Shown here piece by piece: positions 1 to 45,597 of a stretch of DNA of 45,597 nt. Within the stretch, counting starts at the first letter, position 1, and the number at the start of each line of letters is the position of its first letter. A model generated the notes under the pieces. It was given only the letters and a program-made list of their open reading frames with translations, did not search any database and was not told where the DNA came from. Source of the stretch: Clostridia bacterium (lineage in GTDB: Bacteria; Bacillota; Clostridia; Oscillospirales; CAG-272). The translations under genes and the position numbers were made by a program. The stretch spans positions 1-45,597 of the forward strand of contig JAFULC010000042.1 of the NCBI GenBank assembly GCA_017483305.1, given 5' to 3'.

Positions 1-38
1 CGACGAGCAAAGCTCGCCGAGCCGCTTCTCATCAAGCT

Positions 39-76
39 CCGTAATTATGATGCAAACGAGTGCATCATAATTACGG
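39..76. repeat. Perfect 16-bp hairpin abutting tRNA-Ser
   Basis: Arms 39-54 and 61-76 are exact reverse complements around a 6-nt loop (aacgag). The right arm ends with the first two G of the tRNA-Ser acceptor stem, so this hairpin and the mature tRNA 5' end compete for the same bases. There is no T-tract, so it is not a standard terminator. It could be a leader structure for processing, or the edge of another repeat copy. Confidence 0.7.
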
Positions 77-164
77 AGAGATATCGAAGTGGTCATAACG
101 GGGCTGACTCGAAATCAGTTTGTGCCAAAAGCACACGAGGGTTCGAATCCCTCTCTCTCCGCCA
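75..164 (+). tRNA. tRNA-Ser (anticodon CGA), CCA encoded
   Basis: The acceptor stem GGAGAGA (75-81) pairs with TCTCTCC (154-160), followed by discriminator G161 and an encoded CCA. The anticodon loop CTCGAAA gives anticodon CGA, which reads UCG. A long variable arm (TTTGTGCCAAAAGCACACGA) marks it as a class II serine tRNA, and the T-arm is GAGGGTTCGAATCCCTC with a normal 7-nt loop. It is followed directly by a terminator and then by partial copies of its own 3' end. Confidence 0.95.
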
Positions 165-170
165 TAAAAA

Positions 171-202
171 CAAAGAGGAGCTTCTGCTCCTCTTTGTTTT
201 TA
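171..202 (+). terminator. Intrinsic terminator of tRNA-Ser
   Basis: The stem caaagaggagc (171-181) / gctcctctttg (186-196) has a TTCT loop and is followed by TTTTTA. It begins 6 nt after the tRNA CCA. The same right arm and T-tract recur at about 311-330 in the downstream array. Confidence 0.9.
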
Positions 203-383
203 TACCGTAGAGCGAGGGTCGCTCGAGACCGATCACCAAAGCCGCAGGCTTTGTGTATGGGTTCAGAATCCCGTCCTCATCTGTAGGATAATTGCCATTG
301 GGAGAGCTTTTGCTCCTCTTTGTTTTTATACCGTCGAGAAAGGGTCGCTCGAAGTCGATCTCCAAAGCGATAGCTTTGGAAAA

Positions 384-409
384 GGTTCAGAATCCCTCTC
401 TCTCCGCCA
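384..409 (+). pseudogene. tRNA-Ser 3'-end fragment with extra A in T-loop
   Basis: It matches tRNA-Ser 140-164 base for base through CCA, except for one inserted A (GGTTC-A-GAATCC), which makes an 8-nt T-loop. There is no D-arm or anticodon arm upstream, so it is not a functional tRNA. Confidence 0.85.
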
Positions 410-411
410 AT

Positions 412-440
412 GCAAAGGGTGCCAGCGGCACCCTTTTTGC
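412..440 (+). terminator. Terminator hairpin behind tRNA-Ser fragment
   Basis: The stem gcaaagggtgcc / ggcacccttttt(gc) immediately follows the CCA of the fragment. It differs in sequence from the terminator of the intact tRNA-Ser, so the fragment was probably copied from, or left by, a different tRNA locus. Confidence 0.65.
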
Positions 441-599
441 GTTGGCGAAGAGAGAGGGTACAGAGAAATCTCACTCCAAATTCGCCTGCGAATTTGTGAA
501 AAGGTTCAGAATCCCGTCCTCATCTGTAGGATAATTGCCATTGGGAGAGTTTTGCTCCGCAAAACGTCGCCCGTGCCACCGGCACCCTTGATAAATAAT

Positions 600-636
600 T
601 GCCACCCCTACGGCGCGATGCTGTGAGAGGTGGCAT
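600..636 (-). terminator. Possible terminator after yjbR-like gene
   Basis: The arms tgccacc (600-606) and ggtggca (629-635) enclose a 22-nt loop. On the minus strand the stem is followed by attatttatc, a weak T-rich stretch. It lies just downstream of the yjbR-like stop. Confidence 0.4.
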
Positions 637-644
637 TTTCAGTA

Positions 645-1016
645 TTATTTTGATCTTCTCTTTCTCGTCCTCGTCGCCTCGAAGCTCGCGTTGGTCAGAA
701 ACGCCACCACGTCCTCGGGCGCGTCGGGCAGAATCACCGAGACCCAATGAAGCTTGTTCATGTGATACGCGGGATAGACACCGTCAGACGCCCCGAACGA
801 GCCAAACATCTCGGTCGGCTGCTTGAGATTTACAACGTCGATGATCTCGTCACTCTGAAAGCCGAATTTGCGCCGCGATACCCTCATCACGATCGCATAC
901 CACTTGCGACTGTCCGCGTGACGAAGCACCGCCGTCTCAAAGTCCTCGTCAAACGGGTAGTCGGGCACGGTGCCGTATAAAGCAAGACACGTATCAAAAA
1001 ATTCCTGTTTTGTCAC
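645..1016 (-). CDS. MmcQ/YjbR family protein (DUF419)
   Basis: This is a 123-residue protein of the MmcQ/YjbR family, a small fold related to the CyaY-like/double-wing proteins and often described as DNA-binding; its cellular role is not settled. Family features include the N-terminal helix MTKQEFFDTCLALYGTVPDYPF, the central RHADSRKWYAIVMRV strand pair and NLKQPTE, and the C-terminal HWVSVIL with the helix DAPEDVVAFLTNASFEATR; length and ending are typical of the family. The start is GTG at 1014-1016, chosen because AAAGGAGATCC lies about 6 nt before it. It is a monocistronic gene on the strand opposite to the tRNA array. The identification rests on the whole pattern and is fairly secure, but a function should not be inferred. 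Confidence 0.85.
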   Translation of the reverse strand: MTKQEFFDTCLALYGTVPDYPFDEDFETAVLRHADSRKWYAIVMRVSRRKFGFQSDEIIDVVNLKQPTEMFGSFGASDGVYPAYHMNKLHWVSVILPDAPEDVVAFLTNASFEATRTRKRRSK

Positions 1017-1161
1017 TTGTAGGATCTCCTTTTGGATTACAGCCTGAATTTATTTTAATTTCCCGCATATGTCGTTTTTTGACGAACAGATACAAGGAGA
1101 TACGAGAAGAAAAACGCCGCCTTTTATTGCGATATGCTCAAAGAAGCCTGACGCCGAAGGC

Positions 1162-2526
1162 TCAAATGCTCTCTATCCTTTTAAGCGCCCTTTTGAATTG
1201 GAACGTAAACAAAATTGCGGTAAACGTCACCGCGATCACGTCGGCGATCGGCTCTGCCATATATACTCCGAGGGTGCGATCGCTGACCAAGGTCGGCACT
1301 ATGTAGATCAAAGGCAACAGAAGCACGAATTTTCTCACCACCGCGACGATAACCGAGGACGGCGCGTTTCCAAGCGACACAAAGGTCATCTGACACGCGA
1401 TCTGGATACCGAACAGAAGCATTCCGCAAAAATAGATACGGAGCGCCTTAGCGGTAAAATCAATGAGCTGTGCATCAGGCGTAAAGATCGAAACGAACGC
1501 CCTCGGGAAGATCATAACCGCCGCCCAGAGCGTGACAGAGTAGACAAGGCAGGATACCAGCAGCAGCTTGAATGTCCTTTTCACGCGCGCGCCGTTCCTC
1601 GCTCCGTAATTGTAGCTCAAGATCGGTTGCGCTCCCTGCGCGATTCCCTGAAGCGGCAGCATCGCAAATTGCATCACGCTGGTCAGAATGGTCATCGCGC
1701 CCACGGCAATATCTCCGCCGTAGCCGAGAAGCGAGGAATTAAAGCAGACCGAGATCACGCTCTCGCTTGCCTGCATAATGAATGCCGCAGAGCCGAGCGC
1801 AATACAAGGCATAACGATCTTGGGCGAGGGTATAAGATTTCTCGGCTTAAGCCTTAAAATGCTCCTTTTGCTGCACAAAAACGCCACGACCCACGCGCAA
1901 GAGACCGCTTGTGAAATAACGGTCGCCAAAGCCGCTCCGCGAACACCCATACCGAGTCCGTAGATAAATATAGGGTCAAGAATAATATTCGACACCGCGC
2001 CCACGATGACCGAGATCATCGAGATCCTCGTAAAGCCCTGCGCGGTCACAAAGGCGTTCATTCCAAGAGTCAGCTGAACGAACACCGTGCCGATGGCGTA
2101 TACGCTCATATATTCTGTCGCATATTCGATCGTATTTTTACTTGCGCCGAACGCCAAAAGAAATTCCCTATTCCAGATAAGCAAAACCGCGGTCAGAATT
2201 ACCGAAACGGCGATCTGCAAGCCAAAGCAGCCGCCAAGGGTCTTCTCGGCGCTTTCCATATCCCTTTTTCCCATAAATATAGAAGCCCTCGGCGCTCCGC
2301 CCGAGCTGACGAGTGCGGCAAACGCCGATACGATCATAATAATAGGCATGCAAACGCCCACACCCGTGAGAGCGAGATCGCCCACCTCGGGAATGTGACC
2401 TATGTATATGCGGTCAACGATATTATATAGCATGTTGATAAGCTGGGCGATCACTGTCGGCACGGCGAGCCTGAACAAAAGCTTACCGACAGGAGCCGTT
2501 CCCAGCATTTCTTTTCTGTCTGTCAT
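1162..2526 (-). CDS. MATE family multidrug/Na+ efflux transporter
   Basis: This 454-residue polytopic membrane protein has the twelve hydrophobic segments and two-fold internal repeat of MATE antiporters, which export drugs or metabolites in exchange for Na+ or H+. The MATE signature near the N terminus is clear (RLAVPTVIAQLINMLYNIVD, then IYIGHIPEVGDLALTGVG), as is the second-half repeat around QGAQPILSYNYGARN. It is closest to the MepA/NorM-like branch of Firmicutes. The start is ATG 2524-2526 with GGAG at 2539-2542. An upstream in-frame ATG at 2571 is rejected because it lies inside the -10 region of the promoter. There is no adjacent regulator. The substrate cannot be read from sequence. 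Confidence 0.92.
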   Translation of the reverse strand: MTDRKEMLGTAPVGKLLFRLAVPTVIAQLINMLYNIVDRIYIGHIPEVGDLALTGVGVCMPIIMIVSAFAALVSSGGAPRASIFMGKRDMESAEKTLGGCFGLQIAVSVILTAVLLIWNREFLLAFGASKNTIEYATEYMSVYAIGTVFVQLTLGMNAFVTAQGFTRISMISVIVGAVSNIILDPIFIYGLGMGVRGAALATVISQAVSCAWVVAFLCSKRSILRLKPRNLIPSPKIVMPCIALGSAAFIMQASESVISVCFNSSLLGYGGDIAVGAMTILTSVMQFAMLPLQGIAQGAQPILSYNYGARNGARVKRTFKLLLVSCLVYSVTLWAAVMIFPRAFVSIFTPDAQLIDFTAKALRIYFCGMLLFGIQIACQMTFVSLGNAPSSVIVAVVRKFVLLLPLIYIVPTLVSDRTLGVYMAEPIADVIAVTFTAILFTFQFKRALKRIESI

Positions 2527-2561
2527 ATACCTGTTTTTCTCCGTTTTTTGTGTTTTTTTAT

Positions 2562-2590
2562 ATTGTAGCATACTTTTATGAACTTTTCAA
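2562..2590 (-). promoter_or_regulatory. Sigma-A promoter of MATE gene
   Basis: On the minus strand, TTGAAA (2585-2590), a 17-bp spacer ending in TGC, and TACAAT (2562-2567). The ATG at 2571 overlaps this site, which fixes the translation start downstream at 2526. Confidence 0.8.
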
Positions 2591-2628
2591 TAAATTAAGC
2601 GGTGGGAAGGCAAAATATTATTCAATTA

Positions 2629-2657
2629 TTGACATACCCCCCAAGTCGTGCTATAAT
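2629..2657 (+). promoter_or_regulatory. Sigma-A promoter of MBL/ktr unit
   Basis: A perfect TTGACA (2629-2634), 17-bp spacer and TATAAT (2652-2657), 33 bp before the ATG of the MBL-fold gene. It is back to back with the MATE promoter. Confidence 0.88.
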
Positions 2658-2689
2658 TAACGTATCGACACTCTTATGGGGAGGCAAAA

Positions 2690-3463
2690 ATGAGGATCAC
2701 GTCACTTCTTGAAAACACCACCGAGCGCGACGATATGCAGATCGAGCACGGACTTTCGCTTTATATCGAGACCGACCGCCACAAAATTCTTTTCGATATG
2801 GGTCAGACCGATATGTTCTTTGAGAACGCAAAGGTGCTCGGGATCGATCTATCCACGGTCGACCTCGCAATCCTCTCACACGGTCACTACGACCACGGCG
2901 GCGGACTGAAAAAATTTCTCGAGATCAACTCCCACGCGCCCGTGTATATCCACAAGGATGCCTTTCTTCCCTACTACGACGAGGATAAATACATCGGTCT
3001 CGACCTCTCGCTCAAGGACGAGCCGAGGATTGTGTTTACCGACAACGAATATAAGATCGACAGCACCCTCTCCCTCTTTTCCTGCAACGGCAGAGAGAGA
3101 AAGCGCCCCCCGATGCCCTCGGCACTGACCGAGAAGGTGGGGGAAAGCCTCATCCCCGACAAGTTTCTCCACGAGCAGTATCTTCTGATCGAGGAGAGCG
3201 GTAAAAAGGTGCTGATAAGCGGCTGCTCGCACAAGGGCGTGCTCGATATTGCCGAATGGTTTGCTCCCGACGTGCTGGTCGGAGGCTTCCATTACTCAAG
3301 GCTCGCGCTCGACGACCGACTTGCAGACGCGGCAAGGGAGCTTGCGGCATATCCCACCGCCTTTTATACCTGCCACTGTACAGGCCGCGCGCAGTACGAC
3401 TTTATGAAGCAATATATGCCCTCGCTCTGCTACCTCTCTTGCGGACAGAGCGTGGAGGTGTAA
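2690..3463 (+). CDS. MBL-fold metallohydrolase
   Basis: This 257-residue metallo-beta-lactamase-fold enzyme carries the metal motif SHGHYDHGGG (His64, His66, Asp68, His69). Further likely metal ligands are His181 (GCSHKG) and His229 (TCHCTG). It resembles the group annotated as dihydropterin ribofuranosylaminobenzene phosphate synthase-like (MJ0301 type), whose members are widespread in Clostridia; the annotation is by homology group and the substrate is unknown. It has no signal peptide, so it is cytosolic. GGGGAGG (2678-2684) sets the start. It is the first gene after a consensus promoter, 30 bp before the potassium channel gene, and no terminator lies between them, so they probably share a transcript. 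Confidence 0.88.
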   Translation: MRITSLLENTTERDDMQIEHGLSLYIETDRHKILFDMGQTDMFFENAKVLGIDLSTVDLAILSHGHYDHGGGLKKFLEINSHAPVYIHKDAFLPYYDEDKYIGLDLSLKDEPRIVFTDNEYKIDSTLSLFSCNGRERKRPPMPSALTEKVGESLIPDKFLHEQYLLIEESGKKVLISGCSHKGVLDIAEWFAPDVLVGGFHYSRLALDDRLADAARELAAYPTAFYTCHCTGRAQYDFMKQYMPSLCYLSCGQSVEV

Positions 3464-3493
3464 AATTTCCACAGGATCTAACCTAAAACCACT

Positions 3494-4852
3494 ATGAAAA
3501 CAAAAAAATTCACCCTAACAACAACGCAGATCATTCTGCTGAGCTTTCTTGTGACGGTCTTGCTCGGAAGTCTGCTTTTGGCTCTGCCGATCAGCTCGGC
3601 GAGCGGTAAGGCAGTTCCCTATCTCGACGCGCTCTTCACGGCAACGACCTCGACCTGCGTGACGGGACTTGTCACACTCCCCACGGTATCGACCTGGAGC
3701 ATCTTCGGTCAGGTAGTCATTCTGATACTGATACAGATCGGAGGACTCGGCATCATAACGATAATGTCGGGGCTTATGCTCCTGCTGCACAGAAAAATGG
3801 GCATCGGCGACCGACTGCTCATTCAGGACGCCTTCAACCTCAACACTATGTCGGGACTTGCAAAATTCGTCAAGAACGTCCTTTTCGGCACGCTGATCAT
3901 CGAGGGCATCGGCGCTCTGCTCTATATGACCGTTTTCGTGCCCGAATTCGGCGCGCGCGGCATCTGGATCTCGGTCTACACCGCGATCTCCGCATTTTGT
4001 AACGCGGGAATCGATATAATCGCGGAAAACAGCCTTTGCAATTACGTCACCAGCCCCACAGTCAACCTCGTAACCTCCGCGCTCATCATTCTCGGCGGTC
4101 TTGGCTATATCGTCTGGTGGGACGTGCTCCGCGTGATCAGAAGCCGCACCAAGAAGAACCGCAGGATCTTCAGACACCTGACCCTCCACTCAAAGATCGC
4201 GATCACCGTCACGGCAGCGCTCATCCTCGTCGGCGCGGCACTGATCTTCATTTTTGAATACAACAATCCCAAAACCATTGGAAATATGTCGCTTTTCGAC
4301 AAAATTCAGGTCTCGTTCTTCCAGTCGGTCACCACAAGAACGGCAGGCTTTGCCTCGGTTCCGCAGGAAAATCTGACCAACGCCTCGGCGGCAATATCGA
4401 TCCTTCTTATGATGGTAGGCGGCTCGCCCGTCGGAACTGCGGGCGGAATGAAGACCCTCACGCTCGCCGTACTGCTCTGCTCCGCGTTTGCCACGGTGAG
4501 AAATAAGAGCAACGCGACCCTGTTCGGTCGGCGCATCTCCGAGGACTCGGTCAAAAAGGCGGTCGCCGTCGCGGTCACCTTCCTGGTCATCTGCGCCGCC
4601 TCGACTCTGCTTCTGATGGCAACGAACGACGCACCCGCGCTCGACACGGTATATGAAACGGTCAGCGCAACGGCAACAGTCGGTCTTTCAAGGAATCTGA
4701 CGGCATCGCTTGACAGCTTCGGCAAGCTTGTCATCATTTTCACGATGTATTTCGGCAGAGTCGGACCGATCTCACTCGCGGTCGCGCTCGGCAGCAGCAC
4801 CGACAGCAGAAATCTTATTTCCGAGCCGACCGAGGAGATCAGCATCGGATAA
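3494..4852 (+). CDS. ktrB: TrkH/KtrB family potassium uptake subunit
   Basis: This is a 452-residue integral membrane protein of the SKT (Trk/Ktr/HKT) superfamily. Four pore-loop repeats are visible: TSTCVTGLV (about 52-60), SAFCNAGID, TTRTAGFASV and SATATVGLS, which together form the K+ selectivity filter. The short length and absence of the extra N-terminal helices of TrkH favour the KtrB (YkrM/KtrD) type, a Na+-dependent K+ importer. A weak ribosome site precedes the ATG. The gene is followed 55 bp later by a KtrA-like RCK protein, which is the expected gating partner. The operon context and length support Ktr rather than Trk, although some annotation pipelines will call it TrkH. Confidence 0.92.
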   Translation: MKTKKFTLTTTQIILLSFLVTVLLGSLLLALPISSASGKAVPYLDALFTATTSTCVTGLVTLPTVSTWSIFGQVVILILIQIGGLGIITIMSGLMLLLHRKMGIGDRLLIQDAFNLNTMSGLAKFVKNVLFGTLIIEGIGALLYMTVFVPEFGARGIWISVYTAISAFCNAGIDIIAENSLCNYVTSPTVNLVTSALIILGGLGYIVWWDVLRVIRSRTKKNRRIFRHLTLHSKIAITVTAALILVGAALIFIFEYNNPKTIGNMSLFDKIQVSFFQSVTTRTAGFASVPQENLTNASAAISILLMMVGGSPVGTAGGMKTLTLAVLLCSAFATVRNKSNATLFGRRISEDSVKKAVAVAVTFLVICAASTLLLMATNDAPALDTVYETVSATATVGLSRNLTASLDSFGKLVIIFTMYFGRVGPISLAVALGSSTDSRNLISEPTEEISIG

Positions 4853-4907
4853 TCAAGGTCAAAAACGATAATTATTGTGCCGCCGCGTGCGGCAGAACGG
4901 AGAATAT

Positions 4908-5558
4908 ATGAAATCAAAGAAAACCTATGCAGTCTTTGGACTTGGAAGATACGGCACGGCAGTAGCACGTGAGCTTGTTGAGAACGGAATGGAGGTAATC
5001 GCGATCGATACCGACCAGCGAACCGTAAACGAGGCGGCAGCCTGCCTCCCTGTCTGCAAGTGCGCCGACGTGACCGACGCGGACGTTATCTCACGCCTCG
5101 GCATCGGCAACATCGACACCGTTATCGTGTGTATGGCAGGCAACCTTGAGGCAAGCGTGATGGCAATTGCGCTTTGCAAGGAGGCGGGCGTTAAGACCGT
5201 TATCGCGAAGTGCGGCAGCGAGATGCACCGGAAGATCCTGCTCCGTGTGGGCGCGGATCAGGTGGTCTTCCCCGAGAACGAGTCGGGCACGAGACTTGCG
5301 AAAAACCTTTTGAGCTCGGGCTTTATCGATATGATCTCTCTGTCGAAGGACGTGTCGATGGTCGAGATCGACGTCAAGGACGAGTGGATCGGCAAAAACC
5401 TCATCGAGCTCAACCTCCGCAAAAAATACGGATTTAACATCGTCGCTCTGAAAAAGGGCGAGAAGGTCAGCGTAAGCATCAATCCCGAGCAGGCGCTCGA
5501 CGGTGAGACCACACTCATCGTCATCGCCAACACCTCAAAGCTCGAAAAGCTGAAATAA
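4908..5558 (+). CDS. ktrA: KtrA/TrkA RCK gating subunit
   Basis: A 216-residue cytosolic regulator of the potassium channel. An N-terminal RCK_N Rossmann domain has FGLGRYGTAVA (GxGxxG, residues 10-20) and the acidic end of beta-2 (IAIDTD), consistent with ATP/ADP or NAD(H) binding. A C-terminal RCK_C domain spans about 135-216. It should form the octameric ring under KtrB that opens the channel on ATP. The start is the ATG at 4908 with CGGAG 6 nt upstream; an in-frame ATG at 4875 lacks a ribosome site and would add 11 residues unlike the family. It is followed by a strong terminator, which ends the MBL-ktrB-ktrA unit. Confidence 0.92.
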   Translation: MKSKKTYAVFGLGRYGTAVARELVENGMEVIAIDTDQRTVNEAAACLPVCKCADVTDADVISRLGIGNIDTVIVCMAGNLEASVMAIALCKEAGVKTVIAKCGSEMHRKILLRVGADQVVFPENESGTRLAKNLLSSGFIDMISLSKDVSMVEIDVKDEWIGKNLIELNLRKKYGFNIVALKKGEKVSVSINPEQALDGETTLIVIANTSKLEKLK

Positions 5559-5569
5559 GCACACACAAA

Positions 5570-5601
5570 ACACCGCCGAGGAGCACTCGGCGGTGTTTTT
5601 C
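5570..5601 (+). terminator. Terminator of MBL-ktrB-ktrA unit
   Basis: The stem acaccgccgag (5570-5580) / ctcggcggtgt (5586-5596) has a 5-nt loop and is followed by TTTTT. Runs of A on the left side make it usable also by the converging minus-strand genes. Confidence 0.9.
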
Positions 5602-5618
5602 TGTATTACGGGCAAAAA

Positions 5619-5999
5619 TTATTTCTCCCTTACGGTCTCGCCCTTCCAATCGTTAATGCCGCCGAACTCGATGACGTTTTTGTATCCGAGCGCGACCAGC
5701 TTCTCTGCCGCCTCTTTGCTTCGGCGACCGCTGCGGCAGTAGACGAAAATGAGCTGATCCTTGTCGGGCAGCAGTGCGATCTCATCCGTGCCGATGCTCT
5801 CGTTGGGAATATTGATAGCGCCGAGAATGTGTCTTTCCTCATACTCCTCAAGGGTCCTTACGTCAACGATGAGATATCCCGTCTCCTCCTCCATCATTCT
5901 CTGCGCCTCCTCGGAGCTGACCTGACGGTAGTTCCCTCCCGCGCAGCCCGTAAAGAGCATCGCGAAGAGAATTATCGGTATCAATCTTTTTATTTTCAT
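5619..5999 (-). CDS. Rhodanese-domain lipoprotein
   Basis: This 126-residue protein has a lipoprotein signal peptide (KIKRLIPIILFAMLFTGC, lipidated Cys19), so it is anchored outside the membrane. A single rhodanese domain occupies about 28-126, with DVRTLEEY (Asp45, Arg47), HILGAINIP and the active loop YCRSGRRS (catalytic Cys87). Rhodaneses move sulfane sulfur or bind thiols; extracellular single-domain forms are common in Firmicutes and their substrate is unknown. The start has GGAG about 7 nt upstream. It lies 18 bp after the nicotinamidase-like gene on the same strand and is probably co-transcribed with it. The -3 position of the lipobox is Phe, which is slightly atypical but acceptable. 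Confidence 0.9.
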   Translation of the reverse strand: MKIKRLIPIILFAMLFTGCAGGNYRQVSSEEAQRMMEEETGYLIVDVRTLEEYEERHILGAINIPNESIGTDEIALLPDKDQLIFVYCRSGRRSKEAAEKLVALGYKNVIEFGGINDWKGETVREK

Positions 6000-6017
6000 A
6001 TCCTATCTCCGTTAAAT

Positions 6018-6524
6018 TCAAATAATTTCTATCTGTACCGCTCTCATCGCGTCGAGCGCGGTATTGTGGCTTTCCTCGGTCACTCCTGCCGAGCAATCGG
6101 CAATGACCGAGATCGGCACCTCGGGAAATGCCGCCTTGAGTATCATCGCGTTGGAGATGACACAAATATCGGTACAAAGACCGCAAAGCTCTATGCTCTC
6201 GATCTCCTCGCCAAAGCTCTCGATAAGGCTCGGAAGTTGGGTGCTGCCGAAGGTGAGCTTGTCAATGACTGTTTTTGCAAAGGGAGCAAGCTCGGGGCAG
6301 ATCTGCCAGCCCTCGCTGTCCTTTATACAGTGCGGCACGGGGAGCTTTTTGCCCTCCTGCGTGGTCATATAGTCATCAAAATGCGTGTCGCGAGTGAAAA
6401 TGACTCTGCCGTCAAAGCCCTTCACCCTCTCAAGCACGCGCGGAATGATCGCCTCGGCGTGAGCGCTGCCGAGACTTCCGACCGTAAAATCGACCTGCAT
6501 ATCAACTACAATAAGGTATTTCAT
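6018..6524 (-). CDS. Cysteine hydrolase, nicotinamidase/isochorismatase fold
   Basis: This 168-residue enzyme of the isochorismatase-like cysteine hydrolase superfamily has a complete catalytic triad: Asp8 (VVDMQ), Lys89 (VIDKLTFGS) and Cys121 (GLCTDICV). The segment TRDTHFDDY followed by PVPHCI resembles the metal-binding Asp/His/His set of nicotinamidase PncA, so deamidation of nicotinamide to nicotinate in NAD salvage is the most likely reaction. Short length and the TDICV motif are typical of clostridial members annotated as isochorismatase family. GGAGG precedes the ATG at 6524. It is first in a two-gene unit with the rhodanese lipoprotein. Confidence 0.88.
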   Translation of the reverse strand: MKYLIVVDMQVDFTVGSLGSAHAEAIIPRVLERVKGFDGRVIFTRDTHFDDYMTTQEGKKLPVPHCIKDSEGWQICPELAPFAKTVIDKLTFGSTQLPSLIESFGEEIESIELCGLCTDICVISNAMILKAAFPEVPISVIADCSAGVTEESHNTALDAMRAVQIEII

Positions 6525-6559
6525 ACGTCCTCCGTTGCTTTTGCATTAATTCTACCCTA

Positions 6560-6588
6560 ATTGTACCACATTTTCAAGCCTATTGCAA
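6560..6588 (-). promoter_or_regulatory. Promoter of nicotinamidase-rhodanese unit
   Basis: On the minus strand, TTGCAA (6583-6588), 17-bp spacer, TACAAT (6560-6565). The -35 is one step from consensus. Confidence 0.65.
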
Positions 6589-6680
6589 CCGTATTTGTCA
6601 AATTTTCCCCGCACGTATTTTTTATTTTCGCATAGAATGGTAAGGAAGCAACAATTCTGACTGAAGAAAGGAAATTTGCC

Positions 6681-6911
6681 ATGATGCTCGACAAAAAGGC
6701 AGTTAATATGCTACTTACGCTCGACGACGCAAGGCTTGCCCTGGTGATAAAAAAGATCGCAAGCGACGCGGGGATCGACGCGACGAATCTTAAGATCGGG
6801 CCCTCCGAGATCGCAGGCATCCGCGCCGCCCACTCTACCGCCACCGACAGCGACCTCTCACGCGCCGACGAGCTGATCAAAAGCTTCAAGAGCGGCAAGA
6901 GAGGCTTTTGA
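6681..6911 (+). CDS. Small hypothetical protein, 76 aa
   Basis: I do not recognise this as a named family. It is a soluble helical protein beginning MMLDKKAVNMLLTLDDARL, with a middle helix ALVIKKIASDAGID and a basic C terminus KSFKSGKRGF. GAAAGGAAA lies 8 nt before ATG 6681; a second ATG at 6684 is equally possible. It is first of three short genes spaced by 10 and 27 bp on the same strand. The sequence CATAGAAT at about 6634-6641 resembles the -10 of late sporulation sigma factors, but no matching -35 is seen. Expression during sporulation is a guess from this and from the nearby spore-type genes. Confidence 0.7.
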   Translation: MMLDKKAVNMLLTLDDARLALVIKKIASDAGIDATNLKIGPSEIAGIRAAHSTATDSDLSRADELIKSFKSGKRGF

Positions 6912-6921
6912 GCGAAATGCT

Positions 6922-7371
6922 ATGAACGATCAGGAAAATCTCGCAACCGAAAGAAACGCGGGCAACGACTACCTTTCGGGAATACTTAAGAGCATAATGA
7001 ACGCCCCCGTGCCCGAGGAGCTGACCGATCGAGATCAGCCGAGCGCACCGCCGACAAGCTCCTCTCCCGACATTCTGTCGACCCTGCTTTCAAACCCCGA
7101 GCTGATCTCAAAGCTCCCCTCCCTTATCTCGTCGGTAAAGCCGATGCTCGATATGCTCGGTCTTGGCTCACAGCCGACCGCCGAGACGGGCGCGACGAGA
7201 GATGGCGACAAGGCAGTATCGGCAGGCGTGAGTGTCAAAAGGTCACAGACCGACGATCGCCGCGCGGCACTGCTCTGCGCTATGAAGCCCTATCTGAGCC
7301 ACGACAGACAACAGGCGATCGACTACATCCTAAAGCTCAGTCGCCTCGGCGACCTGCTCAAAACGCTTTAA
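6922..7371 (+). CDS. Hypothetical protein, 149 aa
   Basis: Function unknown. The N-terminal half is polar and Pro/Ser-rich (SAPPTSSSPDILSTLL). It is followed by an amphipathic stretch (NPELISKLPSLISSVKPMLDM) and a conserved-looking C terminus (AALLCAMKPYLSHDRQQAID, then YILKLSRLGDLLKTL). That C-terminal pattern recurs in short clostridial proteins found beside a partner ending in a hydrophobic IGxEELL tail, which is exactly the next gene here. No transmembrane segment or signal peptide is evident. The start is an ATG 10 bp after the previous stop with a poor ribosome site, which suggests translational coupling. It has many Asp, Arg and Ser codons like its neighbours and is not foreign in composition. 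Confidence 0.75.
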   Translation: MNDQENLATERNAGNDYLSGILKSIMNAPVPEELTDRDQPSAPPTSSSPDILSTLLSNPELISKLPSLISSVKPMLDMLGLGSQPTAETGATRDGDKAVSAGVSVKRSQTDDRRAALLCAMKPYLSHDRQQAIDYILKLSRLGDLLKTL

Positions 7372-7398
7372 CCAAAAAAATAACCGTCAGGAGTCTAT

Positions 7399-7863
7399 AT
7401 GTATGCAAGAACACCCGATCCAAACCGCCAAGGCGTGAAGATCCCCGAGAACTACGGCGGTCACGCCTTCAGTCGCTCGGGCGCGTATAGTGATATGCCG
7501 CCACCCGCCCGAGTCGAGCCTTATCTGACCGACGACTACCAAAACACACCTCCCGAGCCATACCCAAGCCCGCAAGACACCCGTTTCGAGCCCGAGGAAA
7601 CCCAACAGCCGCAGGGCTCCGAAAGGCTCCCTCTCCCCACAAGCGTCCCGACCGAGCGCGAGCAAGCCGCGACCGGCCGATCGATATTTTCATCGCTTAT
7701 TCCGCCAAGCGCGTCGGCATCGGCGCATTTTCCCTTCGGGCACGGGATAGGAAGCGAGGAATTGCTCATAATCGCCCTGATGCTAACGGTCTATCTCGCC
7801 GAGGGCGAGAGCGCCGACAGTGAGCTGTTGCTTTTGCTTGGACTTTTGCTCTTCGCGGGGTGA
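7399..7863 (+). CDS. Hypothetical protein with hydrophobic C-terminal tail
   Basis: This 154-residue protein is two-part. Residues 1-105 are Pro-rich and disordered. The last 40 residues are GIGSEELLIIALMLTVYLAE followed by a second hydrophobic helix, SELLLLLGLLLFAG, ending at the C terminus. Such tails with an acidic break between two Leu-rich helices occur in clostridial proteins encoded next to spore or envelope genes; I know of no assigned function. The two helices could insert in a membrane as a hairpin. It is the last gene of the three-gene unit and is followed 17 bp later by a terminator. CAGGAG lies about 10 nt before the ATG. Confidence 0.75.
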   Translation: MYARTPDPNRQGVKIPENYGGHAFSRSGAYSDMPPPARVEPYLTDDYQNTPPEPYPSPQDTRFEPEETQQPQGSERLPLPTSVPTEREQAATGRSIFSSLIPPSASASAHFPFGHGIGSEELLIIALMLTVYLAEGESADSELLLLLGLLLFAG

Positions 7864-7880
7864 ATATGTAAATATCTGTA

Positions 7881-7910
7881 AAAAGACAGAGAACCATTCT
7901 CTGTCTTTTT
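7881..7910 (+). terminator. Terminator of three-gene hypothetical unit
   Basis: The stem aaaagacagaga (7881-7892) / tctctgtctttt (7898-7909) has a 5-nt loop and ends in a T run. Confidence 0.88.
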
Positions 7911-7963
7911 CAGCGTGTCGAGAAAAAAATCGGCGGGAGATAACCCCCCACCCTACAAAAGCA

Positions 7964-7992
7964 TTGACTTGCGAATGATTTTGTGATACAAT
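7964..7992 (+). promoter_or_regulatory. Promoter of DUF3885-like gene
   Basis: TTGACT (7964-7969), 17-bp spacer, TACAAT (7987-7992), about 50 bp before the ATG. Confidence 0.75.
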
Positions 7993-8043
7993 TAGGGTAG
8001 AAGAATTTGACAAAATACAAAATAATACGAAAGGATTAACCTT

Positions 8044-8625
8044 ATGAGCGACTTACGAAAACAAATATTGGACGGATCTTTTCTTTACACTCAACCGTGG
8101 TTTTACAATAACAAACTGGCTCTGCGATGTGAATTGGGCATTGGCGAGGGCAAGGAATACATAGAAAATGCCTTTCATAGAGCCATAGCCATTGCAAATA
8201 TCTTGTTTGATAACAAAAAAATTGATGCAGCTTTTTATCATCAGTATTTTGACAAAGACGGTCGCGCATACGACACGAATGACCTCACACTAAATATTGA
8301 TGCAACAGTTGAGCTCGATAGATGTGCTCTCATACAACAAGAAGAAATCGATGATGATATATCTGCGGTAAAAAGATACATTTCGTATGACGTTGATTTC
8401 GCTACCTTGGTAAATATACTGAAACATCAAATAGAGTGTCAGATCAATCCATTAGTAAGCTTTGCTTCATTTGACGATCAGTTTATTTTTTCTGTTTATG
8501 ATGACAGAGGTTGCGATATCGTATTTTATAGCGGCGAGAAATTCAAGGAATTTTATTTGAAATTAGAACCGTTTTTCTTGGATTATGACCGAGAGAAAAT
8601 AAAAGAAATATTTGAATCGATATAA
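8044..8625 (+). CDS. DUF3885-like protein, 193 aa
   Basis: This is a soluble acidic protein without signal or membrane segments. The pattern LALRCELGIGEG followed by ENAFHRAIAIANILFD, and a later FDDQFIFSVYDDRGCDIVF with a DREKIKEIF end, resembles DUF3885 proteins of Firmicutes, which are often found in polymorphic-toxin immunity settings; this match is from memory and moderate. Its base composition is clearly more AT-rich than the flanking genes, and it has its own promoter and terminator, so it looks like a recently gained single-gene insertion. No toxin gene is adjacent. The ribosome site AAAGGA lies 9 nt before the ATG. Confidence 0.75.
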   Translation: MSDLRKQILDGSFLYTQPWFYNNKLALRCELGIGEGKEYIENAFHRAIAIANILFDNKKIDAAFYHQYFDKDGRAYDTNDLTLNIDATVELDRCALIQQEEIDDDISAVKRYISYDVDFATLVNILKHQIECQINPLVSFASFDDQFIFSVYDDRGCDIVFYSGEKFKEFYLKLEPFFLDYDREKIKEIFESI

Positions 8626-8653
8626 TTTTACAAATTCCAAAGTTTCTCCCTCA

Positions 8654-8678
8654 AGCCACGGTTAATCCCGTGGCTTTT
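8654..8678 (+). terminator. Terminator of DUF3885-like gene
   Basis: The stem agccacgg (8654-8661) / ccgtggct (8668-8675) is followed by TTTT. Confidence 0.8.
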
Positions 8679-8696
8679 CTCTACCCCCCGCACGTC

Positions 8697-8728
8697 AAAA
8701 AAGCCTTCTCCCGTGGGAGAAGGCTTTT
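8697..8728 (-). terminator. Terminator of DUF3794/LysM gene
   Basis: A long stem aaaagccttctccc / gggagaaggctttt (8699-8728). Read on the minus strand it is followed by TT then GAC, and with the stem gives a run of six T. Confidence 0.85.
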
Positions 8729-8769
8729 CAATTTATCGCTGATTTTGCAGCCTCTCGGCTCGCTTTCCA

Positions 8770-10311
8770 TCAACCAACCACAAGATACTTAACGCCCTCA
8801 AGCGACTTCGCCGAGTCAGCCCCGTCGGTCACTTGCAGAGAGTTCAGAGAAGCCAGCGACTCAAGCGGCGCGCCGTACCTCTTCGCCACGCTCCAAAGGC
8901 TGTCGTCGTCCGAGGGGTAGCAGATCACGATCTTTCCGCGCTCGCGCCCGATCTTCTCGCCAAATCCGACCTCGGCAAGCATAGTCGTATTCTCGCCCTT
9001 CGCCGCGCTTCCGCGAATGCCGACCTCGGCATCAATGCCGATCCTGTCGTCGTCCATCCTCGCGCGCGCCGAGATGATCTCACCGTCCGCGATCGCCCTG
9101 TCAAACTCGCCCGAGGTCGCGGCACGGTAGGCACAGGGCAGCTCGATATCAGTGACCGAATATTCCCCGTCCTTCTCGAGCAGCAGAGAAAATCTCGCCT
9201 TGCCCAAGATCAGACACTTGTCGGCATCAAACGCGTACTCCTCGGGATAGACCGCTCCGCAAATATCGACCGCACGCGAGCCGCGCGCTATATTCACGTC
9301 GTCGAGCGAGAGCGAGTCGCTGAGCGTAAAGTTGCCCGAAAATTCCTCTCCGCCCGAGAGCAGCGTGACCCTCTTGTACTTGTTTTCGGTGTCTCTCTCC
9401 GTCGAATAAATGTCCTTGACGTAGGAGATATTCTCCTCCCTGCAGCCCTCGACCTCAACGATAATACCCGCATCTATACCGATCCTGCCGTCCTCGACAA
9501 CAATCCCCATCTCACTGACCGTTCCGCGCGCCGATGCGCTCGCCCCGGGTGTCATACCCTCGACGGGAATAGTCTGCGAAAACTGTATCTTTCGCGTTGC
9601 GGTGTAAGGAGTTCCCCCTCCGTCGCGGCAGAGCAGAAGCTTCAGATAAAGCTCTCCGCGGCAGCTCACCGCGCCGCCAAGCGCGTTTATCTCGCTAATA
9701 AGAGTCTTGCCCTCCGCCGAGATCACGCGAAGCTCACTCTCGCCGCTCTCACAGATCATCTCGTCGGACACACGGAGCATTTCTCCCGCTCCCCACAGCC
9801 GTCTTGTGACGGTCGCGGAGCAATTCAGCCTCTGAATTCCCTCCTCGTCCGCGTGGAAGCCGTCCTCAAGCGGCATTTCGGCAAAGATCTCCGCGCGGGT
9901 CTTGAGCCGACATTTGATGCTCAGCTTTCTCGGTGCAGTCACCCTTCCGCTTATCATATCGGCAGATACGGTCGCGTTACCCGAAAAGCCGCCGAAATAT
10001 CCGCTCTCACCAAGCTCCGAGGTGTCAAAGGGCAGATTGATCTTGTAATCGGCGCTCAGGGGCGCGCAATAAACGCCATTGTCACTTCCCATATAGAGCA
10101 CGTAGTAGTCGACAATGCCCGTAAACTCTGCCTCACCGTCACCGATATATCGGGAGGGCGGCAAAACCGACGCCGTGACCCTCAAAAGCCGCTTGATCTC
10201 GGGCTGATAGTCGGGCAGAGTGAAATCTCCCGAAAGATCGGTGCTCACCGTTTTATCCGCGACGGGAATCTGCGCGTAGCCGCCCGTCAGACTCGTGTTG
10301 TATCTCTCCAT
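8770..10311 (-). CDS. DUF3794 + LysM protein (spore-coat type)
   Basis: This 513-residue protein has about three tandem DUF3794 (SPOCS) beta-rich regions: roughly 30-150 (EIKRLLRVTASVLPPSRYIG), 180-280 and 300-420. A C-terminal LysM domain spans about 465-512 (VICYPSDDDSLWSVAKRYG). DUF3794/LysM proteins are spore-coat or spore-envelope proteins of Clostridia, comparable in role to SafA/SpoVID-type scaffold factors; LysM binds peptidoglycan. There is no signal peptide, as expected for a mother-cell coat protein that assembles from the cytoplasm. The upstream region holds a sigma-E-like promoter. It is divergent from an Amidase_6-like gene. GGAGG precedes the ATG. Confidence 0.9.
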   Translation of the reverse strand: MERYNTSLTGGYAQIPVADKTVSTDLSGDFTLPDYQPEIKRLLRVTASVLPPSRYIGDGEAEFTGIVDYYVLYMGSDNGVYCAPLSADYKINLPFDTSELGESGYFGGFSGNATVSADMISGRVTAPRKLSIKCRLKTRAEIFAEMPLEDGFHADEEGIQRLNCSATVTRRLWGAGEMLRVSDEMICESGESELRVISAEGKTLISEINALGGAVSCRGELYLKLLLCRDGGGTPYTATRKIQFSQTIPVEGMTPGASASARGTVSEMGIVVEDGRIGIDAGIIVEVEGCREENISYVKDIYSTERDTENKYKRVTLLSGGEEFSGNFTLSDSLSLDDVNIARGSRAVDICGAVYPEEYAFDADKCLILGKARFSLLLEKDGEYSVTDIELPCAYRAATSGEFDRAIADGEIISARARMDDDRIGIDAEVGIRGSAAKGENTTMLAEVGFGEKIGRERGKIVICYPSDDDSLWSVAKRYGAPLESLASLNSLQVTDGADSAKSLEGVKYLVVG

Positions 10312-10341
10312 AATAAACCTCCACGTGTTTCATTTCAATAA

Positions 10342-10370
10342 ATACTATGTAAATCACGCGCGATTTATTC
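10342..10370 (-). promoter_or_regulatory. Possible sigma-E-type promoter
   Basis: On the minus strand, GAATAAA (10364-10370), 14-bp spacer, CATAGTAT (10342-10349). It fits the loose sigma-E pattern (xATAxxx-14-CATAxxxT) and lies 31 bp before the DUF3794/LysM start. No sigma-A pair is seen there. This is inferred from pattern and context. Confidence 0.45.
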
Positions 10371-10437
10371 TTTTCGTCTGGATTTTAAGCGAGGCGGCGC
10401 ATATAATGATATAAATCACATATTCGGAGGTACAATT

Positions 10438-11016
10438 ATGTTGGTTTACAAGGAATACAACCGCGCCCGCGCCGTCGAATACGCGAGGCGCTGGGCGCTC
10501 TCGCGCAATCCGTTATTCATCAATTTTGCAGGTCAGGGGGGCGACTGCACAAGCTTCGTCTCGCAGAGCATCTACGCGGGCTCGTGCGTAATGAATTTCA
10601 CGCGCGATTTCGGATGGTATTACGTCAACTCAAACGACCGTGCGCCTGCCTGGAGCAGTGTCGAATATTTCTACGATTTTATTACTAACACCCCCGCCTT
10701 CGCCTCACAAAACGGCGGCGTGGGACCCTACGGCATCGAGGTCGACAGCACGGGCGCGATCGAGGGCGACGTGGTCCAGCTCGCCGACGAGAGCGGTGAC
10801 TTTTACCACACCTTGCTGATCACGGGCTTTTCCGAGGGTCAGACTCTGGTAAGCGCGCACACAAACGATGCTCTCGACAAGCCGCTCTCGACATACAATT
10901 ATGCCGACCTGCGCTACATACACATCGAGGGCGTGCGGATGGAGATCGGCAACGATAACTGCTTTTTCGATCTCATCGAGGGCATCTCGCTCGGGATCCC
11001 CACAGATATGACCTGA
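10438..11016 (+). CDS. Amidase_6-type putative amidase domain protein
   Basis: This 192-residue protein matches the putative amidase domain Amidase_6 (PF12671): YNRARAVEYARRWA, then GGDCTSFVSQSIYAG with the likely nucleophile Cys37, FYHTLLITG with His124, and AHTNDALDKPL (His141, Asn143). These are papain/NlpC-like cysteine hydrolases thought to cut peptides or cell-wall stems. Usually the domain sits at the end of a secreted protein; here it stands alone with no signal peptide. That, with the divergent spore-coat gene, hints at a role inside the mother cell. CGGAGG lies 9 nt before the ATG. The substrate is unknown. Confidence 0.85.
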   Translation: MLVYKEYNRARAVEYARRWALSRNPLFINFAGQGGDCTSFVSQSIYAGSCVMNFTRDFGWYYVNSNDRAPAWSSVEYFYDFITNTPAFASQNGGVGPYGIEVDSTGAIEGDVVQLADESGDFYHTLLITGFSEGQTLVSAHTNDALDKPLSTYNYADLRYIHIEGVRMEIGNDNCFFDLIEGISLGIPTDMT

Positions 11017-11053
11017 AAAGAGAAATTAATCGAATGTTTACATCTCGACGTTG

Positions 11054-11082
11054 TTGACAAAAGCGCGACAGTGTGATAAAAT
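11054..11082 (+). promoter_or_regulatory. Promoter of AI-2E transporter gene
   Basis: TTGACA (11054-11059), 17-bp spacer, TAAAAT (11077-11082). An in-frame TTG overlapping this box at 11051 is therefore not a start. Confidence 0.78.
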
Positions 11083-11113
11083 TATGGTATCCATACCGAA
11101 AGGACGTAAAAAA

Positions 11114-12463
11114 ATGAATAACGAAGGCTTCAAAAAGCGTCTGTCGGTCGCTCTGCTCTCGCTCGGAGTGATCCTGATCGGAATAACCTATTTCTTCCTG
11201 CTATATAGAAACCAAAGCATCGCGGGTGTCGTTGCAAAGGTCGTAAGCATCCTCAACCCCATAATTCTCGGCTGCGTGTTCGCTTATATTATGAAGTCGA
11301 CCTGCAACTTCTTCGAGAAGCATCTGCTCAGGGCGCTTACAAAATCGCAAAAGCGTAGCGAGAAGAAGGCGAAAAGGACCGCAAACGCATTATCTGTGGT
11401 TTTCACCTATATCGTCTGGGCGGCTATCATTTCCGCGCTTCTTTGGATCGCGATCCCCCAGGTCATTCAAAGCATAACCAAGTTCGTCAACGAAACGATC
11501 GCAAGACTCCCCGAGTACATAGACATTCTCTCCGAATGGCAAAAGACCTTCCTTGCCGACAACGAGCTGCTCCGCCCCTACTTTGAGGAGGCGATCATTT
11601 GGGTACAGGACTGGTTGATGACCGATCTTGCGCCCTTCCTGCGCTCCTTCGTCAGCACCTCCCTGCTTCCCATCGTGGTCTCGGTGTTCAACTCGCTTTT
11701 CGACATCGTGGTAGGACTTGTCATCTCGGTATTCATCCTGCTTGGCAGAAAGAAGCTCGCGCAGAAATCGCAGATGATCCTCAACTGCATCTTCAAGAAG
11801 GAAAAGACCGTCAACGTCATCATAAACGAGTTCAAGTTTGCCGATAAGATGTTCAGCGGCTTCCTTGAGGGTCGTGTGCTCGACTCCGCGATCGTCGGCT
11901 TGATCTATTACGTGGTGCTCGAGCTGATGAATATGCCCTACCCCGCACTCCTTGCGGTGATCTGCGGCGTAACTAACATCATTCCCTTCTTCGGTCCCTT
12001 CATCGGTGGCTTTATCGGCGGCGTCATCCTCCTTTCTGCCGACCCGATCAAGCTGATTCCCTTTATCATATTCATATTTGTCATACAGTTCCTCGACGGA
12101 TACATTCTCGATCCCCACATCGTTGGCGGATATCTCCAGCTCTCCTCCTTTGCGATCGTCTTTGCGGTCTTGCTCTGCGGCGGACTCTGGGGCTTTACGG
12201 GAATGCTTATCGGAGTGCCTCTGTTCGCGGTAATTTACGACATCGCAAAGAAGATCTGCTGCCATATTCTCAAAAAGCGCGGCAGATATGACCTCGTGAT
12301 CAATTACAAAATGGAGCACAGGGCGGAAAAGAATACGGGCAAAAAGAAAAAGGCGGTAGCGAAAAAAGCCGCTCCCGAAACCACCAAAGCTCCCACGGAC
12401 GAAGCACCCGCCGAGGATAACGGCGAGGCAACGACCGCCGAGAGCGACTCGGAGCAGAAATAA
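11114..12463 (+). CDS. AI-2E family transporter (YtvI/PerM type)
   Basis: A 449-residue membrane protein of the AI-2E/PerM family, with about eight membrane segments. The order is typical: two N-terminal helices, a long cytosolic or soluble loop, then the conserved second half with PYPALLAVICGVTNIIPFFG, GPFIGG and DGYILDPHIVGG. Members are proposed exporters or antiporters of small solutes; quorum-signal export is shown for only a few. The C terminus is an extended Lys/Ala/Glu-rich tail (KKKKAVAKKAAPE, TTAESDSEQK) not found in most homologues. The start at 11114 is chosen because AAAGGACG precedes it and the promoter lies just upstream. Confidence 0.9.
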   Translation: MNNEGFKKRLSVALLSLGVILIGITYFFLLYRNQSIAGVVAKVVSILNPIILGCVFAYIMKSTCNFFEKHLLRALTKSQKRSEKKAKRTANALSVVFTYIVWAAIISALLWIAIPQVIQSITKFVNETIARLPEYIDILSEWQKTFLADNELLRPYFEEAIIWVQDWLMTDLAPFLRSFVSTSLLPIVVSVFNSLFDIVVGLVISVFILLGRKKLAQKSQMILNCIFKKEKTVNVIINEFKFADKMFSGFLEGRVLDSAIVGLIYYVVLELMNMPYPALLAVICGVTNIIPFFGPFIGGFIGGVILLSADPIKLIPFIIFIFVIQFLDGYILDPHIVGGYLQLSSFAIVFAVLLCGGLWGFTGMLIGVPLFAVIYDIAKKICCHILKKRGRYDLVINYKMEHRAEKNTGKKKKAVAKKAAPETTKAPTDEAPAEDNGEATTAESDSEQK

Positions 12464-12490
12464 TAGGCATTATGCCCCTTAATAACCGAA

Positions 12491-12527
12491 AAATCGGCAG
12501 AGATGTTGCTTTCTCTGCCGATTTCTG
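12491..12527 (+). terminator. Terminator after AI-2E gene
   Basis: The stem aaatcggcagaga (12491-12503) / tctctgccgattt (12512-12524). The T-tract is short (TTTCTG). Confidence 0.7.
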
Positions 12528-12673
12528 TTACAATGTAGCTAACAGAAATCCTCTCCCCCTCGGGAGAGTTGGAGAGGATTGCCCGCGGATCAAATCCTGC
12601 GGATTTGAGGGAGTTCGAGTCGGTTGAGTTAACGAAAAATGAACCCACCCGATGTATCGGGTGGGTTCATTTT

Positions 12674-12699
12674 TGGTGACCCGCCGGAGACTCTGAACT
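12674..12699 (-). pseudogene. tRNA-Lys 3'-end fragment, distal copy
   Basis: It matches the last 25 nt of tRNA-Lys through CCA, with one inserted A in the T-loop (AGTTC-A-GAGTC). No other tRNA arms are present. Confidence 0.85.
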
Positions 12700-12838
12700 T
12701 TCGCATGCGGCAAAATCTCACCAAATCCCCCGTCCTCCCGTCCGCCCGCGGATCAAATCCTACGGATTTGAGGGAGTTCGAGTCAGTGGGGCTATTCAAA
12801 AACAAAACACACCCAATTTCTTGGGTGTGTTCTGTTTT

Positions 12839-12864
12839 TGGTGACCCGCCGGAGACTCTGAACT
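12839..12864 (-). pseudogene. tRNA-Lys 3'-end fragment, proximal copy
   Basis: The same 26 nt as the copy 165 bp away, including the extra A in the T-loop. It is followed on the minus strand by a terminator whose stem sequence differs from that of the intact tRNA. Confidence 0.85.
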
Positions 12865-12962
12865 TTCGCGTGCGGCAAAATCTCACCCAATCCCCCGTCC
12901 TCTTATCCGCCCGCGGATCAAATCCTGCGGATTTGAGGGAGTTCGAGTCGGTTGAGTTAACG

Positions 12963-13001
12963 AAAAATGAACCCACCCGATGCTTCGGGTGGGTTCATTT
13001 T
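12963..13001 (-). terminator. Terminator of tRNA-Lys
   Basis: A palindromic stem gaacccacccga / tcgggtgggttc flanked by A and T runs, directly after the tRNA CCA on the minus strand. Confidence 0.9.
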
Positions 13002-13077
13002 TGGTGACCCGCCGGAGACTCGAACTCCGGACCCCATGATTAAAAGTCATGTGCTCTACCATCTGAGCTAGCGGGTC
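13002..13077 (-). tRNA. tRNA-Lys (anticodon TTT), CCA encoded
   Basis: On the minus strand, the acceptor GACCCGC (13071-13077) pairs with GCGGGTC (13006-13012), then discriminator A and CCA (13002-13004). The D-arm is GCTCAGATGGTAGAGC, the anticodon loop CTTTTAA (TTT), and the T-arm GGAGTTCGAGTCTCC with a normal loop. It is the only intact tRNA of this array. Confidence 0.95.
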
Positions 13078-13211
13078 AAATTTTCGCCTACCATAATATT
13101 ATACCACGGGTGGTAGCTTTTGTCAACATCTTTTTTCCCCGAATTGATAAAAAATCGTCAAAATCAAAGCGGCTTGATTTGTAACAAATGCACAAACCAA
13201 GCCACCCAAAA

Positions 13212-13727
13212 TCACTCAACTCCCTTTATTTTGTCGGCAAATTGCGAAATGTTCTCATCCATAACCGTTGGCAAGGACATATCGCCTCTCTGCTCGCCGT
13301 TCTCGCCGCCGCCGAGTATCTCGGCTCTCACCGCCTTGACCACAAGTCTGTCAAGCCCCTTAAAGCGTGACGGCTCAAGCGATCCGCCAAGGCAAGAGAT
13401 CGCAATCGCGCTCTCGTAAAGCGCCCTCGGGATCACCTTCACGGCATATTCCTCAAAGCAATCGACAAACCCACAGCAGATATAGTACGCCACGCGGTAA
13501 CTGATCAGCTCGTCGGCGTGCTTTTTGATAAAGCCTCTCGCCCTCTTGATCGCCTTTCCCATTCGGATCGGGAATCCGATAACCAGCGTGTCGTATTCGC
13601 TCAGATCGGGCTCAGACTTCGAGAGATCAAAGAGCTCGACCGTATGCGTTTTCAGGTCCTTCTTCAAAAGCTCGGCGCACTCACGGGTAGTACCGCCCAC
13701 GCTCGCGTATATTACGGCAATTTTCAT
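13212..13727 (-). CDS. Flavodoxin-domain protein (HemG-like)
   Basis: This 171-residue flavodoxin-fold protein has the FMN phosphate loop at the N terminus (IYASVGGTTRECA), followed by LFDLSKSEPDLSEYDTLVIG and the FPIRMGKAIKRARGF segment that replaces the aromatic FMN loops. The closest type is the flavodoxin domain group that includes protoporphyrinogen oxidase HemG, common in Clostridia as general redox proteins. It is cytosolic. AAAGGA lies before the ATG at 13727. It is divergent from ligA and lies directly beside tRNA-Lys. The physiological partner cannot be inferred. Confidence 0.88.
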   Translation of the reverse strand: MKIAVIYASVGGTTRECAELLKKDLKTHTVELFDLSKSEPDLSEYDTLVIGFPIRMGKAIKRARGFIKKHADELISYRVAYYICCGFVDCFEEYAVKVIPRALYESAIAISCLGGSLEPSRFKGLDRLVVKAVRAEILGGGENGEQRGDMSLPTVMDENISQFADKIKGVE

Positions 13728-13788
13728 AAAAATCCTTTCAAAAAGCGACCGATCCGTCGCGCTCGGTCAACTGTTTTTCCACATATCA

Positions 13789-13817
13789 ATTATATAAGAT
13801 ATTTGCCGCCAAGTCAA
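13789..13817 (-). promoter_or_regulatory. Promoter of flavodoxin gene
   Basis: On the minus strand, TTGACT (13812-13817), 17-bp spacer, TATAAT (13789-13794). Confidence 0.82.
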
Positions 13818-13848
13818 GATAAAAATTTCGTTTTACGCCTATTTTTTG

Positions 13849-13877
13849 TTGAAATTTGGGCAAAAGTATGGTATACT
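13849..13877 (+). promoter_or_regulatory. Promoter of ligA
   Basis: TTGAAA (13849-13854), 17-bp spacer, TATACT (13872-13877). It is back to back with the flavodoxin promoter. Confidence 0.8.
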
Positions 13878-13881
13878 ATAA

Positions 13882-15933
<2,052 letters not shown>

Positions 15934-15935
15934 GC

Positions 15936-16499
15936 TCAGCGCAACCCCGTATATTCAACTATTCCGTTATAGATCCCGCGAGCGAAAAGCTCGGGATTGT
16001 CGCGCATAAGCGCCGCGTCGCGCGGATTCGTGATAAAACCGATCTCAACGAGCACGGCAGGCATATTCGTCCGCTTGAGGACGTAAAGCCCCGGGCGCAC
16101 CTTCATTCCGCGATTGGCAAGTCCCGTCGCTTCGGAAAGATTGTCGACTATATCCTCACCCAGCGCAAACGCGCGCGTGCCTCTCGCGTAGGCAAATGCC
16201 TCCACACCCGAGGCGCTCCTCGCCTCCGAGGCGTTGGTGTGAATGCTGACGAAATAGTCCGCGCCCCAAGAGTTCGCGTCGTCAACGCGCGCCCGTAAGC
16301 TACCCGCATTCGACGTGCCGAGCTTGGTATCGGGGGTCGGTCGCGACAGTCTGACCTCGTAATTTCCGCTTCGGCGCAAAAGAGCCGCCAGCTCCTGACC
16401 GACAACGTATGTAACATCCTGCTCTCTGAGTCCGTTTCCCTCCGCGCCCGTGTTCGGGCTCGTGGGATTGTGCCCCTGATCAATATAAATCTTCGGCAT
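15936..16499 (-). CDS. N-acetylmuramoyl-L-alanine amidase (Amidase_3, CwlC-like)
   Basis: This 187-residue zinc amidase cleaves the bond between muramic acid and the stem peptide. Amidase_3 motifs are IDQGHNP (His10), LREQDV (Glu26), FVSIHTNA (His87) and VLVEIGFITN (catalytic Glu152). There is no signal peptide and no SPOR/SH3 wall-binding domain, so the protein is just the catalytic unit. This resembles CwlC-type enzymes that lyse the mother cell from the inside, though a phage-type lysin is also possible. GGAGG lies 5 nt before the ATG at 16499, which rules out the upstream in-frame codon at 16562. It converges on ligA. Confidence 0.93.
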   Translation of the reverse strand: MPKIYIDQGHNPTSPNTGAEGNGLREQDVTYVVGQELAALLRRSGNYEVRLSRPTPDTKLGTSNAGSLRARVDDANSWGADYFVSIHTNASEARSASGVEAFAYARGTRAFALGEDIVDNLSEATGLANRGMKVRPGLYVLKRTNMPAVLVEIGFITNPRDAALMRDNPELFARGIYNGIVEYTGLR

Positions 16500-16533
16500 A
16501 AAAACCTCCATTTCGCCGCTTACGGCGGCATAA

Positions 16534-16562
16534 ATAATAATCGTTGAATTTTGTTTTAGCAA
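16534..16562 (-). promoter_or_regulatory. Possible promoter of amidase gene
   Basis: On the minus strand, TTGCTA (16557-16562), 17-bp spacer, TATTAT (16534-16539). A small GC hairpin (ccgccgtaagcggcg) lies in the leader before the ribosome site. Confidence 0.55.
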
Positions 16563-16698
16563 AATTCGCGCGTGAAAAATATTTCTTCATTGTAAGTTGG
16601 CAGTAAATTTCACGCAACCCTCCCGTGCTAAAATTTCTAATACAATTATATGTTCCGAGTGAAAAATTGACATTCCGAACACTCCGAAAGGCGTTAAA

Positions 16699-17601
16699 AT
16701 GAACGAAAAATTGACCGACCTCGACTTCGGCGTCGAGATCTCCCCCGAAAAGAATAAGGTCGTGGGCGGCACGCTCTACCTCGTGGCAACCCCCGTCGGC
16801 AACCTCGCTGACCTCTCGGCAAGAGCCGTCAAGGTGCTCTCCGAGGTCGACTTCATCGCCGCCGAGGACACGCGAAACTCGATGCGCCTGCTCTCCTACC
16901 TTGGAATCCAGAAGCCGATGGTCTCCTATTTCGAGCACAACAAGCGCACCCACGGTGAGCTGATCTGCTCAAAATTGCTTGCGGGCGAATCCTGTGCGCT
17001 GATAACCGATGCGGGCACTCCCGCCATCTCCGATCCGGGTGAGGATATCGTCGCGCTCTGCGCCGAGCAAAATATCCCCGTGACAAGTATTCCGGGCGCA
17101 TGCGCCGCGATTCTTGCGCTCACGCTCTCGGCTCTGCCGACGGGCAGATTCTGCTTCGAGGGCTTCCTCTCGGCAGATAAAAAGGAGCGCAGAGCCCGTC
17201 TTGAAAGACTCAAGGGCGACGACAGAACGCTGATCTTCCACGAAGCGCCGCACAAATTGAAGGCAACGCTTGCCGATATGTGCGAGATCTTCGGCGCGGA
17301 GCGCAAAATCTCGCTCTGCCGCGAGCTGACCAAGCTCAACGAGGACATTCACCGCACAACTCTCGGCGGCGCGGTCGCACATTACGAGGAAAATTCCCCG
17401 CGCGGCGAATACGTACTCGTTATCGAGGGCGCGGACGGCGAAACAAGCGACGAAAAAAACGATCTCTGCTCACTTTCGATTGAGGAGCACGTGGGGCACT
17501 ACGTAAGCCTCGGAATGAGCCAGAAGGACGCGATCAAGACCGCCGCGCGCGACCGCGGAGTCCCCAAAAACGAGGTCTATATGGTTTTCGCGAAAAAATA
17601 A
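16699..17601 (+). CDS. rsmI: 16S rRNA 2'-O-ribose C1402 methyltransferase RsmI
   Basis: This 300-residue SAM-dependent tetrapyrrole-methylase-fold enzyme methylates the 2'-O of C1402 in 16S rRNA together with RsmH. The diagnostic motifs are LYLVATPVGNLADLS (about 27-41), AAEDTRNSMRLLSYLGI, ITDAGTPAISDPGEDI, TSIPGACA and FYEAPHK-like FHEAPHKLKATL. The C-terminal part (GMSQKDAIKTAARDRGVPKNEVY) is the HTH-like RsmI_HTH tail of Firmicutes forms. The N-terminal 24 residues are an extension beyond the core. CGAAAGG precedes the ATG. It is followed by its own terminator. Confidence 0.96.
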   Translation: MNEKLTDLDFGVEISPEKNKVVGGTLYLVATPVGNLADLSARAVKVLSEVDFIAAEDTRNSMRLLSYLGIQKPMVSYFEHNKRTHGELICSKLLAGESCALITDAGTPAISDPGEDIVALCAEQNIPVTSIPGACAAILALTLSALPTGRFCFEGFLSADKKERRARLERLKGDDRTLIFHEAPHKLKATLADMCEIFGAERKISLCRELTKLNEDIHRTTLGGAVAHYEENSPRGEYVLVIEGADGETSDEKNDLCSLSIEEHVGHYVSLGMSQKDAIKTAARDRGVPKNEVYMVFAKK

Positions 17602-17611
17602 TAGGAAAAAG

Positions 17612-17642
17612 CATCTCTGATCTGCGCAGAGGTGTTTTTTTC
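17612..17642 (+). terminator. Terminator of rsmI
   Basis: The stem catctctg (17612-17619) / cagaggtg (17627-17634) is followed by a long T run. Confidence 0.85.
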
Positions 17643-17683
17643 TTTCCAAAATCCAAAATTTTCTGTTTTTTTCGCAAAATCTC

Positions 17684-17712
17684 TTGACAAATCGCAAAAA
17701 CAAGTGTATCAT
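17684..17712 (+). promoter_or_regulatory. Promoter/operator region of GntR-ABC operon
   Basis: TTGACA (17684-17689), 17-bp spacer, TATCAT (17707-17712). Just downstream are the near-direct repeats TAACACAG and TAACACAA (about 17717-17732), and GTGT...ACAC half sites flank the -10. These are candidate binding sites for the GntR protein. Confidence 0.65.
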
Positions 17713-17759
17713 TGTATTAACACAGTAACACAACAAACAGAAAAGGAGGGAGAAAAAAT

Positions 17760-18128
17760 ATGGCGTGGAGCTTTGCATCCGACCGCCCCGTGTACGTCCA
17801 GCTTGCCGAAAGACTGCGAAAAAAGATCATTTCTTCCGAATATAGCGCGGGAGAGCAGATTCCAAGCGTCCGTCAGCTTGCCGCGGAAACGGCAGTAAAC
17901 CCCAACACCGTCCAGCGCGCGCTCGCCGAGCTTGAGGGCGAGGGCTTGCTCGAGGTGCGCGGCACTCTCGGCAAATTCGTCACCGAGGATCGCGAGATCA
18001 TCGAGCGCAGCCGACGTGAGCAGGCAAAATCACTCGTCCGCAGCTTCGTCGCAAGTGCCGCGGAAATGTCGATCCCGACAGAAGAACTTATCTCAATGAT
18101 ACAGGAGGAGATCAATGAACGTCCTTGA
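17760..18128 (+). CDS. GntR-family regulator, YtrA type
   Basis: This 122-residue protein has an N-terminal winged HTH (residues about 8-76: RPVYVQLAERLRKKIISSEY, GEQIPSVRQLAAETAVNPNTVQRALAELEGEGL) and only a short helical tail for dimerisation. That is the layout of the YtrA subfamily. YtrA proteins repress their own ABC-transporter operons and respond to cell-wall-active antibiotics or envelope stress. The gene sits first in the operon and overlaps the ATPase gene by 14 nt, so it is probably autoregulated. AAGGAGGG lies 10 nt before the ATG. Confidence 0.93.
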   Translation: MAWSFASDRPVYVQLAERLRKKIISSEYSAGEQIPSVRQLAAETAVNPNTVQRALAELEGEGLLEVRGTLGKFVTEDREIIERSRREQAKSLVRSFVASAAEMSIPTEELISMIQEEINERP

Positions 18129-18819
18129 ATGTAAAAATCTGAAAAAAGCCTATAAAAGAGGCAATTTTGTCCTTGATAACTTCAACATCCGCATCCCCGA
18201 GGGCAAAATTATCGGACTTCTCGGCCCGAACGGATGCGGAAAAAGCACTCTGATCAAGCTCATCGCGGGACTTTTACAGCCAAACGAGGGCGAGATCACG
18301 GTCTGCGGTGTCCCCGTGGGCGAGGAGACCAAGGCAATGATATCCTACCTCCCCGAAAGACCCTACTTCAACGGTTCAATGACGGTCAACGAGCTGATAG
18401 GCTACTTTAAGGAGTTTTACGCCGATTTCGACGAAGACCGTGCATATACCCTCCTTTCCGACCTTGGAATCGACCCCAAGGCGAAGCTCAAAACGCTCTC
18501 CAAGGGCACCAAGGAGAAGGTACAGCTCGTGCTGGTAATGTCGCGCAAGGCAAAGCTTTACCTGCTCGACGAGCCGATCGCAGGCGTTGACCCCGCGGCG
18601 CGTGAGTACATCCTCAGCACGATAGTCAACAACTACGACAGCGAGGCGACGATTATCATCACGACCCACCTGATAACCGACGTTGAGCAGGTGCTCGACG
18701 ACTTCGTTTTCCTCTCCTACGGCGGCAGGATCATAGCATCGGGATCTGCCGAGGAGACCAGGATCAACACGGGCAAGTCCCTCGATCAGCTATTCAGGGA
18801 GGTATTCAGAAATGCTTAA
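18115..18819 (+). CDS. ABC transporter ATP-binding protein (YtrB-like)
   Basis: This 234-residue nucleotide-binding subunit has Walker A GPNGCGKST (37-45), signature LSKGTKEK (128-135; a degenerate form of LSGGQ, normal in YtrB/YxlF-like proteins), Walker B LYLLDEP (148-154) and the H-loop His185 (ITTHLI). The start lies inside the gntR gene with GGAGG 5 nt upstream, indicating translational coupling, and its 3' end overlaps the permease gene by 8 nt. It should power the adjacent permease. The substrate is unknown; the regulator type suggests an antibiotic-sensing or wall-stress role. Confidence 0.94.
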   Translation: MNVLECKNLKKAYKRGNFVLDNFNIRIPEGKIIGLLGPNGCGKSTLIKLIAGLLQPNEGEITVCGVPVGEETKAMISYLPERPYFNGSMTVNELIGYFKEFYADFDEDRAYTLLSDLGIDPKAKLKTLSKGTKEKVQLVLVMSRKAKLYLLDEPIAGVDPAAREYILSTIVNNYDSEATIIITTHLITDVEQVLDDFVFLSYGGRIIASGSAEETRINTGKSLDQLFREVFRNA

Positions 18820-19642
18820 AAAATTACTTAAATACGACCTTAGCGCCATCTTCAAGCTCTGGTGGATAATGGCGGTCTCGTCGCTCGGTCTTTCGGTGAT
18901 CGGAGGCTTGTGCTTAAAGACCCTGACGAGTATGGAGGCAAATGAAATAAGCCCGATCATTGTGATCATGGCGGCGCTTGGAATCGTCGCGACGGTTATC
19001 GGTCTGTCGGCGTTCTTAGTAGTCACGATGATCCTGATATACGTCCGATTTTACAAAAACTTCTTTACCGACGAGGGCTATCTGACCTTTACCCTGCCCG
19101 TCAAGCGCTCCCAGCTTCTCAATTCCAAGCTGATAAGCACCTTCGTGGCAACCATCGCCACCTATGTCGTGCTGATATTTGACGTCATTCTGCTCCTCGC
19201 GATCGGAATTCCCGATTTCTTCGATTCGGACGTCTGGAAAATGCTCGGTCACTTCTTTGGCGTGACCGTAAAGGAAATGGGAATCTATTTCTTCATCTAC
19301 GCGATCGAAATACTCCTGCTTGCCCTCCTCACAAGCCTTTCGTCGATGCTTTTGGTCTATATCTGCATCACGCTCGCCTCGGTGATCGTCAAAAAAGCGC
19401 GCGTCATCACCGCGATCGGCATCTATTACGGCGCAACTACCGTAGTCACCTTCTCTGCCGAGCTCGTTTACCTTTTCGGCATCATGTTCTTAGGCAATAC
19501 GATCACAAATCTTAGCGCATCGGCAACGATGGGCGCGATCGCGCTGATACTCCTGGTTCTGACCGTGTTTATCGCCGCAATCGCCTCCGCACTGTATCTG
19601 CTCGAGTATTATCTGCTCGACAAGAAGCTTAATCTGGCATAA
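18812..19642 (+). CDS. ABC-2 type permease
   Basis: This 276-residue integral membrane protein has about six hydrophobic segments, with the pattern of ABC-2 permeases: a short basic N terminus (MLKKLLKYDLSAIFKLWWIM), a coupling region YLTFTLPVKRSQLLNSKL, and the final segment IAAIASALYLLEYYLLDKKL. The LPVKRSQLLNSKL motif is typical of permeases paired with YtrA/YtrB-like proteins in Clostridia. It overlaps the ATPase gene, so the two are made together; two copies of each probably form the transporter. Confidence 0.9.
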   Translation: MLKKLLKYDLSAIFKLWWIMAVSSLGLSVIGGLCLKTLTSMEANEISPIIVIMAALGIVATVIGLSAFLVVTMILIYVRFYKNFFTDEGYLTFTLPVKRSQLLNSKLISTFVATIATYVVLIFDVILLLAIGIPDFFDSDVWKMLGHFFGVTVKEMGIYFFIYAIEILLLALLTSLSSMLLVYICITLASVIVKKARVITAIGIYYGATTVVTFSAELVYLFGIMFLGNTITNLSASATMGAIALILLVLTVFIAAIASALYLLEYYLLDKKLNLA

Positions 19643-19657
19643 GGGAGGTAGAAAATA

Positions 19658-20533
19658 ATGAAAACAAGAAAAATATTATTATTCGTATTGGCACTCGCGC
19701 TTATTTCTTCCCTTTTGACCATAATTCCCTCAGCGGATAGCGGAAAAATAACGATCAGCGAGGATTATAGCACCGTCACCTACAACGGCAAGGAATACGT
19801 CTACTTCCCCGAGCTCATCAATGTCTACGACACCAAGTACTTTGACTCGGAGCACTTCGACCTCACACCCGAGCAGGAGCGCGAGATCCACTCGGTCACC
19901 GCGTATATCAACGAGGGCGTCTACCTGAGACTGAGCGTTTCCTTTAGAAAGGGCGGCAGTCTGTATGATATCTACATCTGTGTCGACTACCTCGACGAGT
20001 ATCAGCAATTTATCACCAAGGGCGGCTCGGAATACTCATTCTATGATTACAGATCATACGAAAACGTCTATATAGACCGCAAAGACGTGTTCAAGAGTGC
20101 CGTTGTGATCAATAGCTACGAGCTTCTCTACTACGAGCAGTACGCCGAGGTCACCTCAACAAGCGCGGACGGTTGCCTCAGAGTCCATTCGGGCAACATC
20201 CTCTACGATAACGGCGGAAATTACTATTATTACGATTTCAACTCTGATAACGGCGACACGGTCACCCTCTGGAAGCTCGACACCTCGATATTCGAGGAGG
20301 AGCAAGACGACGTGCTTGATATGCCCTTTGAAAGCGACTTTATGCTCGGCTTTTCAACGGTCATTATCTCGCTTTTCTTCGGAGCAATTCCCCTCGCGGG
20401 CCTCATCGTCTGCCTCGTGCTTTCCTTCAAGTCGAAGCAGCCCTACCGCAGAGGTCTCAGAATAGTAACACTTCTTTGCGCCGCTGAAATCGTGACATTC
20501 ATCGTCACACTGATAGTTTTGCTCTCCGCATAA
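19658..20533 (+). CDS. Secreted/membrane protein of ABC operon, 291 aa
   Basis: Function unknown. It has an N-terminal signal peptide (KTRKILLFVLALALISSLLT), an extracytoplasmic beta-rich domain of about 190 residues with many Tyr (NYYYYDFNSDNGD), and two C-terminal membrane helices (FSTVIISLFFGAIPLAGLIV and a second ending VTLIVLLSA) separated by a basic loop. GGGAGG lies 7 nt before the ATG and 15 bp after the permease stop, so it is the fourth gene of the operon. A membrane-tethered external domain in such an operon could sense or present the substrate, but that is inference. A strong terminator follows. Confidence 0.82.
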   Translation: MKTRKILLFVLALALISSLLTIIPSADSGKITISEDYSTVTYNGKEYVYFPELINVYDTKYFDSEHFDLTPEQEREIHSVTAYINEGVYLRLSVSFRKGGSLYDIYICVDYLDEYQQFITKGGSEYSFYDYRSYENVYIDRKDVFKSAVVINSYELLYYEQYAEVTSTSADGCLRVHSGNILYDNGGNYYYYDFNSDNGDTVTLWKLDTSIFEEEQDDVLDMPFESDFMLGFSTVIISLFFGAIPLAGLIVCLVLSFKSKQPYRRGLRIVTLLCAAEIVTFIVTLIVLLSA

Positions 20534-20562
20534 GGCAAAAATGCGACAAGCAGCCGATCAAC

Positions 20563-20597
20563 AAAAAACTCCCCCACAGGTGTGGGGGAGTTTTTTC
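20563..20597 (+). terminator. Terminator of GntR-ABC operon
   Basis: A stem aaaaaactcccccaca / tgtgggggagtttttt with a 3-nt loop, nearly perfect and bidirectional. Confidence 0.92.
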
Positions 20598-20613
20598 TCT
20601 CAAAGACGATCGA

Positions 20614-20643
20614 AGCGGCTACCCTCAAAAGAGGGTAGCCGCT
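20614..20643 (-). terminator. GC-rich hairpin 3' of giant gene
   Basis: A perfect 13-bp stem agcggctaccctc / gagggtagccgct with an AAAA loop. The minus-strand side lacks a T-tract, so termination there probably relies on the following bidirectional terminator. A second small hairpin (aacgat/atcgtt) lies at 20653-20669. Confidence 0.5.
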
Positions 20644-20677
20644 GATTTTGTTTAACGATTTTTGATCGTTTGGATTA

Positions 20678-23600
20678 TTATGCTGCAGGAACGGTAACTG
20701 CTACCGAGAATGTTTCTGCAATATATCCTGCACTGGTAGTTGCTCTTATAGAGAATACTACCGTCTGACCTGCCCACTTGGAGAGGTCTACGCTCATATT
20801 ACCACCGCATCCTACTGTGTTTGTTGTAAATCCTGCACTGGTTTGAACATGTGTGGATATATCCGAACGGTTCAGGTTCCAATCGCAAGAAACAATAGTC
20901 TCATTTCCGTTCGCATCGATTATTGCGTAGGAAACGTTTGTTATTGCACAGTCGTTAACTGCGAGCCAACCGGTGTACTGTACCGAGGTTCCGCTGATAG
21001 TAGCGCTACCTTTGAGGTTAGCGCTTGTATCATTGTTAACGTACAGGTAGTCGACATTGTTTCTATACTGACTCGAAGGAGGAGTAACCGTAAGTCCGGT
21101 AAGATCATCACACAGCACTATATAATCGAAGGTGATGGAGGATCCTACTGTCTTACAAGTGTTAATTCTCATAAACGAGAACGTATCTCCTACAACGTAA
21201 CCGCTACATGCCGTAAGATCAAGAACTGCTATATGCCAGAATCCGTCGTTGATAAGAGAAGTTGCCGTATAAGGTCCAGCTGCGTTTGCTCCTGTAGATG
21301 CAAGTATCGTGAGGGACGTTTCAGTGGTTGTCTTATATCTGACTACAGCATATTTAGTAGCAGGCAATCCTGACATAAGGCTCTGGAAGCCGTTGAAGTA
21401 GTTATCTCCGGCGGTCTTACCTGTAATCGTCAAGGTTCCGTCATCGTTAAGCACGTGGTCGTAACAGTCGGTTCTGACGAAGCCGGACAATTCATCTCCA
21501 TTGATGAAATCAGCACGGTGGAATTCGGGAAGTCCTTCCTCATTGCACAGATAGATGTAATCAATGGTGATCGCGTTGTCCTTTACCCAGCAGGTGTCAA
21601 TTCTGAAGTAAGTTATTTCTTCACCAACAACGTACTGTTCGGTTGCAAGATCGATAATAATCGTATGCCACATACCATCGTTCTTTATAGTAGTGCCGAT
21701 GTACTTGTAACCCGTGCTGGACGTAGTTCTTGCATATATTCCAATGCTTGTTTCGGTGGTAGTCTTGTATCTGAGTACTGCATACTTAGGTGCTGTCATA
21801 CCTGCAAACTCGCCATGGAACGAATTGGTAAACTGGCTGCCTGCGTTATCATCCTGAGCTGCCGTAATAGTCAAGGATCCGTCACCGTTAAGTTCACCGG
21901 TGTGAATGCCGTCTCTCAAATAACCCTCAAGCTCTGCACCGGAGACCCAATGAGGAGCCGCACTCTTAGGAACAGTTACGAATACCGAGTAAAGAGTAAC
22001 CGCAGATCCACTCTCCGTAATAACTCTTACGGAAACGCTGACGGTCTGTCCTGCGTATGCGCCGAGGTCTGCCGAAACAGCAGCTTTGTAACAAAGTGTA
22101 CCGGTAGCGTATCCAAGATTGGTTTCAGCATGCATGCTGCCCTCTGTATTCAGATCGCTACGTCCTGCGGGTGTACCAAACGAAATCCAATGCTCTACTC
22201 CTGCTTCGTCGGTAACACATACGCTGATATCGGTAACATTCTGTCCGTCAACTGCGAACCAACCGGACCAAGCCCAATTGCCTCCTGTATAGGAATTGTT
22301 TCTATCACTTGCGCCTGCGCTTCCTTGCAAATGAGTATTGGCTGCGCTATCATGAGCAGCAGATGCTCCGTCAATCGTTATCGAATCAAGAGACGCCGTC
22401 CAGTTCTGCCAACCGTATTCAAGATATTCGTTGTCGCCAAGTGCTACGTCGCCAAGATCGTCACACAAGCCAACGTAAGCAAAGTCTACGGATCCATTTG
22501 CAGTAAGAGCATCAAAGAAGTCTGCTCTTAAGAGAGTGATGTAATAGCTTCCCGTACTGTCGGTTACACTCGCAAGATCGGAAAGATCAATAACAAGAGT
22601 ATGCCACTTATGGTCCGAAACTATGGTAACGAGTTTACTATGTCCGGTCCATGCTCTGTCATCTGCGGTGCTTGCCAAACAGTTGACCGAACCATTATTT
22701 GCAACATTAACACCCAGACCGGTTCTGTACTTAACAACGAGGTACTGACCTGTAGGCATCGTGCCATCAAGCTCGAACGAGAAATATCTGTCACCGCTGT
22801 CGTTATACTTAACGGTAACTGTACCGTCAGCATTAAGAACTGCACCCGTAACACCCAGATCTCCATGATTGCCGGCATTATCGGTCATCATATCAACGAG
22901 ATCCTGTCCCTCGAATATTACGTCGAGAGTATCCTGCTCTACAAAGCTATCAGAAGGAACGCTAACCGTGATGGAGAAGGTCTCAACAACCGCTCCGCCG
23001 TAAATTGTTTCTCTGATCGAGAGCGTTACGGTCTCACCTGCCCAAGCAGAGAGATCAGCGGAGATCTTAACAACGTATCCAACGGTTGCAGTGGACCAAC
23101 CGTCACCGGTTACCGCGTTCTGAATGTTCTGGTCGCCCTTGTAGTAAATATTGGTGCCGCTTTCCTTGTTGGCAAGAGCAACAACGGTCTCATTGCCCTC
23201 GTAATCGGTTACTACGTAAGACATACCGTAAGTTGTCTGACCGTCAACTCCCAGCCAACCGGTGTAATCAACGGTTGTAGCGGTGAGAGAGGTCTGACCC
23301 TTTTGGTTGTTTGCCGTATCTCCGTCAATGTAGAGATAGTCGACGTTGTTTGCAAACTTAGTCTCGATCAACTCACCCGCGATATCGCTGAGATCGGAGA
23401 AGAGGTATACGTGATCTATGGTTATGGAGTATCCTTCCGCGCCCTCACAAATATCGAGTCTCAAGAACGTAACTGCGTCGCCGTAGTTATATCCCGAGCA
23501 CTTTGTAAGGTCAACGAGGATCGTGTGCCATTCACCGTCAGTAATTGCGGTGGAATGAACGTATCCGCCTATATTATTGCCGGCGGTGGTTGCAAGCACG

Positions 23601-25290
23601 GTTATTTGTGCTCCATGATTAATGGTCTTATACTTGATAAGAGCATATCTGGGAGTTACAGCTACAAGAGAGGAGATGTTGAGAGCTCCGTCACCGTCAG
23701 CAGCCGTGCTGGTTATGGTAAGAGATCCGTCATTGTTCAAGGTTCCGCTGAACTTGCCTGTGCTAAGAACGCCTTCAAGCTCCTTGCCGGTGATAAGTCC
23801 GGGATCAGCCGATTCGGGAACTTCAACGTTGATCGAGTAGGTGTCGATGACCATGATGCCGTCAACGATTGCTCTGACGGAAAGCTTCACCGTCTGTCCT
23901 GCCCATGCAGCGAGGTTTGCGGTAAAGTTAACGGTATATCCGACCGTACCGGTTCCCAGAGAAGCAACTGCGTTCTGAATGTCTTCGCTACCCTCATTGT
24001 ATTCGGAGGAAGCCGTGAGAGCAAATTCGGTTTCGTTGCCCACGGCATCGGTAACGACGTAGGAGATGCCGTCAACCGACATACCTGCAATACCAAGCCA
24101 ACCTACGTAATTGACCGCGGTTCCGGTTACAGAGGTTGCATTCTTGTTATCGTTGGATGTATCTCCATCAACGTATGCCCAGTCAATGTTGTTTTTGTAT
24201 TCAGCGCTGTATTCCAGCTTGGCACTGATGCTGCTGGGAACGTCGCTAAGCTCATCACAAAGACCGATATATTCAAAGTCTACAGATCCGTTAGCAGAAA
24301 GCGCGTCAAACATATCTGATCTGAACGAGGTTACGTAATATTTTCCGTCGTCTGCAGCGATAACACCCGTACCGAGCTTTGTGAGGTCAATAACGAGAGT
24401 ATGCCATTCGCCATCTGCCTTCAAACCGTAAGTCTTCACGTGTCCGGTATTAGTGGTGGTGTCGTTATAATATGCCATAGCCCAGAAACTGCCATCAGCA
24501 GAAGTAAGTCCCTCTCCGGTCTTATACTTCATAACGAGGTACTTACCCGTAGCAATTCCGTTCGTGTAAACGGTGAAGTATTCGTCATTATTTTCGGAAG
24601 CGAAATCAACTGTAACGGTTCCGTCGGCATTAACGGTAGCACCCGTAATACCTATGTCGCCACGGGTATCCGTCATAGCTGCGGCAAGATCGTTACCAAC
24701 GAATACCACGTTCATGTTCGCGTAAGTATCAGCCGTAACAAGCTTGTCGGATATAGGCATGGACGAGGTCGTGCTGCCAACGTAGCTGATATCGGAGAGA
24801 GACATATCGGAGTTCATCTCTACAGCAGCATTAAGATCTCTGCAGAATGCTATATACTCGATATCAATAGAATCGTTGGATACTGAGGTGAACGGGTCAA
24901 GTCTGAAGCTGGAGAGGCTGTATGTGCCAGCACTCGTCGCTACCATATCGGTAAGTCCCTTCTCCTTCACAAGTGCGGCAAGATCGATTATCATTACCTG
25001 CCATGTGCCTGTGCGCTTGATAGCGGAATTTTCCACGGTAAAGGTATCGTTGGTTCCGTCGAAGGTACCCGAGGTAGTCGCAAAGAATTGGATACCGCTT
25101 TCGGTGGTGTTCGTTGCAAGCTTGTACTTGAGAACGATATATTTAGCCGCCGAACCGCCAACTATCTTAAAGCTGCTGGTAGCGGGATCGTTCGTGCCTC
25201 CGTTGGTAAGCGTTACGTATTCGCCGTCGTTGACGAGAGTAGACGTAAGCGCTTTACCGTCAGAAGCGAATCCGTGAATAAGGGTAGCAT
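20678..25290 (-). repeat. Six tandem protein modules of the giant gene
   Basis: Modules begin near 25290, 24711, 23806, 22921, 21965 and 21512 (residues about 1368, 1561, 1863, 2158, 2476, 2627). Each has the order G-x-E/D-L start, LNxDGxLTIT, KYxVxxYKT, xxDGxWHTxxxDL, xxFRxD and an ending xxxDYIxLCDDL. Four carry an added Ig-like part with NNVDYLYxDxDT, YTGWLxVxG, xVTDxxGNET and WAGQTVxxSIR. The modules differ too much at DNA level to be recent duplications. Confidence 0.85.
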
Positions 25291-28200
25291 CGTAGAAGAG
25301 GTCACCGTGCTGCTCTTCCCACTCAACGTAGGTATCGTCAACAACGACCTTGAAGCTGCTTTCCTCTTCCCCGGTGACAGTAGTCACGAAGGAGTAAGAA
25401 TAGGTCTTCGTATCTTTATCGTAATGTACCGCATATCCGTCGTAGCAATGCGCGTTACCCGACTCGTCAACCGAATTCTCAGAGCTGAGCTCAACAAGCT
25501 GCCAATCGCTGTTAACAAATTTGTAGAGCTTGGGAGCCGTCAATATATTGAAGCCGTCAACGCGGAAGGTTACGTTGATATTATCGTTAGAATCAAGCGC
25601 CACCTTGTCTGCGTTTGCGTGGCTGATAGTAACGGTAGCATCAAGACCGTTGGTGGTCTTGACCGTAGGAATAAACTTGTTTGTAACCGCTTCAGCGTGC
25701 TCACCGGGAGTTGCTACGATAGGAGCAACCAAGGTGTTTTCACGTACGTTCTGTACGAGCGTATCATCTGCGGTATCATAATATCCCCAAGGCATAATGA
25801 TCGCGTAAATAACGATCTCTTCGCCCGCATTAAGAGTAACGTTGCCCGCATTGAGCGAGAGGCTTGCTTTGCGATTTTCAACGTTTACGATGAAGGAACT
25901 GCCCGAAAGCGAGCTGGGCAACGTGTAATCGCTGATAAGGAACGATACGTTAGCGTTCTGCTTGTTCTGATTGCCCTCATTGTCAACGTTATCAATCTGA
26001 TACAGATCGAAATAAGGGCAGTTGGTACCGAGCGTGTACCTAGCAGAAGTATCTGCGCTTATACCGTTAACCGCGCTTGTGCCGTAATAACCGAACTTCT
26101 GATATCCGTTTCCGTATCCGGCAACAGAATAGAAGGAGAAGTTGCTAGCAAAATCATTGATCGTAACGTCTTCGAGAACCTTGTATCTCATCTCATAGTA
26201 TGCTCTGTTCTCATCGGTCTGAGGCATTTCTATGTGAGTATACGTAACCTGGATCTTGCCATCGTCGGAAATGTAGGTCATATCAATGTCCGCGTAGGTA
26301 GGACCCGAAGAATTGATAACGCTGCTAATGCTTTCCGATGCAACCATCTGACCGTTGCTATCGGTATACTGCAGGAACATGTGATATCCACCGTTATCAT
26401 GCTGGGGATCACCGGTCTCGGTTTCGTGATCGGACCACCAGGGAGCAGAGGCTGCTCTGTGGTCAGGAAGGGTCTGGAGATCCTTACCCATTACGTAATA
26501 GTTCGCAATACAGTTACTCTCCGTAACACCTGTGGAAAGGTGATAATAAGGAGCAAAGAACTGGATCGAGGAGATCTGCTTGAGAGGATACTTACCCCAG
26601 TTCATATAGGTCTGGAGCACGGTAAGCTCTTCGGTCTCACCCGCGTTTACGTATACGGGGATTCTGGTCTCACTGTATCCTACGTCTCCCCAGAGATACA
26701 TCGGAACCTCAAACTCGTGGTTGAAGTTCTTCGAGACCTCGGTGGGAAGAGGAAGCAAATTGTCGTTCTTGTCGAGCACGGCACCGCCCTCAATCGAGCA
26801 TCCGTAGGAATATGCCATAACGTACACGTTGCGGCTATATTCATCGCCCGTAATCTTGAAGGAGAGCGCACCGTGGAAATTCTGAGCGTAGTAATAGCCT
26901 GCATTGAAGCCAATGTTCTCGGGAATAGTGAACGCGTACATACCGCGGATTCCGTCGTAACCGTCGAAGGTCGCGTTAGGAGTCTTGTCGGTATTGATCG
27001 TAATATTTGTCGAGCCGAGAGGATGGCGCTCAATGTACGCTTCCTCAAGGAACGCGTCAAAGGAGTGATTACCGTCGGTATAAATTCTCTGACCAAAGTA
27101 GAACTGTGTGGGAGAATTGTAGATGTTGGTGCTTGTTCCCTTGAAATCGGGGTACTTAGTCGCCAGCTCGCTCGAGCTGTGCAGAGTATCCTGCGCAGAA
27201 ATCTTGTTATCTTCAGGAACGATGGTCTGTCTGATGACGTAATAGTCACCTTCAACGGTAATAGTGATCGTACCGCAGTGCTGATCATCAGCAGGAAGGA
27301 TGTATCCGAAGATACCTGCTCCATCGATATCAAATCCCGCATATTCAACATTTTCAATAGTACTGGAGATAGCGGTAAGGAGCTCTTCATTGCCGAGAAC
27401 CTTAACTCTTACACCGTTAACGTTGGTTGCGAGGATCTTGGTTTCCATACCAACCTCAGTGATATTAGCAACGTCTGCGGTTGCTACGAGGCTGAGAGCC
27501 TGATGCATCTTATCGGTATAGGTGTGAAGACCTCTGTCGAGAAGAAGCGCAGGAGCGCTACCCAGTTTAATCTGAACAAAGTTGACTGCAGAAATCTGTA
27601 TCGTTTCGCCCTTCTGACCGTTGAAGTCAAGACGAAGACCCTTAACAGTCACGCTTTCATCAAAGAAAATTCTATAAGTATGGAACTCTCCGTCAGCTTT
27701 GACACTAAAGTCAATTCTATGCTCTTCGCCATAGCTTGTATCTTCAGTGGTAGTATAGCGCAACTGAACCTGCGACGTAGATGCCGTTGCCATAGTTATG
27801 TCCAACGCATTATACGTAGCGGTATTAACAGTAAGCGCGTTTGCGTATGTATATATCTGCGGGTCTGCAGTGCTTGTTATGGTGGTCGACAGTATGTTGT
27901 TCGAAATTGTAGGAGTTGACATATCAACCGCTCCGCCATATCTGAAACGGTTCAATTGAACGTTACTCGTCGCAGTGACTGTGTCGGATGCAGCCTCGTC
28001 CATGAAATTCTGTCCGTACATATGAGCGTCATAGTAATAATAACCGTAACGGAACAGGTTAGCAGTAGCCTCTTTGATAGAATTCGAAGCGTAATACGTG
28101 CCGCTTGTCGTTTTAACGTAAACGTCCATCGTGTTCTCAACGTATACGTTTCCGTTCTTGTCGGTTATAGTAGCAGACTGATTCGAATTCAGAGGATAGT

Positions 28201-29392
28201 GGAACTTCATATTGGAGTTCTCTACCACGTAGCCATCGCGATCGCCGCTAGTGTAATACGCGTTAACGCCGTTCGAAAGATTTGCCGCGTTGTCAAGCAG
28301 ACCAACGGGAGTTACGTCCTTATGACAGTCGGAGCAGATCTCGGCGTATGTATCGGGCTCAACGTAGGTACGGTCATGCTTACAGATCGTAGGCTTAATA
28401 GCCACGCTGTTGCCTGCGTATTCGGACATCCATACGTAGAACTGATACATAGAGCGAGCAGCATTAACGTCCTCTGCATCCGCGTTCTTTTCGATCATTG
28501 TCTGAACGAAGTTCAGCACGCTGTACTTCATAGTAACCATATCGGTTCCGTCGGTAACGACGATGGAGTACCTATAGTTGAACTTAGTCGCAGGAATATT
28601 ATTGATTCTTACGTAATATCCCGTGTTATCCTGAAGAATCTTATCCTCGTGTCCCTCAACGGTTACCCTAAGATCCTCATAGTTTCCGTCATAGGTAATG
28701 TAGCACTTGATAGAAACAACATCCTCAAGATAAGCGCTCGCCATCTCAATTTTCAACTTGTTGGTATCGGTGGTCTTATAATCGTAGCTGTCAACTCCGT
28801 AAAGAGCATCTACAGGGAGATTGTATGCTGGGTTAGTGGCGCCGTAATACAAGCCCTTGTTAGCGAGCTCGGCGGTGTTGTAGCTGAACGCCAGCTGTGC
28901 CATAGCACCGTAGTTGAGCATGCTCTTGAGTGCCTTGACGAGCGAACGGTAGGTATCGTCGTCTGCCGCCTTGTCGAGTTCAACGATCTTATCAGCGTAA
29001 TCGGTTACGCGACGGGTGCGGGTTCTACCGGAAACACCCTCATCGTTGTAAGGCGTGATGATAATATCCTCTGTCTGCTGAGCTGCTGCGAGCGGCACCT
29101 CAAGAAGATATCTCGTTTTGTCGTTCTTTACGTCCGTAGGCATATTTGCCTTGCGAACTATTAGAGGGCTTTCGTCGTTTTCGCCAACCTTAACCTCGTA
29201 GTAATCTACTCCGTCAACGTCGGTGAAATAGAACAGCATTTTAATCTGGCCGGAAATGGCCACGTTCATTGCCACGAGCGTATCTCCAAGGTCTCCGGAT
29301 CCGGAGCTTGCAAATATCGAGAAATTAATTCCCGATAGCACAAAAATGCACACAAGCAGCATGGCTAAGGTTTTCACGAAAAATCGTTTCAT
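20678..29392 (-). CDS. Giant modular secreted protein, 2904 aa
   Basis: A signal peptide is visible (MKRFFVKTLAMLLVCIFVLS, cleavage near FASSGSG). Residues about 45-330 form an N-terminal module seen in large gut-Clostridia surface proteins (RYLLEVPLAAAQQTEDIII, then KALKSMLNYGAMAQLAFSYN). A CxH...CxxC knuckle follows (about 335-358). Next come a divergent beta-sandwich (about 520-610), a large central region rich in Trp/Tyr (about 780-1330, with HRAASAPWWSDHE), and six repeated modules to the C terminus. No LPXTG, SLH, CWB or dockerin sequence is seen at either end, so how it stays on the cell is unclear. The start is fixed by GGTGGAG before the ATG at 29392; an ATG at 29446 overlaps the -10. 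Carbohydrate binding is an inference from the module pattern; no catalytic domain was recognised. Confidence 0.9.
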   Translation of the reverse strand: MKRFFVKTLAMLLVCIFVLSGINFSIFASSGSGDLGDTLVAMNVAISGQIKMLFYFTDVDGVDYYEVKVGENDESPLIVRKANMPTDVKNDKTRYLLEVPLAAAQQTEDIIITPYNDEGVSGRTRTRRVTDYADKIVELDKAADDDTYRSLVKALKSMLNYGAMAQLAFSYNTAELANKGLYYGATNPAYNLPVDALYGVDSYDYKTTDTNKLKIEMASAYLEDVVSIKCYITYDGNYEDLRVTVEGHEDKILQDNTGYYVRINNIPATKFNYRYSIVVTDGTDMVTMKYSVLNFVQTMIEKNADAEDVNAARSMYQFYVWMSEYAGNSVAIKPTICKHDRTYVEPDTYAEICSDCHKDVTPVGLLDNAANLSNGVNAYYTSGDRDGYVVENSNMKFHYPLNSNQSATITDKNGNVYVENTMDVYVKTTSGTYYASNSIKEATANLFRYGYYYYDAHMYGQNFMDEAASDTVTATSNVQLNRFRYGGAVDMSTPTISNNILSTTITSTADPQIYTYANALTVNTATYNALDITMATASTSQVQLRYTTTEDTSYGEEHRIDFSVKADGEFHTYRIFFDESVTVKGLRLDFNGQKGETIQISAVNFVQIKLGSAPALLLDRGLHTYTDKMHQALSLVATADVANITEVGMETKILATNVNGVRVKVLGNEELLTAISSTIENVEYAGFDIDGAGIFGYILPADDQHCGTITITVEGDYYVIRQTIVPEDNKISAQDTLHSSSELATKYPDFKGTSTNIYNSPTQFYFGQRIYTDGNHSFDAFLEEAYIERHPLGSTNITINTDKTPNATFDGYDGIRGMYAFTIPENIGFNAGYYYAQNFHGALSFKITGDEYSRNVYVMAYSYGCSIEGGAVLDKNDNLLPLPTEVSKNFNHEFEVPMYLWGDVGYSETRIPVYVNAGETEELTVLQTYMNWGKYPLKQISSIQFFAPYYHLSTGVTESNCIANYYVMGKDLQTLPDHRAASAPWWSDHETETGDPQHDNGGYHMFLQYTDSNGQMVASESISSVINSSGPTYADIDMTYISDDGKIQVTYTHIEMPQTDENRAYYEMRYKVLEDVTINDFASNFSFYSVAGYGNGYQKFGYYGTSAVNGISADTSARYTLGTNCPYFDLYQIDNVDNEGNQNKQNANVSFLISDYTLPSSLSGSSFIVNVENRKASLSLNAGNVTLNAGEEIVIYAIIMPWGYYDTADDTLVQNVRENTLVAPIVATPGEHAEAVTNKFIPTVKTTNGLDATVTISHANADKVALDSNDNINVTFRVDGFNILTAPKLYKFVNSDWQLVELSSENSVDESGNAHCYDGYAVHYDKDTKTYSYSFVTTVTGEEESSFKVVVDDTYVEWEEQHGDLFYDATLIHGFASDGKALTSTLVNDGEYVTLTNGGTNDPATSSFKIVGGSAAKYIVLKYKLATNTTESGIQFFATTSGTFDGTNDTFTVENSAIKRTGTWQVMIIDLAALVKEKGLTDMVATSAGTYSLSSFRLDPFTSVSNDSIDIEYIAFCRDLNAAVEMNSDMSLSDISYVGSTTSSMPISDKLVTADTYANMNVVFVGNDLAAAMTDTRGDIGITGATVNADGTVTVDFASENNDEYFTVYTNGIATGKYLVMKYKTGEGLTSADGSFWAMAYYNDTTTNTGHVKTYGLKADGEWHTLVIDLTKLGTGVIAADDGKYYVTSFRSDMFDALSANGSVDFEYIGLCDELSDVPSSISAKLEYSAEYKNNIDWAYVDGDTSNDNKNATSVTGTAVNYVGWLGIAGMSVDGISYVVTDAVGNETEFALTASSEYNEGSEDIQNAVASLGTGTVGYTVNFTANLAAWAGQTVKLSVRAIVDGIMVIDTYSINVEVPESADPGLITGKELEGVLSTGKFSGTLNNDGSLTITSTAADGDGALNISSLVAVTPRYALIKYKTINHGAQITVLATTAGNNIGGYVHSTAITDGEWHTILVDLTKCSGYNYGDAVTFLRLDICEGAEGYSITIDHVYLFSDLSDIAGELIETKFANNVDYLYIDGDTANNQKGQTSLTATTVDYTGWLGVDGQTTYGMSYVVTDYEGNETVVALANKESGTNIYYKGDQNIQNAVTGDGWSTATVGYVVKISADLSAWAGETVTLSIRETIYGGAVVETFSITVSVPSDSFVEQDTLDVIFEGQDLVDMMTDNAGNHGDLGVTGAVLNADGTVTVKYNDSGDRYFSFELDGTMPTGQYLVVKYRTGLGVNVANNGSVNCLASTADDRAWTGHSKLVTIVSDHKWHTLVIDLSDLASVTDSTGSYYITLLRADFFDALTANGSVDFAYVGLCDDLGDVALGDNEYLEYGWQNWTASLDSITIDGASAAHDSAANTHLQGSAGASDRNNSYTGGNWAWSGWFAVDGQNVTDISVCVTDEAGVEHWISFGTPAGRSDLNTEGSMHAETNLGYATGTLCYKAAVSADLGAYAGQTVSVSVRVITESGSAVTLYSVFVTVPKSAAPHWVSGAELEGYLRDGIHTGELNGDGSLTITAAQDDNAGSQFTNSFHGEFAGMTAPKYAVLRYKTTTETSIGIYARTTSSTGYKYIGTTIKNDGMWHTIIIDLATEQYVVGEEITYFRIDTCWVKDNAITIDYIYLCNEEGLPEFHRADFINGDELSGFVRTDCYDHVLNDDGTLTITGKTAGDNYFNGFQSLMSGLPATKYAVVRYKTTTETSLTILASTGANAAGPYTATSLINDGFWHIAVLDLTACSGYVVGDTFSFMRINTCKTVGSSITFDYIVLCDDLTGLTVTPPSSQYRNNVDYLYVNNDTSANLKGSATISGTSVQYTGWLAVNDCAITNVSYAIIDANGNETIVSCDWNLNRSDISTHVQTSAGFTTNTVGCGGNMSVDLSKWAGQTVVFSIRATTSAGYIAETFSVAVTVPAA

Positions 29393-29429
29393 ACTCCACC
29401 TCATTAGTGTAAAATCGTTATATATACAA

Positions 29430-29443
29430 GGTATATATATACC
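29430..29443. promoter_or_regulatory. 14-bp palindrome at giant-gene transcription start
   Basis: ggtatatatatacc, a perfect palindrome placed 3 bp downstream of the -10 box, where a bound repressor would block initiation. It may also be a simple AT repeat. Confidence 0.45.
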
Positions 29444-29445
29444 CA

Positions 29446-29474
29446 ATTATACAATATATTTTAATGAAAATCAA
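29446..29474 (-). promoter_or_regulatory. Promoter of giant surface-protein gene
   Basis: On the minus strand, TTGATT (29469-29474), 17-bp spacer, TATAAT (29446-29451), in a very AT-rich region. Confidence 0.8.
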
Positions 29475-29790
29475 TATATTTGTGAAATTTTAACAAAATG
29501 GATACATTCACCGCACGATTTTACGCCAAATTATCACAATTTTTCGTTTGTGCTTTAGTGAACTAATAGTTTTTAGACATTTTTTTGCTTGTTTAGCACA
29601 TTTGACAAAAAACGTGTATGTGCATTGGCGAAATTGGTAAAATCAATCAAAAAAATTCGTTCCAAATTGTCGTAATTTTAGCATATTTTTCCGTTACGAA
29701 GCATAATATTAAGCGCAATTGTCCCAAAAGAGCCCCCCTTTCCGCGTGAACACGCGTAAAATTACACAACAAATCTTGTGCAACCTGCAC
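29475..29790. other. AT-rich intergenic region, no gene seen
   Basis: This stretch separates the giant gene from the GDPD gene. No open frame with a ribosome site and no stable hairpin was found before the GDPD terminator. A TTGACA at about 29602 has no matching -10. Confidence 0.6.
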
Positions 29791-29829
29791 AAAAATCACC
29801 GCTTGAGCAGGCTCGCCCAAGCGGTGATT
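29791..29829 (-). terminator. Terminator of GDPD gene
   Basis: The stem aatcaccgcttg / caagcggtgatt has an inner agc/gct pairing. On the minus strand it is followed by TTTTTG. Confidence 0.88.
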
Positions 29830-29854
29830 CTTATTTGTGAATATTTCGGGGAAT

Positions 29855-30868
29855 TTACTTATACTCCTCAAGGATCTCAGCAAGCAGCACGGGATCGTCG
29901 GTCATAATGCAGTCAACACCCATCTCGATAAGCATGCGCATCTCGTCGGGATCGTTGATGGTCCAGTACTGCACCGCGATATTGCGGCGGTGAGCGCGCT
30001 TGACAAGACTCTTGCTGTCAAGCGGAATATTGATGCCCTTAATATCGTAGGAAAGCGGGATCTGCAAGCAAGCAAAATCTCCGTTGTCAAAAATGTTAAC
30101 GCCCAGATACTGAGTCAGAACGAACTTAGCCGCAGAGCCTGTGGGCGCGCCGCGAAGCAGATCGGGGTAGTTGGTCTTGAGCTCCTGCTCGATCTCGTCG
30201 TTGAACGTACCGATAACGATCTGATCCTTGTACTCGGGATAAGCCTCGAGCGCGTCGGCGAGAATACGGCAAGCCTCCCTGCCCTTATCTCCGCCGTTCT
30301 TGATCTCAACGATGAAAAGAAGGTCGGGATTGCTCTCGTAGAACATATCGAAAAGCTGGTCAACGGTCGCGATCTGCAAGCCTGCCGCCTCGATGTCCTC
30401 AACGTCCTTGTAAATGCGGTTTCCGTCCTTGTCCTCAAAGTAGTAGCCGAAATTGTACTGCTTGAGCTCGGCAAGGGTCATATCCTCGATGTAGTGGCGC
30501 TTGCTCTCGTCCTCGCAAAGTGCCTTGACCTCGTCAAGCGAGATGTCGCCGTTGACGTTGCAGGTCTCGTCTATGTAGCTGTCGTGGTTGTAAACGAGAT
30601 ATCCGTCGGCGGTGAGATAAAGATCGCTCTCGATAATGTCAACGCCGATAGTAGTCACTGCCTCGCGGAACGCGAGCAGAGTGTTCTCGGGATTGTTGAT
30701 GCTGCCGCCGCGGTGCGCCGCGATCATAGGCAGCTCACCCTTACCAACGACAAAGGGATTGTTTTCCACGTTCTTTTTCGGAGGAATAGCGTTGATGACC
30801 ACGAAGAACATCACGATAGTCAACAGAATGGCTCCGATGATAATTAACGCCTTGTACTTTTTCTTCAT
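29855..30868 (-). CDS. Membrane-anchored glycerophosphodiester phosphodiesterase
   Basis: This 337-residue GDPD-family enzyme hydrolyses glycerophosphodiesters to glycerol-3-phosphate and an alcohol. A single N-terminal membrane helix (residues about 6-27) anchors it with the catalytic barrel outside. Active residues are His52-Arg53 (AAHRGGSINNPENT), Glu80 and Asp82 (DIIESDLYLTADG) and His95 (YNHD), then VEIKNG and QYWTINDPDEMRMLI near the end. Extracytoplasmic GDPDs scavenge phosphate or glycerol, or trim teichoic acid. It has its own promoter and terminator. AAAGGAAC precedes the ATG. Confidence 0.94.
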   Translation of the reverse strand: MKKKYKALIIIGAILLTIVMFFVVINAIPPKKNVENNPFVVGKGELPMIAAHRGGSINNPENTLLAFREAVTTIGVDIIESDLYLTADGYLVYNHDSYIDETCNVNGDISLDEVKALCEDESKRHYIEDMTLAELKQYNFGYYFEDKDGNRIYKDVEDIEAAGLQIATVDQLFDMFYESNPDLLFIVEIKNGGDKGREACRILADALEAYPEYKDQIVIGTFNDEIEQELKTNYPDLLRGAPTGSAAKFVLTQYLGVNIFDNGDFACLQIPLSYDIKGINIPLDSKSLVKRAHRRNIAVQYWTINDPDEMRMLIEMGVDCIMTDDPVLLAEILEEYK

Positions 30869-30975
30869 AAATTCAAGTTCCTTTCAAATCTTTTGAGAGA
30901 TTTTCAGCGCAGGATTTTCCCAAAATCCCCCGCCTGTGCCGATACGAATAGCTCCACCGACATTTTAGCATATCC

Positions 30976-31004
30976 ATTGTATCACAAAAAACGACAAAAA
31001 TCAA
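30976..31004 (-). promoter_or_regulatory. Promoter of GDPD gene
   Basis: On the minus strand, TTGATT (30999-31004), 17-bp spacer ending TGA, TACAAT (30976-30981). Confidence 0.75.
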
Positions 31005-31031
31005 GGTAAAAAACGGTGAATTAGGAAAATT

Positions 31032-31062
31032 TAATAAAGCACCGCAAAGCAGTGCCTTATTA
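31032..31062 (-). terminator. Terminator of SASA lipoprotein gene
   Basis: An imperfect stem taataaagcaccgc / gcagtgccttatta; on the minus strand it runs into AATTTT. Confidence 0.7.
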
Positions 31063-31074
31063 ACTCATATATGA

Positions 31075-32052
31075 CTATTCTCTGCCTCGGTAGCTCTCAA
31101 TAATATGCTCGGCGAAAAGACGACCGAGCTCAAGCTCGCACAACGCGTCGTAGTGTCCCCAATCGGGATCGCCCTCGGGCTCGTTGACAGTGACAAGCCC
31201 CGCATCTATGGTCGAAAAATAAAGATTCAGCTCCGAGAGCGAACTGAAGCGACGCTTTGCCTCGTTTACGGTAGGATATCCGGGCTCGCAATAAGGACCG
31301 TTAGATATCCCAGCGTCGATGAAATATATCCCGCCGTCCTCGGCGTATGGCGCAAGATCCTCGCGCAAATAGGAAACGAAGGCAGACTGATTGTCAAAAT
31401 ACCTGTCCGCCTTGGCTTGCGTGGTGTCCGATTCGCCCTGCATCCAGCAGATCGCCCCGATGCGCGCATCGTATCCGAGAGACGCGAGATGCTCCATATT
31501 TTCTCGGACAAAGATCAAAAAAGCATCGTATATCGAGCCTCTCTGCCCTGCCTGTAACCAATGATAATGAAGCGAATAGCCCGACATCGTATATTTAAGG
31601 ATAAAGACAGTCTCGTCGGGATAAGCCTCTGAAAGTAGGTCTGCCATACCGACCTCAGGACCGAAAAAGCCGTTTGCCGCGCCGCAGGTCAGATCGACAG
31701 GCAAAAATTCACCATCTGAGCAGGCGTTGTGGTCGTCTATGCAATAATTTATCAGAACTGACGGAAAACCTGCGCTGTATCTCGCAAAATCCTCTGCGGA
31801 GGAATTTTTTTCAAGATAGCTGACGATCGAGCTGCCGCTGGCGTTGCTCTGCCCCAAAAGCAAAATGACCTTGACCCTCTGCCCGTCTCCGCGCGGCAGG
31901 TTGTCCGCAAGCTCGTACTCGGTATTCATATTCATCACCACGGTCTCGTCAACAGCCGTGTCCACGTCGCCCGATCTGTTGCAGGAAGCCGCACAAAAAC
32001 AAGCCGCCAATATAAGAATCAGGCACACGGCGCGAAAAATTTTATTGGTCAA
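31075..32052 (-). CDS. SASA-type carbohydrate esterase lipoprotein
   Basis: This 325-residue lipoprotein has the signal peptide TNKIFRAVCLILILAACFC and lipidated Cys24, then a SASA domain (PF03629, sialate O-acetylesterase/CE6-like, SGNH fold). The nucleophile is Ser69 in LLLGQSNASG, the oxyanion block is the WMQGESDT motif, and the C-terminal DWGHYDAL supplies the Asp-x-x-His-type pair. It probably removes acetyl groups from host or plant glycans at the cell surface, close to the giant putative glycan-binding protein. The start is taken as TTG at 32050-32052 because AAGGGGGG lies 6 nt upstream; a TTG at 32076 has no ribosome site. Confidence 0.88.
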   Translation of the reverse strand: MTNKIFRAVCLILILAACFCAASCNRSGDVDTAVDETVVMNMNTEYELADNLPRGDGQRVKVILLLGQSNASGSSIVSYLEKNSSAEDFARYSAGFPSVLINYCIDDHNACSDGEFLPVDLTCGAANGFFGPEVGMADLLSEAYPDETVFILKYTMSGYSLHYHWLQAGQRGSIYDAFLIFVRENMEHLASLGYDARIGAICWMQGESDTTQAKADRYFDNQSAFVSYLREDLAPYAEDGGIYFIDAGISNGPYCEPGYPTVNEAKRRFSSLSELNLYFSTIDAGLVTVNEPEGDPDWGHYDALCELELGRLFAEHIIESYRGRE

Positions 32053-32097
32053 AGCAATCCCCCCTTGACTGAACAAGCAGATTTCTGATGATGTCTT

Positions 32098-32126
32098 ATT
32101 TTAACTCATAATAGCGTGAAAGTCAA
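32098..32126 (-). promoter_or_regulatory. Promoter of SASA lipoprotein gene
   Basis: On the minus strand, TTGACT (32121-32126), 17-bp spacer, TAAAAT (32098-32103). Confidence 0.75.
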
Positions 32127-32144
32127 GATAAAAATCGAAAATTA

Positions 32145-32172
32145 ACAAAGCACCGCTTTTGCGGTGCTTTGT
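32145..32172 (-). terminator. Terminator of EEP/membrane-protein unit
   Basis: A perfect stem acaaagcaccgc / gcggtgctttgt with a TTTT loop, followed on the minus strand by TAATTTT. Confidence 0.85.
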
Positions 32173-32182
32173 AGTGGAGCTA

Positions 32183-32710
32183 TTACTGATTATAATTTTC
32201 CCATCTTTTGCGGAATTCCTCGATAAATTTCACCGCATCCTTTGAAAACCGTTGCGTAGTAATGCAAGCATCTCCGTATCCGAGCTTAAGATTTGACTTT
32301 ATCAGCATCAACTGTATCCAATTCTTTCGTTCAAAATACTTTTGCGGATTTTTCAGCTTGATATTCAGATATCCACCCTTTGAGTAGACTCTTTCAATGT
32401 CGCACCATTCGATCCTTCCAAGCGCGATAGCCGACGAATTGTCATAAAAATACTCGTCGCAGATCTCGATAAGCGGCTTTTTTGAAAACAACTGCCTAAC
32501 GAAATAAACGCTCGCCGCCGCAAGAACGATGCAACACAAAAAGCAAAGCACCTTAAATAACCAATACAAAAAGACACTGTCCGCAATAGTCGCATTACCG
32601 TCAGACCCGCCTTTCCAATCAATGATCACGAAGCAAAGACAAAATGCAACCAGAACAACCATAAATATTAAATAAAAGACCGTCTGCCGCTTGTTTTGTT
32701 TAATTATCAT
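32183..32710 (-). CDS. Two-TM protein resembling STM3941 family
   Basis: This 175-residue protein has two membrane helices (YLIFMVVLVAFCLCFVII and LFKVLCFLCCIVLAAASVYF), then a cytosolic domain of about 95 residues with DNSSAIALGRIEWCDIERVY, LNIKLKNPQKYF and a final FIEEFRKRW helix. This order is that of the STM3941-family proteins (PH-like fold, often single genes in Firmicutes and sometimes linked to immunity functions); the match is from memory. It starts 20 bp after the EEP phosphatase gene and shares its transcript. AGGGAAAGG precedes the ATG. No partner toxin is seen. Confidence 0.75.
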   Translation of the reverse strand: MIIKQNKRQTVFYLIFMVVLVAFCLCFVIIDWKGGSDGNATIADSVFLYWLFKVLCFLCCIVLAAASVYFVRQLFSKKPLIEICDEYFYDNSSAIALGRIEWCDIERVYSKGGYLNIKLKNPQKYFERKNWIQLMLIKSNLKLGYGDACITTQRFSKDAVKFIEEFRKRWENYNQ

Positions 32711-32730
32711 AGCCTTTCCCTACCTCGCTT

Positions 32731-33429
32731 TCAAATTTTCACCGTTGCCGTGTGCGGACGGTGATCGGACGCCACGATCGACGGAATGTCAGCATCAATG
32801 ACCTCAATATCGCGCGAAACGAAAATATAATCAATCTTCTGCACGGGTCTGTCCGAGGGGAAGCTGAGCTTCGGCGCGTCGAAAAGCTCCGCCGTGTCCT
32901 TCATCCTCGCCCTGATCGGATCGAGCACGGGATCATCGGGTGTTACGTTGAAATCGCCCATAAGTATGCATTTTTCACCGACCAAAAGCCCCGCGACAGT
33001 CCTCGCCGCACTCTCCTGCTCGTCGGGATTCAGCCCAAAGTGCGAGATCAAAACCCTCAAGCCGCCCTCAAGCTCTGCGCGCAGAACGCATCTTGTCTCA
33101 TAGTATCCGTCGTATGCCTTGGGCTCGGGATCGGGAATAATAATGCTCTCGGCACTCAAGATCGGAATTTTTGATAAGATCGCGTTGCCGTAAGGACCTC
33201 CGTTTTCAAATTCGATCGCCTTTGCGAAATAGCAAAATTTCATCCCCGTAAGCTCGGCAAGTCTTTCGACCTGCGCCGTGTATTCGGGGTGAATACCTTG
33301 ATCGCGAATCTCGTTGAGACCCACGATGTCCGCACCGCAGTCAAGAATTGCTTTCGCCATAACATCGAAATCTATCCTTCTCTCAACAAAATTCAGGCAA
33401 TGCTGCGTGTTAAAGGACATTATTTTCAT
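32731..33429 (-). CDS. Endonuclease/exonuclease/phosphatase-family protein
   Basis: This 232-residue EEP-superfamily hydrolase (DNase I/inositol phosphatase fold) shows the expected metal and catalytic motifs: SFNTQHC with Asn near the N terminus, VGLNEIRDQ (Glu), MGDFNVTPDD (Asp, Asn), KIDYIFVSRD and the final SDHRPHTA (Asp-His). There is no signal peptide. Related clostridial proteins are annotated as endonuclease or sphingomyelinase-like without proof, so the substrate is open. The start at 33429 follows GGTGGAG; the upstream in-frame codon at 33528 lies beyond the promoter. Confidence 0.92.
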   Translation of the reverse strand: MKIMSFNTQHCLNFVERRIDFDVMAKAILDCGADIVGLNEIRDQGIHPEYTAQVERLAELTGMKFCYFAKAIEFENGGPYGNAILSKIPILSAESIIIPDPEPKAYDGYYETRCVLRAELEGGLRVLISHFGLNPDEQESAARTVAGLLVGEKCILMGDFNVTPDDPVLDPIRARMKDTAELFDAPKLSFPSDRPVQKIDYIFVSRDIEVIDADIPSIVASDHRPHTATVKI

Positions 33430-33465
33430 TTTGATCTCCACCTTTTCACCTAATTGACAACAATA

Positions 33466-33494
33466 AGTATAACATATCCGCCACGAGATGTCAA
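33466..33494 (-). promoter_or_regulatory. Promoter of EEP unit
   Basis: On the minus strand, TTGACA (33489-33494), 17-bp spacer, TATACT (33466-33471). Confidence 0.82.
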
Positions 33495-33569
33495 TAGAAG
33501 GCATGCCTGACCTGTAATCTTTGTTCAATGAAAGGTGGAGCGTTGAGGAAAATCACAATAAATATCTTT

Positions 33570-34772
33570 TTATTTGTTTTTTCTCGGAGCGATAAAAAGT
33601 CCGTAAATAATTAAAACGGGCAAACCAACGAACATAAGCGCCAGTAATATATTTATAAGCGACATTTGGGAGTAATTAACCAAAAACCAAATGACAGAAG
33701 CAATATACAGTATCAGCGTAAACGCTTCGCCATAGGTCATTTCATGCTTGTGACCCTTCTTGTAATGGTTCTTAAAAGTATTCAGTTCTCTTTCGGTCAA
33801 CGGATCAAGCCCTTTTTCAGCCAAAATTTTAATAACCTTGCTTTGCTTCTCAAGTACATCTGCGTGATTGAGCCTCTTTCTGTAATAAACGTCAACACAT
33901 TTATACAAAATGAACGCTATCGTAGCCAAAGCCGCCACTATCCACGGAACCACAGCAGACTCAAAAGAACATGCGGCACACACCATTAAAATTAACGACA
34001 AGAGCAAGGAAACTGCGTTAAAAATAATTCCGGTTCGGTTTGGCTTCGCCTTCACATCTTTTTTAGGAATACTTCCCCTCACAATGCACTCGCCGCTGGC
34101 ATACGCCTGCATATAATACTGATTTCCCGAATAATGATACGTCATATCATGGTAAGGAACAGTATAAAGCTTGCTATATCGCACATCCGCCTCGGCAGTA
34201 GCAGAAAAATCCTTGTATCTGTCCCCTGGGAGAGATTTCCGGCATTGACCTATCGCATCCGCCTTCATATCCTCAAGAGAAGCCTGTAATGTTTCATTTT
34301 TAATATTACTAAATCCCTTCTTTTCAAGAGTTTCATCAGTAATTTCAGTTATGGGTATCAGTTCATCGGACCCGATCCTTTCAAGTAGCTTGCGAAATGC
34401 CTTCGCGTTGCCCTGATCGGAGCCTTCGGCGTTTTCTGCAAATCCTACCGCCCTTTCGGCAAAATAAACGGTTTGAAAAGGCGACCACTCTGTTTTCGTC
34501 TCAGTCACCGTATTATATTTACGATTTATGTGGTCATACTCTTCCTTTTCCACCTGATAGTCTTGTCCTATCGAGGCGCTGCAACGAACCTTAGCACTGC
34601 CTCCAACGGAAACGATCTGCCGCTTTTTGCAAGCGACTTCTCCAAATTCACCGTCAAAAACGTCAGCGGGAGTTTCCGTGCTCGTTCCAAGCCCTATGAC
34701 CACGGCCCTTAGAAAATCATTTTCATTTCTCGTTTGTTTAACCTCGTAAAACTTAACGCTCTGATCTGTCAT
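33570..34772 (-). CDS. Uncharacterised membrane protein under XRE control
   Basis: I do not recognise a family for this 400-residue protein. The first 240 residues are soluble and mixed alpha/beta (FYEVKQTRNENDFLRAVVIG, then PFQTVYFAERAVGFAENAEG and YSKLYTVPYHDMTYHYSGNQ). They are followed by four membrane helices at about 250-295 and 345-392, and a basic C terminus (RKNK). A middle helix (VLEKQSKVIKILAEKGLDPL) may lie in the cytosol. It is more AT-rich than the core genes. GGAGG lies 11 nt before the ATG. Its promoter carries two identical palindromes and it is divergent from a small XRE gene, so it is very likely repressed by that protein. Confidence 0.8.
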   Translation of the reverse strand: MTDQSVKFYEVKQTRNENDFLRAVVIGLGTSTETPADVFDGEFGEVACKKRQIVSVGGSAKVRCSASIGQDYQVEKEEYDHINRKYNTVTETKTEWSPFQTVYFAERAVGFAENAEGSDQGNAKAFRKLLERIGSDELIPITEITDETLEKKGFSNIKNETLQASLEDMKADAIGQCRKSLPGDRYKDFSATAEADVRYSKLYTVPYHDMTYHYSGNQYYMQAYASGECIVRGSIPKKDVKAKPNRTGIIFNAVSLLLSLILMVCAACSFESAVVPWIVAALATIAFILYKCVDVYYRKRLNHADVLEKQSKVIKILAEKGLDPLTERELNTFKNHYKKGHKHEMTYGEAFTLILYIASVIWFLVNYSQMSLINILLALMFVGLPVLIIYGLFIAPRKNK

Positions 34773-34801
34773 TTTTTAGTTTTCCTCCAATTACTTCGAT
34801 G

Positions 34802-34818
34802 TGTAACAAATTGTTACA
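34802..34818. promoter_or_regulatory. Operator 1, 17-bp palindrome
   Basis: TGTAACA-aat-TGTTACA: a perfect 7-bp inverted half-site pair, identical in both halves to operator 2. Centre-to-centre distance is 24 bp. It lies just downstream of the minus-strand -10. Confidence 0.8.
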
Positions 34819-34823
34819 TATTT

Positions 34824-34852
34824 ATTGTAACATTTTGTTACAATAATGTCAA
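34824..34852 (-). promoter_or_regulatory. Promoter of 400-aa membrane-protein gene
   Basis: On the minus strand, TTGACA (34847-34852), 17-bp spacer, TACAAT (34824-34829). Operator 2 covers the spacer and the -10. Confidence 0.85.
34826..34842. promoter_or_regulatory. Operator 2, 17-bp palindrome
   Basis: TGTAACA-ttt-TGTTACA. It overlaps the -10 and spacer of the membrane-protein promoter, a position where binding would block RNA polymerase. Confidence 0.8.
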
Positions 34853-34883
34853 GAGAATTTTATTTTTTTTACAAGGTGTTTGT

Positions 34884-35108
34884 ATGAGAAACAATTTGGG
34901 ACTTGTTGGACTGAAAGCAATTAGAAAAAAAAAGAAAATAAGTCAGTTAAAGCTTGCGACAGATTTAAACATCAGCAGAGAGGCTCTTTCCTATTATGAA
35001 ACGGGAAAGAGAAATCCTGATATTCAAATGCTTTGCGCGCTGTCCAAATATTTTAACGTATCAATAGATTTTTTAATTACGGGCAAAGAGTTTAACAATG
35101 AGAATTAG
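34884..35108 (+). CDS. XRE-family repressor, 74 aa
   Basis: A compact HTH_3/Cro-C1-type DNA-binding protein with nothing else: helix 1 LKAIRKKKKISQLKLATDLN, recognition region ISREALSYYETGKRNP and C-terminal helix MLCALSKYFNVSIDFLITGK. It probably binds as a dimer to the two TGTAACA palindromes lying between it and the divergent membrane-protein gene. The start is ATG 34884 with AAGGTG upstream; the frame is open further upstream through the operators, but this N-terminal part is not protein-like. No ligand domain is present, so relief of repression would need another factor or a change in level. Confidence 0.9.
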   Translation: MRNNLGLVGLKAIRKKKKISQLKLATDLNISREALSYYETGKRNPDIQMLCALSKYFNVSIDFLITGKEFNNEN

Positions 35109-35235
35109 CCCTGCTGGACTTGAGCTCAGCTTAACTTCGAGCCGTCTGCTCTCGTGCACGAATTTTGCAAGCAAAATTCTACCCTATCGCGCAAGCGCGC
35201 AGATTGCGCTTTGCCTCAGGTTCAACAACAGAGAA
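35109..35235. repeat. Hairpin-rich non-coding spacer
   Basis: It contains the hairpins GAATTTTGCAAGCAAAATTC (20 nt, perfect) and gcgcaagcgc. A CAGGTTCAACAACAGAG segment stands before the terminator. The arrangement of hairpin, GGTTCA-like stretch and terminator resembles the spacers of the tRNA-linked arrays, but there is no tRNA here and the similarity is loose. Confidence 0.4.
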
Positions 35236-35275
35236 AAAAAGGAAACAGAATCCATACGGACTCTGTTTCCTTTTT
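35236..35275. terminator. Bidirectional terminator
   Basis: The stem aaaaaggaaacag / ctgtttccttttt with an inner tcc/gga. It serves the 74-aa XRE gene on plus and the 261-aa gene on minus. Confidence 0.85.
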
Positions 35276-35304
35276 GGGCTCATAGTACAAAAATGCAACT
35301 TGCA

Positions 35305-36090
35305 TTATTCTACGTCATACCATTCTTCACCGATTTCGAAATATCTTACAGGTTCGTTCGTAATGAAAAAGAATCCTTCTTGAAGCTCATATTCTACACC
35401 TGAGATTGTAATCGTTGTTGCTGTAATCAATTCGCTGGGAATATCCCAGATCGCCGGTGAGCCGAGTTCCTCGGTCTTATATATTCCAGCCTTATCGATT
35501 AGGTTGTAATACCCACCTTCTCCTTTAATGGTATAGAGCCTTCCAACAACGTAATTATCTTTGGTAAACACCTTGTAGGCGTAGTCATCTTCTGAAACAG
35601 TACACCCCCAAAAATGCTTTTTTACAGGTTTAAACCCTTGCAGATCAGACCAATGTCTGCCATTCTCCCAGTCACCTCCAAAAGTGAAATAATAGATTCG
35701 ATAATCACCGGTGTCAATATACGCCTCATCATCGTAACTGCCAGCAGCCATATCCATAGTGAAACCATACTCTCCTTTATGTATTGCAAACGGAAGATAA
35801 CTCATAGCAATAAGCAAAGCGAGAATTGTTGACCATCCGACCATCTGCCCTATCCACCGCAGTTTTCGATTCTTTTTTACGATTACTCCTTCAGGTTCTT
35901 TGGTGGCAAGTTCCTCGGCAACAATATCAAAAAGCTTCTCTAATGCAGCCATGGCTTCGGGATTGGGCAAGCCCAGACCGTTTTCCCATTTTGCAACAGT
36001 ACTACGACTCACAAATAGTTTTTCTGCCAATTGTGCTTGTGTGAGTCCGTTTTGCAGTCTCAGTTGTTTCAAATTTTCCTTAAATTCCAT
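35305..36090 (-). CDS. XRE regulator fused to membrane-anchored domain
   Basis: This 261-residue protein has an N-terminal HTH_3 domain (NLKQLRLQNGLTQAQLAEKL, FVSRSTVAKWENGLG), a basic linker, one membrane helix (MVGWSTILALLIAMSYLPFA, about 83-102) and an external C-terminal domain of about 155 residues rich in Tyr, Trp and Asp (DYRIYYFTFGGDWENGRHW). The layout is that of a membrane-tethered transcription factor that reads an outside signal. GGAGGTGAT lies before the ATG. Two GTTACTTT repeats 11 bp apart lie upstream of its -10. The target genes are unknown; autoregulation is likely. Confidence 0.88.
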   Translation of the reverse strand: MEFKENLKQLRLQNGLTQAQLAEKLFVSRSTVAKWENGLGLPNPEAMAALEKLFDIVAEELATKEPEGVIVKKNRKLRWIGQMVGWSTILALLIAMSYLPFAIHKGEYGFTMDMAAGSYDDEAYIDTGDYRIYYFTFGGDWENGRHWSDLQGFKPVKKHFWGCTVSEDDYAYKVFTKDNYVVGRLYTIKGEGGYYNLIDKAGIYKTEELGSPAIWDIPSELITATTITISGVEYELQEGFFFITNEPVRYFEIGEEWYDVE

Positions 36091-36114
36091 ATCACATCAC
36101 CTCCGCGCACCTTT

Positions 36115-36161
36115 ATTATACCACAAATCACGGAAATACGTTGTTACTTTTGTGTTACTTT
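36115..36161 (-). promoter_or_regulatory. Promoter with direct-repeat operator candidates
   Basis: TATAAT on the minus strand at 36115-36120, without a good -35. Upstream, the plus-strand repeats GTTACTTT at 36143-36150 and 36154-36161 are spaced exactly one helical turn and cover the -35 area. This suggests a dimer or activator site, possibly for the XRE protein itself. Confidence 0.5.
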
Positions 36162-36230
36162 GATGTCATTCTTCGTTTTTTGTAGGTTACTATTCTTTTA
36201 CTGTACAAATATGATACTATAAAATTCGGT

Positions 36231-36343
36231 ATTAGACAAATCCAAGAGCAAAAACAGCGAAAAAGTATTGAAACATAAAATGTTTTAGTACAAAAAAGGC
36301 CTTGCATCTAAACCGTAATGGTTCTAAATACAAGGTCTTTTCA
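36231..36343. repeat. Direct repeat copy A (15-mer + terminator)
   Basis: ATTAGACAAATCCAA (36231-36245), a divergent 45-nt middle with a small hairpin, then a 53-nt block (36291-36343) matching copy B at 39309-39361 with about five mismatches. The spacing between the two conserved parts is 60 nt here and 59 nt in copy B. Confidence 0.8.
36293..36341 (-). terminator. Terminator of P-loop ATPase gene
   Basis: The outer stem aaaggccttg / caaggtcttt with an inner aaccgtaatggtt; on the minus strand it is followed by a run of T. Confidence 0.8.
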
Positions 36344-36355
36344 AAAATGCAATTC

Positions 36356-37828
36356 CTAAACTGTTATACCACTCCATACCGCCGGAAGAATTCTCAATAG
36401 TAAATTTCTATCAAAATCCCCTTCATTTCTAAATATAGAACGATGCATATTTCTATTGTTTTTATAATCTCGCCATGTGTTCTCAATTATACCTACACTA
36501 TACAAATACTCCAACAAATCCAATGCAGATAAATTAAACTTATGTTTAACAGAATTATATCTTTCAGTAAATTTTTTTACACTTAAGGCTTTGCTACCAC
36601 AAAGACGTAATAACTCTATAGTATATTTATAATCCTCTCCCAATACAGGATTTATTTCATTGGCAATTTCAGTATTAACCAACCAGTTTGAATATTTCTT
36701 CAATGAAAGGGTATAAACATCTTCATCAAAGCTGCCTTTTTTGATAATCTCGCTTTGAAGTGTCTTTAATAATTTTATCAAATCACGAGGTCTAAACAAT
36801 GTCTGTAAAACCAAGCTGCCAAATAAGCTATACCTTATTCCGCATTTTTTCAGAATAGATCTATCAATATGAAATATATCATTAAATGTCTTATCATTCA
36901 AATCGTTTGAAGATGCATTTATTCTTTTTTCTATCATTCGCATCAAATCTGATGTTCCAGCATCTCGCATGTTATTTATGTTCCATTGTAAATCAATTCT
37001 GAAATCATCCCAACGAGCACTTTCAGCATCACGATTTGCCATAGCCTTCATAATATCAGATCTTATGTACAACACCACTTTAGCATTATTAATTGCTTTA
37101 GAGCGAAGTGTTTGATTAAATCCATACACAGCTTTAAACAAACTAATTATTGCTTGATAGTATGCTTCAACATCTTGATATTGGTTATAATTATCATCCA
37201 AACGATCAAACTGTATAATTATTTTATTATTAAACGATGTGGTCATCAAATAGTTAATTATTAAGTCATTTAATACAGCATTAATATTCGTGATATTGCC
37301 TTCATTATATTCATAGCTATTCGTTGTTTCTTGTTCAATCCCATACCCTAATCCCTTAAAAATCAAATTACCCTGTTTCTTTTCTGATTTAGATACTATA
37401 TCTTTATGCAAATCAATTGCGTTGCCAATGTACATTCTATTGTACTCCGTGATTTGCCTGTAATAATCATTATCCTCTTCTGGCAGTTTAGAGATGTTTT
37501 GTACAAAAAGATTAAGAATAAGATTTTTCCATATTGTTTGATACTGATTAGGTTTTGCGAAATCATCATCTTGCAATTGCAATAATTTTTCAAAAGGAAA
37601 CTCACCAAAATCTTTATTTACAACAATGCTTCCTTGCGAAAACGATTCACGTTCCAACATACGATAAATAGCCGACTTTCCTGTTCCCTTTTTCCCAACC
37701 ACAAAAAACACTTTATTGTCAACAACTTTTTCCCAATAATTATTATCTAAAAAATAGTGTTCCAGATTAGGATCCCCATATCCATCTATTTCGCCAAAGT
37801 CAACTTTCTTCAACAAATCAATATTCAT
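36356..37828 (-). CDS. P-loop ATPase resembling Sll1717 family
   Basis: This 490-residue soluble ATPase has Walker A VVGKKGTGKSAIY (Gly45-Ser52) and Walker B KIIIQFDRLDD (202-212). An N-terminal FGEIDGYGDPNLEHYF precedes the P-loop, and a long alpha-helical C-terminal half follows (RPRDLIKLLKTLQSEIIKKG, then a wHTH-like ALDLLEYLYSVGIIEN). It resembles the P-loop ATPase Sll1717 family, STAND/KAP-like proteins of unknown role that are often seen in defence islands (from memory, not searched). It is much more AT-rich than the core genes, stands alone, and has a perfect consensus promoter, which fits a recently acquired, strongly expressed gene. A GGAG site precedes the ATG. No nuclease or toxin domain was recognised. 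Confidence 0.85.
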   Translation of the reverse strand: MNIDLLKKVDFGEIDGYGDPNLEHYFLDNNYWEKVVDNKVFFVVGKKGTGKSAIYRMLERESFSQGSIVVNKDFGEFPFEKLLQLQDDDFAKPNQYQTIWKNLILNLFVQNISKLPEEDNDYYRQITEYNRMYIGNAIDLHKDIVSKSEKKQGNLIFKGLGYGIEQETTNSYEYNEGNITNINAVLNDLIINYLMTTSFNNKIIIQFDRLDDNYNQYQDVEAYYQAIISLFKAVYGFNQTLRSKAINNAKVVLYIRSDIMKAMANRDAESARWDDFRIDLQWNINNMRDAGTSDLMRMIEKRINASSNDLNDKTFNDIFHIDRSILKKCGIRYSLFGSLVLQTLFRPRDLIKLLKTLQSEIIKKGSFDEDVYTLSLKKYSNWLVNTEIANEINPVLGEDYKYTIELLRLCGSKALSVKKFTERYNSVKHKFNLSALDLLEYLYSVGIIENTWRDYKNNRNMHRSIFRNEGDFDRNLLLRILPAVWSGITV

Positions 37829-37874
37829 TTACAAATCTCCTAAATATTTTTGAAAGATCAAAATTATTATTTTA

Positions 37875-37903
37875 ATTATACCATATTTATTAAAATTTGT
37901 CAA
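37875..37903 (-). promoter_or_regulatory. Perfect consensus promoter of P-loop ATPase
   Basis: On the minus strand, TTGACA (37898-37903), 17-bp spacer ending TGG, TATAAT (37875-37880). Confidence 0.9.
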
Positions 37904-37950
37904 TTTGTAATATATTTTGTCGCGAAATTCGAGATTATATAGAATTACAA

Positions 37951-37964
37951 TGTTCTACATATAA
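37951..37964 (+). repeat. IS3 left terminal inverted repeat
   Basis: TGTTCTACATATAA, 12/14 with the right end. The extension beyond 14 bp is weaker. Confidence 0.8.
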
Positions 37965-38046
37965 CTCTATACTATCACACAAAATGTATTTTAGATGATT
38001 TATTTGCTATAATATTGCTTTATCACTTTGTTAAAGGAGAAGCAAT

Positions 38047-38220
38047 ATGAAAAAACAAGAAATATTAAAAACGACAGTATTGAAACTTTATAATGCAGGA
38101 ACAAAGGTTAAAGACATCGTCACACAGACAGGTGTACCTCGAAGCACGGTCTATTATTTGATCAAAAACGGAATGCCAAAAGAACAGTCGTCATTAAATT
38201 TAAGAGACTATCCTTTCTAA
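38047..38220 (+). CDS. IS3 OrfA (HTH protein)
   Basis: This 57-residue protein is the N-terminal half of the transposase: an HTH of the InsE/Tnp_1 type (LKLYNAGTKVKDIVTQTG, VPRSTVYYLIKNG). The ribosome site AAAGGAG lies 6 nt before the ATG. The frame ends at TAA 38218-38220. A slippery A_AAA_G (CCA AAA GAA, about 38176-38183) allows a -1 shift into the orfB frame, which reads on through a Leu-zipper-like segment (KFKRLSFLKQKCERQEKII) to the transposase core. The encoded product is thus probably OrfA plus a fused OrfAB. Confidence 0.88.
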   Translation: MKKQEILKTTVLKLYNAGTKVKDIVTQTGVPRSTVYYLIKNGMPKEQSSLNLRDYPF

Positions 38221-38321
38221 AACAAAAGTGTGAGCGTCAAGAGAAGATCATAGCTATATTAAAATCCGCCCCATGCGCTGCCACCGCACCATTACAAGAA
38301 CGACTTGCAGCAATCGAACAG

Positions 38322-39179
38322 ATGGTGAGCGAGGAATACAATGTCAACACACTATGCGAAGCTCTTGAGGTTGCCAAAGGCACATACTACAACCACACAT
38401 TACGAAACAAGCGTGGCGAAACAAAAAGCGCTCAACGCCGACGCGAGTTATTCCCTATTATCGAACAGATATATCACGAGAGCAATCAGACATACGGCGC
38501 CGGTCGAATCACCGTCGTTATGCGTGAGCGTGGTATTCCGGTAGCAGAAGGAACTGTTGCACGAATCATGCACGAGAACGGTCTATTCAGTATCCGTGGC
38601 GGTGCCAAAACCTTGTATTATAGAAATAAGGAGCGCAAAGACAATCTTATAAAGCAAGACTTCTCCGTAAAAGAACCTAATGAAGTTTGGGTGAGCGACG
38701 TTACATATTTTCATTTTAACAACAAAACGTATTATCTCTGCGCTATTTTAGATCTATATGCGCGAAAAGTAGTAGCTTGGAAAATATCCGAACGGAATAG
38801 CACGCATCTGACAAAAGGAACATTAAAATTGGCAATTATCGATAGAGCTCCTGCGCCGGGACTCATTTTCCATTCAGACAACGGGGCAAATTTCACTTCA
38901 TATACTTTCACAAGTTATCTGAAAGAGTTAGATATCAAACAGTCATTTTCCCGTGCACATAATCCATACGACAATTCTGTTTGCGAATCTTTCTTTAAGA
39001 CACTCAAGCAAGAAGAAATATATAGAAAAGACTATCGTTCTGAAAAAGATATGCTTCGTTCAATCACAAGATTTATGGAATTCTATAATAGTGATCGCCC
39101 GCACTCCATGAATGGTTACCGTACACCAAACAAATATGAGGCAGACTACTATAAAAGAAAAGCTGTCCAAAAATCTTGA
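38322..39179 (+). CDS. IS3 OrfB transposase (rve/DDE)
   Basis: A 285-residue catalytic part. An HTH_21 region comes first (about 45-95, IIEQIYHESNQTYGAGRITV), then the retroviral-type integrase core with Asp126 (WVSDVTYF), Asp186 (HSDNGANF) and Glu222 (NSVCESFFKTLKQE). The D-E spacing is 35 residues (DDE with the 35 rule), and the end is RPHSMNGYRTPNKYE. The frame is open upstream into the orfA overlap without its own ribosome site, so expression by frameshift is expected; ATG 38322 is only the first in-frame Met. No disruption is seen, so the element may be active. Confidence 0.92.
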   Translation: MVSEEYNVNTLCEALEVAKGTYYNHTLRNKRGETKSAQRRRELFPIIEQIYHESNQTYGAGRITVVMRERGIPVAEGTVARIMHENGLFSIRGGAKTLYYRNKERKDNLIKQDFSVKEPNEVWVSDVTYFHFNNKTYYLCAILDLYARKVVAWKISERNSTHLTKGTLKLAIIDRAPAPGLIFHSDNGANFTSYTFTSYLKELDIKQSFSRAHNPYDNSVCESFFKTLKQEEIYRKDYRSEKDMLRSITRFMEFYNSDRPHSMNGYRTPNKYEADYYKRKAVQKS

Positions 39180-39207
39180 ACAGCTTGATTCATATAATTG
39201 AAGGTGT

Positions 39208-39221
39208 TTATATTTACAACA
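39208..39221 (-). repeat. IS3 right terminal inverted repeat
   Basis: It matches the left end at 12 of 14 positions on the reverse strand and is followed by the CAA duplication. Confidence 0.8.
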
Positions 39222-39249
39222 CAAATTTGAGGAATTTTCAAAATTAATT

Positions 39250-39361
39250 ATTAGACAAATCCAATATTGAAATCCTGCAAAATCCTTGATATATAAGGAT
39301 TTTAGGCGCAAAAAAGACCTTGCATCTAAACCGTAACGGTTCGGATTACAAGGTCTTTTCA
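39250..39361. repeat. Direct repeat copy B (15-mer + terminator)
   Basis: The same ATTAGACAAATCCAA (39250-39264) and 53-nt hairpin block (39309-39361) as copy A, in the same orientation. Between them lies an unrelated hairpin (aaaatcctt / aaggatttt). With copy A it brackets the ATPase gene and the IS. Confidence 0.8.
39310..39360 (-). terminator. Terminator of recombinase operon
   Basis: The outer stem aaaagaccttg / caaggtctttt with an inner aaccgtaacggtt; on the minus strand a T run follows. It is the only clear terminator after the four recombinase genes. Confidence 0.8.
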
Positions 39362-39489
39362 TATGGCTCCCCCCAACAATTTCGAACCTTTGACGATTCG
39401 GACGATTTTGGAGGGCTTTTTCTTAACAAATAGATTATAGCACAATCAAGCAACTAAGTCAATAGGATTTTGAAATGTTTAAAAAGAAT
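39362..39489. other. Candidate element end / attachment region
   Basis: Non-coding. It holds a C-rich block, TTCGAACC, and a doubled GACGATT-CG-GACGATT (39392-39407). It lies between the last recombinase gene and the shared terminator, where a large-serine-recombinase attachment site could be. No core can be fixed without the other end. Confidence 0.3.
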
Positions 39490-41103
39490 TCACACTTTTT
39501 CTTTGCCGTGTATTCCACCTTTCAGAATGATCTCAATCGTTCTGTCCGGAGAAACTTTGATGCACTCCACCAAACGTCTCACAACCGTATCATCATACTC
39601 AGTAAAACTATCTCCACTATACTCTTGGATCGTTTTCATAAACCTTTCGATTTCAGATTGGATGCTTTCGTTTGTTGCAGCTTGCTCTTTCGCCAAACGC
39701 AGTTGCTCACGAAGGACTCCGATTTTTTCATATAAGCCGACAATAGCCTTTTCGTATCTTTCGGGATCTCCCTGCGTAGTTTCTTCTTTCTCCATCAATA
39801 GGTCGATTTCATCTTGGTGCGTGCGGATCTGATTTTCGATTGCATAGGCATCAAGAACTTTTGTATCTCCCGTAAGTGCATACTGCAAGTTGGTACGACA
39901 CAAATTGATGACTTCTTCCCTGCTATCCATCATATCCGAAAGGCATCTACAAATAGCAGAATGAAGTTTCTTTTCTTCTAAGCCTACCGCTTCTTTACAA
40001 CGATGTTCAATTCGTCCGAGACAACGCCAAACGTGCTGAACCTCGCCTTTTACGTTCTTTCCGGTTCTGCGGTAATGAGAACCACAACAACCGCAGACAA
40101 GAACATCGGTCAACGCATATTTTGCACTGTACTTTCCCTGCTCGGTAATACCAAGCTCGGATTTCTTTCTCTTATTGGTTCTGCCTGCAAGCTCAGCTTG
40201 TGCCATATTGAAAGTATCCCTATCTACAATGGCAGGGTGGTTGTTACTAATAAGATACTTGGCAAGCTCACCGTTGTTCTTTCTTGTTTTCTTTGAGATC
40301 GTGTCCTCAATGTAGGACTTTTGAAGAAGCAGATCTCCAACGTACTTTTCGTTGGTTATGAGATCACGAACAGTTCGCTGATTCCACTCTGTTTTCCCCG
40401 TGTAAGTCTTGATGTTATTCTCTGCAAGATAGCGGCATATCATTTGAATACTTTTACCGTCAAGAAACAGCTTGAAAATTGTTCTTACCGTTTCTGCTTC
40501 TTCGGGAACGATCACGGGAACCCCGTCATCACCTCTGCGATAACCAAAGCACGAAAAATTCGTGCAGTAGGTTCCGCTTTTCATACTCTGTCTGATACCC
40601 CATCTTACGTTGGCACCAATGTTTTCACTTTCGGATTGTGCAATAACGCTGAACAGACCGATCAGCGTTTCGTTTTCTGCTTTTAGAGAGTCAATCGCTT
40701 GTTCTTCAAAATAAACTCCAATGCCCATTGCACGAAGTTTACGAACCCAACTCAAACTATCGACCGTGTTTCTTGCAAAACGGGATATTGACTTGGTTAA
40801 AATGTAGTCAACCTTTCCGCGCTCACAATCTCTCATAAGGCGAAGGAAGTCCTTTCTCTTTTTAGTCGATGTTCCCGTTATGCCCTCATCAGCATATATT
40901 CCTGCAAATGTGCTGTTAGGGCGTTTTGCAATCGCATCTGTATAGTAGGCGATCTGCGCTTGGTAACTGTTGAGCTGATCTTCATCATCGGTAGATACAC
41001 GACAGTAAGCGGCGACTCGCATAATGCGAAAATCACTTTTTCCTCTGACAAGCAGAGGGTTGGCTTCAATCTTAGTTATCGTTCTCGCTAAACATCCGTC
41101 CAT
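39490..41103 (-). CDS. Large serine recombinase (complete), 537 aa
   Basis: This site-specific recombinase has all parts: a catalytic resolvase domain (about 28-180) with Ser37 in AAYCRVSTDDEDQ, the Arg-bearing SKSISRFARNTVDSL and GLFSVIAQSESENI; the recombinase domain (about 200-310, FSCFGYRRGDDGVP, WNQRTVRDLITNEKYVGD); a zinc ribbon (VCGCCGSHYRRTG ... WRCLGRIEHRC, about 365-400); and a C-terminal coiled coil (EEETTQGDPERYEKAIVGLY). It joins attP and attB through a 5'-phosphoserine link. GGAGG lies 9 nt before the ATG, within the preceding gene, overlapping it by 32 nt. It is last of four recombinase genes. Confidence 0.95.
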   Translation of the reverse strand: MDGCLARTITKIEANPLLVRGKSDFRIMRVAAYCRVSTDDEDQLNSYQAQIAYYTDAIAKRPNSTFAGIYADEGITGTSTKKRKDFLRLMRDCERGKVDYILTKSISRFARNTVDSLSWVRKLRAMGIGVYFEEQAIDSLKAENETLIGLFSVIAQSESENIGANVRWGIRQSMKSGTYCTNFSCFGYRRGDDGVPVIVPEEAETVRTIFKLFLDGKSIQMICRYLAENNIKTYTGKTEWNQRTVRDLITNEKYVGDLLLQKSYIEDTISKKTRKNNGELAKYLISNNHPAIVDRDTFNMAQAELAGRTNKRKKSELGITEQGKYSAKYALTDVLVCGCCGSHYRRTGKNVKGEVQHVWRCLGRIEHRCKEAVGLEEKKLHSAICRCLSDMMDSREEVINLCRTNLQYALTGDTKVLDAYAIENQIRTHQDEIDLLMEKEETTQGDPERYEKAIVGLYEKIGVLREQLRLAKEQAATNESIQSEIERFMKTIQEYSGDSFTEYDDTVVRRLVECIKVSPDRTIEIILKGGIHGKEKV

Positions 41104-41485
41104 AGTGCGCCGCCTCCTTTAACATTTCCATTACTTCATTTTTTACTTCTCCTTCATTGGCAGAAATAACTTCAACCCCGGTCTCTTTGATCTTCTCGTA
41201 TACAACGTGGGCAACATCAGCATCAAGAGAAAGAACCTTGAGAGAAGGAATAACAACAGAGTTAAATTCACCGCGACGAGCCTTTGCAATCATCTCATTG
41301 AGTGCTCGTCTGCGGTTCACTTCTTCCATGCTGTGTCCACAAAAATCTCTCATTTCATCAACAACGGTGAAGTTATGTAAGTCAGCAACATTCCGGCATC
41401 TTTCGATCTGCTTTGCCATTCTTTCGGCAGTTCCTTCTGCCTGCTCGGGGGAGTTTACTCTGCAATAAAAACAAACTTTCTTCAT
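41072..41485 (-). CDS. Degenerate serine-recombinase catalytic-domain protein
   Basis: This 137-residue protein covers only a resolvase N-terminal fold: KKVCFYCRVNSPEQAEGTAE, then RRRALNEMIAKARRGEFNSVV and VVYEKIKETGVEVISANE. The position of the catalytic serine (YCRVS in its neighbours) is Asn11, and the SRFARN arginine motif is replaced by SLKVLSLDADV, so it should be inactive on its own. It may act as an accessory or orientation subunit of the recombinase complex. AAGGAGATATATAAA precedes the ATG, and the gene begins 1 nt after the previous stop. It looks maintained, with no frameshift. Confidence 0.85.
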   Translation of the reverse strand: MKKVCFYCRVNSPEQAEGTAERMAKQIERCRNVADLHNFTVVDEMRDFCGHSMEEVNRRRALNEMIAKARRGEFNSVVIPSLKVLSLDADVAHVVYEKIKETGVEVISANEGEVKNEVMEMLKEAAHYGRMFSENDN

Positions 41486-41486
41486 T

Positions 41487-42332
41487 TTATATATCTCCTT
41501 TGATTTCAGCTCCACTTTTGAGTCGGAGCGTTATTTTTCCGTTTTCATCTACGACGATCTCATCTACTGTTTGAGCAATCAGATATTCGTCGAGTCCTTT
41601 TTCTGTTTGAGACTCTGCGTACATTTCCAAGATAACTTGTGTTAGCTCGTCATTCTCTCCAATGCTACAACAATCGAATTTTGCTGAAGCACATTCCAAT
41701 ATGGAGTTGGCTATTGTTTTGAACTCAACTTTGCTCTGCTCCATCATTCGATTGACTTCATTGGTTAGTCTTGAAATATCAGAATCGGGATGATAGCCGG
41801 ATCTGTTTCTTCTCTGCAAATTTGCCATTACGGGATTTGAGAGTACCGAATTGATGTTGTCGATGATCGTTTTATCGTCAAGATACACCGAGCATTTACA
41901 CCCACTTGAACATATCCACTTCTCTCGTGTTTTCCATTTGCTTTTCCGCGCGAAGTGCTTGCCGCATTGACCGCATACAAGCTTGTCCTTGATGAGCTTT
42001 GCTGCGGAAGGAAGTTCCGCTTTCTTTGCGCTTCTTCCTTCCCTGCAAGTCTTAACCTTTGAATACAACTCGGCTGAAATGATCGGGGGATATTCCTCGT
42101 TCCCAAGATACCGGGCATCGTCTATCATTCGGGCGATGTTGTTCTTGTTCCAAGAAGAATTACCTTCAAAGAACTTTATTGCGCGTTCCGTAAGAGAATC
42201 GGCAATTTGCTTGAAGGTTTCTCCCGAGCAGTAACGTTCAAAGACTTCGGTAATAACTGTTGCTTCATCCGCAACTATGACCTTTGCTCCGCTTTCGACC
42301 ACATATCCATACGGAATTGTTCTTATGCACAT
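41487..42332 (-). CDS. Serine-recombinase protein lacking catalytic domain
   Basis: This 281-residue protein starts directly in the recombinase (DNA-binding) domain: IPYGYVVESGAKVIVADEAT, then SWNKNNIARMIDDARYLG. A zinc ribbon follows (CGQCGKHFARKSKW ... WICSSGCKC), then a C-terminal helical region ending IVVDENGKITLRLKSGAEIK. The resolvase catalytic domain is absent. Its ATG overlaps the end of the upstream recombinase gene by 10 nt with GAGGTGAG as ribosome site, so the start is designed and not a truncation. Together with the next gene it looks like one recombinase split into DNA-binding and catalytic halves, encoded in reverse order. Confidence 0.87.
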   Translation of the reverse strand: MCIRTIPYGYVVESGAKVIVADEATVITEVFERYCSGETFKQIADSLTERAIKFFEGNSSWNKNNIARMIDDARYLGNEEYPPIISAELYSKVKTCREGRSAKKAELPSAAKLIKDKLVCGQCGKHFARKSKWKTREKWICSSGCKCSVYLDDKTIIDNINSVLSNPVMANLQRRNRSGYHPDSDISRLTNEVNRMMEQSKVEFKTIANSILECASAKFDCCSIGENDELTQVILEMYAESQTEKGLDEYLIAQTVDEIVVDENGKITLRLKSGAEIKGDI

Positions 42333-43885
42333 TTCCTGCTCACCTCGATTCTTTCTTTTAATGAGAGCTGACCTTTCAATTCAAAGATTAGCGTTCCATC
42401 GTGACAAACCTTGATTTTGCCAACGATTGAAGTAAAGAGTGTTTCATCGAACTCGACTATTGCCTTTGGATAATCTTGAATGATCTCCTTGAGCATTTTA
42501 AGCTGCTCGATCATCTGCTCATTTTCATTCTCACTCAACAGCTTTAACCTGCGACTTCTCAGTTGGGTTAGTCTCGCTTTCAATCTGTCGGTCTGCTCCA
42601 TATAGGAAACATCGTCCATTATCTTTTTCTCACGGTATCTTTCGTATCGGTTGTTCTGCTCACAGAGCTTTGCAACCTCAATGTCGATCTCACGGATTTC
42701 ATCGTTCTCCGTAATCAATCTCGTTCTCAGATCGCTCATCATCGAAAGTGCGGAGTCAAGGACTTCTTTTTCAAAATAACGAAGCTTGTTATATACTCGA
42801 ATGAAAGCATCGAACACAGCCTGCTCGGGAATGTTTGGTCCCGAACACTCAAACCCGGCGTTTCCTTTTCTTGAGCAGATCCAATAATCAACGTTGCTCT
42901 GAACTTTGTGTTTGTATGACCAACCACACTCATCACAGACAAGCATCTTTGTCAGCAACCGTTTTGTCGCTTGCGTCTTGATCAGCTCGCCCCTGCTCTG
43001 TAAAATCCGCTGAACCGTTTCAAAATCTTCCTTATTTATAATAGGAGCGTGTGTGTTCTCCGCGTAGTATTTATCAAGCTCTCCTTTATTGGGAATATTG
43101 CGAAGTGGAAAGACCTGCGGAGTGTAGGTTTTCTGCATCATACTATCCCCGATATACTTCTCATTTGTGAGAAGGTACTTTATCATCGTGGATGACCAAT
43201 GCGTTTTACCTGCAACTACTTCCCTATTCATAATTGCGGCTATGGTGTTAATTCCATTACCCGCTAAATACAAGCTGAAGATTCGTTTTACGGTCTCCGC
43301 TTCGCTCGGCTCGATAACAAGCCTTTGATTTTCCAAACGATACCCAAACGGAGCATTGTAAGTAAAGAATGTTCCGTTTTCCATTTTCATTCTGTACGCG
43401 GTGGACACTCTGCGAGAGCCTGCAAGTGCTTCGCTTTGAGCAAATGCACTCTTAACGTAAAGGATGAGTTCGGAGTTCATCGTTTTGGTATCAACGTTAT
43501 CGTTTTCAAAAATAACGCTGACACCGCACTCTTTCAGTTTTCGTATAGTCTCAAGACACTCAAGCGAGTTTCTCGCAAAACGCGAAACGCTCTTAACGTA
43601 AACCCTATCTATTCGCCCAAGTGTGCAATCCTTGATGAGCCGCTTGAATTCATCGCGCTTGTTCATACACGTTCCCGTTATGCCTTCATCGGCATAAATA
43701 TCAACGAGAACCATATTGCTCTGCGCTTTGAAAAAGTCATTATAGTATTTCACTTGTGCGAGAAAGGAATCTGCTTGGTCGTCTGAGTCTGTACTTACAC
43801 GGCAATAAGCCGCAACTCTGATAAGCTTTTCTGCTTCAAGCCCGATTGTAGGTTGAATGATTTGGACGTTCTTTTTAGTAATCAT
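42323..43885 (-). CDS. Large serine recombinase (complete), 520 aa
   Basis: First of the four recombinase genes. The catalytic domain has Ser31 (AAYCRVSTDSDDQ), KSVSRFARNSLECL and FAQSEALAGSRRVS. The recombinase domain has NAPFGYRLENQRL and HWSSTMIKYLLTNEKYIGDS. The zinc ribbon is VCDECGWSYKHKV ... WICSRKGNAGFEC, then a long coiled coil and a beta tail (KVCHDGTLIFELKGQL) shared with the 281-aa protein. Divergence from the 537-aa recombinase is large, so the two are not a recent duplication. GGAGGCGAG lies 6 nt before the ATG. There is 63 bp between it and the 50-aa gene, with no terminator. Confidence 0.95.
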   Translation of the reverse strand: MITKKNVQIIQPTIGLEAEKLIRVAAYCRVSTDSDDQADSFLAQVKYYNDFFKAQSNMVLVDIYADEGITGTCMNKRDEFKRLIKDCTLGRIDRVYVKSVSRFARNSLECLETIRKLKECGVSVIFENDNVDTKTMNSELILYVKSAFAQSEALAGSRRVSTAYRMKMENGTFFTYNAPFGYRLENQRLVIEPSEAETVKRIFSLYLAGNGINTIAAIMNREVVAGKTHWSSTMIKYLLTNEKYIGDSMMQKTYTPQVFPLRNIPNKGELDKYYAENTHAPIINKEDFETVQRILQSRGELIKTQATKRLLTKMLVCDECGWSYKHKVQSNVDYWICSRKGNAGFECSGPNIPEQAVFDAFIRVYNKLRYFEKEVLDSALSMMSDLRTRLITENDEIREIDIEVAKLCEQNNRYERYREKKIMDDVSYMEQTDRLKARLTQLRSRRLKLLSENENEQMIEQLKMLKEIIQDYPKAIVEFDETLFTSIVGKIKVCHDGTLIFELKGQLSLKERIEVSRKCA

Positions 43886-43948
43886 TGCTTTCTCGCCTCC
43901 TTCTACTATAATTTTATTTATTTTTGAAAATCCAACAAGGATGCGATT

Positions 43949-44101
43949 TTACAGCTCCACAACCTTGACATTCATTGTTTCTGCGTTCTTATGATTGAGT
44001 CGATCAAGAACCTTCTTGTCGAACTTTTTATCTCTCAACATTCGGCGGAGCATATCAACCGAAGCAAGATATATCATTTGATTTCTCAGTTCTTCTGTCA
44101 T
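43949..44101 (-). CDS. Small protein, 50 aa, coupled to mazF
   Basis: A reading frame of 50 residues: MTEELRNQMIYLASVDMLRR, then MLRDKKFDKKVLDRLNHKNA and ETMNVKVVEL. Its ATG overlaps the mazF stop as TAATG, and the ribosome site is inside mazF. The pattern of a helix followed by a short amphipathic DKKFDKKVLDRLN turn resembles SHOCT-type small domains that occur in the same position in clostridial recombinase modules (from memory). It could be an accessory of the recombinases or a partner of the MazF protein. No other frame of the segment is open. Confidence 0.75.
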   Translation of the reverse strand: MTEELRNQMIYLASVDMLRRMLRDKKFDKKVLDRLNHKNAETMNVKVVEL

Positions 44102-44448
44102 TAGCTCACCCCCATACTGACCTTCAACGCTTGGTCAACAGCCTCCATCGACTCTTTGCTTGCTCGTCCGACATAGCGAGTAAGCCTTGTTTTGTCTACC
44201 GTCCTTACCTGCTCTGCAAGTGCAATAGAACTCATAGAAAGATCGCTGCTTTCGATAGGAATGTGGGTAGGCATATATTTTTTCTTTTGACAACGGCTTG
44301 TGATTGCAAGCACGATCACAGTAGGACTATGCGTATTTCCTACGTTATTTTGAATGACCAACACGGGTCTCTCTCCTCCCTGCTCCGATCCGATAACGGG
44401 GTCAAGGTCGGCAATGTAAATCTCACCGCGTCTTATTTTTCTATCCAT
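44101..44448 (-). CDS. MazF/PemK-family endoribonuclease-like protein
   Basis: This 115-residue protein has the full MazF fold signature: RRGEIYIADLDPVIGSEQGG with ERPVLVIQN, then SPTVIVLAITSRCQKKKYMP (Ser/Thr and Arg of the active site), and ALAEQVRTVDKTRLTRYVGR near the end. MazF toxins are sequence-specific mRNA cutters. No MazE or other ribbon-helix-helix antitoxin lies upstream; the upstream neighbour is unrelated and the downstream neighbour is the overlapping 50-aa gene. In mobile elements such orphans may work as regulators or with a distant antitoxin. AAAGGAGG lies 9 nt before the ATG. Confidence 0.93.
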   Translation of the reverse strand: MDRKIRRGEIYIADLDPVIGSEQGGERPVLVIQNNVGNTHSPTVIVLAITSRCQKKKYMPTHIPIESSDLSMSSIALAEQVRTVDKTRLTRYVGRASKESMEAVDQALKVSMGVS

Positions 44449-44490
44449 ATCTATGAACCTCCTTTGTTTTGCCGAAAATGGCTATGTATG

Positions 44491-44516
44491 ACAAGAGCCG
44501 CCCAAACTGTTTGCTT
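44491..44516. repeat. Hairpin between small gene and mazF
   Basis: The stem agccgcccaa / ttgggcggtt with a short loop, without a T-tract on either strand. It may attenuate or protect the transcript. Confidence 0.5.
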
Positions 44517-44565
44517 GGGCGGTTCTCGTAAGAAAAGAAGTGAAAAGAAAGGAGATTTTCACTGT

Positions 44566-44943
44566 TTAACATTCTTCACAGCACCGACGCTGACTCTTGG
44601 TGATCAGAAGTGCGAGGTAGTCGCAAAAGTCGTCGTCAATGGGTTCGTGATTATTCTGCTTGCGGCAGAACTCAAGGAAGTGGAACATCGCATCGAAATC
44701 TTCACCGATCTCAATCTCGATGAGTGCTCCCGTTACCGGGCTAACGAAAACACAAGGCTCACCGTCAAGCCAACGGCGCAGGTTCTCACGTTTATCGTTG
44801 AACATTGCCGTGCATTTCTTAAATGCCCACCGTGCGTGATTGATACGCACCTCTTTTACTCTCGGGTCGGTATCGTCCCGCATAGCTTCATATCCGTTCA
44901 GAATAGCTGTCATGTAGCGTGAAAATTCGTGTCTCTTGTTCAT
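44566..44943 (-). CDS. Hypothetical element protein, 125 aa
   Basis: No family recognised. It is soluble, with an N-terminal helical part (NKRHEFSRYMTAILNGYEAM, HARWAFKKCTAMFNDKRENL), a short beta segment (GEPCVFVSPVTGALIEIEIG), then FDAMFHFLEFCRKQNNHEP and a Cys-rich end (RRCCEEC) that could bind metal. AAGGAAGG lies before the ATG, 5 bp after the stop of the wHTH gene. It belongs to the leftward operon of the element. Confidence 0.75.
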   Translation of the reverse strand: MNKRHEFSRYMTAILNGYEAMRDDTDPRVKEVRINHARWAFKKCTAMFNDKRENLRRWLDGEPCVFVSPVTGALIEIEIGEDFDAMFHFLEFCRKQNNHEPIDDDFCDYLALLITKSQRRCCEEC

Positions 44944-44948
44944 TTGAT

Positions 44949-45233
44949 TTAACCTTCCTTTTTAAGTAGTTTTTTGATGCCGTCCTGTGCGGCTCTGATC
45001 TTTTTGATACGCCCCTCTAAATGGGCGATGGTCTCTTGGATTTCTTCGTTGCTTGTTGCGTAGTAATAGCCTTGATTGCTTGAGCAAATAGGAACGCCTT
45101 TACATCTAAGCTCGTTCACCATTCGTCGGACTTCTGCCCCCTTACAATGGAACCTTGCTTCAATGACTTTGCTCTTAACAGCGTTGGCTTTACCACTATG
45201 CTCTTTCTGCATATACCGTTCAAAAGTGTTCAT
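44949..45233 (-). CDS. Winged-HTH-like element protein, 94 aa
   Basis: A small protein: NTFERYMQKEHSGKANAVKS, then a predicted wHTH (EARFHCKGAEVRRMVNELRC, KGVPICSSNQGYYYATSNEE with the wing at NQGYYY), and a C-terminal basic coiled coil (HLEGRIKKIRAAQDGIKKLL). This arrangement recurs in small DNA-binding proteins of clostridial phages and ICEs. It may regulate the module or assist replication. The ATG overlaps the end of the upstream frame by 14 nt, with GGGGAAAGG as ribosome site. Confidence 0.8.
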   Translation of the reverse strand: MNTFERYMQKEHSGKANAVKSKVIEARFHCKGAEVRRMVNELRCKGVPICSSNQGYYYATSNEEIQETIAHLEGRIKKIRAAQDGIKKLLKKEG

Positions 45234-45477
45234 TATACTGCCTTTCCCCTATGAATTTCTTTGAATCGAATACCCATACCATAAGGTTCTTCCCATCAAA
45301 GATAAATAGGTATGTATCCGAGCCGCCGTAGGCAGACCTATGTGAAAGGTGGTCTACCGTTTTACCTTTGGCTCTTAACACACCTATTTGTCCTCGACAC
45401 CCCGGTGTGACCGAACATTGTTCGGCATGGGAAGTCATCAAGCGTCCGATTACGAGTCGGCTCCATAGGAATCTCAC
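45220..45477 (-). CDS. Possible small element protein, overlaps next gene
   Basis: An open frame of 85 codons from GTG 45477, or 53 codons from GTG 45381 (preceded by GAGGA). Only the C-terminal part looks protein-like: KTVDHLSHRSAYGGSDTYLF and FDGKNLMVWVFDSKKF, a beta-rich stretch. Its stop lies 11 nt inside the following gene, as expected for coupled element genes. The first 30 codons run through hairpin-rich sequence and are doubtful. Alternatively the whole region is a non-coding leader. Confidence 0.4.
   Translation of the reverse strand: MRFLWSRLVIGRLMTSHAEQCSVTPGCRGQIGVLRAKGKTVDHLSHRSAYGGSDTYLFIFDGKNLMVWVFDSKKFIGERQYNEHF
45362..45466 (-). CDS. Possible 34-aa leader peptide
   Basis: An ATG at 45464-45466 with an excellent GGGGGAGGTGA ribosome site opens a 34-codon frame (starts MEPTRNRTLDDFPCRTMFGH) that ends in TAA. 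It lies in a different frame from the 85-codon frame and overlaps it. It may be a leader peptide that couples translation to the next frame, or the 5' part of a frameshifted gene. Confidence 0.35.
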   Translation of the reverse strand: MEPTRNRTLDDFPCRTMFGHTGVSRTNRCVKSQR

Positions 45478-45597
45478 CTCCCCCGGGTACTCCGCAGGCA
45501 GCGCCTTTCGGCTACTGAAGTATCATTATCCCTCACGTTTGTCATCGCCCTCTGTCGGTAGTAATCCGACTTCACTCAAAGTATCGTTTGATCGCTC
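45382..45597 (-). other. Hairpin-rich leader at window edge
   Basis: On the minus strand there are the hairpins GTCGGATTACTACCGAC, CCGACTCGTAATCGG, GCCGAACAATGTTCGG and CACACCGGGGTGT within about 200 nt. One loop reads CTCGTAA, like a tRNA-Thr(CGT) anticodon arm, but no acceptor or T-arm is present. No complete gene is seen in the last 120 bp. Confidence 0.4.

Follow-up and report, generated by a model that had tools for sequence, protein, structure and literature searches.

The window, a 45,597-nucleotide stretch of DNA, carries two tRNA genes that are each followed by an array of repeat units. On the minus strand, a tRNA-Lys(ttt) gene (13002..13077; ARAGORN; Rfam RF00005, 68.8 bits) hosts the first array. 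Downstream of its own terminator (terminator 1, 12963..13001, read from the sequence), the core of unit 1 (12854..12949) comprises an antisense arm, a hairpin P2 (12918..12936, from the stem and fold analysis), a stem P3 with a 31-nt loop (12867..12915, where 12915-12907 pairs with 12875-12867 apart from one G.A mismatch), and the start of a copy of the tRNA 3' end, hereafter called the echo. The long-form covariance model R2 scores this core at 80.6 bits (E 1e-15; alignment A1) and that of unit 2 (12689..12784) at 75.4 bits, both being seeds of R2. Echo 1 (12839..12864), which reads AGTTC+A+GAGTC and continues through the acceptor 3' strand to CCA, and echo 2 (12674..12699) were located in the sequence and by the echo search, and are followed by terminators 2 (12798..12838) and 3 (12635..12673), respectively. 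The array ends at about 12581 with a truncated third unit (12581..12621; antisense arm, P2, and the start of P3), to which a weak R2 match corresponds (12549-12621, 25.6 bits). As the original prediction stated, AGTTCAGAGTC stands in both extra tRNA-Lys 3' ends in place of the AGTTCGAGTC of the gene (GTTC at 12863 and 12698), and the unit bodies are flanked by GACTCGAACT and AGTTCAGAGTC. Against the stated repeat length of 163-165 bp, the distance is 162 nt from the gene to echo 1 and 165 nt from echo 1 to echo 2, and Tandem Repeats Finder gives a period of 165 with 2.7 copies (12581-13026). Each full unit also contains a terminator, which that description lacked. At the distal end of the array, positions 12487-12572 form a terminator-like inverted repeat (ATCGGCAGAGA...TCTCTGCCGAT), for which (query about 88-173) the 16 listed matches lie in this genome and its congeners, in the manner of a dispersed repeat.

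The second array lies on the plus strand behind a tRNA-Ser(cga) gene (75..164; ARAGORN) and its terminator 1 (165..202, read from the sequence), and its units are of a shorter form. Sequence and stem analysis placed the P2 hairpins of units 1, 2, and 3 at 237..253, 361..380, and 477..496. The T-loops of echoes 1 and 3, both GTTCAGAATC, were found by pattern search at 261..270 and 504..513, and echo 2 runs from GTTCAGAATC to GCCA (385..409; sequence and echo search). The extra A that was claimed to be common to the Lys and Ser loci is indeed present, since GTTCAGAATC stands at 261, 385, and 504 with an A behind GTTC. The body layout claimed for both loci is shared insofar as the two arrays belong to one family with common ends and hairpins, but P3 is present in the Lys units and absent from the Ser units. 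Within the window, ARAGORN and RF00005 call tRNA-Lys and tRNA-Ser only and none of the echoes, whose T-loops have one base too many for a cloverleaf with a 7-nt T-loop. Elsewhere in the window, a pemK RNA motif (RF02913, 67.6 bits) occupies 45463-45529 on the minus strand.

A full unit of this family, which we call a tRNA-tail cassette, stands behind a tRNA gene and its terminator and consists of an antisense arm, P2, in the long form also P3 with a loop of about 30 nt, an echo, and a terminator. First units begin 48-59 nt downstream of the tRNA gene. In the echo, the host tRNA gene is copied from a point slightly ahead of the T-loop (about position 52/53) as far as the 3' end, often together with the terminator, and the copied T-loop is usually 1-2 bases longer. 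In the long form, GTTC of the echo can pair with GAAC of the antisense arm and close a three-way junction, P1-P2-P3; the closing helix is formed by GAAC-N with N-GTTC of the echo, the antisense arm is restricted to the T-arm, and the three helices are joined by 2-nt linkers in the folded Thr and Gln units. The short form, represented by Ser in the window, has one hairpin and no P3, and its antisense arm spans the acceptor strand. Such an acceptor-strand antisense arm exceeded the 95th percentile of swapped controls in 10 of 16 short-form first units, and coverage of the acceptor strand was found in 3 of 33 long-form units. The P3 loop measures 29-32 nt in 79 of the 85 model-aligned units (85 of 107 matches, leaving out opposite-strand twins, duplicates, and cut-off matches) and in 28 of 36 units found without the model. 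A guide-like role of the 30-nt loop was rejected because its complementarity to its own tRNA, terminator, or echo was not above that of swapped controls (35 units).

Comparison of all tRNA downstream regions of the genome, the check proposed at the outset, bore out the expectation that the unit bodies form a family with common ends and hairpins behind many tRNA genes; the shared junction at the Lys and Ser loci is therefore not a coincidence. By eye, 14 of the 23 usable tails have the same order, namely CCA, terminator, hairpin, and a new T-loop with a copy of the acceptor strand. The stretch after the terminator in these 14 tails is often antisense to the 3' end of the same tRNA, and some copies continue with CCA and another terminator. 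We then scored echoes against swapped-tRNA controls in five genomes of the family, using 98 of 119 tRNAs (those with another tRNA directly downstream or with little downstream sequence were omitted). An echo of the tail's own tRNA exceeded the 99th percentile of the controls in 35 of the 98 tails, where about one was expected. By genome, the counts were 12/23 in this genome (including tRNA-Thr(ggt), followed by a complete but degenerate copy of the tRNA, and an incomplete Met echo), 5/18, 7/19, 11/19, and 0/19, the last in G048 of the same genus. Antisense echoes of the whole segment passed the same test in only 6 of 98 tails. The sequence GTTCAGANTC occurs 31 times in the genome, compared with 6 for its reversed control; by our own count, 12 occurrences lie within such arrays, 18 lie outside, and one was not inspected. 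With own-tRNA echoes and this excess, the array pattern is not a chance product, as had been argued from the identity at two loci. The pattern of A-form echoes did not extend across the phylum: GGTTCAGANTCCCG was found in 12 of 397 other genomes, about as often as its reversed control (10, own count), and none of the 12 inspected among its 13 phylum hits (all but L222) adjoins a tRNA, the nearest being 912 nt away.

Cassettes are not confined to ordinary tRNA genes, since two units stand behind the tmRNA gene in G002. Several tRNA genes of G054 have no encoded CCA; their echoes also have none and continue into the genomic trailer, so the source of the copy is DNA or the primary transcript, and retro-copying of a mature tRNA is ruled out. 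The echo analysis kept 86 of 120 hits, omitting those inside ARAGORN tRNAs, those with a missing T-loop, and locus L218. Loci from pattern searches favour GTTCAGA, and the tRNA-anchored subset is less biased, though it includes Lys loci that were located through their similarity to the window. Among the 57 tRNA-anchored units, the T-loop is one base longer in 36, two bases longer in 6, without an insertion in 13, and scored as shorter in 2; at least one unit with an insertion is present at 28 of 37 tRNA-anchored loci. The inserted bases differ between units (A, T, GT, C, G, and others), and model-found units read AGAATC, AGATTC, AGAGTC, TGAATC, TGAGTC, GTAAGT, and others after GTTC. What units with an insertion have in common is a T-loop other than 7 nt. 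The antisense arm pairs with the extra base in some species, giving a perfect helix (GATTCTGAAC / GTTCAGAATC), and has no partner for it in others; of nine clear cases, six arms agree with the tRNA form and three with the echo form, the remaining cases being too weak to judge. A fixed bulged A as a selected feature was rejected because antisense arms differ in how they accommodate the extra base, some pairing with it, some leaving it bulged, and some mismatching it. The claim of a defined junction made by one mechanism is thus supported in part: the family recurs behind many tRNA genes, but a single recombination junction that always yields the same A is not supported, since the bases vary and 13 of 57 units have none.

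The units follow the tRNA that hosts them, down to variants peculiar to one species, and one mobile unit with fixed ends would therefore not explain them. For example, an acceptor variant of tRNA-Lys in G059 recurs in the antisense arm, as does a T-loop variant in G065, and the Thr units of G065 match a divergent T-arm in both the antisense arm and the echo. Within one genome, similar bodies can follow different tRNAs with ends that match each local tRNA, as in G007 (Glu, Glu, Met, and Val) and G054 (Ser, Trp, and Glu). The number of full units differs widely among ten orthologous tRNA-Lys loci, including that of the window: 4, 3 (short form), 2, 1, and 1 at five loci, none but a remnant at a sixth, and none at the other four. 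These four empty loci, together with the echo-free state of 19 tails in G048, speak against an essential function.

Orthologous units provided evidence on the fold. In Lys orthologs from four species, P2 and P3 show double changes, with 7 of 28 pairs altered on both sides. None of 500 shuffles attained their covariation score or percentage of paired positions; for the count of doubly changed pairs, 90 of 500 did, and for that of pair types, 476 of 500. RNAalifold recovers the three-way junction from these orthologs unaided, and G054 paralogs behind five different tRNA genes agree with the fold. The Thr(cgt) orthologs of five species are all exactly 96 nt long and align without gaps; up to 20 of 29 loop positions differ, yet 97% of stem cells are paired, and none of 500 shuffles attained their covariation score (for pair types, 56 of 500 did). 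Single-sequence folding gave the junction in four of the five Thr units (z -2.7 to -6.1), the exception being that of G067, and four hand-picked units (L257 Gln, L260 Glu, L273 Glu, and L264) gave z -5.5 to -10.5. Shuffled sequences fold as well as the two Lys units of this genome (z -0.4 and -0.7), whose minimum-energy structure differs from the junction; z was -2.1, -3.0, and -0.5 for the three Ser units. In a wide alignment of 101 distinct rows, which was fitted to the structure and includes opposite-strand twins, double changes occur at every P2 and P3 pair. Collectively, the stems covary, and the length of the P3 loop is kept while its sequence changes.

The long-form model matched 9 of 12 genomes of the genus, 70 of 295 genomes and 23 of 71 genera of the family, and three genomes of other families in a sample of the order (n=197); in a phylum sample (n=398), it matched this genome only. 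Whenever more than 40 genomes were searched, the filters were stricter, at the cost of weak matches, and with a model trained on this family, absence elsewhere means absence of this long form only. In two of the three genomes outside the family, tRNA-Arg is followed by a unit that has an extra T, and the retrieved stretch of the third has no tRNA. At 42 of the 51 model-found places with a fetched locus (22/28 and 20/23; L270, L276, and own-genome loci omitted), a tRNA or tmRNA gene lies close upstream on the same strand; several of these places share one array, and 12 are in sequences from which the model was built. Without the model seeds, the count is 32 of 39 (14/18 and 18/21). We read three of the nine places without an upstream tRNA as lying beside tRNA 3' fragments (L264, L277, and L292) and two as preceded by an echo near a contig end (L265 and L295); L248, L251, L271, and L286 have no clear tRNA. 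At two further loci, L226 and L235, the arrays are joined to tRNA 3' fragments and the stretch lacks an intact tRNA, as would result if genomic islands had come between gene and array. At L234 (G063:C31), two near-identical copies of a terminator plus unit lie about 1.36 kb apart, and the second follows a tRNA-like 3' end, as if the copies flanked a small island.

A fold of the tRNA-sense strand predicts more G.T than A.C pairs on that strand. The counts on that strand were 10:0 in a first set and 19:4 and 37:16 (p 0.005) in model alignments. For P2 and P3 alone, they were 23 to 11 (p 0.06) in the model alignment and 7 to 3 (p 0.34; G.T 0.7%) with a symmetric stem finder on a larger set; the terminator stems of tRNA genes in the examined loci gave 36 to 8 (G.T 2.4%). 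In the Thr units, folding of the opposite strand is almost equally good (z -2.4 to -4.3). With counts so mixed, the strand signal is weak, and the scarcity of G.T pairs fits a DNA-level process at least as well as an RNA fold.

The nearest known layout is that of RtT (rtT; Rfam RF00391) at E. coli tyrT-tyrV, where tandem units also follow a tRNA gene; in the cassettes, too, tandem units that include a copy of the tRNA 3' end lie behind the gene. In the RtT unit (L068; fold z -3.1), the copy of the tRNA 3' end provides the 3' strand of the closing helix and an antisense arm the 5' strand, and there are internal hairpins as in the cassettes. RtT differs in that it lacks the GTTC+A echo, its copy begins AATCC, its hairpins are other ones, and, unlike in cassettes, no terminator is seen between units. 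The E. coli product is annotated as a small RNA, RttR, and rtT reportedly acts as RNA within read-through transcripts of the tRNA gene; Egan and Landy are said to have described the 178-bp tyrT repeats. The best RF00391 match over this genome (17.8 bits, E 0.7; cut-off 45) lies more than 12 kb from the nearest tRNA on its contig, and the Lys and Ser regions have no RF00391 match at E<=1. The remaining Rfam matches of these two regions at E<=1 fall below the family cut-offs and are mostly to miRNA, plastid, and sRNA families. A known RNA family was rejected because gathering-score matches in the arrays are to tRNA only.

Two groups of DNA elements also bear a likeness to the cassettes. Integron attC sites have imperfect inverted ends, an unpaired base, variable terminal stems, and cassette-like arrays, as these units do. 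The attC consensus has an R' core GTTRRRY and an R'' core RYYYAAC; the Lys and Ser units of the window end in GTTCAGA, with C at position 4, and do not match GTTRRRY, and cassette ends, unlike attC, derive from the local tRNA. REP and IS200-type elements are small genomic hairpins with genome-specific stem sequences, like cassettes, but the latter stand mainly behind tRNA genes, in a fixed orientation, and carry tRNA sequence. In Methanopyrus kandleri, a palindrome of about 10 bp lies behind tRNA genes, a tRNA-tail motif like the cassettes but single and short, for which the relevant passages describe neither a tRNA copy nor repeated units (PMC5217627). A literature search by titles and abstract openings returned nothing on these tRNA-tail repeats or RtT.

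On balance, we favour, at about even confidence, the reading that the Lys array is an instance of a tRNA-tail cassette family with a conserved architecture and a fold selected on the tRNA-sense strand. The cassettes are most likely a structure-conserved element that depends on the T-arm and acceptor end of tRNA-like genes and acts as folded RNA in rare read-through tails. Selection would operate on the tRNA-sense strand in its folded state, most probably at the RNA level where transcription of the tRNA gene runs on into the tail. Arrays may grow and shrink through recombination or slippage between the identical repeats of tRNA 3' end and terminator, and local duplication or conversion could keep each echo in step with its tRNA. 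By spoiling the 7-nt T-loop, the extra bases may mark the echo as non-tRNA, so that the tail would fold with its own antisense arm and escape handling as a tRNA. Judged from the sequence, the putative terminator ahead of the units counts against read-through.

The main rival to the RNA reading is a hairpin DNA element, a rather unlikely alternative, in which a non-autonomous P2-P3 body is recognised as single-stranded or cruciform DNA and spreads between tRNA genes; the local T-arm would become the closing helix through foldback or microhomology-primed copying and the extra bases would be scars. It accommodates the very few G.T pairs in P2 and P3 despite wide sequence turnover, the similar bodies with locally matched ends in G007 and G054, the differences in presence by locus among congeners, and the alternation of sense and antisense copies around two hairpins, as foldback copying would leave. 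However, the identity of the echo extends beyond GTTC or TTC by 1-2 nt on the upstream side (Val GATTC, Thr TGTTC), which places the insertion away from the edge of the copy; the Thr, Val, and Lys units also look vertically inherited within the genus. A selfish version, which we hold to be decidedly improbable, has a self-folding element behind tRNA and tmRNA genes that rebuilds itself around the local tRNA. Foldback at the terminator hairpin would produce the antisense arm, and a new sense 3' end would come from copying at the T-shaped P2-P3 hairpin, as in rolling-hairpin telomeres, with the 1-2 extra T-loop bases as the scar.

It is improbable that the units are a functionless by-product, arising by tandem duplication of the tRNA 3' end with its terminator and with palindromes perfected by template-switch repair. 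The near-identical tandem copies at one locus, the decayed partial units at array ends, and a sister species without echoes would suit such an origin; against it stand the 29-32 nt of the P3 loop in 79 of 85 units despite sequence turnover, the unit length of exactly 96 nt in five species, and recurrence in 23 of 71 genera. A further view, related to the integrase check proposed with the original prediction, takes the junctions as att remnants made by an integrase of tRNA-targeting elements; it draws on the location at tRNA 3' ends and on arrays that adjoin displaced tRNA 3' fragments (L226 and L235). Cores of att sites should be identical to their target, but the echoes carry varied indels, 42 of the 57 tRNA-anchored ones having 1-2 extra T-loop bases, and the bodies show compensatory stem changes and not fixed arm sites, which makes this view very improbable. 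We assign a negligible probability to an artefact of metagenome-assembled genomes. Several tRNA loci do lie at contig ends, and at least one related genome is a metagenome assembly, but the same units occur in several separate assemblies, with model matches in 23 genera, and this recurrence refutes it. An assembly error as the source of the extra A in the window fails likewise, since the same Lys units recur in three other assemblies of the genus (G061, G062, and G067).

A layout of the RtT type, known from one E. coli locus, thus recurs in unrelated form behind many tRNA genes and a tmRNA gene, with a conserved fold and model matches in 23 of the 71 sampled genera of one bacterial family. The link to the T-arm and acceptor end and not to decoding, tmRNA included, narrows the possible partners, which may be RNase P, CCA and T-arm enzymes, EF-Tu, or enzymes that act on folded DNA. 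Species of one genus with and without cassettes offer natural comparisons. Some tails of this genome show further arrangements. At L029, L032, L019, and L003, other small hairpin inserts separate the T-loop of the echo from the acceptor strand, and CGAGTTTTGCTCCGCAAAACGTCG is common to L019 and L029. At L001 (G000:C11:20-246), tRNA-Thr(ggt) is followed by its degenerate copy with a hairpin inserted mid-copy and the same terminator. At a contig start, G000:C21:1-250 (L046) holds an 89-bp tandem array of short units (GTTCAGAATCTTGTCACCTCGACC) whose tRNA gene lies off the contig.
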